A stretch of 64,000 nucleotides of DNA from Lachnospiraceae bacterium NK4A144 (GTDB lineage Bacteria; Bacillota; Clostridia; Lachnospirales; Lachnospiraceae). Under the pieces are notes generated by a model. The model did not search any database. It was given only the letters and a program-made list of their open reading frames with translations, and was not told the origin of the DNA. Position 1 is the first letter of the stretch. Each line of letters begins with the position of its first letter. Shown here piece by piece: positions 1 through 64,000 of the stretch. The stretch lies in assembly GCA_000424365.1 (NCBI GenBank), contig AUJT01000003.1, positions 62,001-126,000 on the forward strand. The letters are read 5' to 3'. The translations under genes and the position numbers were made by a program.

Positions 1-48
1 ACTAGACTAAAATCTATCCTTATTACCGTATTTTTATAAAAAGTTTTT

Positions 49-633
49 TTAAAATTGATAGCCTTTCAAGAACATCGGCATCATTCTGTCCGCATTTTGC
101 ACCAAAGAATACTCTCCATCCTCAAGACACCAGTCATATAACAGCGCTCTCTCAAACATAGCGTAATCATTTACTATCTGATTTGCTGTCATATCAGTCC
201 TGATCTCATGACGTTCCTGACCCTTTCGGATGGTCTGACTCAGCATCTTAAAATAGATGCGCTTCCGGTCCAGAAGATGCTTTTCTCCGTGAGTTATGAG
301 CTGCGATGAAAAAAGACGCGCCAGCAATTCAATAGAAACCGAAGAGTCTATCATTTCAAACAGTTCATGATTCATATGAACGAGCTTATCTATGGCATTC
401 ATTTCAGGATCCATACTTTTCTGAAGTTCTTCATATTTTTCATCAAAAAGAATATTCAGCGATCCAAGCAGCGCATCCTTGCCTTCAAAATAATGATAGA
501 AAGATCCCTTGGAAGTTCCCGATTCAAAGACAATATCGTCAATCGTTGTATCATCGTAGCCCTGTTCATAAAACAGCTTCCACGCAGCAGATACGATTTT
601 TTGCTTTGTATTTCTTCCGTTTTTTCTCGCCAT
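49..633 (-). CDS. TetR/AcrR family transcriptional regulator
   Basis: A 194-residue regulator. The N-terminal TetR helix-turn-helix (about residues 8-55) shows the typical YDDTTIDDIVFESGTSKGSF pattern followed by YYHF-like residues and a tyrosine-rich recognition helix. The C-terminal helical half would bind an unknown ligand and dimerise. I chose the ATG at 633 because GGAG lies 7 nt upstream and the TetR domain starts at residue 8; the open frame extends upstream into the methyltransferase gene but has no RBS there. It follows the methyltransferase by 22 bp and is probably co-transcribed from the promoter at 1975-2003. Target genes are not evident. Confidence 0.9.
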   Translation of the reverse strand: MARKNGRNTKQKIVSAAWKLFYEQGYDDTTIDDIVFESGTSKGSFYHYFEGKDALLGSLNILFDEKYEELQKSMDPEMNAIDKLVHMNHELFEMIDSSVSIELLARLFSSQLITHGEKHLLDRKRIYFKMLSQTIRKGQERHEIRTDMTANQIVNDYAMFERALLYDWCLEDGEYSLVQNADRMMPMFLKGYQF

Positions 634-655
634 ACAAGTCTCCGATACTAGGTCG

Positions 656-1912
656 TCAGACCTCATCCACAACTTGGAAAATATAGAACTTAAGATAATA
701 GCTTGCATCATTTGCCCAGAGGATCGGATGATCCGGTCCCTGCTGACGGAACTCGATCTGACGCAGACGCTTATGTGCATCTCTCGCTGCCTCTTTTATG
801 GTTTTCATAAAGAGATCCTGCTCCATAAAATGTGAGCAGCTGCAAGTCGCAAAATACCCACCATCCTTTGTGATCTTTAAGCCACGAATATTAATCTCAC
901 GATAACCGGTCACCGCTTTCTTTACGGAAGCACGCGACTTTGTAAATGCAGGCGGATCAAGAATGACTACGTCAAACTTACGATTTTCTTTCTCAAGTCT
1001 CGGAAGGATCTCAAAAGCATCTCCTACTTCATACGAGATAATATCCTGCAGTCCATTGAGCTTTGCATTTTCCGCTGCCTGCTCTATTCCAAGATCCGAT
1101 GCATCAACTGACAGGACAGATTTTGCGCCTGCCGCTGCGGCATTCAGTCCAAATGAACCGGTATGAGTGAAGCAGTCAAATACTTCCGCACCCTTGCAGA
1201 CCGATCTTATGGACATACGGTTAAGCTTCTGATCCAGGAAAAAGCCTGTCTTTTGTCCATTTTCCACATCTACATTATATTTTATTCCGTTTTCAATTAT
1301 CTGAACCTTTGTATCAAAGCTGTCTCCTATGAATCCCTTTGTGAGCTCCATTCCTTCCTGCTTGCGGACTTTCGCATCACTTCTCTCATAGATTCCCCGA
1401 ATCTTTATCCCATCTGCTGCAAGTACCTTTTTACATTCGTCAAGGATCAGTTCCTTCATCCGGTCTGTTCCGAGAGCAAGAGACTCTATTACCAGAACAT
1501 CCGCAAATTTATCAATTGTTATTCCCGGAAGGAAATCCGCCTCACCAAAGATCAGTCGACAGGAATCCGACACTGTTCCCTCATAATGAAAGAGCGAATC
1601 CTCCGCCTCAAATCCGTATACATGCTTTCTGTAGTCCCATGCATTCTGCACTCTCCTGCGGATAAGCTCCTCCGTAACCGTATTTTCCTTCCTTCGTGAC
1701 ATGAGGCGCACACGTATTTTAGATATGTTATTTATAAATCCATAACCCAGGAAAAAACCGTCAAAATCATTTACCTCGACGATATCACCATTTTCGTACT
1801 CACCCTCATATCGGGCGATCTCATTATCAAAAACCCAAAGACCTCCGGATTTTATTGTCCTTCCCTCGCCCTTCTTCAGGATTATTTTTGCTCCGCTGAT
1901 GCTTATGCTCAT
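656..1912 (-). CDS. Class I SAM-dependent rRNA methyltransferase, RlmI family
   Basis: A 418-residue protein with an N-terminal PUA-like domain (about 1-75), a central linker, and a C-terminal Rossmann methyltransferase domain. The SAM-binding motif FTHTGSFGLNAAAAGA is at about 250, and the catalytic/binding motif VVILDPPAFTKS at about 325. The family (RlmI/RlmK-like) makes 5-methylcytosine in 23S rRNA; the exact target base here is inference. The start at 1912 is set by CCGGAGG 8 nt upstream; a longer frame starting at 1939 lacks an RBS. A SigA promoter lies just upstream. Confidence 0.9.
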   Translation of the reverse strand: MSISISGAKIILKKGEGRTIKSGGLWVFDNEIARYEGEYENGDIVEVNDFDGFFLGYGFINNISKIRVRLMSRRKENTVTEELIRRRVQNAWDYRKHVYGFEAEDSLFHYEGTVSDSCRLIFGEADFLPGITIDKFADVLVIESLALGTDRMKELILDECKKVLAADGIKIRGIYERSDAKVRKQEGMELTKGFIGDSFDTKVQIIENGIKYNVDVENGQKTGFFLDQKLNRMSIRSVCKGAEVFDCFTHTGSFGLNAAAAGAKSVLSVDASDLGIEQAAENAKLNGLQDIISYEVGDAFEILPRLEKENRKFDVVILDPPAFTKSRASVKKAVTGYREINIRGLKITKDGGYFATCSCSHFMEQDLFMKTIKEAARDAHKRLRQIEFRQQGPDHPILWANDASYYLKFYIFQVVDEV

Positions 1913-1974
1913 ATATATACCTCCGGTTTTCCCAGACACTTAAAAATCTTTTGACCCAAACATATAACCAACAC

Positions 1975-2003
1975 ATTATAATGAGTGCTTTTATCCGAGT
2001 CAA
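1975..2003 (-). promoter_or_regulatory. SigA-type promoter for rRNA methyltransferase-tetR
   Basis: On the minus strand, TTGACT (1998-2003) and TATAAT (1975-1980) are separated by exactly 17 bp. This places the transcription start about 55 bp before the methyltransferase start codon. Confidence 0.8.
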
Positions 2004-2098
2004 CAAAGCCATTTTGTTAAGTTGTATTTAATTCGAAATATTTTACTCATTTCAAACAATTTTACCCATGATTATACGGCATTTTGACCGATATTCCG

Positions 2099-2127
2099 TT
2101 GTTTGAGCATTATTTTTTAGTTATAAT
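2099..2127 (+). promoter_or_regulatory. SigA-type promoter for the iron alcohol dehydrogenase
   Basis: TTGTTT (2099-2104) and TATAAT (2122-2127) with 17 bp between them give a start near 2134. The roughly 90-nt leader contains two GACATGTG copies (2132-2139 and 2171-2178) and an imperfect inverted repeat GTGGTACAACCA / TGATTGTACAC between them, which could be an operator. Confidence 0.75.
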
Positions 2128-2226
2128 ATATGACATGTGGTACAACCAGTCATGATTGTACACGCGTTACGACATGTGTCGTTTGGTCGGCACATTAAAT
2201 CAGCTAAACATAAGGAGAAATCTACT

Positions 2227-3375
2227 ATGTACAAATTCACTCTAAATGAAACCTCTTATCACGGCAAGGGTGCCATCGAGGCAGTTCCGCAGGAGATCAA
2301 GGCTCACGGTTTCAAAAAAGCATTCGTAGCTTCCGATCCGGACCTTGTTAAATTTAGTGTTACCAGTAAAGTTACCGACCTTTTAGAAAAAGAAGGTATT
2401 CCTTACGAGCTCTACAGCAATATTAAGCCAAACCCGACCATCGAAAACGTACAGACGGGTGTGCAGGCATTCAAGGACAGCGGTGCTGATGTGATAGTAG
2501 CAATCGGCGGCGGTTCTTCCATGGATACTTCCAAGGCTATCGGTATCATCATTACAAACCCTGAGTTTGCTGATGTTCGCTCCCTTGAAGGTGTTGCTCC
2601 TACAAAGAATAAATGCGTTCCGATCATCGCAGTAGCTACAACAGCAGGTACCGCTGCTGAGGTTACCATCAACTACGTTATCACTGATGTTGAGAAAAAG
2701 AGGAAGTTCGTTTGCGTTGACCCTAAGGATATCCCGATCGTCGCAGTAGTTGATCCCGACATGATGAGCTCTATGCCTAAGGGCCTCACAGCTGCAACCG
2801 GAATGGATGCTCTGACTCATGCTATCGAAGGTTACATCACAAAGGGCGCATGGGAACTTTCCGATATGTTCCACTTAAAGGCAATCGAGATCATTTCCCG
2901 TTCACTTCGCGATGCTGTAAACAATACCACAGAAGGACGGGAAGGAATGGCTCTCGGCCAGTATGTTGCCGGCATGGGCTTCTCAAACGTAGGTCTTGGT
3001 GTTGATCACTCCATGGCTCATACACTTTCAGCATGGTATGATATGCCTCACGGAAAGGCATGCGCTACTCTTCTCCCGACTGTAATGAGATTTAACGCTC
3101 CCGCAACCGGCGAAAAGTATCGTGAGATCGCACGCGTTATGGGCGTTGAAGGTGTTGACTCCATGAGCCAGGACGAGTACCGCGAAGCAGCTATAAATGC
3201 TGTTCAGAAGCTCGGTGAAGATGTTGGCATCACCATGAGTCTCAAGGGTGTTGTTCCGGAAGAGGATATCCCGCAGCTTGCACGTGACGCAAAGGCTGAC
3301 GCATGCACACCGGGTAACCCGAGAGATGTCTCCATCGAAGAGATCGAAGAAATGTACAAGAGCCTGTTAAAGTAA
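2227..3375 (+). CDS. Iron-containing (group III) alcohol dehydrogenase
   Basis: A 382-residue NAD(P)-dependent alcohol dehydrogenase. The Rossmann half carries GGGSSMDTSKAIGI at about 97. The iron-binding half shows DALTHAIEGYIT and the HSMAHTLSAWYDMPHGKA histidine cluster. It is closest in look to lactaldehyde/1,3-propanediol/butanol dehydrogenases (FucO/DhaT type); substrate is not determinable here. The ATG at 2227 has AAGGAG 9 nt upstream; the upstream extension of the frame runs through the promoter and is not coding. A strong terminator follows. Likely role is NADH re-oxidation during fermentation (inference). Confidence 0.92.
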   Translation: MYKFTLNETSYHGKGAIEAVPQEIKAHGFKKAFVASDPDLVKFSVTSKVTDLLEKEGIPYELYSNIKPNPTIENVQTGVQAFKDSGADVIVAIGGGSSMDTSKAIGIIITNPEFADVRSLEGVAPTKNKCVPIIAVATTAGTAAEVTINYVITDVEKKRKFVCVDPKDIPIVAVVDPDMMSSMPKGLTAATGMDALTHAIEGYITKGAWELSDMFHLKAIEIISRSLRDAVNNTTEGREGMALGQYVAGMGFSNVGLGVDHSMAHTLSAWYDMPHGKACATLLPTVMRFNAPATGEKYREIARVMGVEGVDSMSQDEYREAAINAVQKLGEDVGITMSLKGVVPEEDIPQLARDAKADACTPGNPRDVSIEEIEEMYKSLLK

Positions 3376-3404
3376 AATATCGGCAGACAAATAACTTTGA
3401 AAGA

Positions 3405-3447
3405 AAAAAGCTGTGCTCCGAGTTTGATCGGAAGCACAGCTTTTTTT
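3405..3447. terminator. Bidirectional terminator between convergent genes
   Basis: An inverted repeat GCTGTGCT / AGCACAGC (3410-3440, with inner CCGA/TCGG) has an A-run on the left and T-run on the right. It can stop both the alcohol dehydrogenase and the convergent diguanylate cyclase transcript. Confidence 0.9.
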
Positions 3448-5069
3448 CATGCCGTGAAAGTTTCCTTTATTTTTTCCTTGCTTCGTCGTTTATCAGCATA
3501 CATTTCTTTATCAGCTCTCATGCGGATATCTTCTATCCCCTTATCCTTTGAAGGATCAAAAAACGCATAGCCTGCAGCCATATACAGAGGCGCATCCTTA
3601 TGTGTTAAATTGTACTTAGCTTCAATATTTCTTAGTTGTGTTATCTGTTTTCTCAGGGTTTCTTCCGACGAATTACGTATTATGATACAAAACTCATCTC
3701 CGCCTATCCTGAAGCACAGACCTGTTTTTCCAAAAACCGAATTTATACTATCAGCCGCAGCACATATGATCCTGTCTCCATCTGAATGTCCCAACGTGTC
3801 ATTAACCTTTTTAAGATTATTAAGATCGAGAGTCAGAACACAGACATTTCCATCTATTCTGGTATTTCGACATGTACTCTCATAGCAGTTCCTGTTAGCA
3901 AGTCCCGTAAGCACATCTTTTTCTGCAAGCTGTTTATAAATTTGTATATCCCGGTTTTCTTCAAGGATCGCTCTGCTGTCCATACTGATCGCAAGCCATG
4001 TAAAAACGCAAAACAACACCATAAATGCGATAGGTATCGTGAATGTACTATCATTTACAGTGTAATAAGTCCCCAGGGTAAAGAATACACTGACAAAGAA
4101 TAGAAACAGTCCTGCCACACTTACCTTCATACTGCGTGTCAGCTGTCGATTGAATATCGCACGTAATATCGCATATATCATATATAACATCGCCAATAAA
4201 ATGCTTAAATGTGTAAACGGCAGCTGCTGACGTAATTCCCTTATTCCCAAAAACTGCAGCGAGACATTTACTACCGGGATAACAACAACCACAATACTGA
4301 GCAGCTTGAATAATAAAGAATCACTGAGTTTATAGAATTTCTTCGTAAATACTACCAAAGGAAAACTCATTGATAACAGGCACAAATGACCTATAAAATA
4401 AACTGCCACATAATTTGACACTTCAAGGAGAACAAACTCCGACACAAGGATAGTCCATATACCAAGCAGGACACATATTGTAGCAAAATAAGGTATATAC
4501 GATCCTTTTTCAGCCATACGTATAACAAATACCCAGTTTATGAACAAAAATATACCTATTCCAGCAACGATCAGACCAAGGATCATCTGAATTATCGATC
4601 TTTTCAAGATAGAACGATATAGTTTCACCGCCGTGCCGCAGCTTATCTTTATATTATGATTAAAACTTTCATTTGTTTGACTTTTTAAGACTATATCTAT
4701 TTTTGAAGAATCCGGCGGTATGGAAATGATATTCCAGGTACTTCCTGTGGTATTGCAAAAAATCGACTTTGAAGCAGTTCTCGAGTAAATTTTGTACCCG
4801 TCCGCCAGCACCGTAAGATCCCAATGATCGATATATATTCCTATTGCTCCGCCCTTTTCCATTATCTCCCGTGTTTTCAGAGTATAGGATGTACTTTTGG
4901 CAGTTTTATAGGAGCTGTCTATGGTAAGAGATGAAATAATGTCATCCTTCTTTGTCCCAAACGGCTTTTCATAATCGGAATTGATACAGAAAACTGACAA
5001 GATAACCGCTGCAACAAGCAGCAACACATAAAAAAAACTAATACGTGACGTGAAATTCCGTGTATCCAT
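3447..5069 (-). CDS. Membrane-bound diguanylate cyclase (7TM plus GGDEF)
   Basis: A 540-residue protein with an N-terminal transmembrane anchor, an extracytoplasmic region (about 35-165), roughly seven to eight hydrophobic segments (about 170-370) resembling a 7TMR-DISM module, a short linker, and a C-terminal GGDEF domain from about 385. DVLTGLANRN starts the domain and FRIGGDEFCII contains an intact active-site loop, so c-di-GMP synthesis is expected. No RxxD inhibitory site is visible five residues before GGDEF. The RBS AGGG lies about 9 nt before the start. The stimulus is unknown. Confidence 0.9.
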   Translation of the reverse strand: MDTRNFTSRISFFYVLLLVAAVILSVFCINSDYEKPFGTKKDDIISSLTIDSSYKTAKSTSYTLKTREIMEKGGAIGIYIDHWDLTVLADGYKIYSRTASKSIFCNTTGSTWNIISIPPDSSKIDIVLKSQTNESFNHNIKISCGTAVKLYRSILKRSIIQMILGLIVAGIGIFLFINWVFVIRMAEKGSYIPYFATICVLLGIWTILVSEFVLLEVSNYVAVYFIGHLCLLSMSFPLVVFTKKFYKLSDSLLFKLLSIVVVVIPVVNVSLQFLGIRELRQQLPFTHLSILLAMLYMIYAILRAIFNRQLTRSMKVSVAGLFLFFVSVFFTLGTYYTVNDSTFTIPIAFMVLFCVFTWLAISMDSRAILEENRDIQIYKQLAEKDVLTGLANRNCYESTCRNTRIDGNVCVLTLDLNNLKKVNDTLGHSDGDRIICAAADSINSVFGKTGLCFRIGGDEFCIIIRNSSEETLRKQITQLRNIEAKYNLTHKDAPLYMAAGYAFFDPSKDKGIEDIRMRADKEMYADKRRSKEKIKETFTA

Positions 5070-5240
5070 AACTTAAACCCTATCTAACGTGCCCCTTAGG
5101 TACTTTCCCAATTATATCAACAATTAATATTGTTTTGCACTATTTCCAGGACAAAATTATCAACGAAATTGACCGACATCGAAGACGTGATTTCCTATAA
5201 TTTGAAAAAAGATCCCCTGTCCTCAGGAGATCTCTTTCGA

Positions 5241-6461
5241 TCACTTCATAGATTTTATTTTCCTTTTCGCGGCTTCCAGCTGATTATCGGTTTTATCCCT
5301 CAAATACTGTTCAGAGTCAAATTCGACCTTTATATCCGGCTCAATACCAGTTCCCTGGATATTTACTCCGCTTGGGGTATAGTATTTTGCCGCTGTGATC
5401 TTTATGGCGCTTCCATCGCCGATCCCGTATACATTCTGCACGATACCCTTACCAAAAGTAGTCGTTCCGATCAGTACTCCGGCTTTTGTATCCTTTATGG
5501 CTCCGGCAAGTATTTCGGATGCACTGGCGCTGTTTCCGTCAACCAGCACTACCATAGGCATCCCAAGAGACTTTCCGTCACTTCCGTCATAGTCTTTTTC
5601 ATCACCGGCTTTATCAAGCGTATATACAATTCTGCCATCTGGCAACAGCTCATCAGCGATCTTTACTACGACGTCCAGATTTCCACCCGGATTACCTCTG
5701 AGATCCAGGATAAATTTCTTCATTCCCTGACTCTTCAAACTCTCAAGGCCCTCATGGAACTGTTCTGTAGTGACTGAATCAAACTGTCCGAGTATCATAT
5801 ATCCGACTTCTTTATCGATCATATTTACAGAAACAGTCTGAATATCGATCGGTTTTCTTTCCACGGTATACTCAACTTCTTTACCATCCCTAAGCATGGT
5901 AAGAACTACTTTGGTCCCTTCTTCTCCGCGAACCCTCTTTACCAGATCAGTTATGGTCAATCCTTCAACCGCTTCTCCATCTACCTTGTAAAAAACATCA
6001 CCAACCTGAAGTCCTGATGCTTCTGCTGGCGAACCGGCGGTAAATCCAACAATATAGCATTTCCCCGTCGCTTCATTCATACTCAGAGTCGCTCCGATCC
6101 CCTGAAAGGATCCGTTTGTCGCCTCCGAAAGCTGTTTATACTCTTCCTGTGTATAATACTCGGAATACGGATCGTTAAGAGAACCAACCAGCCCCTTATA
6201 CAATCCTTCGATCCTGTCATCGTTGGTCATACCGGATTCATCGTCATTATAATTCACGTAGTACGCATCTATAATATCATTCAAAAAACCGATCTTATCC
6301 TGAACTTTCGAAGAAAGAAGCTGACTCCCCTCGTCTTTCTTAAAACCTTTGCCTGTAACGTAATTAAAACCTGCATTACCAAAGAATATCAGCAGCAAAA
6401 TACTGATCGACACAAGCATTCCAGTAATGCAGCCTGCTGCAAACCCAAACCTTTTTTTCAT
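5241..6461 (-). CDS. S41-family C-terminal processing peptidase (CtpA/CtpB-like)
   Basis: A 406-residue protease with one N-terminal transmembrane segment (about 9-30), a PDZ domain (about 110-195, AGSPAEASGLQVGDVFYKVD) and an S41 catalytic domain. The catalytic serine lies in GNSASASEILAG and the general-base lysine in TTFGKGIVQ. It is the last gene of the ftsE-ftsX-M23 cluster, 58 bp after the M23 gene, with AGGA as RBS. In related bacteria such peptidases trim or degrade wall hydrolases and their regulators, so a role in controlling the adjacent M23 hydrolase is a reasonable inference. Confidence 0.93.
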   Translation of the reverse strand: MKKRFGFAAGCITGMLVSISILLLIFFGNAGFNYVTGKGFKKDEGSQLLSSKVQDKIGFLNDIIDAYYVNYNDDESGMTNDDRIEGLYKGLVGSLNDPYSEYYTQEEYKQLSEATNGSFQGIGATLSMNEATGKCYIVGFTAGSPAEASGLQVGDVFYKVDGEAVEGLTITDLVKRVRGEEGTKVVLTMLRDGKEVEYTVERKPIDIQTVSVNMIDKEVGYMILGQFDSVTTEQFHEGLESLKSQGMKKFILDLRGNPGGNLDVVVKIADELLPDGRIVYTLDKAGDEKDYDGSDGKSLGMPMVVLVDGNSASASEILAGAIKDTKAGVLIGTTTFGKGIVQNVYGIGDGSAIKITAAKYYTPSGVNIQGTGIEPDIKVEFDSEQYLRDKTDNQLEAAKRKIKSMK

Positions 6462-6519
6462 TTCATCATCCTGCCTTTACTACCCGATATATCCCCTCAT
6501 ACCGCGCACTCCGCATTAT

Positions 6520-7788
6520 CTACCCAAGATAATTCCACGGGCTTACATACGAACCATTTTTCCTCACTCCGAAATGAAGGTGAGGTCCCGTGCTCCGCCC
6601 TGTGGAACCCACAGCAGCTATTTTTTGTCCCTTGGTCACAGACTGACCCGAGGAAACATTTAATGCTGAAGCATGCATATATATAGTGATCAGACCGCTT
6701 CCGTGATCGATCATGACATAATTACCCATAGATGCCGAATAAGCTGCCGCTACAACTGTACCATCATATGCTGCAAGTATCGGAGAACCTGCAGGTGCCG
6801 CAAGATCGATACCGTTATGCATCATCTCTACTCCGAGAGTTGGATGCATTCTCATTCCATAATCATCGGATATGCGCGTATACGACGGAGCCGGAAACGC
6901 AAACATTCCTCCGTCATACGTACGTGTAGTCTTATTTGCAGCCGCAAGTGCCTGCTTTTCAGCAGCTATCGCTGATTCCAGCGCTTTTATCTGCGCATCC
7001 TGCGCAGCTATCATTTTTTTGTACTCATCTATCTGCTGCTCTTTAGTACCGATCAGAGCCTCATACTGTTGAACCTGCTTTGATTTTTCAGCCATGAGAC
7101 TGGTTAGTTCATCAGCCTTCTCCTGCTGTTCCTTACGGCTCTGTTCCAGTTCTTTCTGCTTTTTTTCAAGTTTTGCCTGCGCTTCCTGAAGCTTTTGCTG
7201 CGCCGCCTTGAAATCCGTCAGCTTTTTTTCATCGTAAGAGGCTATTTTTTCGGCATAGATCGCATTATTTAAAAAATCACCAAAATCCGTACTTGATAAG
7301 ACTATCTCCAGAAGAGTAGAATTCCCCGCTTCATACATAAAGCGTATCCTCTTCTTCATAGATTCATATTGATTATCGACCTCTGCTTTCGCTTCATCAA
7401 CCTCTGTCTTTGCATCATCTATCGCAATCTCGTTCTCGCTTATGGACTTATCAAGCTCATCGATTTTTTTCTGGACATCATCTGACTCTGCATCAAGTTC
7501 TTTTATTGTTCCCTCGATCTGTGCCTGCGCCGATTCAAGAGCATTAACTTCCTTTTCCAGCCCGGCACTCCCTGCTTTCAGAGCATCCTGCTCTTTTTTT
7601 GCATCGGAAACCTGCCCCTCTTTTTTCCTGATGGATTCATTAGTAAGCGAAGAAGAGGAAGAAGATGTTTTTTTATCTTCTCCCTCTCCCTTGGTTGCAG
7701 CACATACTTCCCCCTGTACCAAAGAGAAAGATCCTGAAGTTGTCGTGATAGCAAATGCCAGAAGCAGCAATAGAATTTTTTTCTTCAT
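6520..7788 (-). CDS. EnvC/PcsB-like M23 murein hydrolase (or activator) with coiled coil
   Basis: A 422-residue secreted protein with a signal peptide (about 1-31), a Ser/Thr-rich linker, a long two-part coiled coil (about 45-280) and a C-terminal M23/LytM domain. Zinc-ligand motifs are present (HNGIDL and GPHLHFGV), so it may be an active endopeptidase, unlike degenerate EnvC. Its start overlaps the ftsX stop by 4 bp (ATGA), indicating translational coupling. FtsEX is known to activate coiled-coil wall hydrolases or activators such as EnvC, PcsB and CwlO, which fits this protein architecture. Confidence 0.93.
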   Translation of the reverse strand: MKKKILLLLLAFAITTTSGSFSLVQGEVCAATKGEGEDKKTSSSSSSLTNESIRKKEGQVSDAKKEQDALKAGSAGLEKEVNALESAQAQIEGTIKELDAESDDVQKKIDELDKSISENEIAIDDAKTEVDEAKAEVDNQYESMKKRIRFMYEAGNSTLLEIVLSSTDFGDFLNNAIYAEKIASYDEKKLTDFKAAQQKLQEAQAKLEKKQKELEQSRKEQQEKADELTSLMAEKSKQVQQYEALIGTKEQQIDEYKKMIAAQDAQIKALESAIAAEKQALAAANKTTRTYDGGMFAFPAPSYTRISDDYGMRMHPTLGVEMMHNGIDLAAPAGSPILAAYDGTVVAAAYSASMGNYVMIDHGSGLITIYMHASALNVSSGQSVTKGQKIAAVGSTGRSTGPHLHFGVRKNGSYVSPWNYLG

Positions 7789-8684
7789 ACACGTAGATGC
7801 TTTCTTGCTGTCGTAAAGCTGCCCAGGAAACCGATTCCTACGCCAAGGATCAGCGCTACCGGTACCAACGTGCTGAAAATCTGATGAATGGACAGAAACT
7901 GCAGCAGTGAGTCAAGGACTTTGAATCTATCTGCAAGGTAAATAACTGTTCTCTGATAAATAATGTAGATCGCAACAAGCGGAAGTGAAGCTCCGACAAG
8001 TCCCAGAAGCATACCCTCGATCACGAAGGGCGCACGTACCACGAAGTCCGTTGCACCGATCAGCTTCATGATACCGATCTCTTCTCTGCGTACCGTGATA
8101 CCGAGTGCTACAGTATTACTGATAAGGAATATAGATACCGCAAGAAGTATCAGGATTATTCCGAGTGATACGACACCTATAAGAGAATTTACACTGGTCA
8201 GCATATTTGCGACTATCGCAGATTTTCTGACTTTACGTACTCCGTCAATGCCTTCCAGATACGTGACAAGATTTTCCTGCATCGAGATATCGTTCATGTA
8301 TATCTCATAGTTTGAATCCTCTGCCAACGGATTATCATCCCCGAAAGAATCCACGTAATCGCCGAGATTTTCCTGCTTAAATGATTCCCAGGCTTCCTCA
8401 GCTGACACAAATACTATTTTTGAGACCTCAGCCCTCTTGCTTATCTCAGCTCCGATATCCTGTATCTTTTCGTCAGAGATACCCTCATCAAAGAATACTG
8501 TGACCGCAACTCCGGACTGTGCCTGCCTTACGATATTTGAGAAATTCAAAACGATAGCATAAAACATTCCAAAGAGAAATACACATGCAGAAATAGTTGC
8601 TATCGTTGCCAGTGAAAAGATCTTGTTTCTCCAAATATTTTTAATACCCTGTCCAAGTGTGTAAAAAAATGTACTAATCCTCAT
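7785..8684 (-). CDS. ftsX: Cell division ABC transporter permease FtsX
   Basis: A 299-residue membrane protein with an N-terminal transmembrane helix (about 22-45), an extracytoplasmic domain (about 50-165), and three C-terminal transmembrane helices. The N-terminal GIKNIWRNKIFSLATIATI is typical of Gram-positive FtsX. The start overlaps the end of ftsE by 11 bp. It transmits FtsE ATP-hydrolysis state to the extracellular wall hydrolase encoded next. Confidence 0.95.
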   Translation of the reverse strand: MRISTFFYTLGQGIKNIWRNKIFSLATIATISACVFLFGMFYAIVLNFSNIVRQAQSGVAVTVFFDEGISDEKIQDIGAEISKRAEVSKIVFVSAEEAWESFKQENLGDYVDSFGDDNPLAEDSNYEIYMNDISMQENLVTYLEGIDGVRKVRKSAIVANMLTSVNSLIGVVSLGIILILLAVSIFLISNTVALGITVRREEIGIMKLIGATDFVVRAPFVIEGMLLGLVGASLPLVAIYIIYQRTVIYLADRFKVLDSLLQFLSIHQIFSTLVPVALILGVGIGFLGSFTTARKHLRV

Positions 8685-9360
8685 CGATATAACCGCCCTT
8701 TTTCTGATCGCTTACAATAATACCCTTCTTCATAGTGATGACACGCTTCTGCATGGCATTCACTATCTCCCTATTGTGCGTAACGACGAGTACCGTAGTT
8801 CCATTTTTATTGATCTGTTCGAGAAGCTTCATGATTTCCCAGGAATTCTTAGGATCCAGATTACCGGTAGGCTCATCTGCCAGCAGGATCGGCGGCTTAT
8901 TGATGATCGCTCTTGCCAGCGCGACTCTCTGCTGCTCACCTCCGGAAAGCTCCCTCGGTCTGCTCTTATACTTTTCTGCAAGCCCTACAAGAGACAGCAC
9001 ACTCGGAACATTTTTACGGATCTGTCTCGCAGGGACAGCCAATACTCGCTGGGCAAATGCAACATTTTCATATACATTGCGATCTTTTAACAAACGGAAG
9101 TCCTGAAATACAACGCCTAAGCCGCGGCGATACTTCGGGATCTTATTGTGCCGGAGTTTTCCGACATCAGTGTGATTAACGATGATTTTTCCGCTGGTGG
9201 GTGTCAGCTCTCTAAGGAGCAGTTTGATCAGTGTAGATTTGCCGGATCCGCTATCACCTACGATAAAAACGAATTCGCCTTTTTCGACATGAAGACTTAT
9301 ATTATTTAATGCCGGAGAGCCCGTCGAATAGGACTTACTCACATCTTCAAGAATTATCAT
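8674..9360 (-). CDS. ftsE: Cell division ATP-binding protein FtsE
   Basis: A 228-residue ABC ATPase, matching the usual FtsE length when started at 9360 (AGGGG about 10 nt upstream). Walker A is GDSGSGKSTLIKLL, signature LSGGEQQRVALARAI, Walker B ILLADEPTGNLD. Upstream in-frame codons to 9474 have no family similarity. First gene of the ftsE-ftsX-M23-ctpA operon. Confidence 0.95.
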   Translation of the reverse strand: MIILEDVSKSYSTGSPALNNISLHVEKGEFVFIVGDSGSGKSTLIKLLLRELTPTSGKIIVNHTDVGKLRHNKIPKYRRGLGVVFQDFRLLKDRNVYENVAFAQRVLAVPARQIRKNVPSVLSLVGLAEKYKSRPRELSGGEQQRVALARAIINKPPILLADEPTGNLDPKNSWEIMKLLEQINKNGTTVLVVTHNREIVNAMQKRVITMKKGIIVSDQKKGGYIDED

Positions 9361-9442
9361 AATAGAGATTCCCCTCTGCTCTTTTTTAGCAGGCACTCTA
9401 AAGCCTTTGCCCGCTAACTGAATTGTACCTATAATAACACAT

Positions 9443-9487
9443 CTGCGGAGCAAATTCAGTAGACTGACTACCATTTTTGCTCCGCAG
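9443..9487. repeat. 12-bp inverted repeat upstream of ftsE
   Basis: CTGCGGAGCAAA (9443-9454) and TTTGCTCCGCAG (9476-9487) form a perfect 12-bp stem around a 21-nt loop. No good U-run follows on the minus strand. It sits between the PucR-type gene and ftsE and may be a weak terminator or a leader structure. Confidence 0.6.
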
Positions 9488-9555
9488 AATAAAAAATCAT
9501 AAATTATTCATATTTTCTTCAGAAATGATTTAAGGATCAAATGCCCCTGTCATTC

Positions 9556-10647
9556 TTAAAAATTATACGTTTCCATATATTTCATGTACTTTGCGACCAT
9601 AAGGGCGATCTTGAACGTGATCGCATCTTCAAAAGTCCTGAGGTCAAGTCCTGTTGTCTTTTGAAGCTTATCAAGTCTGTACACCAGTGTGTTTCGATGT
9701 ATATAGAGCTGACGGCTGGTCTCTGACACATTAAGGGAATTTTCAAAGAATTTGTTGATAGTTGCCAGTGTTTCCTCATCAAATTCTTCCGGTGATCTGC
9801 CACCGAATATCTCCTTAATAAACATCTTACAAAGGGGAATAGGAAGCTGATATATAAGTCTTCCGATACCCAATGAACTGTAAGCTATTATGTCACGCTC
9901 TTCGAAGAATATCTTTCCTACATCGAGAGCCATCTTAGCCTCTTTATAAGAGCGGCTCACATCCTTTATCTCAGATACGACTGTTCCGTATGCTATACGC
10001 GCACGGAACCTGCTCTCTCTCCTGATGGAATCAAGCAGTTTCTGCGCTGATGTTGTGATCTCCGTCGTAAGATCGTCTTCTTCGAGTTCTTTTACGATGA
10101 TCACATTCTTTTCATCTACAGCAGTCACAAAGTCCTTTGCATGAGCGCCAAAGAAGGTTCTGATGCTCTCAAGAGCAGCCGTATTATTCTCACTTTCTGC
10201 TTCAACCAGCATGACAACCCGCTTCACATCAGTCTCGATATGGAGCTTCTTTGCCCTGTTAAATATATCCACGAGCAGAAGGTTATCAAGAAGCAGGTTT
10301 TTGATAAAGTTATCCTTATCAAACCTTTCCTTATATGCGACCAGCAGATTCTGGATCTGGAATGCTGCGATCTTTCCGATCATATACGCATCATCCGTAC
10401 CGCCGTTAGCGATAAGGATATATTCCAGCTGTCCGTCATCATCATGGATCTTAAAGAACTGATATCCACGGATCTCCTGGCTGTCTGCCGGGGAAGATGC
10501 AAAACTCATCACATCTTTGTCAGAAGCGCTGAAGTCACGAAAGGTGGATGCCAGGTTTTTTCCCTCGGTATCCATAACGCACATATCAATCCTTGTGATG
10601 TTTTTCAAGCCGTCAACAGTGTTCTGTAAAATTTGATTAGAAATCAT
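9556..10647 (-). CDS. PucR/CdaR-type helix-turn-helix regulator
   Basis: A 363-residue regulator. The N-terminal part (about 1-130) resembles the sugar-diacid-recognition type sensor; a central GGDEF-like fold region follows, and the C-terminal PucR helix-turn-helix is clear (NVSETSRQLYIHRNTLVYRL at about 310, then DLRTFEDAITFKIAL). The start at 10647 has AAAGGAG 6 nt upstream; the frame upstream to 10701 runs through an inverted repeat and is not coding. Ligand and targets are unknown; no diacid pathway gene is adjacent. Confidence 0.85.
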   Translation of the reverse strand: MISNQILQNTVDGLKNITRIDMCVMDTEGKNLASTFRDFSASDKDVMSFASSPADSQEIRGYQFFKIHDDDGQLEYILIANGGTDDAYMIGKIAAFQIQNLLVAYKERFDKDNFIKNLLLDNLLLVDIFNRAKKLHIETDVKRVVMLVEAESENNTAALESIRTFFGAHAKDFVTAVDEKNVIIVKELEEDDLTTEITTSAQKLLDSIRRESRFRARIAYGTVVSEIKDVSRSYKEAKMALDVGKIFFEERDIIAYSSLGIGRLIYQLPIPLCKMFIKEIFGGRSPEEFDEETLATINKFFENSLNVSETSRQLYIHRNTLVYRLDKLQKTTGLDLRTFEDAITFKIALMVAKYMKYMETYNF

Positions 10648-10662
10648 GATCTTCTCCTTTTT

Positions 10663-10688
10663 GTGAAAAGTGCCCCCACACTTTTCAC
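10663..10688. promoter_or_regulatory. Perfect inverted repeat in the leader of the PucR-type gene
   Basis: GTGAAAAGTG (10663-10672), a 6-nt spacer, and CACTTTTCAC (10679-10688). It lies 15 bp upstream of the start codon, just ahead of the RBS. It could be an autoregulatory operator or an RNA hairpin next to the ribosome-binding site. Confidence 0.65.
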
Positions 10689-10769
10689 ACGTTCCCCACA
10701 ATGCTATTTCATTTTAATACAAAAGAACAAAAATAGAAAGATAAAACGCAAGATTTTTATGCAATATAG

Positions 10770-11504
10770 TCAGTCCATTATATCGTGTTTTTTCACAATC
10801 TCGTTATCATCCGCTACAATCGGGCTTTTTTCCTGATTCTGTGTATATCGTGCTGCAGCCGAATGGAAAAAATGCTTTAGTAAAAATTCTCCTACGCCGC
10901 CCTTTTTCACACTGCCGTTTTCAGTAACCCTGAAACACACATCTCCCATGGCTACAATGAGCGGAGTATTCAGTTTCATCCGTCCTGACTGTATAAAAAA
11001 CTCGGCGTCCGGTGTGCCCAGATTCAGAAATAACACATCCGGAAGGGTACTGTTTACCTCATTAACCACAGCATCACTACTGCCCGGTGTCTCATCCACC
11101 GCACATTTTCCGATAATATTCAGTTCTTCTTCAAATCCGCAAAGAGATTCTTCAAATTTCTCCAGCTTATCCGCACTTGATGATACCAGAAAGACCCTGC
11201 GTTTTTCCTTTGCGAGTTTTCGTAAAAGTCCCTTTAAGAATAGATTGCTCTCTATTTCACGTTCTCTGCTGTGACTTATGATATTTCCCGCCTGTAGGAT
11301 ATCTCCCGCAGTAAAAACCGTCAGATCCATCTCTTCCAATGCTTGCTTTAATTCCGCTGAATCCGTGGCTTTAAGAAGATCATCATGCGTTATGAAATCA
11401 ACCGTATTGCATATCCCGTTATTCAGAAACAGCGATACCCTTCTCATCGCTTCCCGAACGGAATAATCCTTAAGGCTGATGCCTAGAACACTGATAGCTC
11501 TCAT
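10770..11504 (-). CDS. WecG/TagA/CpsF family glycosyltransferase
   Basis: A 244-residue protein of the GT26 family, usually adding N-acetylmannosamine or a related sugar to a lipid-linked acceptor in wall or capsule polymer synthesis. Visible family features are VDFITHDDL, the central FLVSSSADKLEKF block and DVLFLNLGTPDAEFFI. The start at 11504 has GTGGAG 6 nt upstream. Divergent from the GT39-like gene, with about 140 bp between the two starts. The exact product is not determinable. Confidence 0.88.
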   Translation of the reverse strand: MRAISVLGISLKDYSVREAMRRVSLFLNNGICNTVDFITHDDLLKATDSAELKQALEEMDLTVFTAGDILQAGNIISHSREREIESNLFLKGLLRKLAKEKRRVFLVSSSADKLEKFEESLCGFEEELNIIGKCAVDETPGSSDAVVNEVNSTLPDVLFLNLGTPDAEFFIQSGRMKLNTPLIVAMGDVCFRVTENGSVKKGGVGEFLLKHFFHSAAARYTQNQEKSPIVADDNEIVKKHDIMD

Positions 11505-11628
11505 TCGTTCTCCACCCTGTAAATGCTCATTTGAACCGCTTGTCAAAAGAGGCTCCGATTGTGCAATTACCAATACAATTTAATCTTAGGAATTATAACA
11601 CAGAATACAGGGGCAATACAATTTCCTG

Positions 11629-11637
11629 TGTTATAAT
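11629..11637 (+). promoter_or_regulatory. Extended -10 promoter, possible leaderless start
   Basis: TGTTATAAT carries an extended -10 (TGn-TATAAT, hexamer at 11632-11637). The ATG at 11645 begins 7 nt after it, exactly where transcription would start. No Shine-Dalgarno sequence precedes that ATG. No good -35 is visible. Confidence 0.5.
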
Positions 11638-11644
11638 GTTTCCC

Positions 11645-13126
11645 ATGAATACAAAAGATTTTTTTGAAAAAAATACAAATTTATGTTTCCTATTACTTGT
11701 GATTATTGGTTCAGGGCTTTTCATCTCTCTGATCTTCAATAACAATCTGTGGGTTGATGAAGCGTTCACCGCCTCAATAATACGATGCCCGCTGCCGGAA
11801 GTCTGGACCAGAACCGCCTCGGACACGCTGCCGCCTTTTTATAATTTCTTCGGAAAGCTCATGACCACACTTTTCGGTTATTCCGCTCCGGTCATGAAAT
11901 TTACATCTGTTCTCCCGATGGCAGGCGCTCTGCTCCTGGCCGCTTTTCCTGTCCGCAGTTTATTTGGAACAAAGACATCCCTTATCTTCACTTTGTTTCT
12001 TCTTTCCATGCCGAATTTCTACTACTATGCAGTTGAGATACGAATGTACAGCTGGGGAATATTCGCTGTACTTGGAGCTGCTATATATGCTGCATCTGCG
12101 CTCAAAAGCGGAAGTCGTCGGGACTGGGGGCTTTTTTCATTCTTTACCGTTCTGTCCGGATATGTACACCATTTTGCATTTGTAAGCTCAGGGATGCTGT
12201 GGCTATTTGCACTGATACTACTTCTGTTCCATGCTTTTACAGACAAAAATACAGCAAAACACGCAGATTTAAAGAAGAAACTGATTTCCTGGTGTCTTTC
12301 TTTATTAGTCACCTTTATCCTGTATTTTCCATGCATGCTCCTCACGGTCTATCAGATAAAAAATGCCAGCAGTTACTTTTCAATGACACCACTTACGGTA
12401 CATTCATTTTTAAGTGACCTGCGTTTTCCTTTTGTGACGCATTTCACTATCCTTTCCGCGCTGCTGCTTCTCGCCGCCGCTTCTGCACTGCTCGGCGGTC
12501 TGATGCTTTTTTTTAGAAAAAAGAGAAAGGATCATTTCCGCGCTCTTACAGGCATCCTGTTTGCCGCTGTATTCTTTTCGACACTGCTTTTCGGCTATGC
12601 AGTTTCGATTGCGGCAGGTTCAAGCCTTTTTACTGCACGTTACCTCGTACCGTCTCTCGGCGTCTTCTGGCTCGGATGTTCTATCCTCATGGATCTGTGT
12701 ATCCAAAGTACGACCGAAAACGTCACGATATCAAGGTTTTTATATAGCGGCGTCATCGTACTTTCACTGATCACAGGCATCGTGACATACCGTTCTCAGT
12801 TCATCTCAGAGTATGCTGACGGTGTAAACCGGATGACCGCATTTTTTGATTCTGCTCTCGGACCGGACGACGGGTATATCATCTACGAAAACAGCTATCA
12901 GATAGAGAACTGCTTCCGCTACTACTATCCTAACCTTAAGAAATACGAATGGGATAATGCAGACGAGATAAAGGGGAATATATGGTTCTTTGCCGTTGAT
13001 GGATTTAAAAAAGAACTTGAGCAGGCGCACAACTATGGATACAATATACAGTATATAGAACATATGACTTTTGACCGGTATGAGTTCGATCTTTATCGAG
13101 TCACACCGATCCACAACAATGATTAA
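11645..13126 (+). CDS. GT39-like integral membrane glycosyltransferase
   Basis: About 493 residues with roughly ten or more hydrophobic segments. Near the N-terminus a transmembrane helix is followed by NNNLWVDEAFTASII, the acidic DE motif of the ArnT/PMT-type (GT39/GT83) polyprenyl-phosphate sugar transferases, then a second helix. The C-terminal 100 residues are soluble and predicted outside. It is likely to transfer a sugar from a lipid carrier to a surface acceptor (inference). The start is uncertain: 11645 or 11636, neither with an RBS; see the leaderless finding. Confidence 0.82.
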   Translation: MNTKDFFEKNTNLCFLLLVIIGSGLFISLIFNNNLWVDEAFTASIIRCPLPEVWTRTASDTLPPFYNFFGKLMTTLFGYSAPVMKFTSVLPMAGALLLAAFPVRSLFGTKTSLIFTLFLLSMPNFYYYAVEIRMYSWGIFAVLGAAIYAASALKSGSRRDWGLFSFFTVLSGYVHHFAFVSSGMLWLFALILLLFHAFTDKNTAKHADLKKKLISWCLSLLVTFILYFPCMLLTVYQIKNASSYFSMTPLTVHSFLSDLRFPFVTHFTILSALLLLAAASALLGGLMLFFRKKRKDHFRALTGILFAAVFFSTLLFGYAVSIAAGSSLFTARYLVPSLGVFWLGCSILMDLCIQSTTENVTISRFLYSGVIVLSLITGIVTYRSQFISEYADGVNRMTAFFDSALGPDDGYIIYENSYQIENCFRYYYPNLKKYEWDNADEIKGNIWFFAVDGFKKELEQAHNYGYNIQYIEHMTFDRYEFDLYRVTPIHNND

Positions 13127-13144
13127 CAGAAGGAGGTGCTAAGT

Positions 13145-13333
13145 ATGGATCTGGCAATGAGCATAGCGAACATTTCCATGAACATGGCACAAAGCAATTC
13201 CCTTCAGGATATTGGAACCGCTGTTCTTGCCAAAAGTCTGGATACCGTTGAATCAGCCGGTGATGCAATGGTGAAGATGATGGAGCAGTCTGTAAATCCC
13301 GGACTCGGCGCAAATATTGATGTTCGGGTTTAA
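13145..13333 (+). CDS. YjfB family putative motility protein
   Basis: A 62-residue protein with the YjfB pattern (MDLAMSIANISMNMAQ at the start, GTAVLAKSLD in the middle). The ATG at 13145 has AGGAGG 7 nt upstream. YjfB proteins are small and associated with motility regulons in Firmicutes; function is poorly known. It follows the GT39-like gene by 18 bp and is likely read from the same transcript; a terminator follows. Confidence 0.85.
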   Translation: MDLAMSIANISMNMAQSNSLQDIGTAVLAKSLDTVESAGDAMVKMMEQSVNPGLGANIDVRV

Positions 13334-13354
13334 AACTAAATAATGAATAAAGAT

Positions 13355-13405
13355 AAAAGCCAAAGGCTCCGTCCGGTCCCCCCGGAAGAGTTCTTTGGCT
13401 TTTTA
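13355..13405 (+). terminator. Terminator after yjfB, likely bidirectional
   Basis: AAAGCCAAAG (13356-13365) pairs with CTTTGGCTTT near 13393-13402, with inner TCCG/CGGA pairing and a T-rich tail. It also lies just past the stop of the convergent CPBP gene. Confidence 0.85.
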
Positions 13406-13407
13406 TT

Positions 13408-14376
13408 TTATCTATTTATCAGATCCAGACACATCATGGCTGCGCAAAGTAATAGTCCCAGTACCGCCGGGATAGTCACAGCATGCGGCTTCTTTACTTC
13501 ATATACCATGCCGTCGCTCGCGACTTCATGATGTATGACAGGATGCATGATCCTTGAAAGACGCAGTTTTCCTCCGGGCTCATTTCCTGCGATCACATTC
13601 AAAAGTACTATAGCTATACCCGTAAAGAAAACCGAGATAATGGCATATGACATAACAGCCATCACAAGAGTTTCTTTCGTAACGTCATCTGCAGCACTCA
13701 AAAGCTCACCATTTCTGGATACGATCCAGGTCAAAACCGTTGACGAACAATTGATCATAAAATGTCCCGCAAATCCCGGCCATATGCTTCCTGTCACTTC
13801 ACTTAAGAAACCAAATGCTATTCCTATCGCTACCGCATACGCCATCTGATTGACGTTTAGATGCATAAAGCCGAACATTATTCCCTGAATGATTATCGCC
13901 GCCAGTATCCTACCGGACTGCCGGAGTCCGGAGAAAATGATCCCCCTGAATACAAATTCTTCACAAAACGGTCCCACGATCGCAATGATAAAGATCATAT
14001 ACGAGAGCGAAAAATTTGCCTCTGTAAACCCATTTGCGATCTCCACAGCCGTATTATCCGTGAAGAGCATCGTAAATGCATTCAGAGTCATTATAAGCGG
14101 CTCCAGGCACATTACGTATAATAAGGTCAGGAGTATCGTACTGAATTTAACAGGTCTGAAACGGAGAGTTTCTCTGGCACTGGCCTTAACGCATATCGCA
14201 AAGATCAGTGACGTCATCACTATCAATCCCTGACTTAGAAGTATCCCGATATTTACAGGTATTTCAAAAGAGCCTCTCCATGCTGCCAAAAAGCTCAGCA
14301 GAAGAGAGGCCCCGATAGAACTGAGTACCAGGATCAAAAACAGTACGCCTGACTTTGTCGGACTCATTCCTTTCAT
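13408..14376 (-). CDS. CPBP family intramembrane metalloprotease (CAAX protease-like)
   Basis: A 322-residue polytopic membrane protein. The CPBP/Abi motifs are present: EEFVFRG (EExxxR) at about 140 and FGFMHLN (FxxxH) at about 172, plus a later N/GH-containing segment. Family members are putative glutamic-type or metallo intramembrane proteases; substrates are rarely known. The stop of the upstream 77-residue gene is 3 bp before its start, so the two are co-transcribed. Confidence 0.9.
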   Translation of the reverse strand: MKGMSPTKSGVLFLILVLSSIGASLLLSFLAAWRGSFEIPVNIGILLSQGLIVMTSLIFAICVKASARETLRFRPVKFSTILLTLLYVMCLEPLIMTLNAFTMLFTDNTAVEIANGFTEANFSLSYMIFIIAIVGPFCEEFVFRGIIFSGLRQSGRILAAIIIQGIMFGFMHLNVNQMAYAVAIGIAFGFLSEVTGSIWPGFAGHFMINCSSTVLTWIVSRNGELLSAADDVTKETLVMAVMSYAIISVFFTGIAIVLLNVIAGNEPGGKLRLSRIMHPVIHHEVASDGMVYEVKKPHAVTIPAVLGLLLCAAMMCLDLINR

Positions 14377-14378
14377 TT

Positions 14379-14612
14379 TTACTGATTCATCATGAAGTTA
14401 ACAAGCTTGTCGATATCTTCCGGCTCGTATGCAACTACTTCAAGCTCTGCGATAGTGCCATCAGAAAAGATATTTGCCATAGAAACATACTGAGAAAGCT
14501 TTGACTTAAGATTCAGTCTGTCGCCCTCACCTGTAACCAGCTCAACCTTTCCCTTGCAGCTGTCAACAACCTTGAAAAACTTATCAATGTCTGTGATATT
14601 CTGTACCTTCAT
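14379..14612 (-). CDS. Small conserved hypothetical protein
   Basis: A 77-residue acidic protein with no transmembrane segment, preceded by a GGGAAGGAGATT ribosome-binding site. The composition and beta/alpha pattern suggest a compact fold, and FFKVVDSCKGKVEL looks like a conserved core. I do not recognise a function. It is tightly linked (3 bp) to the CPBP protease and 37 bp downstream of ridA, so it is part of that operon. Confidence 0.75.
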   Translation of the reverse strand: MKVQNITDIDKFFKVVDSCKGKVELVTGEGDRLNLKSKLSQYVSMANIFSDGTIAELEVVAYEPEDIDKLVNFMMNQ

Positions 14613-14648
14613 AGAATCTCCTTCCCTTTTTCCGCATTGCGGATAATA

Positions 14649-15029
14649 TTAATTTTTCTTTATAGCGATGGCTTCGATCTCAAGCTTAACATCCTTCGGA
14701 AGCCGAGCTACCTCTACGCAGCTTCTTGCCGGAAGTGTACCGGTGAAATACTTTGCGTAAATCTCGTTGATCTTGCCAAAATCGTTCATATCTTTAATAA
14801 AAACTGTAGTCTTTACTACATGCTCGATAGAACTTCCTGCATCTTCCAGAAGATGCTTTAAGTTTGTAAGCGCCTGCTCTGTCTGCTCTTCTACAGTATC
14901 TCCTGCGATCTCTCCGGTAGACGGAACTACAGGAATGATACCTGATGTAAAGATAGTATCTCCAAGGTCGATCGCCTGTGAATACGGTCCGATAGCTGCA
15001 GGTGCGTTTGGTGTGCTGATGGGCTTCAT
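14649..15029 (-). CDS. ridA: RidA family reactive intermediate deaminase
   Basis: A 126-residue protein of typical RidA length when started at 15029 (GGAGGAG 6 nt upstream). Signature features are GPYSQAIDLGDTIFTSG near the N-terminus and ARSCVEVARLPKDVKLEIEA near the C-terminus, the arginine being the catalytic one. It hydrolyses reactive enamine/imine by-products of PLP enzymes. First gene of ridA-hypothetical-CPBP; a family B element lies between it and cvfB. Confidence 0.93.
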   Translation of the reverse strand: MKPISTPNAPAAIGPYSQAIDLGDTIFTSGIIPVVPSTGEIAGDTVEEQTEQALTNLKHLLEDAGSSIEHVVKTTVFIKDMNDFGKINEIYAKYFTGTLPARSCVEVARLPKDVKLEIEAIAIKKN

Positions 15030-15057
15030 TGTTTCTCCTCCATGATAAATAATCTTA

Positions 15058-15130
15058 TGATGACAGGGTCTAAAGTAAAAAATCCGATTGTGCTTGCGCA
15101 AAAAGTATTTTTTATTTTGTCCCTTACTGC
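15058..15130. repeat. Degenerate family B element (copy B4) overlapping the cvfB 3' end
   Basis: The left end reads TGATGACAGGGTCTAAAG and continues with ATCCGATTGTGCTTGCGCAA, matching the right half of the intact element at 56689-56845 in reverse. The right end is a worn TTTTGTCCCTTACTGC. It contains the cvfB stop codon (15124-15126). Confidence 0.65.
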
Positions 15131-15990
15131 TTATTTAATACGATAGAAGAGTCCGTAATACTTACCAGACCTCTTTTCATAAGATGACCAACTGCGCGCT
15201 TAAATGCGGCTTTACTCATCTGACAGTTTTCGCGGATGACTTCCGGATCTGCCTTATCCGTGAACGGAAGTGCTCCGTTATTCTCACGGATCAGCTCCAG
15301 TATCTTTTCTCCATCGTCATCCAGCTGGAGATATGCCTTTTTCTTTATAGAAAGGTCGAGTTTTCCGTCTTCCTTAACACCGGATACCCGCGCATGGATA
15401 ATATCGCCGGGCTTAACTTCCCCATTAAACTCTCTTGCAGGGATGAGTCCGGAATACTTACTGTCAACGGCAACAAAAGCGCCGAAATTTCTGCTTATCT
15501 GATATACAACGCCCTCGACTTCGTCATTCACTTTATACGGTGAATCCGTATCAAGATACTCGTATACCTTCATTGTCGCTGCCAGTCGGTCGCTCTTATC
15601 AATATACATAGCAACCAGAACCTCATCGCCTTCCTTAACCTTATACGTCTGTTCGTGGTAAGGCAGCAACAGATCTCTTTCTAAGCCCATGTCAAGAAAT
15701 GCCCCAACCTTATTCACGTCGCGGCACTTAAGTACAGCTGCATGATGGAGCAGTATCAACGGTTTATTTACCGTGGAAATAAGCCTGTCCGAAGAATCCC
15801 GGTAGATAAATACTTTTATCGGATCACCGATATCTGCAAATTCCGGAATCTGCTTTTTCGGAAGCAGGATTTCATTTTTTTCCTTGTCCTGTCTCTCATC
15901 AGAAGCTGTTTCAGCGCTATCGGAAAGATATGCGCCAAAATCTGTAAATCGTTCAATATAAAGTTTTTGTAATTCACCTAATCTAATCAT
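15124..15990 (-). CDS. CvfB family S1 RNA-binding protein
   Basis: A 288-residue protein with several S1-like OB domains and a C-terminal winged helix, the CvfB layout. MIRLGELQKLYIERFTDFGA is a typical start; a later S1 repeat is NFGAFVAVDSKYSGLIP and the winged helix spans about 225-285. CvfB proteins bind RNA and affect virulence-factor or stress gene expression in Staphylococcus; role here unknown. The ATG lies 8 nt after a TATAAT box and has no RBS, so the transcript may be leaderless. The stop codon sits inside a family B element end. Confidence 0.9.
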   Translation of the reverse strand: MIRLGELQKLYIERFTDFGAYLSDSAETASDERQDKEKNEILLPKKQIPEFADIGDPIKVFIYRDSSDRLISTVNKPLILLHHAAVLKCRDVNKVGAFLDMGLERDLLLPYHEQTYKVKEGDEVLVAMYIDKSDRLAATMKVYEYLDTDSPYKVNDEVEGVVYQISRNFGAFVAVDSKYSGLIPAREFNGEVKPGDIIHARVSGVKEDGKLDLSIKKKAYLQLDDDGEKILELIRENNGALPFTDKADPEVIRENCQMSKAAFKRAVGHLMKRGLVSITDSSIVLNKQ

Positions 15991-15998
15991 TTGGACTG

Positions 15999-16027
15999 AT
16001 TATACCGCTAATGCCGTATTTCCGTAA
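15999..16027 (-). promoter_or_regulatory. Promoter for cvfB, predicted leaderless
   Basis: Minus-strand TTACGG (16022-16027), 17 bp, TATAAT (15999-16004). The cvfB ATG begins 8 nt downstream of the -10 box, so the transcript would start at or within 2 nt of the start codon. Confidence 0.65.
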
Positions 16028-16067
16028 AGTTTTTTATGCCATCCATTATCTGTCTTTGCCCAAAAAG

Positions 16068-16212
16068 GTTACTGTTCAGACGCAACCGGAGCACTACTCT
16101 GCGGAGGTTGCGACCAAGAAAGATGAAAAGCCATTGGATTTTGCCCATCGCCGGAGGCGATTCAATTGGCAAAATCCGTTACGTGAGCGAGCTGGAAGCG
16201 AGTGACAGTAAC
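16068..16212. mobile_element. Family A MITE-like element, copy A1 (145 bp)
   Basis: Ends GTTACTGT / ACAGTAAC. In reverse it matches the copies at 22123-22323 and 25388-25533, including the internal hairpin GGATTTTGCC / GGCAAAATCC with inner ATCGCC / GGCGAT. No matching target duplication is seen, so it is probably old. It encodes no protein but supplies the last codons and stop of the GIY-YIG gene. Confidence 0.85.
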
Positions 16213-16454
16213 AGTTTTTGCTTCTCAGCCCTTGTAAACTTGTTCTTTATTTCCCATTCCCGCTTTGATGCCGATGATCTGTCAGGATATTCTTCCGAGT
16301 ATACCAGCTTAACCGGACGACGTGTTCTGGTATATTTTGCACCTTTTTCTGATGTATTATGCTCCTCTATGCGCCTCTTAATATCTGTTGTGATACCGGT
16401 ATAATACGTTCCGTCCGAACACTCTACCATATATACATAATAGCTGCTTTCCAT
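16179..16454 (-). CDS. GIY-YIG domain protein (YhbQ/UPF0213-like)
   Basis: A 91-residue single-domain GIY-YIG protein: YYVYMVECSDGTYYTGITTD carries the two halves of the motif, followed by conserved RRIEEHN and an arginine-rich helix. The glutamate expected downstream (SAKREWEIK region) is present. Family members are putative structure-specific nucleases. The start at 16454 is preceded by GGAGG at 11 nt; an in-frame ATG at 16472 is possible. The last ten or so residues and the stop codon come from the family A element, so the native C-terminus was probably replaced. Confidence 0.85.
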   Translation of the reverse strand: MESSYYVYMVECSDGTYYTGITTDIKRRIEEHNTSEKGAKYTRTRRPVKLVYSEEYPDRSSASKREWEIKNKFTRAEKQKLLLSLASSSLT

Positions 16455-16498
16455 ACGCCAAACTTCCTCCAACGGAATTTCTTATAAACTAAATGGTC

Positions 16499-16540
16499 AA
16501 AAACCCTGCTCTTTCAGTTTACCACTTCCAGAGCAGGGTT
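16499..16540 (-). terminator. Terminator after the PTS gene
   Basis: AACCCTGCTCT (16502-16512) pairs perfectly with AGAGCAGGGTT (16530-16540). On the minus strand the stem is followed by a T5 run. Confidence 0.9.
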
Positions 16541-16570
16541 AATCCAGCTATTAAAAATCAAATATGTCCG

Positions 16571-18454
16571 TTACTCAGCGTCCTTTGCGATCTTTACATC
16601 GCCGTAATCATCACTGTTTGTAAGGAGAACAACTACAGTGTCACGATAGCCTGCAGCCTTGATCTTGTTTCTGTCGAAACGGATCAGCGGTGTGCCTGCC
16701 TTTACTGTATCACCCTCATTTACAAGTGTTTCAAAGCCGTCACCATTCATCTTTACGGTATCTACACCTACATGAATGAGGAGTTCCATGTCACCCTCGC
16801 CGCTGATACCAACAGCATGCTTTGTATCTACTACAGAAGAAATTGTTCCGTCAAAAGGTGCGCGAACGATTTCTTCCTCAGGCTCGATTCCGACACCTGT
16901 ACCAAGGGCACCTGAAGAGAATGCCTCATCAGCGATTTCTGTGTAAGGGATAACATTTCCCTTTGTAGGAGCACAAACTACATGTCCGTCAGCAACGATA
17001 ACCTTCTTTGAAGGAACCTCTACTGCTGCAGGAGCTGCGGCTGGAGCTGATGCAGCTTCTTTTGCGCCTTCCTGATCTTCTTCCTTCCATACGATGAAAG
17101 TAAGAGCAAATGCGATACCTCCGGAGATAAGAAGAAGGAGTGTGTACGGTACAGTGTACTCTGTAGTTGTGAGATATCCCGGGATACCTGTAACACCGTA
17201 TGCATTAGCACCGATCTTCATGATAGCTCCAAATACGGAACCGATGGCACCACCGATCATACCGCAGATGAAAGGCTTCATAAGACGAAGGTTTACACCG
17301 AAGATAGCCGGCTCTGTGATACCAAGTGCAGCAGAAAGTGATGAAGGGATAGCTACAGCCTTTCTCTTTCCGCTAAGAGTCTTGATACCTACTGCAAGAC
17401 ATGCACCAAACTGTGCGAAGTTTGCAGCTGATGCGATAGGCATCCATGTGTTGAGGCCTGTCTCAGCGAGCATACCAGCCTCAATAACGTTGTACATATG
17501 ATGCAGACCCATAACTACAGTAATAGGATATACAGCACCCATAACGAGCGCACCGAGAGGATTCTGTACAAGTACCTTCGCGCCTGAAAGAACTGCTGTC
17601 TCAAGGCTTGAGAAAATAGGTCCGAGGATCATGAATGTAAGCAGTGCTGTTGAAAATACTGTTGTGATCGGAACAACAAAGAGATCCAGCACTTCCGGAA
17701 CGACCTTATGCAGCCATTTCTCTATCCTGCACATACACCAGATCGCTATGATTACCGGGATTACGTGTCCCTGATAACCGAGCTGGTTGATCTGACCAAG
17801 TGTATAAGAGCCGATCTGTACGTGTCCGAAAAGATACCATACACCGTAACCGTCTGCAGCGCTCCACGCATTTGTAAGGTTTGAGTGGATCATTAAGAGA
17901 CCGATTACACCGCCAAGGAAGATGTTTCCTCCAAATACTCTTGCAGCACTGATAGCTACGATAACCGGAAGATATGCGAAAGCTGTATTAGCAACCATAT
18001 CAAGGAAAGCGTACCAGTCAGAACCTGCAAAAGCCGGATATGCCTTACCAATAGCCTCTACAAGACCCATCATAAGACCGGATGCAACGATAGCCGGAAG
18101 GATAGGTACAAATACATCACCGAGAGTCTTTACCATTCTCTGAGGAAGTGGCTGTCTCGCTGCAGCAGCTGCCTTCACGTCCGCTTTCGTAGCAGCTGTC
18201 ATACCGGTTACAGCAAGGAACTCCTCATATACATGATTTACTGTTCCTGTTCCGATAATGAGCTGAAGCTGTCCATTGGAATTAAACATTCCCTTTACAC
18301 CTTCAACATTTTCAAGTGCCTTTGCGTCAACCTTGCTGTTGTCCGCAATTACCAGACGAAGTCTGGTTGCGCAATGTGCTGCGCTGATGATATTCTCCCT
18401 GCCGCCGAGGTGACTATATATTTCCTCCGCGCATTTCCGATAGTCAAGTGCCAT
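16571..18454 (-). CDS. PTS transporter EIIBCA, sucrose-type
   Basis: A 627-residue fused permease: EIIB (about 1-85, phosphorylated cysteine in AAHCATRLRL), EIIC with about ten membrane segments (about 105-465; the SAALGITEPAIFGVNLRLM motif is typical of the sucrose/beta-glucoside class), and a Crr-like EIIA (about 485-627; active histidine in LLIHVGVDTVKM). It imports and phosphorylates a sugar; sucrose is the best guess but no sucrase is adjacent, so specificity is open. It has its own promoter with a LacI-type operator between the promoter and the RBS. Confidence 0.92.
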   Translation of the reverse strand: MALDYRKCAEEIYSHLGGRENIISAAHCATRLRLVIADNSKVDAKALENVEGVKGMFNSNGQLQLIIGTGTVNHVYEEFLAVTGMTAATKADVKAAAAARQPLPQRMVKTLGDVFVPILPAIVASGLMMGLVEAIGKAYPAFAGSDWYAFLDMVANTAFAYLPVIVAISAARVFGGNIFLGGVIGLLMIHSNLTNAWSAADGYGVWYLFGHVQIGSYTLGQINQLGYQGHVIPVIIAIWCMCRIEKWLHKVVPEVLDLFVVPITTVFSTALLTFMILGPIFSSLETAVLSGAKVLVQNPLGALVMGAVYPITVVMGLHHMYNVIEAGMLAETGLNTWMPIASAANFAQFGACLAVGIKTLSGKRKAVAIPSSLSAALGITEPAIFGVNLRLMKPFICGMIGGAIGSVFGAIMKIGANAYGVTGIPGYLTTTEYTVPYTLLLLISGGIAFALTFIVWKEEDQEGAKEAASAPAAAPAAVEVPSKKVIVADGHVVCAPTKGNVIPYTEIADEAFSSGALGTGVGIEPEEEIVRAPFDGTISSVVDTKHAVGISGEGDMELLIHVGVDTVKMNGDGFETLVNEGDTVKAGTPLIRFDRNKIKAAGYRDTVVVLLTNSDDYGDVKIAKDAE

Positions 18455-18467
18455 CGCGTCCTCCTTT

Positions 18468-18481
18468 TGTAAACGTTTTCA
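18468..18481. promoter_or_regulatory. LacI/CcpA-type operator upstream of the PTS gene
   Basis: TGTAAACGTTTTCA matches the LacI-family palindrome with central CG. It lies 14 bp before the PTS start codon, downstream of the -10. It differs by one base from the site before the lacI-type gene (20522-20535), pointing to the adjacent regulator; CcpA is an alternative. A second half-like site GTACTGTAAACGGTAC (18511-18526) overlaps the -35. Confidence 0.8.
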
Positions 18482-18491
18482 CTTGTGTTTC

Positions 18492-18520
18492 ATTTTATAA
18501 TATTGAAATTGTACTGTAAA
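18492..18520 (-). promoter_or_regulatory. Promoter for the PTS gene
   Basis: Minus-strand TTTACA (18515-18520), 17 bp, TAAAAT (18492-18497). Confidence 0.6.
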
Positions 18521-18604
18521 CGGTACTTTTACATTAATATATCGACATAATCTTGTGCATAATTAACGAATTCATTATATTTTTAGGCATTTAAACAAAA
18601 AAAA

Positions 18605-18652
18605 TGATGCCAAAGTCAAAAACAATTGTCACATATCTTTGACCCCGACATC
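18605..18652. repeat. Miniature family B end-to-end element (48 bp)
   Basis: TGATGCCAAAGTCAAA at the left and TTTGACCCCGACATCA at the right form the family B terminal inverted repeats with almost no interior. It lies in the 221-bp gap between the HAD gene and the PTS gene, upstream of the PTS promoter. Confidence 0.6.
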
Positions 18653-18675
18653 AAAATCAACAATTTAAATTTATA

Positions 18676-19503
18676 TCAGCAAAGACCCAGCTGCTTAAAT
18701 GCAGCCATCAGTCCATCCTCTTCAACCGCCGGACATACAATATCCGCACGTTTTTTAAGTTCCTCGTTTCCATTCGCCATAACGACGCTTGTTCCAACGG
18801 TTTCGATCATTTCAAGATCGTTCATGCTGTCACCGAAACCATAGGTATCAGATACATCAACGCCTTCTTTTTCAGCAACCATAAGGATTCCGCGACCCTT
18901 GTCAAAAGCACGGTTGATGAACTCACCGTTAAGGATACCGGCATTAGCAACAGGCGACCCCTGGATCACGAAATTGAAATCTTTTTCAAGCTTCTCACGT
19001 GCCTCCTTGAGCTGCGACTCCTCTCTGCATATAAATACGATTTTGTAGACAGGCGCTTTTCCGTCAAATTGTGAGATAGGAACGATATCAAGTTTCTCCT
19101 CGATGGCCTTTCTCCAGCGCAGAAGCTCACTGTTTCCGTCACCACCCTGTTTTAAGAACTCACCAAGGTTCTCGTCTCCGTAAGTTACATCCTTTGTTTC
19201 AACGGTGCAGAAAACATCATTATCATGAAACGCCTTGATCGCGGTATTCCACTGCTCATCACTCATAGGGCAGTCAAAAAGTACTTCATCGCCATTTACC
19301 ACATATCCGCCGGAGCTCGCAACATATCCGTCAAATCCATATTTAAGGAGCGGTTTCATCATTGCATAGTTTCTGCCGGTGCAGAGATATACTTTATTTC
19401 CCTTTGCCTGAGCCGCGCGGATAGCCTCCAGCGCACTGTCGGGCGGAACATTTGAACCCGCGGATGTAAGTGTACCATCAATATCAAGAAATATTAGCTT
19501 CAT
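18676..19503 (-). CDS. Cof-type HAD-IIB family phosphatase
   Basis: A 275-residue HAD hydrolase: motif I FLDIDGTLT at the N-terminus, motif II region LCTGRN, cap domain in the middle, and motif III/IV GFGDSMNDLEMI near 225. Family members dephosphorylate sugar phosphates or other small phosphates. It is 18 bp after the lacI-type gene and therefore co-transcribed with it, suggesting a link to handling of the PTS sugar phosphate. Confidence 0.92.
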   Translation of the reverse strand: MKLIFLDIDGTLTSAGSNVPPDSALEAIRAAQAKGNKVYLCTGRNYAMMKPLLKYGFDGYVASSGGYVVNGDEVLFDCPMSDEQWNTAIKAFHDNDVFCTVETKDVTYGDENLGEFLKQGGDGNSELLRWRKAIEEKLDIVPISQFDGKAPVYKIVFICREESQLKEAREKLEKDFNFVIQGSPVANAGILNGEFINRAFDKGRGILMVAEKEGVDVSDTYGFGDSMNDLEMIETVGTSVVMANGNEELKKRADIVCPAVEEDGLMAAFKQLGLC

Positions 19504-19521
19504 ATCAGTTTCCTTTCCGTA

Positions 19522-20508
19522 TCAGATCGATTCTCTCTCAACTATCCTGTATGTCAGAAGTGTCTGCCTCATAGGGCCGTCACTGTCATCGCCATCGATC
19601 ATGTGAAAAAGCATCTTCGCTGCATCTTTTCCGCATTGCAAATGGAACAGCTGTGCAGTGGTCAGCGGCGGATCCATAAATTCATCCATCCAGCTGTCTC
19701 CGACTCCGGCTATACTTATGTCTTCCGGAACCTTTCTGCCTGCCTTGCGTATCGCTGCTCGTGCTCCTACAGCTATAGTATCCGTAGCACATACAACACC
19801 ATCTGTATCCGGGTGTTCCATGAGCACTTTCTCCATCGCAGCATATCCGCTTGCTGCCGAAAAGCTGCAATTCTCGATTATAAGAGACTCCTCCGATATT
19901 CCGGAGTCTACAGCAGATGAAACAGCGCCTCTCCGCCGTTCCGAACCCGCTGCCAGATCTTCATCGGAAACCCCCAAATACGCAATCTTTCTCCTGCCTC
20001 GTTTTATCACCATATCCATCAAAGCATATACCGCGTGAAAATCATCATTAAACACACACGGAAAAGCTTCATAATTTTGTCCCGTGATAACAAACGGAAC
20101 CTGACAATTTTTCAAAGCATCCTCTACAGCCGGTGTCATGGACACACCCATGATGATAAGTCCTGCTGCATTTCTGTTCTGCAAAAACGAAATATAATTC
20201 TTTTCCAGATCGCGGTTTCCATCAGTATTGCATAAAACCACCAAAAATCCGCGTTCTCTGCATATCGCGGTCACACCATCCACGATACGGCTTACTGCGT
20301 CAGAGCAGATCTTTGGAACGATAACTCCTATCTGATGAACCTTTCCCGTTCGCATAAGCCTCGCCGCTGAATCCGGCTGATATCCGGTCTCCTTTATCGC
20401 TTCGCGTATCCGTTCTCGTTTTTCTTCGCTAAGCGACCCTCCATTCAAATATCGGCTGACTGCCGCCGCAGAAACACCTGCTAGAGACGCAACTTCACGT
20501 ATAGTCAT
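19522..20508 (-). CDS. LacI family transcriptional repressor
   Basis: A 328-residue regulator: N-terminal LacI helix-turn-helix (TIREVASLAGVSAAAVSRYL) and hinge helix, then a periplasmic-binding-like sugar sensor domain (about 60-325). The RBS is AGGGGG. It carries an operator copy in its own promoter and a nearly identical one before the PTS gene, so local autoregulation and PTS control are likely. The inducer sugar is unknown. Confidence 0.93.
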   Translation of the reverse strand: MTIREVASLAGVSAAAVSRYLNGGSLSEEKRERIREAIKETGYQPDSAARLMRTGKVHQIGVIVPKICSDAVSRIVDGVTAICRERGFLVVLCNTDGNRDLEKNYISFLQNRNAAGLIIMGVSMTPAVEDALKNCQVPFVITGQNYEAFPCVFNDDFHAVYALMDMVIKRGRRKIAYLGVSDEDLAAGSERRRGAVSSAVDSGISEESLIIENCSFSAASGYAAMEKVLMEHPDTDGVVCATDTIAVGARAAIRKAGRKVPEDISIAGVGDSWMDEFMDPPLTTAQLFHLQCGKDAAKMLFHMIDGDDSDGPMRQTLLTYRIVERESI

Positions 20509-20521
20509 AAATACCCCCTGT

Positions 20522-20540
20522 TGTAATCGTTTTCATTATA
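20522..20540. promoter_or_regulatory. LacI-type operator and -10 box before the lacI-type gene
   Basis: TGTAATCGTTTTCA (20522-20535) is one base different from the PTS operator. It abuts a minus-strand TATAAT (20535-20540), so bound repressor would block this promoter. Confidence 0.75.
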
Positions 20541-20570
20541 GTTGATTTCATCAGGTAATAAAACCGTCAA

Positions 20571-20588
20571 TTGTGATAAAAATCACAA
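20571..20588. promoter_or_regulatory. Perfect palindrome resembling a Crp/Fnr-family or Rex site
   Basis: TTGTGATAAAAATCACAA is an 18-bp interrupted palindrome. It fits the Crp half sites TGTGA-N6-TCACA exactly and the Rex pattern TTGTGA-W6-TCACAA. It lies about 30 bp upstream of the -10 box of the lacI-type gene, a position suited to control of that operon. No crp or rex gene is in the window. Confidence 0.6.
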
Positions 20589-20616
20589 ACTTTTGCTGTG
20601 CGATTTTTTGGGGGAA

Positions 20617-20662
20617 CAAAAAAATCCGGTCCCCCACGTTCTACCGTAGAGGCCGGATTTCT
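20617..20662 (-). terminator. Terminator after the FAD dehydrogenase
   Basis: AAATCCGG (20622-20629) pairs with CCGGATTT (20653-20660); read on the minus strand it ends in a run of seven T. Confidence 0.85.
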
Positions 20663-20672
20663 TTGTTTTTAT

Positions 20673-22052
20673 TTAGATCAGTCCCTTTTTCTCAAGGATC
20701 TTATCTGCTACATATACACCACTTGCTGATGCGTGTGAAAGAGAATGCGTCACGCCGCTTCCGTCTCCTATAATGTAGAGACCCGGATAACGGGATTCGA
20801 GGTTATTATCCAGTTTAACCTCCATATTGTAAAACTTAACTTCTACACCATAAAGAAGTGTATCGTCATTTGCCATTCCGGGCGCGATCTTGTCGAGTGC
20901 ATAGATCATCTCGATGATACCGTCAAGTATACGCTTCGGAAGAACCAGGCTCAGATCTCCGGGAGTTGCATCCAGTGTAGGATGTACTGTTCCCTCATCT
21001 ATCCTCTTCTGATTGCTTCGTCTTCCTCTCTCAAGGTCTCCGAAACGCTGTACGATAACGCCGCCACCAAGCATATTTGACAATTTTGCAATACTCTCGC
21101 CGTATCCGTTACTGTCCTTAAAAGGCTCTGAGAAATGCTTTGCAACGAGGAGCGCAAAGTTTGTGTTCTCGGTCTTTTTACTCTGGTCCTCAAAGCTGTG
21201 ACCATTAACCGTTACGATACCGTTTGTATTTTCGTTAACGACTATTCCGTTAGGATTCATACAGAAAGTACGAACCCTATCTTCGAATTTCTTAGTCCTA
21301 TATACGATCTTTCCTTCGTAAAGCTCGTCAGTGATGTGTGAAAAGATCTCAGCCGGGATCTCCACACGTACACCTATATCCACACGATTTGAGCTTGTTT
21401 CGATATTCAGCTCTTTACATACTTCTTCCATCCACTTACTGCCGCTTCGTCCTACAGAAACGATACACTGATCGGCCTCAGCAGACTCATCGCCGTAGTA
21501 TACGCGGAAACCGGGATCAAGTGATTCGATCCTGGAAACCGGAGTTCTGAAATGGAAGTCTATCTTATCTTTCATCTCAGCGTACAGATTTTTTAATACA
21601 ACATAGTTTATATCCGTACCAAGATGACGAACCGATGCATCGAGAAGCGTCAGATGATTCTGCATACAGAGCTTCTTAAAGGATGTACCCGATGTAGAAT
21701 ACATCTTTGTGCCTTCTCCACCATGCTTCATATTGATATCATCCACATAGTGCATGAGTTCCAGTGCCTTATTTCTGCCTATATATTCATAAAGAGTTCC
21801 ACCAAAATCATTGGTGATGTTATATTTTCCGTCAGAAAATGCTCCTGCCCCGCCGAATCCATTCATGATAGAGCAGCTCTTGCAATGTATGCAGGACTTT
21901 ACCTTGTCTCCATCGATAGGACAATGGCGTGACTCCAGTTCTGTTCCCTCGTCAAAGATCGCGATCTTTAATCCGCTGCTTTTCTGAAGCAGTTCATATG
22001 CCGAGTATATTCCTCCCGGACCGGCTCCAATAATGATCACATCATACTTCAT
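20673..22052 (-). CDS. FAD-dependent dehydrogenase of the COG2509 type
   Basis: A 459-residue flavoprotein. The N-terminal dinucleotide-binding motif is IIIGAGPGGIYSAYEL. The cysteine block KSCIHCKSCSIMNGFGGAGA (about 53-75) is typical of the uncharacterised COG2509 group, and a C-terminal FAD contact is YIIGDGSGVTHSLSHA. The CxxCxxC arrangement could bind a metal or Fe-S cluster. The RBS is AGGAGG. Substrate unknown; it is monocistronic, bounded by a terminator and by repeat elements. Confidence 0.88.
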   Translation of the reverse strand: MKYDVIIIGAGPGGIYSAYELLQKSSGLKIAIFDEGTELESRHCPIDGDKVKSCIHCKSCSIMNGFGGAGAFSDGKYNITNDFGGTLYEYIGRNKALELMHYVDDINMKHGGEGTKMYSTSGTSFKKLCMQNHLTLLDASVRHLGTDINYVVLKNLYAEMKDKIDFHFRTPVSRIESLDPGFRVYYGDESAEADQCIVSVGRSGSKWMEEVCKELNIETSSNRVDIGVRVEIPAEIFSHITDELYEGKIVYRTKKFEDRVRTFCMNPNGIVVNENTNGIVTVNGHSFEDQSKKTENTNFALLVAKHFSEPFKDSNGYGESIAKLSNMLGGGVIVQRFGDLERGRRSNQKRIDEGTVHPTLDATPGDLSLVLPKRILDGIIEMIYALDKIAPGMANDDTLLYGVEVKFYNMEVKLDNNLESRYPGLYIIGDGSGVTHSLSHASASGVYVADKILEKKGLI

Positions 22053-22072
22053 TTAGATCCTCCTATTATAAG

Positions 22073-22107
22073 TGATGTAAGGGTCAAAAGTAAATTTTGC
22101 CCCTTAC
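22073..22107. repeat. Short family B derivative forming a hairpin
   Basis: TGATGTAAGGGTCAAAAG followed by TTTTGCCCCTTAC: GTAAGGG-CAAAA pairs with TTTTG-CCCTTAC. It sits 21 bp upstream of the FAD dehydrogenase start and abuts the larger element at 22108. Confidence 0.55.
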
Positions 22108-22473
22108 TGATGTCACGGATTGGTTACTGTTCACTCGCTTCCAGCTCGCTCACGTAACGGATTTTGCCAATTAAATCGCCTCCGGCGATGGGCAAAATCC
22201 AATGGCTTTTCATCTTTCTTGGTCGCAAACAGCTAAAGCATACACTCTCACTAAGCTCACATTCGTTCGCTAAGTGTTCGTAGCATCCGCAGCGTGGTGC
22301 TCCGGTTGCGTCTGAACAGTAACACGGATTGCTTCATTGCTACGCAATTCCCGCAATCCTAAAACACTCGCATTCCGCGTAATAACGCTACTTGCTCGTG
22401 TTTTGCGGGTCCCAAGGTCTCAATCCTCTTTGTGCAAGCACAATCGGATTTTGACCTTTTGACCCTGACATCA
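22108..22473. mobile_element. Family B element (157 bp) split by a family A insertion
   Basis: Ends TGATGTCA (22108-22115) and TGACATCA (22466-22473). Removing the 201-bp family A element and one 8-bp duplication leaves 157 bp, the same length as the intact copy at 56689-56845 and nearly identical to it. No protein is encoded; the right half can fold into a nested hairpin (GGTC, AATCC, TTGTGC arms). Confidence 0.9.
22123..22323. mobile_element. Family A MITE-like element, copy A2 (201 bp), with 8-bp target duplication
   Basis: Terminal inverted repeats GTTACTGTTCA / TGAACAGTAAC. Flanked by ACGGATTG on both sides (22115-22122 and 22324-22331); this octamer occurs once in the uninterrupted element at 56689-56845. 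Relative to the 145-bp copies it has about 55 extra internal bases with a CACTAAGCTC / CGCTAAGTG motif. Confidence 0.92.
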
Positions 22474-22937
22474 ACAGATTAATAAATGAGCCAACTTTTC
22501 AAAAGCTATTTACTTTACCATTAACAGTCTTTAAATACAAGAGATTTTATTGTTTTTTAATTTTTATCTGTGCATTTTTTTGAACATGCATACAATTTTT
22601 TCGCCTTAAAAAAATCTTAATGTATACATGGGTGTTTTCACAGAAAATTCACTTGAAAATTCATCTTGTATCAACTAAAATGCAAAGTACAGATAGCGAG
22701 AACGCTCACTATCTCCCCCTCATAAGCAGAGCCTGTAAGGTCTACCCCCTTACAGGCTCATCTCCTTTTAAACAAAACCCGTACGAGTAATCCTTCTCCT
22801 CTACCTTTTTCGGTTGTTTTCCACTTTGGCTTTAGTAAATCGCTATTTTTATCCGATAGATATTCTATACTTACCAAAAAACTTAAGAATAACGAAAGAT
22901 CAGTTTTTTGACACAATATTTTGGTATACTAATGGCT
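22474..22937. other. Long non-coding leader of the glucosaminidase gene
   Basis: No gene is visible. It is AT-rich with two hairpins: GATAG-GAG / CTC-CTATC (22692-22713) and a strong 12-bp stem at 22729-22759. A TCCGATAG box at 22852-22859 resembles a sigma-28 -10 element but the TAAA expected 15 bp upstream is only found at 12 bp. Confidence 0.5.
22729..22759 (+). terminator. Strong hairpin, possible terminator or leader attenuator
   Basis: GAGCCTGTAAGG pairs with CCTTACAGGCTC around a 7-nt loop; the tail ATCTCCTTTTAA is only moderately T-rich. No gene on the plus strand ends just upstream, so it could act in the leader of the glucosaminidase gene or end a small transcript from the repeat region. 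Confidence 0.6.
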
Positions 22938-23735
22938 ATGAAAGACTTGATAAAACCTGTCGGACTTATGGTCACCATCTGTCTGATATTTTACATTTTT
23001 ACAACTTCAGAAAACCCGTTTATGAACGCCGTAATCAATCCTATCGCAAGATCAGAAGGATCATCCGGGCTGAGTCAGAATGAAAGTCCTCACAACTTTC
23101 TGAGTTTTAATTTAGAGGATGAGTTTTATCGTGAAGGCGGATGTTTAGATACAGGAGAATATGCGGACGGTTCCGGCTCCTCCGCGATCTCTGTTGCAAA
23201 TGCGCTGGATATACAGGCGTCAGAACTTCTTGACACCGACAATGACGATATAATTTCACTTGTCGGGCAACGTATGACTGAAGAACAGGAACGGACCGGT
23301 ATACTAGCCTCCGTCCTTACTGCACAGTTCATTTATGAAAGCGGATACGGAAAGGAGTCGCTTGCTGTTCACACCAATAACTGTTTTGGTATGAAGTGTG
23401 ACCTGTCAGACATGAACTGGGAAGGCGGAACCTGGGACGGCTCACGTTACAATACCAACACGATGGAAGAAACCTCTGACGGCAAAGAATACTCAACCAC
23501 CGCAGACTTTCGTATCTATGCCACCATTGAGGATTCTATTATCGACCACAGCGCCTATCTCCTTGGCGCAATGGCAGGTTCCAAACATCGCTATGCAGGT
23601 ATAAAGGGCGAAACTGATTACCGGACAGCTGCTTCTATCATTAAAAAAGGCGGCTATGCCACAGATGTTTCTTACGTAGAATCACTGTGCAGCATAATTG
23701 AAAGATATGACCTTACGAGATTTGATATCGTATGA
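22938..23735 (+). CDS. Glucosaminidase-domain (GH73) protein
   Basis: About 265 residues: an N-terminal transmembrane anchor (about 7-25), a linker, then a LYZ2/glucosaminidase domain. Visible features are ILASVLTAQFIYESGYGKES (catalytic glutamate), NNCFGMKCD, FRIYATIEDSIIDHSAYL and GYATDVSYVESLCSIIERYD. Such proteins cut N-acetylglucosaminyl bonds in peptidoglycan, sometimes for flagellar assembly (FlgJ-like). Start options are 22938 or 22932; neither has an RBS, and 22938 lies 7 nt after an extended -10 TGGTATACT, so the message may be leaderless. Confidence 0.87.
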   Translation: MKDLIKPVGLMVTICLIFYIFTTSENPFMNAVINPIARSEGSSGLSQNESPHNFLSFNLEDEFYREGGCLDTGEYADGSGSSAISVANALDIQASELLDTDNDDIISLVGQRMTEEQERTGILASVLTAQFIYESGYGKESLAVHTNNCFGMKCDLSDMNWEGGTWDGSRYNTNTMEETSDGKEYSTTADFRIYATIEDSIIDHSAYLLGAMAGSKHRYAGIKGETDYRTAASIIKKGGYATDVSYVESLCSIIERYDLTRFDIV

Positions 23736-23739
23736 TGAC

Positions 23740-23782
23740 AAAAGAGCTTTAGCTTCTGAAATAGGCTAAAGCTCTTTTTTGA
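23740..23782. terminator. Bidirectional terminator between convergent genes
   Basis: AAAAGAGCTTTAGC (23740-23753) pairs with GCTAAAGCTCTTTT (23764-23777); A- and T-runs on both sides. Confidence 0.92.
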
Positions 23783-23793
23783 TCAAATTAAAT

Positions 23794-25290
23794 TTATGCC
23801 AGCAGCGCACTTACTCTTTCTGCATCGTACGTAACTGCTGTAAGGTGCTCTGTTTCTATCTTGTAGAGAGCATTGGCGGCGATATGTTCCGCTGCCTGCT
23901 CCAAGTCTCTGACGCCTGTTTCTTCCGTGCATTTAAGGATCACTGCATCAACCCCATCCGGTGTTACGACACATTCTTCCTCGCGCATTCCCATCCTTTT
24001 AAGCACCTTCGGCAGTGAAAACTTAGAAAAGATCACCTTTTTCTCTTCCGGCGTATAATCCGGTATATTTATCACTGCAAATCTGGACATCAGCGGTGCA
24101 CTTATCCTGTCTTTTTCATTTGCTGTCGCTATAGGATAGACACCTGTTGTCGGGATGGTACATTCCATATAGTTGTCTGTGTAGCCCAGATTATCCAGAA
24201 GGGTCAACAATGCATCTGCCGGATTTCCTCCTGTTGATGTTTTAGAATCCGCCTTATCAAGCTCGTTTATAATAAATACCAGATTCGATTCTCCTGCTCT
24301 TGCAAAAGCTTCCATTATGCTTCCGCTCTTCGCATTGGAATATACTCTGGAGCTTCCCGTAAGCTGCTCTGAGTCGTGTATCGCGCTCATATCCAGTGTT
24401 GCCCACGGAAGCTTTAATATACGTGCAACTGCATAAGCAATCTGGGACTTTCCTATACCGGCGGGTCCGATCAAAAGCAGACCATATGCTGGAAGCGTAT
24501 GTGTCCTGTTTATCTGGATGATCGTTTCGATGATCCTCTGCTTCACATTCTCCAGCCCATAAAGCTCCTCATCCAGGATCCTCCTTGCTTCGACCGGATC
24601 GATCGGTTCAAAGTAATCACCTTTCCAGCGTATATTAAGCATTATAGAAAGTGCTCTCTGGGCATGACGCTTCTCCTCCGGACTTATCTCTCTTGACCTT
24701 GCTACTGCAAGATTACGTCTTGCCCATAGCCGGATATTCTCAGGCAGCGTATTTCCTGCGCATTCCAGAAAATCGGTGATACTCTGCAGACTCGTAAGCT
24801 TCATTTCATCGCCATCGATATCTCTGTCATCATCTGCCACCTGATCTTCATAGGCACGACCGTCCAGTAATCTTTCGATCATATATTGCAGAAAACCGTC
24901 TTCAGCAGACAGCTTTGAATTACTTCCGGTATTGATCTCCCTGATCGCCGTTACCGCATAACCTTCCGCCGTTTTTGTAAGTGAGAGCCTTACACGTATC
25001 GCATTTGATCCCAGCCAGTGGAGCAGCCCTGTAAAGCGGCTATCTATTTTCAGAACGTCTACCGTGACCTTTTCTTTATCTTCCTGATATTCAAACGATG
25101 TCCGTTTTTCCGGATCACTGAACTGTCCTATGAGATGATGCAACATTTCGCGTGACTGCTGAAGTATCATCAACGGATGATCGGCATCTGAGATATTACT
25201 TTCCGAATGAAACGCGGTATATGTACAAACCGGCCCCTCAGCCGCTTTTTCCTCTTTCTTATCCGCTGACTCGCTAAAATCAAAAACCAT
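23794..25290 (-). CDS. Lon-like AAA+ ATPase without a protease domain
   Basis: A 498-residue protein. Residues 1-230 are unlike known domains I can name. From about 235 it follows Lon: RRILDEELYGLENVKQRIIE, Walker A GPAGIGKSQIAYA, a Walker B region VFIINELDKADS, the Lon-type PADALLTLLD, sensor-1 IATANEKDRISAPLMSRF and sensor-2 ETGVRDLEQAAEHI. The chain ends there, so the Ser-Lys protease domain is absent. Walker B has Asn where Asp is usual. RBS AAGGAG. Probably a remodelling factor or a peptide-binding regulator; substrate unknown. Confidence 0.82.
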   Translation of the reverse strand: MVFDFSESADKKEEKAAEGPVCTYTAFHSESNISDADHPLMILQQSREMLHHLIGQFSDPEKRTSFEYQEDKEKVTVDVLKIDSRFTGLLHWLGSNAIRVRLSLTKTAEGYAVTAIREINTGSNSKLSAEDGFLQYMIERLLDGRAYEDQVADDDRDIDGDEMKLTSLQSITDFLECAGNTLPENIRLWARRNLAVARSREISPEEKRHAQRALSIMLNIRWKGDYFEPIDPVEARRILDEELYGLENVKQRIIETIIQINRTHTLPAYGLLLIGPAGIGKSQIAYAVARILKLPWATLDMSAIHDSEQLTGSSRVYSNAKSGSIMEAFARAGESNLVFIINELDKADSKTSTGGNPADALLTLLDNLGYTDNYMECTIPTTGVYPIATANEKDRISAPLMSRFAVINIPDYTPEEKKVIFSKFSLPKVLKRMGMREEECVVTPDGVDAVILKCTEETGVRDLEQAAEHIAANALYKIETEHLTAVTYDAERVSALLA

Positions 25291-25387
25291 GGTTCATGCT
25301 CCTTTTTGCATTTTACTTATGATCTGTCATCATCATATCACAGAATTACAGTGTTAAAGTGATGTTTCTTCTCTTTTTATAACACTC

Positions 25388-25533
25388 GTTACTGTTCACT
25401 CGCTTCCAGCTCGCTCACGTAACGGATTTTGCCAATTAAATCGCCTCCGGCGATGGGCAAAATCTAATGGCTTTTCATCTTTCGTGGTCGTAAACTCCGC
25501 AGCGTAGTGCTCCGTTTACGTGTGAACTGTTAC
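25388..25533. mobile_element. Family A MITE-like element, copy A3 (146 bp), with 8-bp target duplication
   Basis: Begins GTTACTGTTCACTCGC and ends GTGAACTGTTAC; flanked by identical TAACACTC octamers (25380-25387 and 25534-25541). Same orientation as the 22123 copy and near-identical over the first 110 bp. Confidence 0.9.
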
Positions 25534-25572
25534 TAACACTCTTTCCTTTTTGAAAAAAATCTGAAAAAATGC

Positions 25573-25601
25573 TTGCATTTCATTTGAGGCTGTCATATAA
25601 T
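25573..25601 (+). promoter_or_regulatory. SigA-type promoter for tRNA-Gln
   Basis: TTGCAT (25573-25578), 17 bp, TATAAT (25596-25601); start near 25608, 37 bp before the tRNA. Confidence 0.85.
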
Positions 25602-25644
25602 ACTTTTTGTCGCCATGAAAGGTAGACAAAAAAACACAATACAT

Positions 25645-25717
25645 TGGGCTATCGCCAAGCGGTAAGGCAACGGACTCTGACTCCGTCACTTCGAAGGTTC
25701 GAATCCTTCTAGCCCAG
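25645..25717 (+). tRNA. tRNA-Gln (anticodon CTG)
   Basis: Acceptor stem TGGGCTA / TAGCCCA, D-arm GCCAAGCGGTAAGGC, anticodon arm ACGGA-CTCTGAC-TCCGT with CTG at 34-36, and TPsiC arm AAGGTTCGAATCCTT. The U1-A72 pair is typical of tRNA-Gln. CCA is not encoded. Confidence 0.95.
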
Positions 25718-25724
25718 CTCTTTT

Positions 25725-25750
25725 CCCTCAGATTTATCTGAGGGTTTTTG
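25725..25750 (+). terminator. Terminator of tRNA-Gln
   Basis: CCCTCAGA (25725-25732) pairs with TCTGAGGG (25737-25744), followed by T5. Confidence 0.9.
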
Positions 25751-25755
25751 TTTTT

Positions 25756-25951
25756 CCAACATATACAAAAGTCAGCCCATGTGGAAAGGTCACATCATAC
25801 TAAGCGGACGATTCGAGCCGTAGGCAGAAGCGCGAGCATAGCTCAGGTGCGAGAGGCACTGTCTGAGGGTACTTTGGGCATCGCGCGAAACGCATATGCA
25901 CACAGGGACGAGGTTACAGGTTTATGGACCTGCACCCCCGTCCCCATTGGA
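25756..25951. other. GC-rich structured intergenic sequence of unknown nature
   Basis: Markedly richer in GC than the neighbouring gaps and full of short inverted repeats, ending in a nested hairpin (GGGACG 25905-25910 with CGTCCC 25939-25944; inner CAGGT/ACCTG). It separates tRNA-Gln from the convergent GGDEF-EAL gene. An open frame of 76 codons crosses it but lacks an RBS and resembles nothing known. It could be a repeat element or a structured RNA. Confidence 0.4.
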
Positions 25952-27772
25952 TCATACAACCTGATTTATCTCTTCTGATTCAGGATAATATTGTCCTGAA
26001 AATTCCGAAAGTGTCAACGGACCCGAAAAATAATAGCCCTGGAATATGCTGCATCCCATCCTTGTCAGAAATTCCAGTTGTTCCGAGGTTTCTACACCTT
26101 CCGTAATGATCTCCATGCCCAAAGTCTTTGCCATAGAGATAACAAAATCAAGAATTACGCGGGCGCGGTCTTCATTTTCCGTCCTGTGAAGGAATCCCAT
26201 ATCGATCTTTAATACGTCCACATGAATATCTTTTAACATATTCAACGAAGAATAACCGCTTCCAAAGTCATCCATTTCTACAACAAATCCGTTATTACGG
26301 AGCTTCTGTACCAAAGCCGCTCCCTGCTTTGGATCTGCCATAAAGGTGCTTTCTGTTATTTCCAGCTTTAGCTGCCCGGGTTCCAGATGATGTCGTTTTA
26401 TGAGATCGTTAAAGTATTCATCAAGATTAACATAATATAAATCTCTCGGAGAAATATTTATGGATAGAGGAACCTCTCCCATTACTGTTCCCTTCCACTT
26501 CTCCAGAAATTCTGCAGAGCGTTCCCATATATAACAATCAAGTCTTACAATCTGACCTGCTTTTTCCAATACCGGTATAAACACCTTGGGATGCAATAAT
26601 CCTCGTCCCGGAAAATCCCAGCGGACCAAAACTTCTGCACCTATAAGCCTTCCTTCAGAATCCACCTGAGGCTGAAAATACGGAATAAATTCTCCATTTT
26701 TCAATGCAGAATCAAACCTGCTCAAAACAGTATTTTCAAACAGGGTATCTGTCATCAGATCTTCTTTGTACCACGCAACTGACAACATTCTGTCCTGTGT
26801 AATGGAACGTATCGCCATATCGGCACGGTCGCACATTCCAAACACATCCAGTTCAGGCTCATTCACCTCATATATTCCTATCTGAAGCCGGACCTGATAG
26901 TCAGATCCAAGAAGATTATCGCAAAAATGTTCCAAAGTATCACGCAGATAGTCTTCTCTAAAACTTGTTCTGTCCAAAAGAAGTGCAAAACGATCACTTT
27001 CTATTCTTCCGCATACATTTCCATGTCCACAGCGTTCACGGATCAGGTTTGCCAGACGTACTAAGACTTCATTGCCCTTTTCGACTCCAAACAGCTGATT
27101 TATCATCTTAAACTCTTTAAAATTTGTCAGCAACAGCACACGTGGAATATCAGGATATTCATTTAAATGTATTCTTACTGCATTTTCAAATCCTCTTCTG
27201 TTGTAGAGACCTGTTAAACTGTCATGAGAAAGCCGGTACTCTACCCCTGTATCAGCTCTCTGCGGCAGCTTTTGAAGCCTTTTATCCTGAAACAATACGC
27301 TGTCAGCTGCTTTGATCACATTTTTGTAATTATTTCCATTTTCAGGATATCGCGCATATCCAAGACCGATCCCTACCCTTATCGCAGCCTCGGTAAGCAC
27401 GACTTTTCTGTTCATGGACTCACGTACACGATCTATGATCTCTTCATAAAATTCCGGATCACAGGCTCCGCGTATGAGTATCGTGTACTCATCGCCTCCT
27501 GTACGAAAGACCATATCTGTTTCCCGGATACAGTTCTTTAATTTCTTTGCTGTTACGACCAGGATCTGATTTCCTATATCTTCACCAAACCGGTCATTTA
27601 TCAGCGATAGCTCATTCAGATCCATGACGATTATTCCATACGGACCGCCGGATGACTGAATTTCATTCAGAGTTTTGATATACGATGAGGCATCAAAAAG
27701 CCCCGTCAGCTTATCGCGACCGGACTTTTCCATGCCCCATTCGTTTTTCTCCGTTCGTTTTTCCCCCATCAT
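25952..27772 (-). CDS. Tandem GGDEF-GGDEF-EAL c-di-GMP protein
   Basis: A 606-residue soluble protein. The first GGDEF domain (about 20-170) has an intact FRTGGDEYTIL loop. The second (about 180-340) starts SHDSLTGLYNRRGF but reads GRIESDRFALL where GGDEF should be, so it is degenerate. The EAL domain (about 350-595) keeps catalytic residues: EVLVRW, SINISPRDL, LEITEST, MDDFGSGYSSL, LKIDMGFL, TEGVET and QGYYFSGP. Phosphodiesterase activity is therefore expected, and cyclase activity is possible. The start at 27772 has GAGG 5 nt upstream; an upstream TTG is unlikely. Confidence 0.92.
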   Translation of the reverse strand: MMGEKRTEKNEWGMEKSGRDKLTGLFDASSYIKTLNEIQSSGGPYGIIVMDLNELSLINDRFGEDIGNQILVVTAKKLKNCIRETDMVFRTGGDEYTILIRGACDPEFYEEIIDRVRESMNRKVVLTEAAIRVGIGLGYARYPENGNNYKNVIKAADSVLFQDKRLQKLPQRADTGVEYRLSHDSLTGLYNRRGFENAVRIHLNEYPDIPRVLLLTNFKEFKMINQLFGVEKGNEVLVRLANLIRERCGHGNVCGRIESDRFALLLDRTSFREDYLRDTLEHFCDNLLGSDYQVRLQIGIYEVNEPELDVFGMCDRADMAIRSITQDRMLSVAWYKEDLMTDTLFENTVLSRFDSALKNGEFIPYFQPQVDSEGRLIGAEVLVRWDFPGRGLLHPKVFIPVLEKAGQIVRLDCYIWERSAEFLEKWKGTVMGEVPLSINISPRDLYYVNLDEYFNDLIKRHHLEPGQLKLEITESTFMADPKQGAALVQKLRNNGFVVEMDDFGSGYSSLNMLKDIHVDVLKIDMGFLHRTENEDRARVILDFVISMAKTLGMEIITEGVETSEQLEFLTRMGCSIFQGYYFSGPLTLSEFSGQYYPESEEINQVV

Positions 27773-27891
27773 TTTACCTCGCAGAGAAATCAATAGTTAC
27801 CATAACTGTATAATTTCAAGTACATTATACAACAATACATCTGTCATTTGTAAAATTCTCTTATTTTTTCATAAAAAGTTGTCTATTTGTA

Positions 27892-27909
27892 GTTACAGTT
27901 CAGACGCAA
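27892..27909. repeat. Solo family A terminal fragment
   Basis: GTTACAGTTCAGACGCAA differs by one base from the family A right end (reverse). No second end is nearby. Confidence 0.45.
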
Positions 27910-27913
27910 GTGA

Positions 27914-27962
27914 AAAAAGCTCCTGAAGTCTTCTGATCAACCGACTTCAGGAACTCTTTTTT
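27914..27962 (-). terminator. Terminator after the subtilase-like gene
   Basis: TCCTGAAGTC (27921-27930) pairs with GACTTCAGGA (27943-27952); A-rich on the left and T-rich on the right, so it works in both directions. Confidence 0.88.
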
Positions 27963-29940
27963 ACCATACAAATTTAATCTTTACCTTATATTTTTTTCGT
28001 GTTCCTTCCGGATCACTTATATCGCATGAACCAAATACTGCGTACAACTTAACTGTTCCACGCGCCCAGGGATCAACTTCTATTTTTCCGGTTTCCTCAT
28101 CCCAAAACAACTTAAAATCATTTGCCGGTATCCAATACGGTTTTCTGCTCGTTCCTGTTACAAAAATATCCGGATTAATTTCCGTAACCCCGTTCATAGA
28201 AAGAGATCTCATGTCTATCTCATATTTTTTCTGAACTACCGGCATCTCTATTGTCAGATTTGCCGAACTGACCGTAGTCCATTTCCCGGACTCTTTGTTT
28301 TCCATATTAATTTGCACTTCACCGGGTTTTTTAGGTGACAATATCCCTTTATTTGATACCTTGGCTATTTTATTATCCATCGAGCGGTAACGGATTGTTC
28401 CGCTTGCTCCGGCTCCATCAAACAGATACGTGATATCGATTTTCTGACCTGGTGTAAGGGTGGAATCATTGATCCAGAAATCCTCTTCATCCTCCTCATC
28501 ATCTTCGTCATCCTCATCTTCATCATCCATGTCTGCGCCCACAAGCTCTGCATTATTCAAACCGCCATTAACTATATGATCGCCATAAACATACTCTACC
28601 TCATCAGCGGTTCCTGTAATCGCATCATATACTTCCTCAGGACGTTCTTCGCCTTCAAGACCCGCAATCTCTTCATCCGTCGATAAGAGAAGCGCAGCCG
28701 CCGCAGATACTATCGCAGATGCCTGTCCTGTACCTACCATCCACGAATATCCGTTTTTATTATCACAGGACAAAATGCCATTTGCTTTCCATTCTTCCTG
28801 AGTTTCCAGCAATTTCTGTTCAGATGTATAAATGTCACCTCCGGGCGCTGCTATATCAACGTAGTCTCCATAATTTGAAAAAGATGAAAGTGTCTCATAG
28901 CTTGTGTATGAAGCCACAGAGATAACTCCGTCATATGCGGCAGGATAAATTTCTTCTTCACCTGATTCGTCGCCCGCTGACGCAACAAGTACCACTCCTG
29001 CTTCCAACGCATTTTCTATCGCTTTCTTCTCCAGTTTTGATTTTTGCGTTGAACCAAAGCTCATATTAATAACATCGACTCCCGCTTCCACAGCGTGATT
29101 TATCCCTGCGATCTCATCCGACAGACGTATGCTCCCGTTCTCAGTTATCTTTACAATGTACAGCCCTGCACCCGGAGCTATTCCGATGCCACCATATGCA
29201 TTCCCTTTTTCTGCTGCTATAAGTCCTGCTATATGAGAGCCGTGACCATCCTTATCTTCTGCGTCACTTTTCGGGTCCAAAACATTGTAGCTGCCTACTA
29301 TCCGATTTTTTAAATCATCATGATCAAGGTCTGCGCCCGTATCAAGTACCGCTACTGTTACACCATCGCCTTCTGTAACATCCCATGCAAAACCGTTATA
29401 TACCGAATTATGAAACCACTGATAGCCGTATTTAAAATAGGGATCTTCCGTCTGTCCCTGTATCGCCACATCCGGCTCGTCTCTTTCAGATTTCTCCTGT
29501 TTCTCATCTTTTGATTCTATTCCTGAATCCGTAATCGATACTATATCATCATCAATCTCACGGATCAGCTCGGGATACAACGGCGTTTCGGATATTTCTT
29601 CTTCCGATGCACGCTGAAGAACGGTCTGGATATCTTCATCCAGCGCCAACACAGCCACTCCATCATTATATTTTACAAGCTCTGCATTATATTCATCCGC
29701 AACTCTGGCTGCTTCTTCTTCGGAACCAGCAATAAAAAAAGCCTGATCCACATCATAATCCCTGCCTTTTTCCAGATCATCAAGAGTGTTCAGAGCTTCT
29801 TGCATCTGCTCCGCCGCATCCGCTTTCCTAGCATCAAGTACTTCCCTGCTCTCCGCTGCAAAAATAGTCCCTTCCAGAGATACAGACATAGAAAGCGCAA
29901 TAACAAGCGCAGTTATCTTTTTTGTTCTCTCTCTCCTCAC
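27961..29940 (-). CDS. Secreted subtilase-fold (S8) protein lacking the catalytic serine
   Basis: A 659-residue protein read from GTG at 29940 (AAGGGG 6 nt upstream): signal peptide (about 1-30), pro-region (to about 165), S8 domain (about 175-455), an Asp/Glu-rich linker (about 478-496) and a C-terminal Ig-like region. Asp200 (AVLDTGAD) and His236 (GHGSHIAG) are in place. The oxyanion Asn is Asp (VASAGDES) and the nucleophile motif GTSMA reads GTGQA, with Gly405 in place of Ser. It is therefore predicted to be a non-proteolytic, possibly peptide-binding, wall or surface protein. Confidence 0.88.
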   Translation of the reverse strand: MRRERTKKITALVIALSMSVSLEGTIFAAESREVLDARKADAAEQMQEALNTLDDLEKGRDYDVDQAFFIAGSEEEAARVADEYNAELVKYNDGVAVLALDEDIQTVLQRASEEEISETPLYPELIREIDDDIVSITDSGIESKDEKQEKSERDEPDVAIQGQTEDPYFKYGYQWFHNSVYNGFAWDVTEGDGVTVAVLDTGADLDHDDLKNRIVGSYNVLDPKSDAEDKDGHGSHIAGLIAAEKGNAYGGIGIAPGAGLYIVKITENGSIRLSDEIAGINHAVEAGVDVINMSFGSTQKSKLEKKAIENALEAGVVLVASAGDESGEEEIYPAAYDGVISVASYTSYETLSSFSNYGDYVDIAAPGGDIYTSEQKLLETQEEWKANGILSCDNKNGYSWMVGTGQASAIVSAAAALLLSTDEEIAGLEGEERPEEVYDAITGTADEVEYVYGDHIVNGGLNNAELVGADMDDEDEDDEDDEEDEEDFWINDSTLTPGQKIDITYLFDGAGASGTIRYRSMDNKIAKVSNKGILSPKKPGEVQINMENKESGKWTTVSSANLTIEMPVVQKKYEIDMRSLSMNGVTEINPDIFVTGTSRKPYWIPANDFKLFWDEETGKIEVDPWARGTVKLYAVFGSCDISDPEGTRKKYKVKIKFVW

Positions 29941-30128
29941 TATAACCCCTTCTTTCAGTACTTCAACGAAAACGTATAATACTGTATACACTTGTATATA
30001 TCGGCTTTTCTTTTGTGAGGTTATATATGAGAGAAAGATGTTCTAAAAAAAGTGCTGTGGAATACATCTTGTATTTTAGGTAACAAAGAATCCGACTTTG
30101 TCGGATTCTCCGCGCAACCGCATATGAT
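29941..30128. other. Non-coding upstream region of the subtilase-like gene
   Basis: It contains a palindrome TATACACTTGTATA (29985-29998) near the likely promoter and a 9-bp hairpin GAATCCGAC / GTCGGATTC (30088-30108). No gene is seen. Confidence 0.45.
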
Positions 30129-30160
30129 AAAAAGCCCGGAGCACTATTCGTACTCCGGAC
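30129..30160 (-). terminator. Terminator after the Cys-rich GGDEF-like gene
   Basis: Stem CCGGAG / CTCCGG with flanking pairs; on the minus strand followed by CTTTTTATC. Confidence 0.8.
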
Positions 30161-30187
30161 TGATCACCTTACTCATAACATGAATTG

Positions 30188-30868
30188 CTACGCGCCAACA
30201 CTTTCTATCGAATAGGTTAGCGAAAGCTCATGTATATTTGGAACTGTTTTCTTAAATTTGTTTACTATCCTCTCTGCAACCTTTTCTCCGTTATCTATAT
30301 CACTTCCCATGAGAAGTATCGCAAACTGGCTTTCTGACAAATGATTAGATACGTCTCCTCTCCTGAGAGAACCGCTTATCACTTCCGCAAGCTTTGCCGC
30401 ATATTTCTCCTTATTTTCATTTTTTTTCATTTTGAGTTCTAACGTCAGTAATATTATCTGCACATCTATATCCGTCCGCTCCATTACTCTGGAAACAAAA
30501 CGAAATATATCCTGAAAACTGCCTGTATCTACACGATAAGCTCCATTTTCCACTTCATTCTCAGAAAGAGCATTTATAACTCTGCGTAAAGCCATATTAA
30601 CTTCATCCGACAGAACCGGCTCATCGACATCTCCATGCGATACATAACCGTCACACTGACAATTCTTTCCGGTCTCACCTTTTCTGTTTCTCTCATATCG
30701 GCAGATGCTTTCTTTCACATTGGTATCTTTCACATCCTTATGAAAATCCGCCCATTTACAATGCCAACATTCCCTAAGACACAGCAGCCCGTTTTCTTCG
30801 GGCTCAAACCTCTCACAACAATCTCTTTCCCCAACTATCAGATATCCGTCTTTATCATATCTGTGCAT
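30188..30868 (-). CDS. Cys-rich protein with a degenerate GGDEF-like domain
   Basis: A 226-residue cytoplasmic protein. The N-terminal 75 residues contain about ten cysteines in a CC-x10-C-x3-C-x2-C pattern followed by C-x11+-CQC, suggesting a zinc or Fe-S site. The C-terminal half (about 90-226) follows the GGDEF-domain topology, but the active loop reads HLSESQFAILL instead of GGDEF, so no cyclase activity is expected. RBS GAGGAG. It is 39 bp after the histidine kinase gene and very likely part of that operon, as an output or modulator. Confidence 0.72.
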   Translation of the reverse strand: MHRYDKDGYLIVGERDCCERFEPEENGLLCLRECWHCKWADFHKDVKDTNVKESICRYERNRKGETGKNCQCDGYVSHGDVDEPVLSDEVNMALRRVINALSENEVENGAYRVDTGSFQDIFRFVSRVMERTDIDVQIILLTLELKMKKNENKEKYAAKLAEVISGSLRRGDVSNHLSESQFAILLMGSDIDNGEKVAERIVNKFKKTVPNIHELSLTYSIESVGA

Positions 30869-30907
30869 AAAATGTCTCCTCTGTTACACCAGCTTATATC
30901 TGACACT

Positions 30908-32209
30908 TCAACAGCCAATTACGACCATTGTGATAAACCTGTCTCCTTCCTGGAAAAAACCGGCTGCTCCCTGATATTCCTGTGCGATATCCCTGACACT
31001 TTTTGTGCCTATACCGCCACGAACCTCTTTTGTGCTTACCGGTAATCCATCTTCAGTAAATCTTGTCCGTACCGCACAGGTATTTTCCACCTGAATCCGA
31101 AGCTTTCCATCCCTGTAATTTATCTTGATATTTACAAGGCGTTTTTCCTCATCTACTTTTTGTAAGGCATCGCATGCATCTTCCAAAATATTGGATAAGA
31201 TCGCTGTCAGATCCAGATCCTTTATTTTAAGATCCTCCGGCACAGATGCCATTATCTTCGTGATACACGCCAATCTCCTGAACCGCATCTGAAAAACCGA
31301 CAAAATACTGTTAATTAGATGATTTTCACAATACGTCATCTGAACAACCTGGTCCAGATTCCCGTCTATTTCATTCAAATACCCAATTGCCTTATATATA
31401 TCTCCCCCTCTAAGGTATTCTCTTAAAACACGGGTATAGTGTCTTAAATCGTGATGATATCTCTCAACCAGCGTTCTGTTTTCATCATATGCCGCCAGCT
31501 GTTTTTTCATGTATCGTATACGTTCTTTCTGACGTTTTGAAATCGACCGTATATGCTCTTTCTGCTGTTTATGCCTCATCCTCTCGTTCTCAAGCTCCTC
31601 TGCCTGATAACCAAAAATCTGATACTGTATCAGCCCTGCCCATACTGCGAGTATAAAATACACCGCCGGATAATATGTGAGGATATCTATGCCATAGTGC
31701 ATAAAATGCGCCCTCAACGGCGTCCACATATACATTACCGACAGGACAAAACCGAACGACGATGCCAGACTGCCAAGAACTATACCGGCAAAGTAGTCCA
31801 CGAGAAACGGTATCATGAGTATCCACAACCAAAATGCATCAAAGCCGATCGACTCAGGATCCGGTTCAGTAATAAACGCTATCCCGAAAACGATGATAAC
31901 ACCCAGAACGCAGCAAACAGCAACGTAATCCGGACGCTTAAAGTATTTGACCAGAAAAACCGACAGCCCAAATACCGCTACCAGTCCCATGTACGTAAGC
32001 ACAAGGTGATAGCCGCCATACGATAATGGAAATAATGAAAGAACTATACACAAGAGCATCATGCCCAAGGCGCCTCTCGACATTAGATGGGTCTTGTGTT
32101 CCATAAAACGCGGAGCACGTTCTATATCACGTATCTCCAGAAGGCCATAATGAAAAATCTCCTTAAATTTTCTTGATACAAACTGAAAAAATATATTCTT
32201 ATTTTCCAT
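30908..32209 (-). CDS. GHKL-family sensor histidine kinase
   Basis: A 433-residue membrane kinase: cytosolic N-terminus, five to six transmembrane helices (about 45-205), a coiled-coil linker, a dimerisation helix with HHDLRHYTRVLREY (phospho-acceptor His), and a GHKL ATPase domain with RGGIGTKSVRDIAQEYQG. The N box reads SNILEDACDAL, with Asp at the position usually held by Asn. The layout resembles AgrC-type kinases that pair with LytTR regulators. No peptide-pheromone gene is obvious nearby. RBS AAGGA. Confidence 0.87.
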   Translation of the reverse strand: MENKNIFFQFVSRKFKEIFHYGLLEIRDIERAPRFMEHKTHLMSRGALGMMLLCIVLSLFPLSYGGYHLVLTYMGLVAVFGLSVFLVKYFKRPDYVAVCCVLGVIIVFGIAFITEPDPESIGFDAFWLWILMIPFLVDYFAGIVLGSLASSFGFVLSVMYMWTPLRAHFMHYGIDILTYYPAVYFILAVWAGLIQYQIFGYQAEELENERMRHKQQKEHIRSISKRQKERIRYMKKQLAAYDENRTLVERYHHDLRHYTRVLREYLRGGDIYKAIGYLNEIDGNLDQVVQMTYCENHLINSILSVFQMRFRRLACITKIMASVPEDLKIKDLDLTAILSNILEDACDALQKVDEEKRLVNIKINYRDGKLRIQVENTCAVRTRFTEDGLPVSTKEVRGGIGTKSVRDIAQEYQGAAGFFQEGDRFITMVVIGC

Positions 32210-32297
32210 ATTTGTCCTTCTATACTCCTAAAATTACCATGATTTTAGGACGTTAACCTGCGAATGTCGTAATATCGTATTATTTTGTCGAGCGAGA

Positions 32298-33002
32298 TCA
32301 GTCAAAAGAATATTTCAAAAACAATTCACTTACAGTACGATAAGTGCCCCTTGGCAGGGTAAAAGTCTTCCCATCTTCCATGGTAATTTCCGATGAACTG
32401 ATCTTTAGTATTCTTTTTAGATTGATTATCATTTTATTACTCAGAAGATAAAAATAATCCTCTCCTAATTTCTCTCGAATATTAGCCATAGTCTCACGAA
32501 CAAGATATGTTGTACCATCCCTGCAGACTATATCCTTATAGTGATCATCACTGGTTATATACATGATGTCACTAACAGGTACTTTTCGTATCCCATCTCC
32601 GTCTTTAACCGCATAGCAGCGCTCTTCCTCACTATTAAGTATGCGGTCCATCGCATCATTAAATTCTTTCGGATCTGTTGGCTTTTCAAGATAATGCGCT
32701 GCATTTAACCGGAAAGCATCCTTGTAATGAAATGCCGAAGTTGTCAGAAAGATGATCGCTGCGTTATCGCCATCTTTCCGTATACTTTCCGCCAGATCTA
32801 TCCCACTTTGGGCATCGATAAATACATCAAGTATATAGGCATCAAATGTCCTTTTATCCCTCGCCTCCATAAGTTCCAGAGTTGATGTAAATGTCTCAAG
32901 CTTTGCATCTATCTCCGGATGCTCCCTGATATAATCATCAAACAATTTTTTTACATAATTTATGCTCCGTTCCTCATCGTCGCATGCAGCTATCCTCATC
33001 AT
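32298..33002 (-). CDS. LytTR family response regulator
   Basis: A 234-residue regulator: receiver domain (about 1-120; acidic CDDE near the N-terminus, phospho-Asp in YILDVFIDAQSG, Lys in LEKPTD) and a LytTR DNA-binding domain (about 130-234). It pairs with the GHKL kinase gene 88 bp downstream, as in AgrA/VirR systems. RBS GGAGAAGGAT. Start could be either of two adjacent ATGs. Confidence 0.92.
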   Translation of the reverse strand: MMRIAACDDEERSINYVKKLFDDYIREHPEIDAKLETFTSTLELMEARDKRTFDAYILDVFIDAQSGIDLAESIRKDGDNAAIIFLTTSAFHYKDAFRLNAAHYLEKPTDPKEFNDAMDRILNSEEERCYAVKDGDGIRKVPVSDIMYITSDDHYKDIVCRDGTTYLVRETMANIREKLGEDYFYLLSNKMIINLKRILKISSSEITMEDGKTFTLPRGTYRTVSELFLKYSFD

Positions 33003-33021
33003 ATCCTTCTCCCCTGTTAAA

Positions 33022-33051
33022 TGATGTAAGGCAAAATGCGTTTACCCCTTA
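33022..33051. repeat. Short family B-like hairpin covering the MATE stop codon
   Basis: TGATGTAAGGCAAAA and TTTACCCCTTA match the short family B derivative at 22073-22107. The MATE stop codon (33042-33044) lies in its right arm. Confidence 0.45.
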
Positions 33052-34415
33052 TTTCTCTTTTTAATTTTTTTTCGTGATGTTTCCAAGTGTCCCGAAACTT
33101 TATGGACACACCACATGACCATCGGCGCTACGTAACAGCAGGCAAGCAGCCATGCACTTTGGTCCGAAATACATATGGCTGTAAAACCGTATACCGGAAC
33201 CAGCAGAAAACTCACGCTCACTCTTGCGATCATTTCCAAAACCCCTGAAATTATCGCCCTTCCCGAAAATCCCAAAGCCTGTATGCTCATACGGCATACA
33301 TTTAATATTCCAAGTGACCAGTAGAAAAATCCAAGAAATCTCAAGTATTTTCCTGCCTGGTCAAGCACTGCAGTTTCACTTGCATTTACGAGCATCATAC
33401 AAAGATTTCGTCCCCAGAATATCAGTACTATTCCTATCAGGACACCATAGGTTATTCCCGTAAGCGTTCCTGTAACAATGCCCTTTTTAACACGATCCAT
33501 TTTTCCCGCACCATAATTTTGTCCGGCAAAAGTAGATACAGATGTGGCAAGCGCGTCAAACGGACACATTGCAAACTGCTTTATTTTCATTCCAGCAGTA
33601 AACGCTGATACATACACTGTTCCAAGTCCGTTATTTGCCGCCTGCATGACCATACTTCCAACTGCCGTTATAGAATACTGGAGTCCCGTCGGAAGTCCCA
33701 TCAGAATGGTCGTTATACCTATCCTGCTATTCCACTTTAAATCTTCTTTTTTGAAATGCAGTATTTCAAATTTTTTAACTATCAATACAAGACAAAGGAT
33801 ACCTGATATTGCCTGAGATACTACTGTTGCTATTCCGGCACCCATGCATCCTAAATGAAGCACCAGTATACAGAAAAGGTCTAAAAAAATATTTATGACC
33901 GTTGATAACGCTAAAAAAAAGAAAGGCGTCCTGCTATCGCCGACCGCCCTCAAAATACCTGAGAGAAAATTATAGAGGATCGTAAACGGGATACCAATGA
34001 AAATTACCAACAAGTATGAATATGCATTATTAAAAATATCTTCCGGCGTTTTAAGTATATTCAGGATCGTGGAGCAAAGCAGTACTGTTGTCACCGTAAG
34101 CAACACCGCTGCTGTGATCGACCACACCATACCGTGAAATATGTACTGTCGCATTCCATGATGATCCTCAGCTCCAAAACGCTGGGCTACAGGGATAGAA
34201 AATCCCAAGCATATACCAATGCAAAAACCAAGCACAAGAAACTGAACACTACTGGAAGCACCAACTGCAGCCAGCGCATCTGTACCCAGAGTCTGACCTA
34301 CAATGGCTGCATCCGCAAGATTATATGCCTGCTGAAAAAGATTTCCCAAAAGTAACGGGAACGCAAATTTCAATATCAGAAAAAGCGGATTTCCCGTTGT
34401 CATACTCCTTGTCAT
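33042..34415 (-). CDS. MATE family efflux transporter
   Basis: A 457-residue protein with about twelve membrane segments in two similar halves. GNLFQQAYNLADAAIVGQTLGT in the first half (split across helices 1-2) and NYGAGKMDRVKKGI in the second are MATE features. It exports cationic drugs or metabolites by Na+ or H+ antiport; substrate unknown. It is 27 bp after the OhrR-like regulator gene and shares its promoter. The last codons (NKG-stop) lie in a family B-like repeat. Confidence 0.92.
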   Translation of the reverse strand: MTRSMTTGNPLFLILKFAFPLLLGNLFQQAYNLADAAIVGQTLGTDALAAVGASSSVQFLVLGFCIGICLGFSIPVAQRFGAEDHHGMRQYIFHGMVWSITAAVLLTVTTVLLCSTILNILKTPEDIFNNAYSYLLVIFIGIPFTILYNFLSGILRAVGDSRTPFFFLALSTVINIFLDLFCILVLHLGCMGAGIATVVSQAISGILCLVLIVKKFEILHFKKEDLKWNSRIGITTILMGLPTGLQYSITAVGSMVMQAANNGLGTVYVSAFTAGMKIKQFAMCPFDALATSVSTFAGQNYGAGKMDRVKKGIVTGTLTGITYGVLIGIVLIFWGRNLCMMLVNASETAVLDQAGKYLRFLGFFYWSLGILNVCRMSIQALGFSGRAIISGVLEMIARVSVSFLLVPVYGFTAICISDQSAWLLACCYVAPMVMWCVHKVSGHLETSRKKIKKRNKG

Positions 34416-34442
34416 AAATGCCTCTATTCTTGTAAGAGATAG

Positions 34443-34886
34443 TTAACTATCCAGACTTTCCAACACCTGATAAAGCATTTTATAGAGCAATTCTGCCTGT
34501 TCTTTATCAAGGCGGACGCATTTCCCCATTTTCGAGGGCACTTCAAGTGCTCTTTCACGAAGTTTCATTCCATCGTCAGTGATCGTAACGATCAGATTTC
34601 GTTCATCACGCTCCGAACGCTGTCTGCTGATATAACCTTTTGACTCAAGCTTTTTTAATAGAGGTGTAAGTGTACCGGAATCAAGATATAAGTTTTTTCC
34701 AAGCTCCTTAACATTTGACTGCTTCTTTTCCCACAAAATAAGCATAGTAATATACTGAGTATATGTAAGATCCAACTTATCAAGAAAAGGCTTATATTTA
34801 CGCACTATCTCCTTTGCGCAGGCATATAGCGGAAAACAGATCTGATTTTCTAACTTCAGGCAATCATATTTCTGAGATTCACTCAT
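34443..34886 (-). CDS. MarR-family regulator of the OhrR type
   Basis: A 147-residue winged-helix regulator resembling OhrR: the N-terminus has LENQICFPLYAC, where the Cys after QI matches the peroxide-sensing cysteine of Bacillus OhrR, then LTYTQYITMLILWE and LYLDSGTLTPLLKKLE. A second cysteine follows five residues later. It would be inactivated by oxidation and release its operator. Here it controls its own promoter (operator overlapping the -10) and the MATE gene downstream; no ohr peroxidase gene is present. RBS AGAGGAG. Confidence 0.9.
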   Translation of the reverse strand: MSESQKYDCLKLENQICFPLYACAKEIVRKYKPFLDKLDLTYTQYITMLILWEKKQSNVKELGKNLYLDSGTLTPLLKKLESKGYISRQRSERDERNLIVTITDDGMKLRERALEVPSKMGKCVRLDKEQAELLYKMLYQVLESLDS

Positions 34887-34956
34887 GAATAGCTCCTCTA
34901 ACAGTGTTAATAATTGATTACTGGTAACTGTTCAGAACCTTCTTTTTTCTGACAGC

Positions 34957-35005
34957 TACAATTATTGTTTGCTCAGCCACAATAATTGTTTACAATTAAA
35001 TTATG
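34957..35005. promoter_or_regulatory. OhrR-type operator cluster
   Basis: Three related sites: TACAATTATTGTTTG (34957-34971), the perfect palindrome ACAATAATTGT (34979-34989) and TACAATTAAATTATG (34991-35005). The last is close to the Bacillus OhrR site TACAATTAAATTGTA and covers the -10 box. Confidence 0.75.
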
Positions 35006-35026
35006 CTGTTTTAGGATAATTGTCAA
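34998..35026 (-). promoter_or_regulatory. Promoter of the ohrR-like-MATE operon
   Basis: Minus-strand TTGACA (35021-35026), 17 bp, TAATTT (34998-35003). Confidence 0.85.
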
Positions 35027-35045
35027 GTGTATGTATTTTTTAAAA

Positions 35046-35090
35046 TGTAAAAACTGCCGCATGAAATCTCTTTCATACGACAGCTTTTTA
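35046..35090 (-). terminator. Terminator after rplA
   Basis: Minus-strand stem GCTGTCGTATGAAA / TTTCATGCGGCAG followed by a T5 run. Confidence 0.88.
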
Positions 35091-35096
35091 TATCTA

Positions 35097-35786
35097 TTAA
35101 TATCTGTTAGCAACAACCTTTACGCCAGGTCCCATTGTAGGAGCTACAGAGATGCTCTTAAGGTACTGACCCTTAACAGATGACGGCTTAGCCTTCTCAA
35201 GTGCTGCGAGAAGTGCATTGAAGTTATCTGTAAGCTGCTCTGCTGTGAAGGAAGCCTTTCCAACCGGAACATGGATGATGTTTGCCTTGTCAAGTCTGTA
35301 CTCAACCTTACCAGCCTTGATATCGTTGATAGCCTTAGTTACATCCATAGTAACTGTACCAGCCTTCGGGTTCGGCATAAGACCCTTAGGTCCGAGAACC
35401 TTACCGAGACGTCCTACAACACCCATCATATCCGGTGTAGCTACAACTACATCAAAATCAAGCCATCCATCGTTCTGGATCTTCGGGATGAGCTCCTCGC
35501 CGCCAACATAATCAGCGCCTGCAGCCTGAGCTTCGTCAAGCTTAGCACCCTTAGCGAATACGAGAACCTTTACGCTACGGCCTGTTCCGTGAGGAAGTAC
35601 AACCGCACCACGAACCTGCTGATCAGCGTGACGGCCATCACAACCGGTTCTAACATGAACTTCAATAGTCTCATCAAACTTAGCTGTTGCAGCCTTCTTT
35701 ACAAGCTCCATAGCCTCAGAAGGCTCATACTGCTTTGAACGGTCGATAGCCTTTGCAGCCTCAACATATTTCTTTCCGTGTTTCAT
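35097..35786 (-). CDS. rplA: 50S ribosomal protein L1
   Basis: A 229-residue L1 of normal length: N-terminal [17 protein letters not shown], central [20 protein letters not shown], and C-terminal [12 protein letters not shown]. It binds 23S rRNA at the L1 stalk and normally represses its own operon. Unusually, the common next genes rplJ and rplL do not follow; a terminator and the ohrR-like gene do. Confidence 0.98.
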
Positions 35787-35799
35787 CGTTGAACCCTCC

Positions 35800-36225
35800 T
35801 TACTTCTCTACCTCGACACCCATAGATCTAGCGGTGCCGGCAATCATGCTCATTGCAGCCTCAAGGGAAGCGGCATTAAGGTCAGGCATCTTTCTCTTAG
35901 CAATTTCCTCAAGATCAGCCTTGGAAAGGGTTGCAACCTTTGTCTTATTCGGTACACCAGAAGCCTTCTGGATCTTGCAAGCCTTCTTGATAAGTGCAGC
36001 TGCAGGCGGCTCCTTGATGATGAATGTGAAACTTCTATCTGTGTAAACTGTGATAACAACAGGGATAACATAATCACCCTTATCTGCTGTCTTAGCATTG
36101 AACTGCTTTGTAAACTCAACAATGTTTACACCGTGCTGTCCAAGTGCAGGACCTACCGGCGGTGCAGGTGTAGCTTTGCCGGCCTGGATCTGTAACTTGA
36201 TGTATCCTTCGACTTTCTTAGCCAT
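35800..36225 (-). CDS. rplK: 50S ribosomal protein L11
   Basis: A 141-residue L11: [20 protein letters not shown] and the C-terminal rRNA-binding region ending in [15 protein letters not shown]. Part of the GTPase-associated centre. RBS AAGGAGG. A structured leader precedes it and rplA follows by 13 bp. Confidence 0.98.
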
Positions 36226-36262
36226 TTTTAGCCTCCTTATTAAACTGGCATTTCTGCCGTTT

Positions 36263-36293
36263 GTGGTAATGCGGGCAGGAAAGACCCTCCCAC
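36263..36293 (-). promoter_or_regulatory. Candidate L1-binding leader before rplK
   Basis: On the minus strand GTGGGAGGG is followed by CCCGCATTACCAC, a small stem with an asymmetric internal loop, about 40 nt before the rplK start. L1 autoregulatory sites in other bacteria sit in this position and have this kind of fold; the assignment is by position and pattern only. Confidence 0.5.
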
Positions 36294-36370
36294 TGTATCT
36301 ATCTTAAAATGTCATAGGACATCTTAATTCACCACACATCATATATCATTCTGAAAAGAGTAATCACTCT

Positions 36371-36898
36371 TTAATCAGCTATCTTGGAAATCTCGTCAAA
36401 GCTGATTTCCACAGGTGTTTCACGTCCGAACAGTTCAACAGAAATTGTTGCGGACTGTTTATTCGGATCTATCTTTGAAATGACACTTACTGTATCCTTC
36501 CATGCTCCTGCAACTACAGCAACACGGTCGCCCACATCAAAGCTGACTTCCATATTTTCAACATGAATGCCAAGCGGCTTCATTTCTTCGTCAGACAACG
36601 GTATCGGTTTGCTTCCCGGTCCCACGAAACCTGTGACGCCCCGGGTATTGCGAACAACATACCAGGTATCGTCATTCATGATCATATTGATCAGCACATA
36701 GCCCGGGAAAAGTTTTCTCTCCACAGACTTCTTTGTACCGTTAGCCCTGACCTCAGTCACAGCCTGGGTCGGAACCCTTACCTCAAGAATAGCTTCCTGA
36801 AGATTACGATTCGCAATTGTCTTCTCAAGATCTACTTTGACCTTATTTTCATATCCTGAATATGTATGTACTACGTACCAGTGCGCTTCTTCAGCCAT
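36371..36898 (-). CDS. nusG: Transcription termination/antitermination factor NusG
   Basis: A 175-residue NusG: NGN domain (about 1-110; WYVVHTYSGYENKVKVDLE at the start, FPGYVLINM in the middle) and KOW domain (about 120-175; DRVAVVAGAWKD). It binds RNA polymerase and couples pausing, Rho and translation. The gap to secE is 12 bp. Confidence 0.97.
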   Translation of the reverse strand: MAEEAHWYVVHTYSGYENKVKVDLEKTIANRNLQEAILEVRVPTQAVTEVRANGTKKSVERKLFPGYVLINMIMNDDTWYVVRNTRGVTGFVGPGSKPIPLSDEEMKPLGIHVENMEVSFDVGDRVAVVAGAWKDTVSVISKIDPNKQSATISVELFGRETPVEISFDEISKIAD

Positions 36899-36910
36899 AG
36901 AAATCCTTTC

Positions 36911-37150
36911 TTACTTTATCAGGAAATTAATCCCGTAGAGAACTGCTCTGTCGATCACTGCAATGATTGCACCAACGACAACAGACACCACAACTACTGC
37001 TGTGGATTCTTTAATAAGAGTACTGCGATCAGGCCATACTATCTTCCTGAACTCAGCCTTGATACCCTTCCAGAAAGAACCCTTCCCCGTATCTTTGGAC
37101 TTCTTCTCGGATTTGGAAACAGCATTTGTTGCATTTACTGAATCACTCAT
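36911..37150 (-). CDS. secE: Preprotein translocase subunit SecE
   Basis: A 79-residue protein with a charged cytosolic N-terminus, the conserved EFRKIVWPDRSTL amphipathic segment and one transmembrane helix. It clamps SecY. Lies between rpmG and nusG in the usual order. Confidence 0.96.
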   Translation of the reverse strand: MSDSVNATNAVSKSEKKSKDTGKGSFWKGIKAEFRKIVWPDRSTLIKESTAVVVVSVVVGAIIAVIDRAVLYGINFLIK

Positions 37151-37180
37151 TAAATACCCTGCCTTTCAATCCGTAGAAAA

Positions 37181-37330
37181 TTATTTGGTCTCTTTATGTG
37201 TAGTATGCGTCTTGCAGAACTTACAATACTTACGGATTTCCATTCTCTCCGGATGAGTCTTCTTATCCTTTGTTGTATTGTAGTTACGATTCTTGCACTC
37301 TGTGCAAGCAAGTGTGATTCTTGTACGCAT
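37181..37330 (-). CDS. rpmG: 50S ribosomal protein L33
   Basis: A 49-residue L33: [17 protein letters not shown] with CxxC and the second pair KYCKFCKTH, a zinc-binding (C+) form. The ATG at 37330 has GGAGG 7 nt upstream; upstream codons are the leader. First gene of rpmG-secE-nusG-rplK-rplA. Confidence 0.97.
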
Positions 37331-37419
37331 TGTAATTCCTCCATTCTTAGTGGCGGGATTTCTCCCGACTGGCGGTTCCATCGACAGTAAAACTGTCTCC
37401 CGCTGCGTTATTGGACACC

Positions 37420-37442
37420 AAAAAAAGGCCCCTCGGCCCTTT
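37420..37442 (-). terminator. Promoter-proximal hairpin with U-run in the rpmG leader
   Basis: Minus-strand AAAGGGCC-GAG-GGGCC-TTTTTTT: a short GC-rich stem followed by seven T, starting within a few bases of the predicted transcript start near 37445. It looks like an intrinsic terminator but is unusually close to the start site. Confidence 0.55.
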
Positions 37443-37451
37443 AGCTCTCAT

Positions 37452-37480
37452 ACTATATCACACGACGCCGTATCCGTCAA
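37452..37480 (-). promoter_or_regulatory. SigA promoter of the rpmG-secE-nusG-rplK-rplA operon
   Basis: Minus-strand TTGACG (37475-37480), 17 bp, TATAGT (37452-37457). Confidence 0.88.
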
Positions 37481-37738
37481 CGCCCAATTTTAAACGGTTT
37501 TTTACATGACACTACTATTATTGCACAGGTATTGTATTTTGTACACAGATATATGTTGTTTTTTATAAATTTACGTGATATCTTATTATTGTATACATCT
37601 ACTTATTTTTAAATATTGTCTATTTATTTATACACAACGACAGGAAGCTGCGTTTTTGTCTGCTTACTGTAAAGTTTTCGAACTCAAAACTGCTGACATT
37701 GTTTTCCATGGATGGAAATTTCAGAAAGGAGGGATCCT

Positions 37739-39037
37739 ATGTCGGCTTATTCTTTATCCGCTGTGTACAGTCAGATCTTTTCTGACTACAGCGTGTCATC
37801 CACGCGCTACGACTCGCATAAAAAGGATGAGTTAAAATCTATATATCAGCAGATAGTAAAAAAATCCGAGGACTCGCATGTTTATATGCCGGACAAAACA
37901 GGATCCTCTCAGGCTTATGCTATCAGCTTAAAAGAAGATGCGCGTTTTCTGAAGAATTCCATCTCGTCACTGAGTTCCGAATATTCTTCAAGTATATTAG
38001 ATAAGAAGGTTGCTTCCTCATCAGACAGCGACATAGTTTCTGCTGAATATATTTTATCCGGTAATTCTGCAGGCATTCCAGACTCATTCGATATATTTGT
38101 AAAGCAGCTCGCTTCGCCACAGCTTAATATCGGAGGTTTTCTTCCGACCGGTGAGACCAGTTCCCTTTCTCCGGATCTGTACTCATTCGATATACTGATC
38201 AATGACTCTGATTATGAATTTCAGTTCGCAGTAGATGCCTCTGATACAAATGATACTATCGAACAACGGATAGCGAGGCTTATTAATAAATCTTCGATCG
38301 GAGTAAACGCTACCGTTATTTCAGGTAAAGGGACAAGCGCTCTGCGGATTGAAAGTAATTCTTCCGGACGAAGACCTGACGGAAATCCGACTTTTTCTAT
38401 TACGGATGAATCGACTAGCAAAACCGCAGGAGCTGTCGCTTATTTTGGACTTGACTCTATAGCACACGAACCTACAGATGCTATCTTTATAATAAATAAC
38501 AAAGAACATATAGCAAGTTCAAATAATTTTACCGTCCAACGCGCCTATGAGATAACGCTTAAGGGCATTAATGAAGAAGGCAGTGAACCTGTTCACATAG
38601 GCCTAAAACCTGATCTTGATGCTCTAACAGAAAACATAAATCATCTGGCCGGTGCCTATAACGATTTTATCCGCCGGGCAGACGAATATTCTATACTATA
38701 TGGTCAGTCAAATAAATTCATGCGAGAAATGAATGGAATAACCAGACGGTTCACAAATTCATTAGATGCTGTCGGAATGTCCTTAAAGACTGACGGAACC
38801 TTTGAGATCGATACGAAACTGCTGCAGACTTCCGCAACGGAAGCCGACCCCAGAAAATCTCTTTCAGCGGTACAGCAGTTTACAGATGCGCTTGTTTCCG
38901 AAACAAAAAGGATTTCTATCGATCCAATGCAATATACAGATAGAAAGATCGCCACGTACAGGATACCGGGTGTTAATCATCCTAACCCATATATGTCCAG
39001 CATGTACACCGGAATGCTTTTTTCAAGCTTCTGCTGA
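37739..39037 (+). CDS. Orphan FliD-like protein lacking the standard ends
   Basis: A 432-residue protein with an RBS AAAGGAGGG. The middle and C-terminal parts follow FliD: PDSFDIFVKQLASPQ (like the FliD N-domain ending in QLA), QRAYEITLKGINEEGSEPVH, and LDALTENINHLAGAYNDFIR (start of FliD_C). It ends in YTGMLFSSFC without the long coiled-coil tail of FliD, and its N-terminus is not the canonical one. The main fliD is at 43242-44819. It may be a cap variant or another flagellum-associated protein. It stands alone, in the opposite direction to the flagellar operon. Confidence 0.68.
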   Translation: MSAYSLSAVYSQIFSDYSVSSTRYDSHKKDELKSIYQQIVKKSEDSHVYMPDKTGSSQAYAISLKEDARFLKNSISSLSSEYSSSILDKKVASSSDSDIVSAEYILSGNSAGIPDSFDIFVKQLASPQLNIGGFLPTGETSSLSPDLYSFDILINDSDYEFQFAVDASDTNDTIEQRIARLINKSSIGVNATVISGKGTSALRIESNSSGRRPDGNPTFSITDESTSKTAGAVAYFGLDSIAHEPTDAIFIINNKEHIASSNNFTVQRAYEITLKGINEEGSEPVHIGLKPDLDALTENINHLAGAYNDFIRRADEYSILYGQSNKFMREMNGITRRFTNSLDAVGMSLKTDGTFEIDTKLLQTSATEADPRKSLSAVQQFTDALVSETKRISIDPMQYTDRKIATYRIPGVNHPNPYMSSMYTGMLFSSFC

Positions 39038-39077
39038 ATCTATCGGAGGTTCTAAAATTTGGATATTATCTCAGTGT

Positions 39078-39117
39078 AAAAGGTCCGTGTCACCATTAAA
39101 GTAAACACGGACCTTTT
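39078..39117. terminator. Bidirectional terminator between convergent genes
   Basis: AAAAGGTCCGTGT (39078-39090) pairs perfectly with ACACGGACCTTTT (39105-39117). Confidence 0.93.
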
Positions 39118-39118
39118 C

Positions 39119-40249
39119 TCATTTATTTAAGATCTTTTTTGCATCCGAAAGAGCATCTGCAATGACATCATCCATATCATAGTACTTGTACTTTCCGAGA
39201 CGACCGCCGAAGTATACTCCTTCTGTTTCCTCTGCAAGTGCACGATATTTCTCATAGAGCGCATTGTTTTCTTCATTATTTACCGGATAGTAAGGCTCAT
39301 CTCCCTTTTCCCATGTTGCGGGATATTCTCTGGTGATGATAGTCTTTCCGTCCTGTGATTTCTTTGGCGCAGAACCAAATTCCTCAAAATGCTTATGCTC
39401 GATTATACGTGTGTAGGGAATCTCATATTCCGTATAGTTGATAACGGCATTTCCCTGAAAATCATCTGTATCGAGTTCCTCTGTCTCAAAGCGAAGGCTT
39501 CTGTATTCCAGCGTACCGAATCTGTAATCAAAGAATTCATCAATGAGTCCGGTGAATACGATCTCCTTAGCTTCTGCGGTAAGTTTTTCTCTTTCCTTAT
39601 AGAAATCTGTTCCGAGACGCACTTCCGTATCCCCAAGAAGTTTCTCTACAAGTCCTGTATAACCACCGATAGGGATTCCCTGATAACGATCATTGAAATA
39701 ATTGTTGTCAAATATAAAGCGGAAAGGCAGACGTCTTATGATAAATGCCGGAAGCTCTGTCGCTCTGCGTCCCCACTGCTTCTCTGTATAGCCCTTTATC
39801 AGCTTTTCATATACATCCTTTCCTCCGAGAAGCAGTGCCTGCTCCTCGAGGTTTTTTGGCTCGCCGCCTATCTTTTCTGCGGCTTCTGCCGTCTGACGGG
39901 CGATCTCTGCCTTTGCTTCTTCCGGTGTACGAACTCCCCATAATTCATGGAAAGTATTCATATTGAAAGGAAGGTTATACATCTCATCCTTATATCTGGC
40001 TACAGGCGAATTTGTATAACGGTTAAATTCCGCAAAGCTGTTTACATAGTCCCATACTTCTTTATTATCTGTATGGAAAATGTGCGCTCCGTAGCGATGT
40101 ACCTGTATACCAAGTTTTTCTTCTGTATAAATGTTACCGGCAATATGCTCTCTCTTGTCTATTACCAGACATTTCTTCCCAGCCTTTGCAGCTTCATGTG
40201 CGAAAACCGCGCCATAAAGACCGGCTCCGACTATCAGATAATCATACAT
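39119..40249 (-). CDS. glf: UDP-galactopyranose mutase
   Basis: A 376-residue flavoenzyme converting UDP-galactopyranose to UDP-galactofuranose. YLIVGAGLYGAVFAHEAAKA is the FAD motif; YGAHIFHTDNKEVWDYV, NLPFNMNTFHELWG and EKQWGRRATELPAFIIRRLP are family blocks. The start at 40249 has GGAG 8 nt upstream. Follows the Wzy-like gene by 16 bp, so galactofuranose is probably used in a surface glycan. Confidence 0.96.
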   Translation of the reverse strand: MYDYLIVGAGLYGAVFAHEAAKAGKKCLVIDKREHIAGNIYTEEKLGIQVHRYGAHIFHTDNKEVWDYVNSFAEFNRYTNSPVARYKDEMYNLPFNMNTFHELWGVRTPEEAKAEIARQTAEAAEKIGGEPKNLEEQALLLGGKDVYEKLIKGYTEKQWGRRATELPAFIIRRLPFRFIFDNNYFNDRYQGIPIGGYTGLVEKLLGDTEVRLGTDFYKEREKLTAEAKEIVFTGLIDEFFDYRFGTLEYRSLRFETEELDTDDFQGNAVINYTEYEIPYTRIIEHKHFEEFGSAPKKSQDGKTIITREYPATWEKGDEPYYPVNNEENNALYEKYRALAEETEGVYFGGRLGKYKYYDMDDVIADALSDAKKILNK

Positions 40250-40265
40250 TTTTACTCTCCGTTTC

Positions 40266-41906
40266 TCAGTTTTCCTCATATATCGCACGTAATCCGTTTG
40301 TGCAGATAATGCTTGCTCCTGCGCCGATCACCATAAAGATCATCGGTGTACAGATGATCTGCTGATAGCAGAAAAAATTATGTGCCATATATGAAGCTAT
40401 TGCCATGATAACTGCGATAAGTTCAGGATGAGCTACTGATTTCTTTGAAAATACAACGATAGCTGATACAAATATACCAAGGTAGCATACGCCTCCAACG
40501 ATACCTACATTAATTATCTGCGTCATCCATTCATTATGCGCACAGGTAAGAATCGTACCTTCCCCCCATTTATCAAAGAGTTCCTGAGCATGATATTTAT
40601 AAGCTGTATTATAAAATCCGTCCGGTCCTGCTCCGAAAATGGCACGTATGGGATCATCCTTAAGGCAATCAAAGAAAGACTCAACTGTGATCGTCCAAGA
40701 ATGACCACGGTTATTTCCCCAAAACTCATCAAACAGCAGGTAGTTATTTGTGCTTCGAAGTGACTCCGGAAGCGCTCCGGTTGAGTTAAGCGTAATGTAT
40801 ATTACTGCGCCTGCGATTCCAAGTCCCAGGAGTACAAAGTACGCTGTACGAATCCATGTCAAATTGGTTATATCAACTTTGCCTTCCTTGTCAAAACGGA
40901 TAAATATTACATATATAGCTGCCAGTATCGCGATCGGGATCCAGACCAGAGCTCCCTGCGTACCAACGATCATCAGCGTACCAAGCTGAACTGCCGCATC
41001 CGGGAAAGCTATCTGTAAAAATCCGATAACTCTCCAAGACAGAAGCATGATCAAAATTATCTCAAGGAAACGCTTCATATATTTATTCTCACGGAATGAG
41101 AATGCAAAGAGCACACTTATCTCTGCAAGCAGAGCGAAAAATGCACTGTCCGAATCCTGTGTTATAAGAGTCATCGAACCCAGTATATTGTAAAGAAGAG
41201 CAAGTTTACGAACCCATCCTTTTTCTGCATACCAATAGATAAATACACCAATCGGGAGCATTATCGCAACAAAGCTTGAGTACCATGTTGCCTGACCGAG
41301 CGTGGACAGGAACATCTGCACATACATCTCATCGAGTCCTATATACATTTCAAGCGGATCTATGCGAAAACGGTTCAAAACTCCGAAAAGAAAAACCAGC
41401 GCCGACGCTGACATATAGATCAGCAGCATTATGTCATCCCATCTCCAGAAACGAGAGACAAAGAAATACAACAGCACAAACGCGACCTGCGCTATAAGTC
41501 CCATGTACCATCCGTCGTAACCCCAGAGAATGTAATCTTTATACGGAGAAAGGATGGAGGAGACCAGACATGCCACGAAATATGCCAATACAAATCTGTC
41601 TGTCAATGTAGTACTCTTCCAGTCCCAAAAGGCTTTTATCTTCCCTTTTCGGAACAGATCTATCTGATACCATATAAAGAACAAGAGCAGCAATACCAAA
41701 AATGTCGGTATAACAAACCCATCTCCTGAAATATAGTATGTGACCGTACGGAAGAAATTCCACTTTGCATCTCCCATATTGTAGTACTTATCCTCATAGT
41801 AAAGCGGATATACTACGAACATCAAAAAAAGATAAATCGCAAGAGTCTCTTTTACGAACTTAAACGAAATAAGTTCCTGAGCGACTTTCGTTGCCTTTTT
41901 CTTCAT
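40266..41906 (-). CDS. O-antigen ligase/polymerase (Wzy/WaaL-like) membrane protein
   Basis: A 546-residue protein with about twelve hydrophobic segments and a large extracytoplasmic loop (about 390-450) containing NNRGHSWTITVESFFDCLKD and CAHNEWMTQIINVGI. The H-N-E-W and R-G-H motifs with GPDGFYN are typical of the O-antigen ligase superfamily. It probably joins or polymerises lipid-linked sugar units. In operon with glf. Confidence 0.85.
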   Translation of the reverse strand: MKKKATKVAQELISFKFVKETLAIYLFLMFVVYPLYYEDKYYNMGDAKWNFFRTVTYYISGDGFVIPTFLVLLLLFFIWYQIDLFRKGKIKAFWDWKSTTLTDRFVLAYFVACLVSSILSPYKDYILWGYDGWYMGLIAQVAFVLLYFFVSRFWRWDDIMLLIYMSASALVFLFGVLNRFRIDPLEMYIGLDEMYVQMFLSTLGQATWYSSFVAIMLPIGVFIYWYAEKGWVRKLALLYNILGSMTLITQDSDSAFFALLAEISVLFAFSFRENKYMKRFLEIILIMLLSWRVIGFLQIAFPDAAVQLGTLMIVGTQGALVWIPIAILAAIYVIFIRFDKEGKVDITNLTWIRTAYFVLLGLGIAGAVIYITLNSTGALPESLRSTNNYLLFDEFWGNNRGHSWTITVESFFDCLKDDPIRAIFGAGPDGFYNTAYKYHAQELFDKWGEGTILTCAHNEWMTQIINVGIVGGVCYLGIFVSAIVVFSKKSVAHPELIAVIMAIASYMAHNFFCYQQIICTPMIFMVIGAGASIICTNGLRAIYEEN

Positions 41907-42025
41907 TCGGTTTTTCTCCTTTTATTAATTTTTACCGTTTTTACTTAAAAGCGTAAGTTTTTACGTCCTACAGCTTTGCATAACTCGTTAAAGTATACCA
42001 TACATGATTTATTTTTTAAAACAAG

Positions 42026-42114
42026 TTACGCTAGGCTCGATAAGACCTCGCCAAGCGAACTTGCATAGCACGCACTAAGCTCGAAAATACCTCGCTAAGT
42101 GCTCCGCATAACAA
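42026..42114. repeat. Two-unit imperfect tandem repeat
   Basis: Two units of about 42 bp: GCTAGGCTCGATAAGACCTC... and CACTAAGCTCGAAAATACCT..., each ending in GCATA(G/A)C, roughly 75% alike. The CACTAAGCTC ... CGCTAAGTG block of unit two is also found in the extra interior of family A copy A2 (about 22248-22278). Confidence 0.6.
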
Positions 42115-42116
42115 GA

Positions 42117-42145
42117 ATCGCCGGCAGGTATACTCTGCCGGCGAT
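42117..42145. terminator. Terminator after the flagellar operon
   Basis: ATCGCCGGCAG (42117-42127) pairs with CTGCCGGCGAT (42135-42145). On the minus strand, past the stop of the FlgN-like gene, the tail is only moderately T-rich. Confidence 0.7.
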
Positions 42146-42202
42146 CCTTTTCGCAAACGGACGGAAGCGCCTCCGCCTCCTGTTCCGGTTGTTCCTGATC
42201 TA

Positions 42203-42691
42203 TCATTTTTTGTTGTCTACAAAAAATGCCTCCGTATTGTTTGCTGTGGTGGAACCACGCATCTGATTGGCATAGGTACTTAGTCTATTGACATTTCTCC
42301 GCCTCTCACCAAGCTGTTTGCGCTTGTCGCTAAGAAGCGATGTCACGCGATTTTTGTGCCTTGCTTCCTCTGCTCCGATCTTTACGGCCTTTTCCGTGAT
42401 CACTGCGATCAGATCCTGCATCCTGTGGATCTCATCTTTATACTCTGCCTTATTCTGAAGGAGATCTACCCTCACCTTTTCATAAAGGCTTTCAAAGCCG
42501 TCATCCAGTCGTGACAGTTCAGCTGCCAGATTTCCTATCTTTTCCTGATTATCATGAAGCGCATCGAGATCAGGTTCTTCTGCTGAAAGTATCTCCTCCT
42601 GTTCAGCATCGCACTCCATTACTCTGTCAAGTACTTCAGATTTTCTTTCCAAACTTTCGATCAGAATATTCACATACGTGTTTTTCATCAT
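42203..42691 (-). CDS. FlgN/FliT-like flagellar chaperone
   Basis: A 162-residue all-helical, charged protein with heptad patterns (about 1-125), like FlgN-family chaperones: YVNILIESLERKSEVLDRVM then EEILSAEEPDLDAL. It is 18 bp after fliS, the place of fliT in many bacteria, so a FliT-like role as FliD chaperone is plausible. A true FlgN is at 51882-52400. Confidence 0.75.
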   Translation of the reverse strand: MMKNTYVNILIESLERKSEVLDRVMECDAEQEEILSAEEPDLDALHDNQEKIGNLAAELSRLDDGFESLYEKVRVDLLQNKAEYKDEIHRMQDLIAVITEKAVKIGAEEARHKNRVTSLLSDKRKQLGERRRNVNRLSTYANQMRGSTTANNTEAFFVDNKK

Positions 42692-42709
42692 CGTACCTGT
42701 CTTCCGGTT

Positions 42710-43111
42710 TTATGCCTGTCTGCGGTTACTTGCGAGATCATGCGGTGCGAGTCTCATCACTTCTTTCCACGCATCCCTCATGGTTCTCATGTGTGTAGCA
42801 CATTCCTCAAGGATTTCTTTTTCCTTGGAAATATTTGCTTCAACGAGACGTCTTCCTACATACTCATAAACCACATCAAAGTCCTTTGCTACCGGATATT
42901 TAAAATCCAGAGTTCTTCGAAATTCATCAATGATCTTTTCTGCCTTCTGGATATTAAGGTTTGCTTTCTGTGTATCCTTGTCCTCTACAGCTTTTATCGC
43001 GATGTTGATAAATTTGATACAGCCTTCATAAAGCATCAGTGTAAGCTCCGCCGGAGAAGCGGTGAGGATCTTATTCCTGTTATACTGTGCATACGCATCT
43101 GAAGCTAACAT
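42710..43111 (-). CDS. fliS: Flagellar secretion chaperone FliS
   Basis: A 133-residue FliS: YAQYNRNKILTASPAELTLM followed by LYEGCIKFI and the C-terminal EEC-rich helix. It binds the flagellin C-terminus to prevent premature assembly. The start at 43111 has GGAGGG 7 nt upstream; the upstream frame lies in the repeat region. Confidence 0.95.
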   Translation of the reverse strand: MLASDAYAQYNRNKILTASPAELTLMLYEGCIKFINIAIKAVEDKDTQKANLNIQKAEKIIDEFRRTLDFKYPVAKDFDVVYEYVGRRLVEANISKEKEILEECATHMRTMRDAWKEVMRLAPHDLASNRRQA

Positions 43112-43154
43112 AACTTTCCCTCCAAACTCATCTGTTTCCGAGCACCATATACTT

Positions 43155-43229
43155 TGATGTAAGGGTCCCAAGGTCTCAATCCTCTTTGTACAGGCACAAT
43201 CGGATTTTGACCTTTTGACCCTGACATCA
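43155..43229. mobile_element. Short family B element (75 bp) between fliD and fliS, with 5-bp duplication
   Basis: TGATGTAAGGGTC at the left and GACCCTGACATCA at the right enclose only the nested hairpin of family B (GGTC / GACC, AATCC / GGATT, TTGT / ACAA). It is flanked by TACTT on both sides (43150-43154 and 43230-43234). Confidence 0.8.
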
Positions 43230-43241
43230 TACTTTTATTTA

Positions 43242-44819
43242 TCACATATTCAGCAGACCGGCGATCGCGCTGCTACTATTCTGAAGCTTTGCGAGCGCAG
43301 TCTCCATCGCTGTGAACTTGCTGTAATAGAAATCTTCAAGGTCTGATACATATTTTTCCTGCTTTGTTATCTCACTGGAAAGATTATCATATTCCTTCTG
43401 AAGCAGCTTATCATTGTAAACCTTATAAACACTTCTCGTGTTCTCGATGCTCTTCATCAATCCGTTTGTGCCAAGTCCCTTGTAAAGATTTCCGGTGATC
43501 TCCGTCATGAACTTTGCAACCCTGTCAGGATCGGATGCAAGCATCTTCTTCAAAACATCCTCATTATCCTTTGTATTATCATCATCGCTGTTACCGTCGA
43601 TGTGATAAGCGCCTTTTTCATTATCAGCCGCATTGAAATAACCAAGTGTAGCTATTCCAAAGGTTGCCCAGCTGTCACCTGCTGTCGATGTACTTGCCAT
43701 CGTGTTCTTAAAGAGATTTATGAGTGTAGATAAGCTGTCATCCTTGCGAAGAAGTGAATCCTTGATCTTAGATTCCCACTTCTCTACCTGCTCATCAGAC
43801 ATTTCGGACTTTTCATCGTCAGAAAGAACATCATACCCCTTTGCTGCATCCGCATTATAGAGCTTGTCCATTTCATTAATGAGAGAGTTATACTCATCAA
43901 AGAAATCTACTATCTTGTCATATATTGCATCAATATCACGACTTGTAGTAACCGTAGTTACCGATCCTGCGGCACTTGTAGATTTTGCCTGGATAGTCAT
44001 TCCGTTTACAACAAAGGAATTGCCGCTGGAAGTATATGTTGCTCCGTTTAATTCGATCTCAGCGTCGGTTCCCTGTACCTTTACCGGAGCAGAGCTTCCG
44101 GATCCAGATGTATCATATGTATGTTTTCCGTCTGAATCTGTGCTATATGTATAATAAAGTCCCATCGCCTTAAGGGCTTCTTTATTATTGTCGTCACCTA
44201 AAATCTCAAAGTTTTTATCAGCACCGCTGTCGCTTGAGCTCAGGAAAAATCTCTGATTTGTTTCGTCAAAGCTTGCATTGATCCCGGCCTTCTTAAACTC
44301 ATTTAAAGCCTGAGCTATGGTCATTGTACTATCAAGCTGAACTGAGCTGGTCGGGGTCGGGGGTTGGGAATCTGCATCATCACCAATCGCTACTCCAACA
44401 GAAAACGAACCTGTAATACCAAGATCTGCCAGCGTTGAACCCGCCGTTGCCTTATCATTTCCGTTTGTACGGACTACACCGCCTGTCAAATATCCACTGG
44501 TTGCCAGTGACTTTACAGCCAGTGTCTGTGTTCCGATAACACTTCCACTGTCAACAGAAACTGAAGCTATAGACGCATCCGCAACAGTTGCGGTTTTAGT
44601 GTTAAAGGTATTTTCCATGCGCATTTCTGACAGCGCGCCTGTATAAAAACTGTATACCTTTGAGTTTAGTGTTTTCCACGCATCCTGTTTCCAGCCGAGC
44701 TTTGTCTGCTGGTTTTTCAGTTTGGTTGTCTTATAATTTGCAGCTGAAACCAGTGCACCTACAATTGTTGACGTATCCATTCCCGATATAAGACCGGTCA
44801 TTCTCATTAAATCTGACAT
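43242..44819 (-). CDS. fliD: Flagellar filament capping protein FliD (HAP2)
   Basis: A 525-residue FliD: N-terminal MTGLISGMDTSTIVGALVSA, D1-D3 variable region (about 100-320), and a C-terminal coiled-coil tail with KEYDNLSSEITKQEKYVSDL and LQNSSSAIAGLLNM. It caps the growing filament and folds exported flagellin. The start at 44819 has GAGGAT upstream. In operon after flaG. Confidence 0.95.
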   Translation of the reverse strand: MSDLMRMTGLISGMDTSTIVGALVSAANYKTTKLKNQQTKLGWKQDAWKTLNSKVYSFYTGALSEMRMENTFNTKTATVADASIASVSVDSGSVIGTQTLAVKSLATSGYLTGGVVRTNGNDKATAGSTLADLGITGSFSVGVAIGDDADSQPPTPTSSVQLDSTMTIAQALNEFKKAGINASFDETNQRFFLSSSDSGADKNFEILGDDNNKEALKAMGLYYTYSTDSDGKHTYDTSGSGSSAPVKVQGTDAEIELNGATYTSSGNSFVVNGMTIQAKSTSAAGSVTTVTTSRDIDAIYDKIVDFFDEYNSLINEMDKLYNADAAKGYDVLSDDEKSEMSDEQVEKWESKIKDSLLRKDDSLSTLINLFKNTMASTSTAGDSWATFGIATLGYFNAADNEKGAYHIDGNSDDDNTKDNEDVLKKMLASDPDRVAKFMTEITGNLYKGLGTNGLMKSIENTRSVYKVYNDKLLQKEYDNLSSEITKQEKYVSDLEDFYYSKFTAMETALAKLQNSSSAIAGLLNM

Positions 44820-44892
44820 AATTTCATCCTCACTTTCCATACACGCTGCCGGCTATCACAAGATCACGAAATGTAATCTCCGGCAACACACG

Positions 44893-45285
44893 TCATCTCT
44901 TTTCATCCACCAGAATGCCTGCCATTTCCCATATCTTTGCAAGCATGTCCAAAGTCTTCTCCGGCGGGATCTCCTTAATGACTTTCTTGCTGTCTTTGTC
45001 CACGATCTTTATCGTGACTCTGTTTGTTTCATCGTGAATACCAAAGATTGCCTCGGAATGTGAAAGCATATTTTTATTGATATTTTCTACTTTCTTTCGG
45101 ATCTCTTCATTCACAGTCCTGCTGTTGCCTTGAGCCACTGCAACCTCATCTGACATTTCTTCCGCTGCCTGCTCAACAGTCTGAGTTTCCTGAACCCGTA
45201 CAGCATCGACATCAATTTCTGCGGCCTGGGATGTGGATCCTGCCGCATAAGGAACTGTGCTGTTCATCTGATTGATCACTGCCAT
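44893..45285 (-). CDS. flaG: FlaG family flagellar protein
   Basis: A 130-residue protein with a low-complexity N-terminus and a C-terminal FlaG domain (about 75-130): FGIHDETNRVTIKIVDKD followed by VIKEIPPEK. FlaG affects filament length. The ATG at 45285 has ATGGAGGTGG just upstream; the long frame further upstream is non-coding leader. First gene after the csrA terminator. Confidence 0.9.
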   Translation of the reverse strand: MAVINQMNSTVPYAAGSTSQAAEIDVDAVRVQETQTVEQAAEEMSDEVAVAQGNSRTVNEEIRKKVENINKNMLSHSEAIFGIHDETNRVTIKIVDKDSKKVIKEIPPEKTLDMLAKIWEMAGILVDEKR

Positions 45286-45292
45286 TGTTCCA

Positions 45293-45355
45293 CCTCCATG
45301 TGTAAAAAAACTACAATAAAACCTAAAAGAGCCGCCTCCATGCGTTGCTCTCCAT
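45293..45355 (-). promoter_or_regulatory. flaG leader with three AUGGA (CsrA-type) motifs
   Basis: On the minus strand ATGGAGAG (45348-45355), ATGGAGG (45335-45341) and ATGGAGG (45293-45299). The last is the flaG ribosome-binding site. The AnGGA core is the usual CsrA recognition element. Confidence 0.55.
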
Positions 45356-45418
45356 AACAGAGATTTCCCAACTTTTGATCTATAAACCTCAAAACGGATC
45401 TTTCTATAGATCAAAAAA

Positions 45419-45448
45419 GGATGTCGGGAGAGAGCTCTCCCGGCATCC
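45419..45448 (-). terminator. Terminator between csrA and flaG
   Basis: Minus-strand GGATGCCGGGAGAG pairs with CTCTCCCGACATCC, followed by TTTTTT. The left arm overlaps an alternative AGGAU hairpin (45440-45454). Confidence 0.88.
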
Positions 45449-45454
45449 TGCCAG
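45440..45454 (-). promoter_or_regulatory. CsrA-type hairpin overlapping the terminator
   Basis: Minus-strand CTGGC-AGGAT-GCCGG: a 5-bp stem presenting AGGAU in the loop, close to the CsrA consensus core (ARGGAU). The right arm GCCGG is also part of the terminator left arm, so the two folds exclude each other. Confidence 0.55.
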
Positions 45455-45559
45455 CATATCTCTCTATGGGTTTTATCGGTCAAAAGCCGTCTTACCATTA
45501 GAGAAATACGTATTATTTTAATAAACTGCACGTTTCTTTATAAAAACTTTACAAAAATT

Positions 45560-45778
45560 TCAGAAAAGTTTTTTAAGTTCATCTACCTGTTCAGCTGATA
45601 CTGAAGCGCTATTTGCCTTCTGTATCTCAAGATAGATCTCTTTTCGATAAATAGGCACTTCCTTTGGTGCTGAAATTCCAATCTTGATCTGATCCCCACG
45701 GATATCCAGCACGGTAATCTCAATATTATTATTAACTACCAGGGATTCTCCTTTTTTTCTGGACAAAGTAAGCATCAC
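45560..45778 (-). CDS. csrA: Carbon storage regulator CsrA (RNA-binding)
   Basis: A 72-residue CsrA: MLTLSRKKGESLVVNNNIEI with the conserved beta-strands and GISAPKEVPIYRKEIY RNA-binding segment. It binds GGA motifs in leaders and blocks translation; in Firmicutes it is antagonised by FliW. Its start overlaps the fliW stop by 4 bp. Confidence 0.97.
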   Translation of the reverse strand: MMLTLSRKKGESLVVNNNIEITVLDIRGDQIKIGISAPKEVPIYRKEIYLEIQKANSASVSAEQVDELKKLF

Positions 45779-46251
45779 TGCACCGCCTTTCCGTTTGCTT
45801 CTTCTTTGGCTTTTGCCAGGATGTCATAGATTGGGAAACGGATCTCGCACGAGTTGTCATTAAGTATCAACTGTGCGCCTTTTTTGGTTGCAGCGTTAAT
45901 GATTATCGGTGCCATCAGATTCACTGTCATCTTTTTCAGGTCATGTGGTACGGTAACAGTTACCAACAGTACAGTGTCCGTTGATGTCAGCTCACCAAGC
46001 GGAGTCAGCAGATCGTCCTCGATTACCGGATTATAATCAGGCTTTACAATGAGAGGATTCATAACAGGCATATCAAATGCCGGCTCATCCAGCGACTGCA
46101 GAAATCCGAGACCGGATCCGTCTGATTTCTCCGAATCATGAAGCAGTGCAAATCGCTTCATATCCGGAAAACCCACAATGCCTCCGGGAAACTCGATAAT
46201 CTTCTCATCGTCAAGATCAATCTTGCCAAACAATCTGGTTGTAACTTCCAT
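45775..46251 (-). CDS. fliW: Flagellar assembly factor FliW (CsrA antagonist)
   Basis: A 158-residue FliW: TRLFGKIDLDDEKIIEFPGG, GFPDMKRFAL, and PLIVKPDYNP are family blocks. It binds either CsrA or flagellin, so free flagellin releases FliW from CsrA binding competition. RBS AATGGAG. The gap to flgL holds hairpins but no clear terminator. Confidence 0.95.
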   Translation of the reverse strand: MEVTTRLFGKIDLDDEKIIEFPGGIVGFPDMKRFALLHDSEKSDGSGLGFLQSLDEPAFDMPVMNPLIVKPDYNPVIEDDLLTPLGELTSTDTVLLVTVTVPHDLKKMTVNLMAPIIINAATKKGAQLILNDNSCEIRFPIYDILAKAKEEANGKAVQ

Positions 46252-46420
46252 ACTTTCTCCATTCCGGAGCTATCAGCCCCTTTACACATCCCCCAAAAAA
46301 CAGTCTGTCCTTTCCGCCAATCTGTTTCCTTCCGTATTAGTATAACAGATGTATGTACAAAAGATTGTTTGAAAACAGGTACCAGACTGTTTTTTATACA
46401 TTTTTTTGTTCATCACGACA

Positions 46421-46448
46421 CCGGAGACCGTTATATACCGGTCTCCGG
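46421..46448. repeat. 10-bp perfect hairpin after flgL
   Basis: CCGGAGACCG (46421-46430) pairs with CGGTCTCCGG (46439-46448). On the minus strand no U-run follows, so it may stabilise the mRNA end or mark a processing site rather than terminate. Confidence 0.6.
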
Positions 46449-46461
46449 ATATATACTTTTA

Positions 46462-48087
46462 TCAGATGTAGTCCACCAACGACTGCTGCGAGATACGACC
46501 GGTAACCATCAGCGCTGCATTGTAATACAGATTTGCCTGTGATACTTCTACGGAAAGCGTTGAAAGATCCACATTCTCGTTTTCTGATGCCTGAGCTTTT
46601 ACCGTGGTCTGATTCTCTGTAAGACGATTCTCTATAACTTCAAGTCTGTGAACCGTCGTACCGCAGTTAGTTCCGGCAAGATTAACTTCATCAAAATACT
46701 TCCCGGACTTGGTAATACCATTACTGAACATGGTATTTACTTTCTGATTTGCATAATCAAGTTCCTTTTCTGCTGCTCCGAGAAGTATCCTTATCTGCTC
46801 CTGTTCTGTATCAGTAGCATAGGTCTCCACATCTTCCTGCATCTTTTTCAGTTTTTCAACCTTGGCCTCTGCCTTGTCAACAGCATCCAAAGCATCTTCC
46901 AGCTCATCAAGATCTCTTAACACGTTAATATCAAAAGCATTTTTGGCATTTGTGTTGACTTTTACTGACTGACTGCTTCCTACGGAATAATTCATCTCCT
47001 GAAGATAATCATTATAGAGTATAGGTGTATTGTTTTTATCACCTACCTCTGTACAGCAGAAATAGTGCTCCGGCTTCACATCTCCCTCATCCCAGTCACT
47101 CTTGTCGTATGCAAACTCAATATCATCAACCTCTGCCAGCTTCATCTGTGTCTGCGCGGTAAAGATCAGATTACCTGTAACAGTGTTGAGATATACCTTT
47201 GTATCCGTATCGCCTGAAAATACTGCCTCAGAATCATCTGTTATAGCAGTGACGCTCATCGTTCCTGCGACAGAATATGTATTTGTGGAGGAATTATAAT
47301 TCTTTAATGTCAGTGTATAAGAACTGATATTATCCTCTGCGCCATCCGGATAATTATACTTGTACGTGCCGGTCGTTACAGCATCGATATTATCGTAGGA
47401 TAATCTCAACCTGTATTCCGAATACGCCTTTACCTGTGTCTCATCCGCAGTACTGGTTGCCGTGGGAGAAACTCCGATAATATCTCCATCCGTAATTCCT
47501 GATGAATACTCTGATCCCTTCTTGTAGGAAGTATAAGTATAACTCTCAACATTATCGATCGTGAAATGTTCTGCAATTCCCTTGTACTTGAAAGGATGCT
47601 CCTGATCCACTGCTGAAACCATTCTTTCGTCAATATTATTATCTGTGAAAGTCAGACTGTCAGATGTACGATATCCTGTGAAAATATATCGATCCTCATT
47701 GGTCGAATTTCCTATTGCAAAATACTCTATTGCATCAGCCTTCAGTTTTTCAAGATAGCTTCTTTTGTCGCTGTTGGTGTTCGTACTGTTTGTTGCAGCG
47801 TCATACTGCTTTTTAAGGTCTCGCATGATCTCTTTTGCGGAATCCAGTGCAGTCTGCGTACTATCAGTCCAGCTCTTCGCATCAGACACATTTCTACCCA
47901 GATACTGAGTGATGGAAGCGAGAGACCCTCTGAAACGCAGCGAACGGATGGCGATTATCGGGTCATCCGACGGATCGTTGATCTTTTTTTGGGTAGCCAT
48001 CTGTGTATTAAGGGCATCCATTACTTCCTTATTGTTATTGATATTGAATAAGGAATTGTTGTTTATCATCTTATTGGTAATTCTCAT
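46462..48087 (-). CDS. flgL: Flagellar hook-associated protein FlgL (HAP3)
   Basis: A 541-residue FlgL. The N-terminal flagellin-like helix MRITNKMINNNSLFNINNNK and SDDPIIAIRSLRFRGSLASI are characteristic; the C-terminal helix includes SVEVSQANLYYNAALMVTGR. It joins hook to filament after FlgK. Longer than enterobacterial FlgL because of a variable middle domain. 21 bp after flgK. Confidence 0.94.
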   Translation of the reverse strand: MRITNKMINNNSLFNINNNKEVMDALNTQMATQKKINDPSDDPIIAIRSLRFRGSLASITQYLGRNVSDAKSWTDSTQTALDSAKEIMRDLKKQYDAATNSTNTNSDKRSYLEKLKADAIEYFAIGNSTNEDRYIFTGYRTSDSLTFTDNNIDERMVSAVDQEHPFKYKGIAEHFTIDNVESYTYTSYKKGSEYSSGITDGDIIGVSPTATSTADETQVKAYSEYRLRLSYDNIDAVTTGTYKYNYPDGAEDNISSYTLTLKNYNSSTNTYSVAGTMSVTAITDDSEAVFSGDTDTKVYLNTVTGNLIFTAQTQMKLAEVDDIEFAYDKSDWDEGDVKPEHYFCCTEVGDKNNTPILYNDYLQEMNYSVGSSQSVKVNTNAKNAFDINVLRDLDELEDALDAVDKAEAKVEKLKKMQEDVETYATDTEQEQIRILLGAAEKELDYANQKVNTMFSNGITKSGKYFDEVNLAGTNCGTTVHRLEVIENRLTENQTTVKAQASENENVDLSTLSVEVSQANLYYNAALMVTGRISQQSLVDYI

Positions 48088-48108
48088 AAGCGTACTCCTT
48101 TATACACT

Positions 48109-50133
48109 TTACACACCGGTCTCCAGTATCAGACGATCGTAGATTTCTGTCATTGTCTGGATTATCTTTGCATTAAGATTATAGGCATTCTGGAATTTAA
48201 CGAGATCAAGCGCTTCTTCCTCGTTATCAACTCCGGATACCGATTCTTTCTGATTTGCGATCGCATTCCTGATATTATTCGCATTATCCGTAAAGTTTTT
48301 TGCACTTGACGAATTAAGCGATATATCAGTGAGGATAAGTGACAGGAACTCAGTAGATGTACATCCTCTGTAAACCATCTTTGACTTATTATCCTTAAGC
48401 TCTAAAAGCTCCTTAACTACATTATCGGCAGAAACATTGATATCGCCATTCGTTGTAGTAGTACTCATAAGAGCCGGGTCATCTATGATCTTCTTATTAA
48501 CGTAAACATTCGACGCCTGCATATCATAATAAAATGAATCAAAGTTCAGTTCATCCGCTATAGTTCCTGATCCTGCCTGCGTTTTAGCTGTATTTACTGT
48601 ATCGCCTGCAGCTGCGGTATAATACTCATACAGGTTATTAAGAGAACCATCCGTAACACTTCTCCACTGCCAAAATGAGATATCCATCTCATCGCCGTAA
48701 AGGTTCTCTGCGTTCTCAGTCACCAGATTATTTAAGCTTCCATGCTTCTCTGTGTAATTGAAACGATACGCAAACTGGCGTACCCACTGATTCATCTGAG
48801 CCTGATAATACGGGATTCCCTGATATTCCACGCCATTTCCAACTTCACACTTTTTACCCACAGTCACAGCGCTCATAAGACCATGAATGTCATCACCCGA
48901 ACTATTCTTATAGGTCACATCACCAAAGGTAAATGTGGCAGTAGTACTTCCCGGTGTAAAATCAACTGTCCAGCCGTCATATTTGTACATCGTTCCGCTG
49001 ATACGGATAGATCCTTTGTCAGCGATGTTCAGTTTGGAAACAAGAGATTCAAGAGTCTCACCGGCTTCGACACTAACTGTCATCGTCACATCTGTTGCCG
49101 TCACTCCAGTTATTACGTTTCCTTCTCTGTCCCTCGCATTTCTTGTCTGGGTAGATCTGACATACGAACCGGTGAGAGCCTCTCCATTATCGCCATCCCG
49201 AAGTTCAAAAAGTGCTTTCAGACTTCCGGAAAGATTATCTGCCAGAACCGAAAATTCATTTCCTGTCGATGACCAGTAAAGATCGTAAAGTCCGTCCGCA
49301 TCGGTCTGATGATATTTTTCATCAGTATCTCTTGCCCTTGTTTCAAGAGTATTGTACTCATAGCCATCTACAAGACTGCATCCGTTACTGATCTTTACCT
49401 GATACCTGTGTGCTCCGGTCGGATGGTCCGGATCTCCTGCGTTATAGATCTCAGTTTCTGTCACTTCCACATCGACAATCTTAGATAACTTATCAACTAT
49501 CAGATTTCGCTGATCCCTAAGCTCATTTGCGACACATTGTCCCTGAAGTTCAACAAGATTTATCTGCTTATTAAGAGACGCTATCTGTCCTGCAAACTCA
49601 TTTAACTGATCTACCTGTGACTTTATCTCACTATTGAGGATTTCCTGCTCTTTTGTGAGATTATCCGACATTGTCCTAAAATACTCTGCAAGTGTCTGTG
49701 CCTTACCCAAAAATGATGAACGGGTAGAGGTTGTTCCCGGATTCTTTGCCAGATCTTCCAGACCTGCATAAAACTCCTCTGTATATATCTTGGTAAAGCC
49801 CTTTATCGTCACATCATCCTTAAAGTACTTTTCTATTTCGGACATATAGGTTTTCTGTGCTTCATATCTGCCTACATCTGCCTCATTTGCTCTGTACTTT
49901 ATATCATAGTATTCATTTCTGAGCTGCTTTATGGCAGTTACGGTTACACCGGATCCAGCCATTCCATATGTGGTATAGGTGCGAATAGCGTTGGATGCCT
50001 TTTGCTCCACCACCTGCTTTGAATATCCTTCTGTCTGAACATTTGCCGCATTATTAGCAACGGTGTTATTTGCTGTTTGATATGCGGTCAGACCTGAATA
50101 ACCGATCATCAGACCAAAAAACTGTGATGTCAT
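48109..50133 (-). CDS. flgK: Flagellar hook-associated protein FlgK, second copy
   Basis: A 674-residue FlgK-type protein. N-terminal FFGLMIGYSGLTAYQTANNT and NNAANVQTEGYSKQVVEQ are rod/hook-family motifs; the C-terminus VDNEEEALDLVKFQNAYNLN followed by AKIIQTMTEIYDRLI is also typical. The ATG at 50133 has GGAGGGG upstream. The central region (about 320-560) is longer than in the neighbouring paralogue. In FlgK the two ends form the joint; two FlgK proteins here may form two layers or serve different filaments. Confidence 0.88.
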   Translation of the reverse strand: MTSQFFGLMIGYSGLTAYQTANNTVANNAANVQTEGYSKQVVEQKASNAIRTYTTYGMAGSGVTVTAIKQLRNEYYDIKYRANEADVGRYEAQKTYMSEIEKYFKDDVTIKGFTKIYTEEFYAGLEDLAKNPGTTSTRSSFLGKAQTLAEYFRTMSDNLTKEQEILNSEIKSQVDQLNEFAGQIASLNKQINLVELQGQCVANELRDQRNLIVDKLSKIVDVEVTETEIYNAGDPDHPTGAHRYQVKISNGCSLVDGYEYNTLETRARDTDEKYHQTDADGLYDLYWSSTGNEFSVLADNLSGSLKALFELRDGDNGEALTGSYVRSTQTRNARDREGNVITGVTATDVTMTVSVEAGETLESLVSKLNIADKGSIRISGTMYKYDGWTVDFTPGSTTATFTFGDVTYKNSSGDDIHGLMSAVTVGKKCEVGNGVEYQGIPYYQAQMNQWVRQFAYRFNYTEKHGSLNNLVTENAENLYGDEMDISFWQWRSVTDGSLNNLYEYYTAAAGDTVNTAKTQAGSGTIADELNFDSFYYDMQASNVYVNKKIIDDPALMSTTTTNGDINVSADNVVKELLELKDNKSKMVYRGCTSTEFLSLILTDISLNSSSAKNFTDNANNIRNAIANQKESVSGVDNEEEALDLVKFQNAYNLNAKIIQTMTEIYDRLILETGV

Positions 50134-50152
50134 ATAATACCCCTCCAAAAAC

Positions 50153-51832
50153 TCAAATAATGCTCAGGAGATTGTCCAACATTGCATTTACTGTATTTAT
50201 GTATCTGCTGCTCGCATTGTAAGCATTTTGATAACGTATCATCTTGGTAAGTTCTTCACTATCAGATACGCCCATGACCTTCTGTCTTTCATTGTCTGCA
50301 GAAAGCACAGCTACCTCCTGCGCTTCTGACGCTTTTTTATATGTATTTCCAATATTTGCATACTGGTTTACTATTCCTATGTAGTACTCTTCAAAGTTCA
50401 GCGGTGTTGCTGTTCCGGGATTTAATGTACTGAATTTATCAGTAAATATCTGTCCCAATGCATCTGCAACTGACTGATTAACTGACTGATCTGACAACAT
50501 AAACCCATTATTCAAATGAGTCGGCTCGAGAAGAAGTTCCTGATTTATCGTAAGGTTTGATGTAGTATAGTCGCCGTTTGAAGAAATAAGAGTGAAAAGC
50601 GGCGGATAATCATCAGTAACGGTAAGATAATTATTAGGCTCAGCAAGATACGCATCAGGATCATTATAATAGGCATCATGATCATAAATAGCCTCAGGAT
50701 TAATGACCGTAAAATTATCTTTCGTACTATCTGCCGAATATCCTCTGACCAGATTATTTATCATCGTCACCATTCCATTTATCATGTGATCAAATTCTGT
50801 CATGATAGCTGTTAACGATGATCCTGCGACTTTATCAAAAGTCTCCGCCGGAGTCAGAGTAACAAGATTTCCGTTTTTATCCGTTTCAGTGGACACTTCC
50901 ATGTCCTTATAAGTTGCGACCTTTGTTCCCCTTGAAAAGTACAGTGCTTTAAGAGAACCATTATCACTACCTATATCGGCTGATATCGGCTGAGTAAGAC
51001 TAAATACTCTCTGATCTTTGTACATCGGCCATACAGGTGTGTAAAATCCTGTTTCTTTATCTTCATCCAGGATCTTTGCTTCCATCTTGTTAACAGTGCC
51101 GTTTTTTACGAGATCAACTCCCTCAAACTGCACATTGACTCTTCCATGGAGATCTTCAGCGTACTCGATCCTTCCCATAGCAGACAGTTCATCCAGAAGC
51201 TGATTTCTGGCATCTCTTAGATCGTTTGCGTCCTCGATCTTTCCGGCTTCGATCCCTACGATCCTTTCATTAAGGTCTGCTATCTGATTCGCATATTTAT
51301 TGATCTTTTCAACCTGATCTTTTATCTGCTGATTCAGATTATTCTGGTATTCAGCCAGACCGTTGTAGATCATCTGTGATCTATCTAAAAACTGCTTGGC
51401 AGTGGTTACCACTTTTCCCTGCATGGTCGCATCCGAAGGTTTTGTAGCGAGGTTCTGAAAAGCCTGCTGAAATTCCTGCAGAGCTTCCTGAAACTGCTCT
51501 CCTTCCGTTTCACCAAAGTGTACATTTACTTCTTCTATTACTTCATAGCAAGTGGAATAATATCCTGAACGGCCGTTTTCTGTGCGATAGTGCCTGTCAA
51601 GAAATGCATCTCTGATCGCACGGACATCCTGATAATTGGCGCCCATTCCGACCTGGAGATCATTATTGAAAGAATGGCCGACCGTATTATAAATACGGTT
51701 TGCCTGATATACCTGCTGACGGGTATATCCTGTAGTGTGTAGATTTGCAAGATTATGTGCAGTTGTATTCAGCGCATACTGACTGGTCTGAAGCCCTGAT
51801 ACACCTACATAAAAAGAACCCATAAGCGGCAT
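50153..51832 (-). CDS. flgK: Flagellar hook-associated protein FlgK, first copy
   Basis: A 559-residue FlgK: FYVGVSGLQTSQYALNTTAH, NLANLHTTGYTRQQVYQ and the C-terminal MIRYQNAYNASSRYINTVNA with MLDNLLSII. This is the more canonical FlgK length. The start at 51832 has GAGGTGA upstream. It follows flgN by 49 bp and precedes the longer paralogue by 19 bp. Confidence 0.92.
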   Translation of the reverse strand: MPLMGSFYVGVSGLQTSQYALNTTAHNLANLHTTGYTRQQVYQANRIYNTVGHSFNNDLQVGMGANYQDVRAIRDAFLDRHYRTENGRSGYYSTCYEVIEEVNVHFGETEGEQFQEALQEFQQAFQNLATKPSDATMQGKVVTTAKQFLDRSQMIYNGLAEYQNNLNQQIKDQVEKINKYANQIADLNERIVGIEAGKIEDANDLRDARNQLLDELSAMGRIEYAEDLHGRVNVQFEGVDLVKNGTVNKMEAKILDEDKETGFYTPVWPMYKDQRVFSLTQPISADIGSDNGSLKALYFSRGTKVATYKDMEVSTETDKNGNLVTLTPAETFDKVAGSSLTAIMTEFDHMINGMVTMINNLVRGYSADSTKDNFTVINPEAIYDHDAYYNDPDAYLAEPNNYLTVTDDYPPLFTLISSNGDYTTSNLTINQELLLEPTHLNNGFMLSDQSVNQSVADALGQIFTDKFSTLNPGTATPLNFEEYYIGIVNQYANIGNTYKKASEAQEVAVLSADNERQKVMGVSDSEELTKMIRYQNAYNASSRYINTVNAMLDNLLSII

Positions 51833-51881
51833 CTTGTTCACCTCGTCCTTTCGAAGCAGACCCGCTATATGGGAGCCCGCC

Positions 51882-52400
51882 TCACTGCTTGGCGTCAAAG
51901 CCGCTCTGGGCACTTCCTAATACATTTCCCGCAATAGCTGCGTTACGTGTATATTCTCCTGTTTCCGGTGCATCCCGCAATTCACGCTGGAGCGCCAGAT
52001 TAAAATCGATCATGTCCAAAGATTGTCGAATCAGTTCGCGGTTCTGGTCGTTAACCACCATAAGCTCACCGATTGTAGCTTTGAGCCTGTCATGGACACG
52101 TGAAAGTTCTTCACGTTCCTTTGGTCTTTTCTCAAGCATCTCAATCAGATAGGAAAGCTTCAAAGTCTTAACATCCCTGTTAAGTACGTTGGCGATGTCT
52201 TCCATCACCGTCTGTCGCTCATGATCAAGCTGAGCAACCTGATCCAGAACAACCTGTTCTTCATCCGTGATTTTTTGAAGTTCCGCAACATTACCCGTTA
52301 CAATAACAGGTGTTTTTGATTTGGACAGACTAAGCAGCTCTGTGTATTTTCCTTCTTCCAGCTTGAGAGTCTGGATCAGTTCTTCCATCAGGCTTGCCAC
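51882..52400 (-). CDS. flgN: Flagellar chaperone FlgN
   Basis: A 172-residue helical protein of the FlgN family: LMEELIQTLKLEEGKYTELL then EEQVVLDQVAQLDHERQ and a C-terminal ALQRELRDAPETGEY. It is the export chaperone for FlgK and FlgL, encoded directly downstream. Lies between flgM and flgK as in other Firmicutes. Confidence 0.9.
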   Translation of the reverse strand: MASLMEELIQTLKLEEGKYTELLSLSKSKTPVIVTGNVAELQKITDEEQVVLDQVAQLDHERQTVMEDIANVLNRDVKTLKLSYLIEMLEKRPKEREELSRVHDRLKATIGELMVVNDQNRELIRQSLDMIDFNLALQRELRDAPETGEYTRNAAIAGNVLGSAQSGFDAKQ

Positions 52401-52444
52401 TTAACCTGCCTCACTTTCTTCCCGCGTCCGGGATACAATCCGAT

Positions 52445-52717
52445 TTACAGTCCTAATTTTTCCAACAGCTTATCTGCAAAGCTCTCGCCTGAAACATCAT
52501 AGGTACCATCCTGGATCTTTGACTTCAGCGGAGCTGTCAGCTCTTCGCGGATGTCCGGGCTATCACTTACTGCCTTTTTTACTGCCTGAATATTCTGGCC
52601 GATTCCGGAAATCTCAACCGCGTCATGTGCGGAACTAATCCTTGATGCTCCGCCGATCTTTGTTGTTTTCCTTGTGCCGTATACCTGCTGTACCTGAGTA
52701 TAAGCCTCTACACGCAT
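52445..52717 (-). CDS. flgM: Anti-sigma-28 factor FlgM
   Basis: A 90-residue FlgM: unstructured N-terminus, then DAVEISGIGQNIQAVKKAV and the C-terminal sigma-binding helix GESFADKLLEKLGL. It holds the flagellar sigma factor until the hook is complete. RBS AAAGGAGGAG. First gene of the late flagellar operon. Confidence 0.95.
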   Translation of the reverse strand: MRVEAYTQVQQVYGTRKTTKIGGASRISSAHDAVEISGIGQNIQAVKKAVSDSPDIREELTAPLKSKIQDGTYDVSGESFADKLLEKLGL

Positions 52718-52802
52718 AACAGACTCCTCCTTTCTTGGAAATTGTAAAACGCGAATATTGTATACAGTTTTAATAACTGTACATTTTTGATTTACACCTT
52801 AT

Positions 52803-52829
52803 GTATCGGATTAAAAATTATTTACTTTA
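52803..52829 (-). promoter_or_regulatory. Sigma-28 (FliA/SigD) promoter of the flgM operon
   Basis: Minus-strand TAAA (52826-52829), exactly 15 bp, TCCGATAC (52803-52810). The consensus is TAAA-N15-GCCGATAT. It lies 86 bp upstream of flgM. Confidence 0.9.
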
Positions 52830-52894
52830 GAGTATAATCCAAAAAAGTTTGAAATGAGACACAATTCTAGCATTTCAGTGCTAAATGTTGCATT

Positions 52895-53434
52895 TTACAG
52901 CTCTTTTTTCATAAATTCCGACAAAACCACTTCATTTTTTTTAAGTGATTCCGTCACATTGATGATCCTCTGGTTTGAACTGCCTCTAAATCTTAGTGTT
53001 AAATCCTTTTCTTCTATATGAAATTCTCCGTCAACTAATATATCGACAAGAGACAGCATAGGAATAGTATACTCTGTATGACATCTTTTGTTTTCAGGAT
53101 CTGTAAGCTCTTCCCAGGTATATCCCGAAAATGCCCAGATACTTTTTCCAGGATATGCTTTTCTGACCTTTTGAAGAAATGGATATAATACCTCCTGATT
53201 TGAAGGTTCCCATGGTTCTCCTCCGAGCAGCGTCAGTCCTTCCACATATTCAGGCTTTAATGACTCTATTATTTCATCAGCCACACTGTCTGTGAAGGCC
53301 TCGCCATAGTTAAAGTCCCAGGTTTCCGGCTGGAAACATTCTTTACAGTGATGGGTACATCCTGACACGAACAGTGTTGTTCTGACTCCGTTTCCGTTTG
53401 CGATGTCGCAGTATTTTATATTGCAGTAGTTCAT
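52895..53434 (-). CDS. nrdG: Anaerobic ribonucleotide reductase activating enzyme NrdG
   Basis: A 179-residue radical-SAM activase: the cluster motif is CTHHCKECFQPETWD (CxxxCxxC), then GLTLLGGEPWEPSNQ and SIWAFSGYTWEEL. It installs the glycyl radical on NrdD. 82 bp downstream of nrdD, with a hairpin between. Confidence 0.96.
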   Translation of the reverse strand: MNYCNIKYCDIANGNGVRTTLFVSGCTHHCKECFQPETWDFNYGEAFTDSVADEIIESLKPEYVEGLTLLGGEPWEPSNQEVLYPFLQKVRKAYPGKSIWAFSGYTWEELTDPENKRCHTEYTIPMLSLVDILVDGEFHIEEKDLTLRFRGSSNQRIINVTESLKKNEVVLSEFMKKEL

Positions 53435-53462
53435 ACATCTCCTTTTTATCCGTATTCATAGT

Positions 53463-53494
53463 TATAGCTCCGCACCCTTTTAGATACGGAGCTA
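53463..53494. repeat. Hairpin between nrdD and nrdG
   Basis: ATAGCTCCG pairs with CGGAGCTAT. No U-run follows on the minus strand, so nrdG is likely still co-transcribed. Confidence 0.6.
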
Positions 53495-53516
53495 TTTATC
53501 ATTTTAAAATCTTTTA

Positions 53517-55685
53517 TTATAAATGAAGCACTCTCTCACGGATTTCCTGGGTTCTGCCCTGATTCCAGAAGTTTGTGCCGATGTAGCCGCAGGTTCTGCG
53601 GGCTACGTTCATCTTGTTCTGATCACGGTTTCCGCAATTCGGACACTCCCATACGAGCTTTCCGTTTTCATCCTCGACGATCTGGATCTCTCCATCATAA
53701 CCGCAGCACTGACAGAAATCACTCTTTGTATTGAGCTCAGCATACATGATGTTTTCGTAGATAAACTTCATTACAGAAAGTACTGCCTCGATGTTATCTG
53801 TCATCTTCGGTACTTCTACATAACTGATAGCTCCGCCCGGAGAAAGCTTCTGGAAGTCGGATTCAAACTTCAGCTTTGTGAAGGCATCGATCTTTTCACG
53901 GACATTTACGTGATAACTATTGGTGATGTAATTATGATCAGTTACATCCTTTATCTTGCCCCAACGCTTCTGAAGCACCTTAGAGAACTTATATGTCGTA
54001 CTTTCAAGCGGTGTTCCGTATACGGAATAATCGATGTTTTCTGCTGCTTTCCACTCATTGCACTTGTCGTTGAGTTTCTGCATTACTCTCAGAGCAAATG
54101 GCTTTGTATCAGGATCTGTGTGTGACTTTCCTGTCATATACATGCACATCTCATAGAGACCTGCATAGCCAAGGGAGATAGTTGAATATCCACCATATAA
54201 GAGTTTGTCGATCTTCTCGCCCTTTTTCAGTCTGGAGATCGCGCCATACTGCCAGAGGATAGGAGCTACATCAGATGTTGTTCCGAGAAGTCTCTCGTGA
54301 CGGCATCTCAGTGCTTTGTGGCAGAGCTCAAGTCTCTCATCAAGTATCTGCCAGAATTTATCCATATCTCTGTTTGATGAGCAGGCTACATCTACGAGAT
54401 TGATAGTGACAACACCCTGATTGAATCTTCCGTAATACTTATGCTTTTCGCCTTCCTTGGAAAATCTGTCAGGTGTTAAGAAGCTTCGGCAGCCCATGCA
54501 GGGATATACATCGCCGTTTTTGTATTCTCTCATCTTCTTTGCGGAGATGTAATCCGGAACCATTCTCTTTGCTGTACACTTTGCTGCGAGAACTGTGAGG
54601 TTCCAGTATTTACTGCCCTCAGTGATGTTGTCTTCATCGAGTACATAGATCAGCTTCGGGAACGCAGGTGTGATATATACGCCCTTTTCGTTCTTTACAC
54701 CGAGTATTCTCTGTTTCAGCATCTCCTCGATCACAAGCGCAAGGTCTTCTCTTGTCTGACCTTCCTCAGCTTCATCAAGATACATAAATACCGTGATGAA
54801 TGGAGCCTGTCCATTTGTAGTCATGAGCGTAGTAACCTGATACTGTATAGTCTGTACACCCTGCTTTATTTCTTCTGCAGTTCTGTGCTCTGCGATAGCA
54901 TCGATCTTATCAAGATCGAGCGGTATTCCGTTTTCCTCAAATTCTTTCTTTACGATCCTGCGGTATTTCTGACGGCTTATATCTACAAACGGTGCAAGAT
55001 GCGCCAGAGATATACTCTGTCCGCCGTACTGTGAACTTGCGATCTGAGCTATACACTGAGTCGCAATATTGCAGGCTGTAAGGAAGCTTCTCGGCTTCTC
55101 TATCATAGTGTCACTGATAACCGTACCGTTCTGGAGCATATCTTCCAGATTAACGAGACAGCAATTATACATGTGCTGTACATAGTAGTCAGAATCATGG
55201 AAATGAATGATACCTGCCTTATGTGCTTCTACAACATCATGCGGAAGCAGAAGTCTGTCTGTAAGGTCACGGCTTACTTCTCCTGCCACATAGTCACGCT
55301 GTACTGATACGACCATGGGATTCTTATTGGAATTTTCTTCCTTTACTTCCTCATTGTCATATTCTACGAGAGTCAGGATCTTATCATCCGTAGTATTGCT
55401 CTTACGTACAAGTTCTCTCTTATATCGGTATACCGTGTAGATAGTAGCTACGTGGAATGCGCCTTCTTCCTGGATAGACTCTATAACGTAATCCTGGATT
55501 TCTTCCACTCCGGCTTCATGATCAAGATCTTTCAGCTTACGTGCAACCTTTTCCTCTACTACTCTTATCTGGCTTGCAAGCAGCTGATCCTTCTCACTCA
55601 CTTCATTGTTTGCCTTCTCAACGGCAGCAATGATCTTGGAGCCATCATACTCTACTTCTTTACCATTTCTCTTAATGATATTCAC
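53517..55685 (-). CDS. nrdD: Anaerobic ribonucleoside-triphosphate reductase NrdD
   Basis: A 722-residue class III reductase: N-terminal ATP-cone (about 1-95), catalytic barrel, a zinc site with CQCCGYDG and CPNCGN near the end, and the glycyl-radical motif RRTCGYIGTN. It makes deoxynucleotides without oxygen. Start: GTG at 55685 with GGAGGG 7 nt upstream and family similarity beginning NIIKRNGKEVEYDG; the ATG at 55721 gives an unlikely leader. Probable NrdR control (boxes at 55812-55858). Confidence 0.96.
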   Translation of the reverse strand: MNIIKRNGKEVEYDGSKIIAAVEKANNEVSEKDQLLASQIRVVEEKVARKLKDLDHEAGVEEIQDYVIESIQEEGAFHVATIYTVYRYKRELVRKSNTTDDKILTLVEYDNEEVKEENSNKNPMVVSVQRDYVAGEVSRDLTDRLLLPHDVVEAHKAGIIHFHDSDYYVQHMYNCCLVNLEDMLQNGTVISDTMIEKPRSFLTACNIATQCIAQIASSQYGGQSISLAHLAPFVDISRQKYRRIVKKEFEENGIPLDLDKIDAIAEHRTAEEIKQGVQTIQYQVTTLMTTNGQAPFITVFMYLDEAEEGQTREDLALVIEEMLKQRILGVKNEKGVYITPAFPKLIYVLDEDNITEGSKYWNLTVLAAKCTAKRMVPDYISAKKMREYKNGDVYPCMGCRSFLTPDRFSKEGEKHKYYGRFNQGVVTINLVDVACSSNRDMDKFWQILDERLELCHKALRCRHERLLGTTSDVAPILWQYGAISRLKKGEKIDKLLYGGYSTISLGYAGLYEMCMYMTGKSHTDPDTKPFALRVMQKLNDKCNEWKAAENIDYSVYGTPLESTTYKFSKVLQKRWGKIKDVTDHNYITNSYHVNVREKIDAFTKLKFESDFQKLSPGGAISYVEVPKMTDNIEAVLSVMKFIYENIMYAELNTKSDFCQCCGYDGEIQIVEDENGKLVWECPNCGNRDQNKMNVARRTCGYIGTNFWNQGRTQEIRERVLHL

Positions 55686-55731
55686 AGCATTCCCTCCATG
55701 CTCATATGTTAATGATGTCATTCATGGTGCA

Positions 55732-55806
55732 TCCGGCTAAGCCGGAGTACTTATTTTGCGTACCTCGACGCACATAAAAGCGACCCACAGAGCCACTGTG
55801 GGTCGC
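55732..55806 (-). terminator. Two hairpins in the nrdD leader, one terminator-like
   Basis: GCGACCCACAG / CTGTGGGTCGC (55780-55806) followed on the minus strand by TTTT, then TCCGGC-TAA-GCCGGA (55732-55746). Both lie between the predicted nrdD promoter and start codon. The first could end the amidase transcript or attenuate nrdD. Confidence 0.65.
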
Positions 55807-55811
55807 CGAAT

Positions 55812-55858
55812 CCGCAACATCTAGTATCGCGCGCCACATTTGGCACCACATCTAGTAT
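55812..55858. promoter_or_regulatory. Tandem NrdR-type boxes and -10 of nrdD
   Basis: On the minus strand ATACTAGATGTGGTGC (55843-55858) and ATACTAGATGTTGCGG (55812-55827). Their starts are 31 bp apart, three helical turns, as known for NrdR box pairs. A minus-strand TATAAT (55857-55862) abuts the first box. Confidence 0.7.
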
Positions 55859-55912
55859 TATAATACTGGATATAGTAGAAAATGTGAAGTCGCAATTTTG
55901 CACAAAAGTATT

Positions 55913-56659
55913 TTATTTACCAAAATACAGATCAACGCCATTAGCTATGCCTGTCACCATTTTGGACTGATATGCGGCATTTTCCATATTTACGTCATCT
56001 GCCGGATTTGTCATAAATCCCATCTCAAGGATAGTTACAGGCATTGTGCACCAATTTATTCCTGTCATGGTATCGCTTAACTGCACTCCGCAATTCTTCA
56101 TTCCTGTAGCAGCGCAGTAAGAAGCAAGTACATCCTGAGAAAGCAGCTGGCTACCTGCGGAAAGGCTGCTTACATACGGGTTTGCTGCTGAAGGAGCAAG
56201 CGCTAAAGCACCTGATGCTGAAGCGGATGAAGCTCCATTAGCATGGAGACGAATGGTTATCTCTGCACCTGCAGCTGTCGCATACTGAGCTCTTTCCTTA
56301 TTGCTTATATTTACATCATGAGATGTTCTGGTCATTACTACTGTATAACCACGTCTCTGAAGCTCAGCCTGAAGCTGTGCAGCGACATTGAGTGTCAGCT
56401 GATATTCATAAACACCTGTAGTGGTGCCATGTGTTCCTCCGGTTACTCTTGCCTTCATCACAGCAGAACCTGGGCCATTTGGCTCGGGAGTACTGTCTCC
56501 ATGCGCCTGATGACCGGGATCGATACATACCACGTGACTTGCTGCTCCATTAGTAAGCTCTGCCGCATATACCGGCACAGATGAAGAACCTGCAAAAGCA
56601 GCTGCGATCAGAAGAAGCGCTGCCGCAAATCCTATAATAACCGACTTTCTAACACTCAT
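55913..56659 (-). CDS. N-acetylmuramoyl-L-alanine amidase (Amidase_3)
   Basis: A 248-residue secreted amidase: signal peptide (about 1-33), then VCIDPGHQ (zinc His), GVYEYQLTLNVA (zinc Glu), TIRLHANG (zinc His) and TILEMGFMTNP (catalytic Glu). All key residues are present. It cleaves the peptide from muramic acid in peptidoglycan. No wall-binding domain. Separated from glnN by a family B element. Confidence 0.93.
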   Translation of the reverse strand: MSVRKSVIIGFAAALLLIAAAFAGSSSVPVYAAELTNGAASHVVCIDPGHQAHGDSTPEPNGPGSAVMKARVTGGTHGTTTGVYEYQLTLNVAAQLQAELQRRGYTVVMTRTSHDVNISNKERAQYATAAGAEITIRLHANGASSASASGALALAPSAANPYVSSLSAGSQLLSQDVLASYCAATGMKNCGVQLSDTMTGINWCTMPVTILEMGFMTNPADDVNMENAAYQSKMVTGIANGVDLYFGK

Positions 56660-56688
56660 ATTCTTCCGCCTCTCTCTAGACTATTTTA

Positions 56689-56845
56689 TGATGTCACGGA
56701 TTGCTTCATTGCTACGCAATTCCCGCAATCCTAAAACACTCGCATTCCGCGTAATAACGCTACTTGCTCGTGTTTTGCGGTTCCCAAGGTCTCAATCCTC
56801 TTTGTGCAAGCACAATCGGATTTTGACCTTTTGACCCTGACATCA
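56689..56845. mobile_element. Intact family B element (157 bp)
   Basis: Begins TGATGTCACGGATTGC and ends TTGACCCTGACATCA. The flanks TTTTA (56684-56688) and TCTTA (56846-56850) match in 4 of 5 bases, a possible worn 5-bp duplication. It lies between glnN and the amidase gene and serves as the empty-site reference for the interrupted copy at 22108-22473. Confidence 0.88.
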
Positions 56846-56847
56846 TC

Positions 56848-58974
56848 TTATACTTCAAATAACATATCTCCGTAGCTCGGCATCGGCCAGTATTCCTTAT
56901 CAACGATCATCTCAAGGCGATCGATCGGAGCACGGAGTTCTTCCATATCAACTTTTACATTATCTCTGCAGAAGTGAGCTCTTTCCTTAACGTCTGCAAT
57001 GGTAAGTGACTTTTCGTCATCCTGCACAAGTTTCTGCAAAGCCTTCTGAGCATCGTTTGTGAGTTTATTTACTTCAGTAAGGATCTCACGTGCTGCACTG
57101 CCGTCAACGCCTGCTTCCCTGAGCGAAATAACTATATCAGCAAGAGCCTTGCTGTACTTAAGGCATGCAGGGATGATCGACTTTGACGCCATATCTATCA
57201 TTGTACGGGCTTCAATGTTTACTTCCTTTGAATATCCCTCGTACTTGATCTCTGAACGACTCTCAAGCTCTGCCTCTGTAAAGATCTTGAAACGAGTGAA
57301 GAGCTTAACGGAATTCTCGGCTGTGAGACTAGGTATAGCATCTACCATGCCCTTAAGGTTCGGAAGTCCTCTTCTCTCTGCTTCCTCAACCCATTCATCA
57401 GAATAGCCGTTTCCGTTAAATACGATCCTCTGATGAGCTGTAGCATATTCCTTTATGAGGTCATGTACAGCCATATCGAAGTCGTCTGCTTTCTCCAGGA
57501 TGTCGCACGCATCGGCGAATGCCTCAGCAGTTATCGTATTTAATACGATGTTTGGAGCTGCGATGGAAGCAGAAGATCCGACCATACGGAATTCAAACTT
57601 GTTTCCTGTAAATGCGAAGGGTGAAGTACGGTTACGATCTGTCGCATCCTTCATGAAATCAGGAAGGGTACTTACACCTGTCTGAAGCTTTCCGCCCTGC
57701 TTACTGCTGGTAGCCATACCTGTAGAAATCAGCTGTGACAGAACGTCCTGCAGCTGCTCTCCAAGGAATACGGATACGATAGCCGGAGGTGCCTCGTTTG
57801 CACCGAGACGATAATCGTTTCCAACGTTTGCAGCAGATTCTCTTAAAAGATCCGCATGCTCATCCACCGCTTTAAGGATACATGTCAGTACCACCAGGAA
57901 CTGAATGTTATCATGGGGAGTTGCACCGGGATCAAGAAGATTGATACCGTCATCTGTTACAAGTGACCAGTTATCATGCTTACCGGAACCATTTACTCCT
58001 GCAAAAGGCTTCTCATGAAGGAGACACATCATACCCTGACGCTCTGCAACCTTTTTCATGACTTCCATGGTCAACTGATTGTGGTCTACCGCAACGTTGC
58101 AATCACTGTAGATGGGTGCCAGCTCATGCTGTCCCGGTGCCACTTCATTATGCTGAGTCTTTGCAGATACACCCAGCTTCCAAAGTTCCTCATTTATAGC
58201 CTTCATGAAAGACGCAACTCTCTCTCTGATGGCTCCGAAATACTGGTCGTCAAGTTCCTGACCCTTTGGCGGCATTGCACCGAAAAGAGTGTGACCTGTG
58301 TAAATGAGATCTTTTCTCTTTAAGAACTTGTCACGGTCAACAAGGAAATACTCCTGTTCAGCTCCTACGCTGGGAGTAACTTTCTTTGAAGTAGTATTTC
58401 CGAAAAGACGCAGCAGACGTAATGCCTGTACATTAAGTGCCTCCATGGAACGCAGAAGGGGAGTCTTCATATCCAGAGACTCTCCTGTATATGAACAAAA
58501 CGCTGTCGGGATACACAGGATCGCTCCTGCGGCATCATGACGAACAAATGCAGGGCTCGTGCAGTCCCATGCCGTATAGCCTCTTGCTTCAAAGGTAGAA
58601 CGGATACCACCTGACGGGAAAGATGATGCATCAGGTTCGGATTTAATAAGTTCCTTACCTGAAAACTCCAGGATAGCTCTTCCGTCTTTTCTTGGCGGTG
58701 CCAGGAAAGAATCATGCTTCTCTGCCGTGATACCTGTAAGCGGCTGGAACCAGTGTGTGTAGTGAGTAGCGCCTTTTTCAAGTGCCCAGTCCTTCATTGC
58801 CTCAGCTACAACATCCGCAACCACAGGATCGAGTTCTTTTCCTTCATCAATGGTCTTACGAAGCTCCTTATAGACCTTCTTAGGAAGACGCTCCTGCATA
58901 ACAGTGTCATTAAAAACATCTTCGCCGAAAATTGCCGTTATACTGATCTTTTCTTCACTCATTGTGTTTCCCAT
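56848..58974 (-). CDS. glnN: Glutamine synthetase type III (GlnN)
   Basis: A 708-residue GSIII, the long form found in Bacteroides and many Clostridia: [20 protein letters not shown] at about 115, [10 protein letters not shown] (catalytic glutamates), [30 protein letters not shown] and [20 protein letters not shown]. It assimilates ammonium. The start may be 58974 or the ATG at 58962; no strong RBS decides. Monocistronic. No nitrogen-control operator recognised. Confidence 0.95.
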
Positions 58975-59083
58975 CCCAGGGTATTACCCCTGCTGCTGAC
59001 AGCCTTAAGCCGTATATTCAATTACCACGATTTTTCATTATATAGTATGTATGTCTTTTAGTCCAATTAAAAAACGCTCGGTA

Positions 59084-60010
59084 TCAGACCCTTTCCCATC
59101 CGGGTATCGTCCATATATTTGAATCATGATCTTTTAAATATGCTTTAGGATAGATCACGAGTGCGTCAGGTCTGCCGTTTAATAGACCTGCCCATTCAGA
59201 AAATGTAGAATTTGCTGTTATAAGAGCACGGCATCTGCTCATAAGTGCCATGTCGAGATAGCTCCGGCTTCCGGTATTGCCGTTTACGACTGTGACATTA
59301 TCAAGCCAGCTGAATGCCGTTTGTATATATTCTTTGTCATCTGAAAAAATAAAAAATCTGGGGGCAGATACAGTTTCTTTAACCCTCTCGACCGCTCTTC
59401 GATAATAATCCATTCCGAGATTAATGAAATTCTCGGTATAGCCGGGTGCCAGATAATCACCGCGGCGAACATGTATCGCAACAGAGTTTTCCTTATCGAT
59501 CTCACAGAGAAGCCTTTCATTTTCCTCTCCTATATCAGACAGGTCAAATGAAAAAGCCTTACGGATCTCGTCAAGGTTATCCTTATAGTATTCTTCTTCC
59601 AGAAAATATCCTGTGATATAAGCATTTTTCCCTGCCGGAAGATTATCGATCCTCTCCTTAAGGGTATTTTCGTTTTCTCTGCCTGTCTCATAATAGTGGA
59701 TCTTTTCAAAATGAGAACCTGCGCACAGCCTCGTGATCCTGTTAAATACTCTCATGAGAAAATTTTTCTGAGGAACCGCACCAGAACAGCACCAGGTTTC
59801 AAATGTATTTGCCCTTTCAAGCCTGAATGCTTTGTTTTCATCTCTCTCAAAGAGCTTTGCAAGTTCAAAGCCCTGATGTGCATGGTTCCAGGTAAACCAC
59901 GAAATATCGGCAAGTACCCGTTCTGACGGGTACTTCCTGCGAAGATATGTATAGAAAGCATATTGGAACATCTGATTTCCAAGGCCGCTTGTAAAACGAA
60001 GTATGATCAT
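59084..60010 (-). CDS. GT11 family alpha-1,2-fucosyltransferase-like protein
   Basis: A 308-residue glycosyltransferase: MIILRFTSGLGNQMFQYAFY at the N-terminus and VAIHVRRGDYL at about 175 are the GT11 signatures; the C-terminal FSEWAGLLN is also typical. It transfers fucose (or a related 6-deoxy sugar) from GDP-sugar. The start at 60010 has AAAGGG upstream; upstream codons overlap the previous gene. Downstream end of the glycan operon. Confidence 0.9.
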   Translation of the reverse strand: MIILRFTSGLGNQMFQYAFYTYLRRKYPSERVLADISWFTWNHAHQGFELAKLFERDENKAFRLERANTFETWCCSGAVPQKNFLMRVFNRITRLCAGSHFEKIHYYETGRENENTLKERIDNLPAGKNAYITGYFLEEEYYKDNLDEIRKAFSFDLSDIGEENERLLCEIDKENSVAIHVRRGDYLAPGYTENFINLGMDYYRRAVERVKETVSAPRFFIFSDDKEYIQTAFSWLDNVTVVNGNTGSRSYLDMALMSRCRALITANSTFSEWAGLLNGRPDALVIYPKAYLKDHDSNIWTIPGWERV

Positions 60011-60024
60011 TTTGTCTTTTCCCT

Positions 60025-60972
60025 TTATTTCACTGCCGGTTCTGAACCATCTCTCATCCGCGGGTGACCAAATCTCACATGAAGGTAATACTTCAGTCCT
60101 GCTGTAAAGAGCTTCCATGTTTCTGTTGAAGGCCCCTTGATAAATACCGATGCCGTCGTCTTAAATTCTTTTCCGGCTCTGGCTATTGCCTTCTCCGTAA
60201 GACCTGCGTTTATCTCCACCCACTCCATAATGGTTCTTTTAAGCGCACATTCTTCTATCAGGTAGTTACGCTTTAATTTTCTGGAGTTCCAGCTTTCTCC
60301 TCCTGCCTTTTCCACATATCTGTGCGCGACCATCACATCGTCAAATCTGAAGATCTTTCCCTGAAGAAGGATAAATGTGAAAATAACGCCGTCATCTATG
60401 AAATCATGGGCACGATAAAGAATGGTGTAGTCCATTTTTTTGTTATGGAAAAAATTCCTGCAAACGTTGCTGGCTGTCTGTCCCGGCCAGGAACCTGCCT
60501 TCTGCCAGTCAGAAAATGTATAACCACCGCTCCATGAATAAAGCTTTGTCAACGACTCGTTCACGATCGGTTCGTCATTTTCACCAATAAGACTGAACGT
60601 ACAGGTGGTTCCCATGTAATCAGGATGATTTTCAAGGAAGTCTACCTGTTTCTGCAATTTATACGGATCTGTCCAGTAATCATCTCCCTCAAGAAATGCC
60701 AGATACTCACCCTTACATTCCATAGCAGTCTGATAAACGTTCAGTGTCGGACAGCCAAGGTTTTTCTCTCTGAAAAGGAGTCTGAACTTTCCCGGATATT
60801 TTGCATCATATTCCCTAAGGATATCTCTGGTGTGATCTGTAGAACAGTCTTCACCGACAACGACTTCAAACTCAAAATCCGTTTTCTGCATAAGAACACT
60901 ATCCAGTGCCTGACGGATAAAGGGTTCATGATTATATGTGATAAAAACCACAGAAAGTTTTGGATTACTCAT
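60025..60972 (-). CDS. Family 2 glycosyltransferase (GT-A)
   Basis: A 315-residue GT2: LSVVFITYNHEPFIRQALDS, VVVGEDCSTDHT and FLEGDDYWTDPYKLQKQV (DxD-like motif) are clear. The acceptor and sugar are unknown. The start overlaps the ABC transporter stop by 4 bp, so translation is coupled. Confidence 0.92.
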   Translation of the reverse strand: MSNPKLSVVFITYNHEPFIRQALDSVLMQKTDFEFEVVVGEDCSTDHTRDILREYDAKYPGKFRLLFREKNLGCPTLNVYQTAMECKGEYLAFLEGDDYWTDPYKLQKQVDFLENHPDYMGTTCTFSLIGENDEPIVNESLTKLYSWSGGYTFSDWQKAGSWPGQTASNVCRNFFHNKKMDYTILYRAHDFIDDGVIFTFILLQGKIFRFDDVMVAHRYVEKAGGESWNSRKLKRNYLIEECALKRTIMEWVEINAGLTEKAIARAGKEFKTTASVFIKGPSTETWKLFTAGLKYYLHVRFGHPRMRDGSEPAVK

Positions 60973-62738
60973 TTCTTTCCTTCCACAAAAAGCGATGCCG
61001 GATCAACGGAAATAACCTTCCCGCCTTCCACGCGATATACATATTCACAGTTTCTAAGCGTTGTCAGACGATGTGCGATGATAAGCAGCGTCTTTCTGCC
61101 GTGAAGGCTGTCGATTGCTTCCATGACTGCTTTTTCTGTCTCGCTGTCAAGAGCACTGGTTGCTTCATCGAGCACCAGTATTTCCGGATCTCCGTAAAGT
61201 GCCCTGGCTATTCCTATCCTCTGTCTCTGACCTCCGGAAAGTCGTACTCCTCTTTCTCCGACCATTGTATCCAGTCCCTCCGGGAGACTCCGTACAAAAT
61301 CACTTAACTGCGCTTCATCAAGTGCCTTCCATACATCATCTTCGGAAATCTTATCGGGATCTATTCCGAAAGCAATATTTGCACGTATCGTATCATCTGC
61401 GAGATAGATCGCCTGCGGGATATAGGCAAGTTTCTCTGACCAGGCAAGAGGATATTCATGAACATTCATTTTTCCGTACATGACTTTTCCATCTCTCGGG
61501 AAAAGGATTCCGAGGATAACATCTGCCATAGTAGACTTTCCTGCTCCGCTCTCGCCGATAAGACCCACAGATGCCCCGAGAGGTATCCTGAAGTTTACGT
61601 CATGAAGCACATCTTCATCAGTATTTGGATAACGGTAAGAAAGATTCCTGACTTCTATAGAGTCTGTGCTCTTATCCTCCAGAAGTCTCTCTCCCTTATC
61701 AACGATCTCAACCTGCACCATATCCTCGGTTTCTTTCAGGTCATGATAAATGAGATCGATAGAAGGTCTTAAAAATGTGATGTTATTCAGATAATTACTG
61801 ATCTTTCCGACTGACGGCAAAAGCTTAAACGCAGCCACTGCAAATGTTGCGAGCTGTGGAAGTATAGCGTTAAGATCTGTACCATTTTTAAGCTTTATCA
61901 CTAGCACAAGCATGATACCTGCAACAGTCACTGTCTCGATCACATACTTCGGGATAGTTCCAAAGAAGTTTGTGTTGATAAGAGCTGTCATCTTTTTCTC
62001 ACCGCAGGATACGAACTGATTTACAAAGTATTTCTCACGGTGAAGTATCTTTATATCCTTAACTGCTCCAAGTGCCTGATTTATTGCCTGATGCATCTTT
62101 CCGTCATATTTCTGATTCATCTGACCATAAGAATGAACACGTTTCTTGGTCGCGATACGGAAAAGGCCCATACAGAGAACAAGGATACCGCCGACTATCA
62201 CACACATAAGCGGATCGGAAATAATGAGATAAAGCATCAAAAGAACCGAAAGAAGTCCCTCACTTGAAACATTGAGGACTGACAGGATCAGCTGAAAGAG
62301 TCTGTCTGTATCCAGCATGATATTTCGGATCATATCGGACGTGTTATGGTCCAGGTGATAGGTGTACTCTTTCTTCAGGTAGCAGTCTATAAGGCGTCCT
62401 GCAACCTTTAACTGATTTTTATAGATGTATGAATACTGAAAATAGTACATGGCTGATAAAAAGATATTTTTTATCAGATACAAAAATATGATCACAAATA
62501 CCAGAAACACAAAAAAATCCGTGATGTTCTTCATACCGAGCATCACGTATACAGCGTTTACGATTCCGGGCTTCTCTACCACATCAGGAGTTGATATCAG
62601 CTGTATAAGCGGCATTATCAGGGAAACTCCTACAAGTTCAAGAGCTGCACCTATGAAAATAGCAACGAGAAGCAGTGCCATCTGACGCTTCTGTTTTCTG
62701 TTAAAAATATAATTTAATTTTCCGAGTATATCCTGCAT
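60969..62738 (-). CDS. ABC-type exporter with fused ATPase (MsbA/PglK-like)
   Basis: A 589-residue half-transporter: six transmembrane helices (about 20-310) and an ATPase domain with GESGAGKSTMADVILG (Walker A), VRLSGGQRQRIGIARAL (signature) and EILVLDEATSALDSE (Walker B). Embedded among glycosyltransferase genes, it probably flips a lipid-linked glycan, as PglK does. Confidence 0.92.
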   Translation of the reverse strand: MQDILGKLNYIFNRKQKRQMALLLVAIFIGAALELVGVSLIMPLIQLISTPDVVEKPGIVNAVYVMLGMKNITDFFVFLVFVIIFLYLIKNIFLSAMYYFQYSYIYKNQLKVAGRLIDCYLKKEYTYHLDHNTSDMIRNIMLDTDRLFQLILSVLNVSSEGLLSVLLMLYLIISDPLMCVIVGGILVLCMGLFRIATKKRVHSYGQMNQKYDGKMHQAINQALGAVKDIKILHREKYFVNQFVSCGEKKMTALINTNFFGTIPKYVIETVTVAGIMLVLVIKLKNGTDLNAILPQLATFAVAAFKLLPSVGKISNYLNNITFLRPSIDLIYHDLKETEDMVQVEIVDKGERLLEDKSTDSIEVRNLSYRYPNTDEDVLHDVNFRIPLGASVGLIGESGAGKSTMADVILGILFPRDGKVMYGKMNVHEYPLAWSEKLAYIPQAIYLADDTIRANIAFGIDPDKISEDDVWKALDEAQLSDFVRSLPEGLDTMVGERGVRLSGGQRQRIGIARALYGDPEILVLDEATSALDSETEKAVMEAIDSLHGRKTLLIIAHRLTTLRNCEYVYRVEGGKVISVDPASLFVEGKK

Positions 62739-62755
62739 TAATTGCTATTTTCCTT

Positions 62756-63868
62756 TCATCTATAGAACGCTGAATATATCATGTTCATGATCTTCTTACG
62801 GTTCATTCCCGGGTAAAAATACCGCTCAAGAGCGCCTTTTCTAACTTTACCGTTTTTAACCGGTCTGGAAATATCATAAAGAAATATCCTGTGTCCGGCT
62901 GTCCTGTACAGGATATTTGCATCTATAGGTCTGAGATCAAGTCCGTAACTGTCAACTTTTTCATATGGAAGTGTATCCACGGAATAAAAGAATTTATCCT
63001 GCGTATTTCCGCCTATAGCGCCGTCTCTCATTTTTAATCCGTAAAGATCTGACGGATGAGGCAGATCCATATTTTCGAAAAAAGCATCATATCGTGCTCT
63101 TGACTGCTCTACGGTAGAAAAAATATATTCTCCCCTGTGTACTGCCCTCATCGGGACCTGCAGATCCGTAACGGATGCCGAAGCGTGCTCACCTGCATCT
63201 GCAAAATTCGTGGTCTCTGAAACTCTTGGGTATAAAAAATACCGGTCAGTATCAACAAGGTAACGTATTGCATACTTAAGCCATGAACTGTCACCCCATT
63301 CGGCAACATTTGACGGCATGCCTGCATCATGAAGGTCTTCCCCGTCATGAGCTTCCTGCCATTCACGAAATCCGTCCCACTGCGAAGCTGTCCATGCCTG
63401 TCCCCAGCTGGACGCAAACTGGAAATACCAGTTGTCATATCCATCATCGACTGCTTCAAAAGGCAGACGCGCGAACACATTAAACCTGTGATTATAAAGA
63501 GAAACGCCTCCCACACGCGGATCCGAAACTGTATGAGAAAGTGCCTTTGATGCAAAATTATAAAAGTCCGGCGAAACATACAGATCATCTTCAAGCATGA
63601 TAATACTGCCATACTCATCTGCATAATTTCCGCAAGTCAGTATATGTCTCTTAAGGCCCATCCGTTCCTTACGTACAATGACCTTTTTTTCTCCATGCTT
63701 CCAGATAAATTTCTCTGCGGTCTTTTCAACCTCTGTCTTTCCACTGCGGTCCAGACTTATGATCAGAGTAATATCATCTTCAGCGTACTCCGCTGCAGCG
63801 ATGCTTCCAAGCAGACGTTTTAATGAATCTGCCCGATCGTATCCGATAACGACTATAGCTGGTTTCAT
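62756..63868 (-). CDS. GT-A fold glycosyltransferase (GNT-I-like)
   Basis: A 370-residue protein: AIVVIGYDRADSLKRLLGSI at the N-terminus and SIIMLEDDLYVSPDFYNFAS (EDD metal site) at about 90 resemble GT2/GT13-like enzymes in exopolysaccharide clusters. GYDNWYFQFASSWGQAWTAS follows. No transmembrane segment. The start overlaps the stop of the next upstream gene by 4 bp. Confidence 0.85.
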   Translation of the reverse strand: MKPAIVVIGYDRADSLKRLLGSIAAAEYAEDDITLIISLDRSGKTEVEKTAEKFIWKHGEKKVIVRKERMGLKRHILTCGNYADEYGSIIMLEDDLYVSPDFYNFASKALSHTVSDPRVGGVSLYNHRFNVFARLPFEAVDDGYDNWYFQFASSWGQAWTASQWDGFREWQEAHDGEDLHDAGMPSNVAEWGDSSWLKYAIRYLVDTDRYFLYPRVSETTNFADAGEHASASVTDLQVPMRAVHRGEYIFSTVEQSRARYDAFFENMDLPHPSDLYGLKMRDGAIGGNTQDKFFYSVDTLPYEKVDSYGLDLRPIDANILYRTAGHRIFLYDISRPVKNGKVRKGALERYFYPGMNRKKIMNMIYSAFYR

Positions 63869-64000
63869 CTTTCACCTTTCCGTATAAACCTGTCTATATC
63901 AGAAAAATCTTCTATATGCTTTTCTATCCATGCGGTTTCTTTTTCCCACCATGGATCTGATAAAAGCGCCTGTATTTTTTCATCCGGGAAACGATAACGG
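63865..64000 (-). CDS. Partial gene cut by the window end (C-terminus only)
   Basis: An open frame runs from the window edge to a TGA at 63865-63867, giving the last 45 codons (ending SDIDRFIRKGER). It overlaps the next start by 4 bp, as others in this glycan operon do. The piece is rich in W, K and E; too short to assign, perhaps a glycosyltransferase. Confidence 0.7.
   Translation of the reverse strand, partial: RYRFPDEKIQALLSDPWWEKETAWIEKHIEDFSDIDRFIRKGER

Follow-up and report, generated by a model that had tools for sequence, protein, structure and literature searches.

Clostridiales-1 RNA is catalogued in Rfam as RF01699. The 2010 report of Weinberg et al. (PMC2864571) rates it 'y', meaning that a biological RNA is probable, and 'n' as a cis-regulatory element. 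In the titles and opening abstract lines of open-licence literature, neither RF01699 nor Clostridiales-1 is called a MITE, and the words nested, Rfam, IS1182, IS4 and Clostridi are absent from a review of prokaryotic MITEs (PMC10969869). Here, we describe a locus at which this sequence, denoted B, encloses another short element, denoted A. Very probably, A and B are two unrelated MITEs of this Lachnospiraceae genus, one ancestral insertion placed A inside B at the octamer ACGGATTG, and the resulting composite was then moved as a unit by the ends of B, as a hybrid MITE. The ends, the duplications, the movement as a unit, the sister copies, the ISs with matching ends and the identity with RF01699 are all read directly from the sequence.

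The window, a stretch of 64,000 nucleotides, corresponds to positions 62001-126000 of contig C3 of a draft genome (4.09 Mb, 68 contigs). The composite (22074..22472, plus strand, 399 bp) is bounded by the inverted ends of B, GATGTAAGGGTCAAAAG and CTTTTGACCCTGACATC. Within it, element A (22123..22323, plus strand, 201 bp, inverted ends GTTACTGTTCA and TGAACAGTAAC) lies between a left and a right copy of its 8-bp duplication ACGGATTG (22115..22122 and 22324..22331, both plus strand). The nesting proposed in the initial annotation is thus found letter for letter. The limits of B had to be revised. An empty site of 157 bp had been deduced, and the subtraction (366 − 209 = 157) holds for the coordinates used in that annotation, but B starts at 22074, where GATGTAAGGGTCAAAAG is the inverted match of CTTTTGACCCTGACATC, giving an element of 190 bp. 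The added part is a left extension (22074..22107, plus strand), also missing from the second B copy of the window, which had been taken as an intact empty site. That copy (56690..56844, plus strand, flanks ATTTTAT and ATCTTAT, 6 of 7 bases alike) is indeed uninterrupted and contains the octamer once, directly followed by CTTCATTGC, but it is a short form without the left extension rather than an intact B. The composite lies upstream of a FAD-dependent oxidoreductase gene (20673-22052, minus strand), with 21 bp between it and the start codon.

The left part of B, TGATGTCACGGATTG, occurs 59 times with at most one mismatch, versus 0 for the control. In most copies it is preceded by GATGTAAGGGTCAAAAGTAAATTTTGCCCCTTAC, so that these are longer than the unit first annotated. 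In the own genome, 60 rows yielded 45 distinct copies in which both ends and sufficient flanking sequence were available. The left extension is present in 37 of them and 8 were classed as short, including at least one with a diverged extension (L070). Allowing a slip of at most one base, a 7-bp duplication flanks 26 of the 37 extended copies (15 without slip), compared with 18 of 1332 mismatched pairs of flanks used as a control. The same duplication is seen at only 1 of the 8 copies classed as short. A 73-bp derivative in the window (43156..43228, plus strand) retains both ends and is flanked by the duplication ATACTTT. In congeneric genomes, the 7-bp duplication is found at 8 of 11 pairs of B ends, one of which belongs to an IS (L295), and the end pattern GATGTMAGGGTCAAAA is present in 22 of the 48 genomes of the genus. 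B therefore has the attributes of a MITE: it is short and non-coding, with inverted ends and numerous dispersed copies. A target duplication of fixed length, 7 bp and AT-rich, accompanies the extended form, though not 7 of the 8 short copies. Finally, its ends are common to a transposase-encoding IS, the L295 element of genome G029.

RF01699, the Clostridiales-1 RNA of Rfam, is the same sequence as B. Both B copies match the whole model on the minus strand, the uninterrupted one at 56689-56845 with 124.8 bits and the composite at 22317..22473 with 114 bits, where the gathering score is 48; in the composite, A cuts off the first helix. The family was found in 9 of the 20 loci examined, from the own genome and from G009, G027, G030, G032, G038, G041 and G047. 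The 11 loci without it include IS elements and short derivatives, and it is absent from all 16 loci taken from other IS4-like search matches. Outside these genomes, RF01699 occurs as three identical 188-bp copies on the Butyrivibrio fibrisolvens plasmid pNP243. All three have a 7-bp repeat at their edges, one of them weak because its flank is an AT run. It also occurs in two unannotated contigs from human faeces, one showing no visible duplication (L322) and the other cut (L325). A plasmid search with one RF01699 sequence of the G027 type found nothing. In these bacteria at least, RF01699 is a MITE, judged by its ends, copies and duplications.

This raises the matter of what the conserved fold represents. 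Pairing was evaluated on six diverged members, using a structure that was itself predicted from their alignment and is thereby favoured. Under these conditions, 24 of 49 pairs have changed on both sides, and 88.7% of cells are paired compared with 75.0% in shuffles, none of 500 shuffles reaching 88.7%. Pairing falls to 32-45% when the partner is slid by 1 to 3 columns. Changes affect both sides in 40 cells and one side in 7. Only 10 of 258 paired cells are G-U in these six members. With so few G-U pairs, the fold reads nearly alike on both strands. A palindrome in DNA would explain such a G-U-poor fold no less well than an RNA would, although six sequences do not decide between them. A possible, though tentative, reading is that RF01699 is no RNA family at all and that the covariation of its fold reflects the DNA itself. 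Palindromes would be kept perfect on both strands, hence few G-U pairs and double Watson-Crick changes, either by an IS1182-like transposase needing extruded hairpins or by hairpin-templated repair copying one arm to the other. If so, the same reasoning may extend to other orphan families of structured RNA, which might likewise be MITEs.

Conversely, B may be foremost a structured RNA whose function keeps the fold, mobility serving to spread a ready-made gene leader. The pairs changed on both sides speak for this, as does gene orientation. The left end of B corresponds to the 3' end of the RF01699 strand and faces gene starts more often than not, the left-hand neighbour reading away from B in 29 cases versus 10 (12 versus 19 on the right side, from crude open-frame gene calls). 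However, the scarcity of G-U pairs makes the fold about equal on the two strands, and deletion derivatives of 112 and 73 bp, devoid of most of the fold, still have target duplications at their flanks. We regard this second reading as rather unlikely.

Element A shows no match in Rfam (window 21900-22700, E up to 1). Its end 11-mer GTTACTGTTCA occurs 135 times genome-wide, versus 3 times for the reversed control, and copies fall into length classes of about 146 and 201 bp. We collected 64 distinct stand-alone copies of 95-210 bp, leaving out nested copies and other lengths. An exact 8-bp target duplication is found at 44 of these 64, a count slightly favoured by the choice of the best-repeat right end where several were possible, and at 54 if one mismatch is tolerated. 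Pairing the left flank of one copy with the right flank of another gives a match in 1 of 4032 cases. The octamers at the 44 exact duplications are all different, which excludes that the octamer belongs to the ends of A, and the base bias of these 44 targets is weak. A is thus, as first annotated, a non-coding mobile element with an 8-bp duplication. It also has the other marks of a MITE, being short with inverted ends and numerous dispersed copies, and shares its ends with transposase-encoding ISs, namely an IS piece of the own genome and elements of G032. Copy numbers are lower bounds, since several contigs end in or beside A, B or the IS4-like IS (in G000, for instance, C5, C6, C9, C11, C17, C28, C35 and C37).

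Further A sequences are seen in the window. A stand-alone copy of 146 bp (25388..25533, plus strand) has the 8-bp duplication TAACACTC; a tRNA gene (25645-25717, plus strand) lies about 110 bp past it. A 145-bp copy at 16068-16212, in reverse orientation, is without an exact 8-bp duplication (CCAAAAAG / AGTTTTTG). At 27892, the 16-base right end of A stands alone and is followed by unrelated sequence. Across copies, the left-hand neighbour is directed away from A in 34 cases versus 12, and the right-hand one in 20 versus 17, again from crude open-frame gene calls.

Copies of both families are abundant in the genome, and the composite itself is present in 4 of the 48 genomes of the genus. A search for the junction TGTCACGGATTGGTTACTGTTCA that tolerated 3 mismatches gave matches in 5 of these 48; the match in G023 was rejected as a composite, having 3 mismatches and no element around it. 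The 18 remaining loci are distributed as 11 in the own genome, 5 in G030, 1 in G039 and 1 in G009. An exact-junction scan of genome contigs returned Lachnospiraceae MC2017 (5), KH1P17 (1) and an uncultured Lachnospiraceae MAG (1), whose flanks agree with those of G030, G039 and G009, respectively. The composite junction was not found in viral contigs. Site and orientation are the same at all 18 loci, and every composite with a whole A has ACGGATTG on both sides (10/10). Composite sizes are 399, 344 (once 345) and 112 bp, and all three are represented in the own genome and in MC2017 (G030); the 399-bp form is also found in G009.

The composite behaves as a mobile unit. Four loci (L077, L093, L111 and L120) have no right end or flank and stand outside the 14 testable composites; L078, whose length of 229 includes an N run, was dropped from the sizes but retained in this count. 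Twelve of the 14 have their own outer 7-bp duplication (6 of 7 in the own genome and 6 of 7 in other genomes). Thus, a ready-made composite was spread by the ends of B. The two exceptions are L240, outside the own genome, and the window copy, which has no recognisable outer duplication (flanks TATTATAAGT / AACAGATTAA). Because of this lack, we can only infer the arrival of the window copy: it probably came as a ready-made composite, the insertion of A not having been made at the window locus.

The smallest form shows how a compact derivative may arise. The 9-bp direct repeat CGGATTTTG is present once within A (22158..22166, plus strand) and once within B (22445..22453, plus strand), 287 bp apart. 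Scripted removal of the interval between the repeats leaves 112 bases, and the five 112-bp copies, from three genomes, differ from this predicted product at 0, 2, 0, 0 and 0 of 112 positions. The chimera retains both ends of B and lacks the right end of A; it can therefore have moved only by B's ends. Four of its five copies have their own outer duplication.

Other combinations of the two elements were observed. In L176, a 145-bp A with duplication TAAAAATT lies inside a 46-bp derivative of B which has the outer duplication AACAAAA. Since the insertion site differs from that of the other nests, B has received A on at least two occasions. The initial statement that A is later than B hence stands for one ancestral event in the lineage but not for the two families. 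L175 starts as a B end and continues as A, joined near a common CAAAATCC, and represents a further A-B chimera. L080, where B stands beside an A-like piece, was rejected as evidence, having 47 bases at 85% identity with A on one side and nothing on the other.

Taken together, these observations lead us to propose the following course of events. A, of about 146 or 201 bp, would be moved in trans by an IS4-family transposase that duplicates 8 bp, and B, of 190 bp, by an IS1182-like transposase that duplicates 7 AT-rich bp. In an ancestor, A would have inserted into B at ACGGATTG, leaving the ends of B intact. Because these ends stayed intact, the B transposase could have kept moving the 399-bp (or 344-bp) composite as a unit in several species. 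Deletion between the 9-bp repeats of A and B would then have produced the 112-bp chimera, which kept both B ends and multiplied too.

Whether the nests at ACGGATTG trace to one insertion was considered in the light of the A sequences. Identity among nested A copies averages 97.9%, as against 90.7% between nested and stand-alone A. The nested copies do not form a closed group, since L144 and L159, which stand alone, share 99-100% identity with nested ones. A single insertion does not readily account for two loci, both at contig ends, the least dependable part of a draft assembly. In L111, the nested A is nearer to stand-alone copies than to the other nested ones, and L120 has, instead of A, the start of an IS4-like IS at this very site (ACAGATTG) of a B copy that has diverged. 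A single insertion nevertheless appears likelier, because the 112-bp chimera exists and the site is no special target.

These same two loci bear on the possibility that resident B copies received A and its IS at ACGGATTG in several independent insertions, the octamer at the foot of a hairpin being a favoured target. Repeated insertion would account for the IS4-like IS of L120 and for the other A subtype of L111, as well as for the use of one site and one orientation across 18 loci and for the occurrence of the 399- and 344-bp forms side by side. However, the target bias of A is weak, and the site in B scores only mid-profile (1.67, where the best other site in B reaches 4.64). L176 shows a separate A-into-B insertion elsewhere in B. 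Moreover, the chimera cannot arise by insertion of A, yet it is found at 5 loci in 3 genomes. We consider repeated insertion very improbable. The initial view that A entered a B copy at this very locus, prompted by the exact octamer and the uninterrupted copy in the same window and compatible with the lack of an outer duplication, is hardly tenable, as the junction recurs at 17 other loci, composites have outer duplications of their own and 399-bp composites exist in G030 and G009.

The single-nest explanation calls for two transposases acting in trans, and full-length transposons with matching ends, which the initial annotation had anticipated, exist in congeners for both A (G032) and B (G029); in the own genome, a partial one is found for A only. 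There, GTTACTGTTCACTCGCAATGTCATTTAGTTAAG adjoins the beginning of a reading frame truncated by contig ends, a candidate mover of A. Its 55 readable residues match no family model but show 45% identity, over 44 residues, with the protein of G032. Matches to this IS piece were obtained in 19 of 145 genomes, the own one included, several to its end alone. In G032, A-type ends with exact 8-bp duplications (AAATTATT and GCTGCTTA) delimit 2 of the 4 fetched elements, L223 (1944 bp) and L224 (1994 bp), with a reading frame of 457 codons. The L223 protein belongs to the IS4 family (NF033592, 161.7 bits for a cut-off of 115).

For B, the element at 335-2208 of L295 in G029 is 1874 bp long, has B-type ends, each forming its own small hairpin, and is flanked by the duplication ATATAAT. 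Its reading frame of 561 codons is related to IS1182 transposases. IS1182 is the best of 6 families for this protein (NF033551, 141.2 bits, E 4.6e-41), but the score stays below the cut-off of 270 bits and we call the element IS1182-like. Homologues (E up to 1e-20) exist in 4 of the 48 genomes, the own one included. A homologue in G038, L298, has ends that read AGGGTGTCAAAAG. The own-genome homologue is 48% identical and has other ends, and this element (L201/L296) was accordingly rejected as the mover of B. No IS with the ends of B was found in the own genome's assembly. In the own genome, twenty stretches adjoining solitary B ends contained no mover, and the one long end pair there (L303) belongs to separate B copies. 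The own IS1380 and IS1634 transposases (L198, L199) were unsupported as partners, no good match to A or B ends being found there. Congeners contain several MITE subfamilies with B-type ends and different interiors (L265, L266, L270, L290 and others), which suggests that one kind of transposase may move many B-ended subfamilies. From these shared ends, we infer that IS4-family and IS1182-like transposases act in trans on A and B, respectively.

The larger point beyond the nest is that B is RF01699. An orphan Rfam family gains an origin, with a general warning that covariation, the usual argument for RNA structure, also occurs in a mobile DNA element. The nest itself allows the birth of a mobile family to be followed through sister copies, from nesting to joint movement by the outer ends and to deletion between short repeats, yielding a compact chimera in several species.

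Compared with Rfam RF01699, B gives a whole-model match, as it also does in seven other genomes of the genus, but the RF01699 sequence makes up only the larger part of a mobile element of 190 bp that has inverted ends and duplicates 7 bp; the model omits its left 33 bp. Elements of G032 with the ends of A carry an IS4-family transposase and have 8-bp duplications, whereas A is gene-free and has about 16 end bases in common with the own genome's IS. The G029 element with the ends of B matches IS1182 best (E 4.6e-41) and, at 141 of 270 bits, is an outlying relative of that family; B shares its ends only. Bacterial MITEs, of which MITEAba12 (PMC6382973) is an example, have in common with A and B a short gene-free body, inverted ends, a target duplication and many copies. 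In contrast to these, two families with different movers are fused here, and the fusion itself multiplies.
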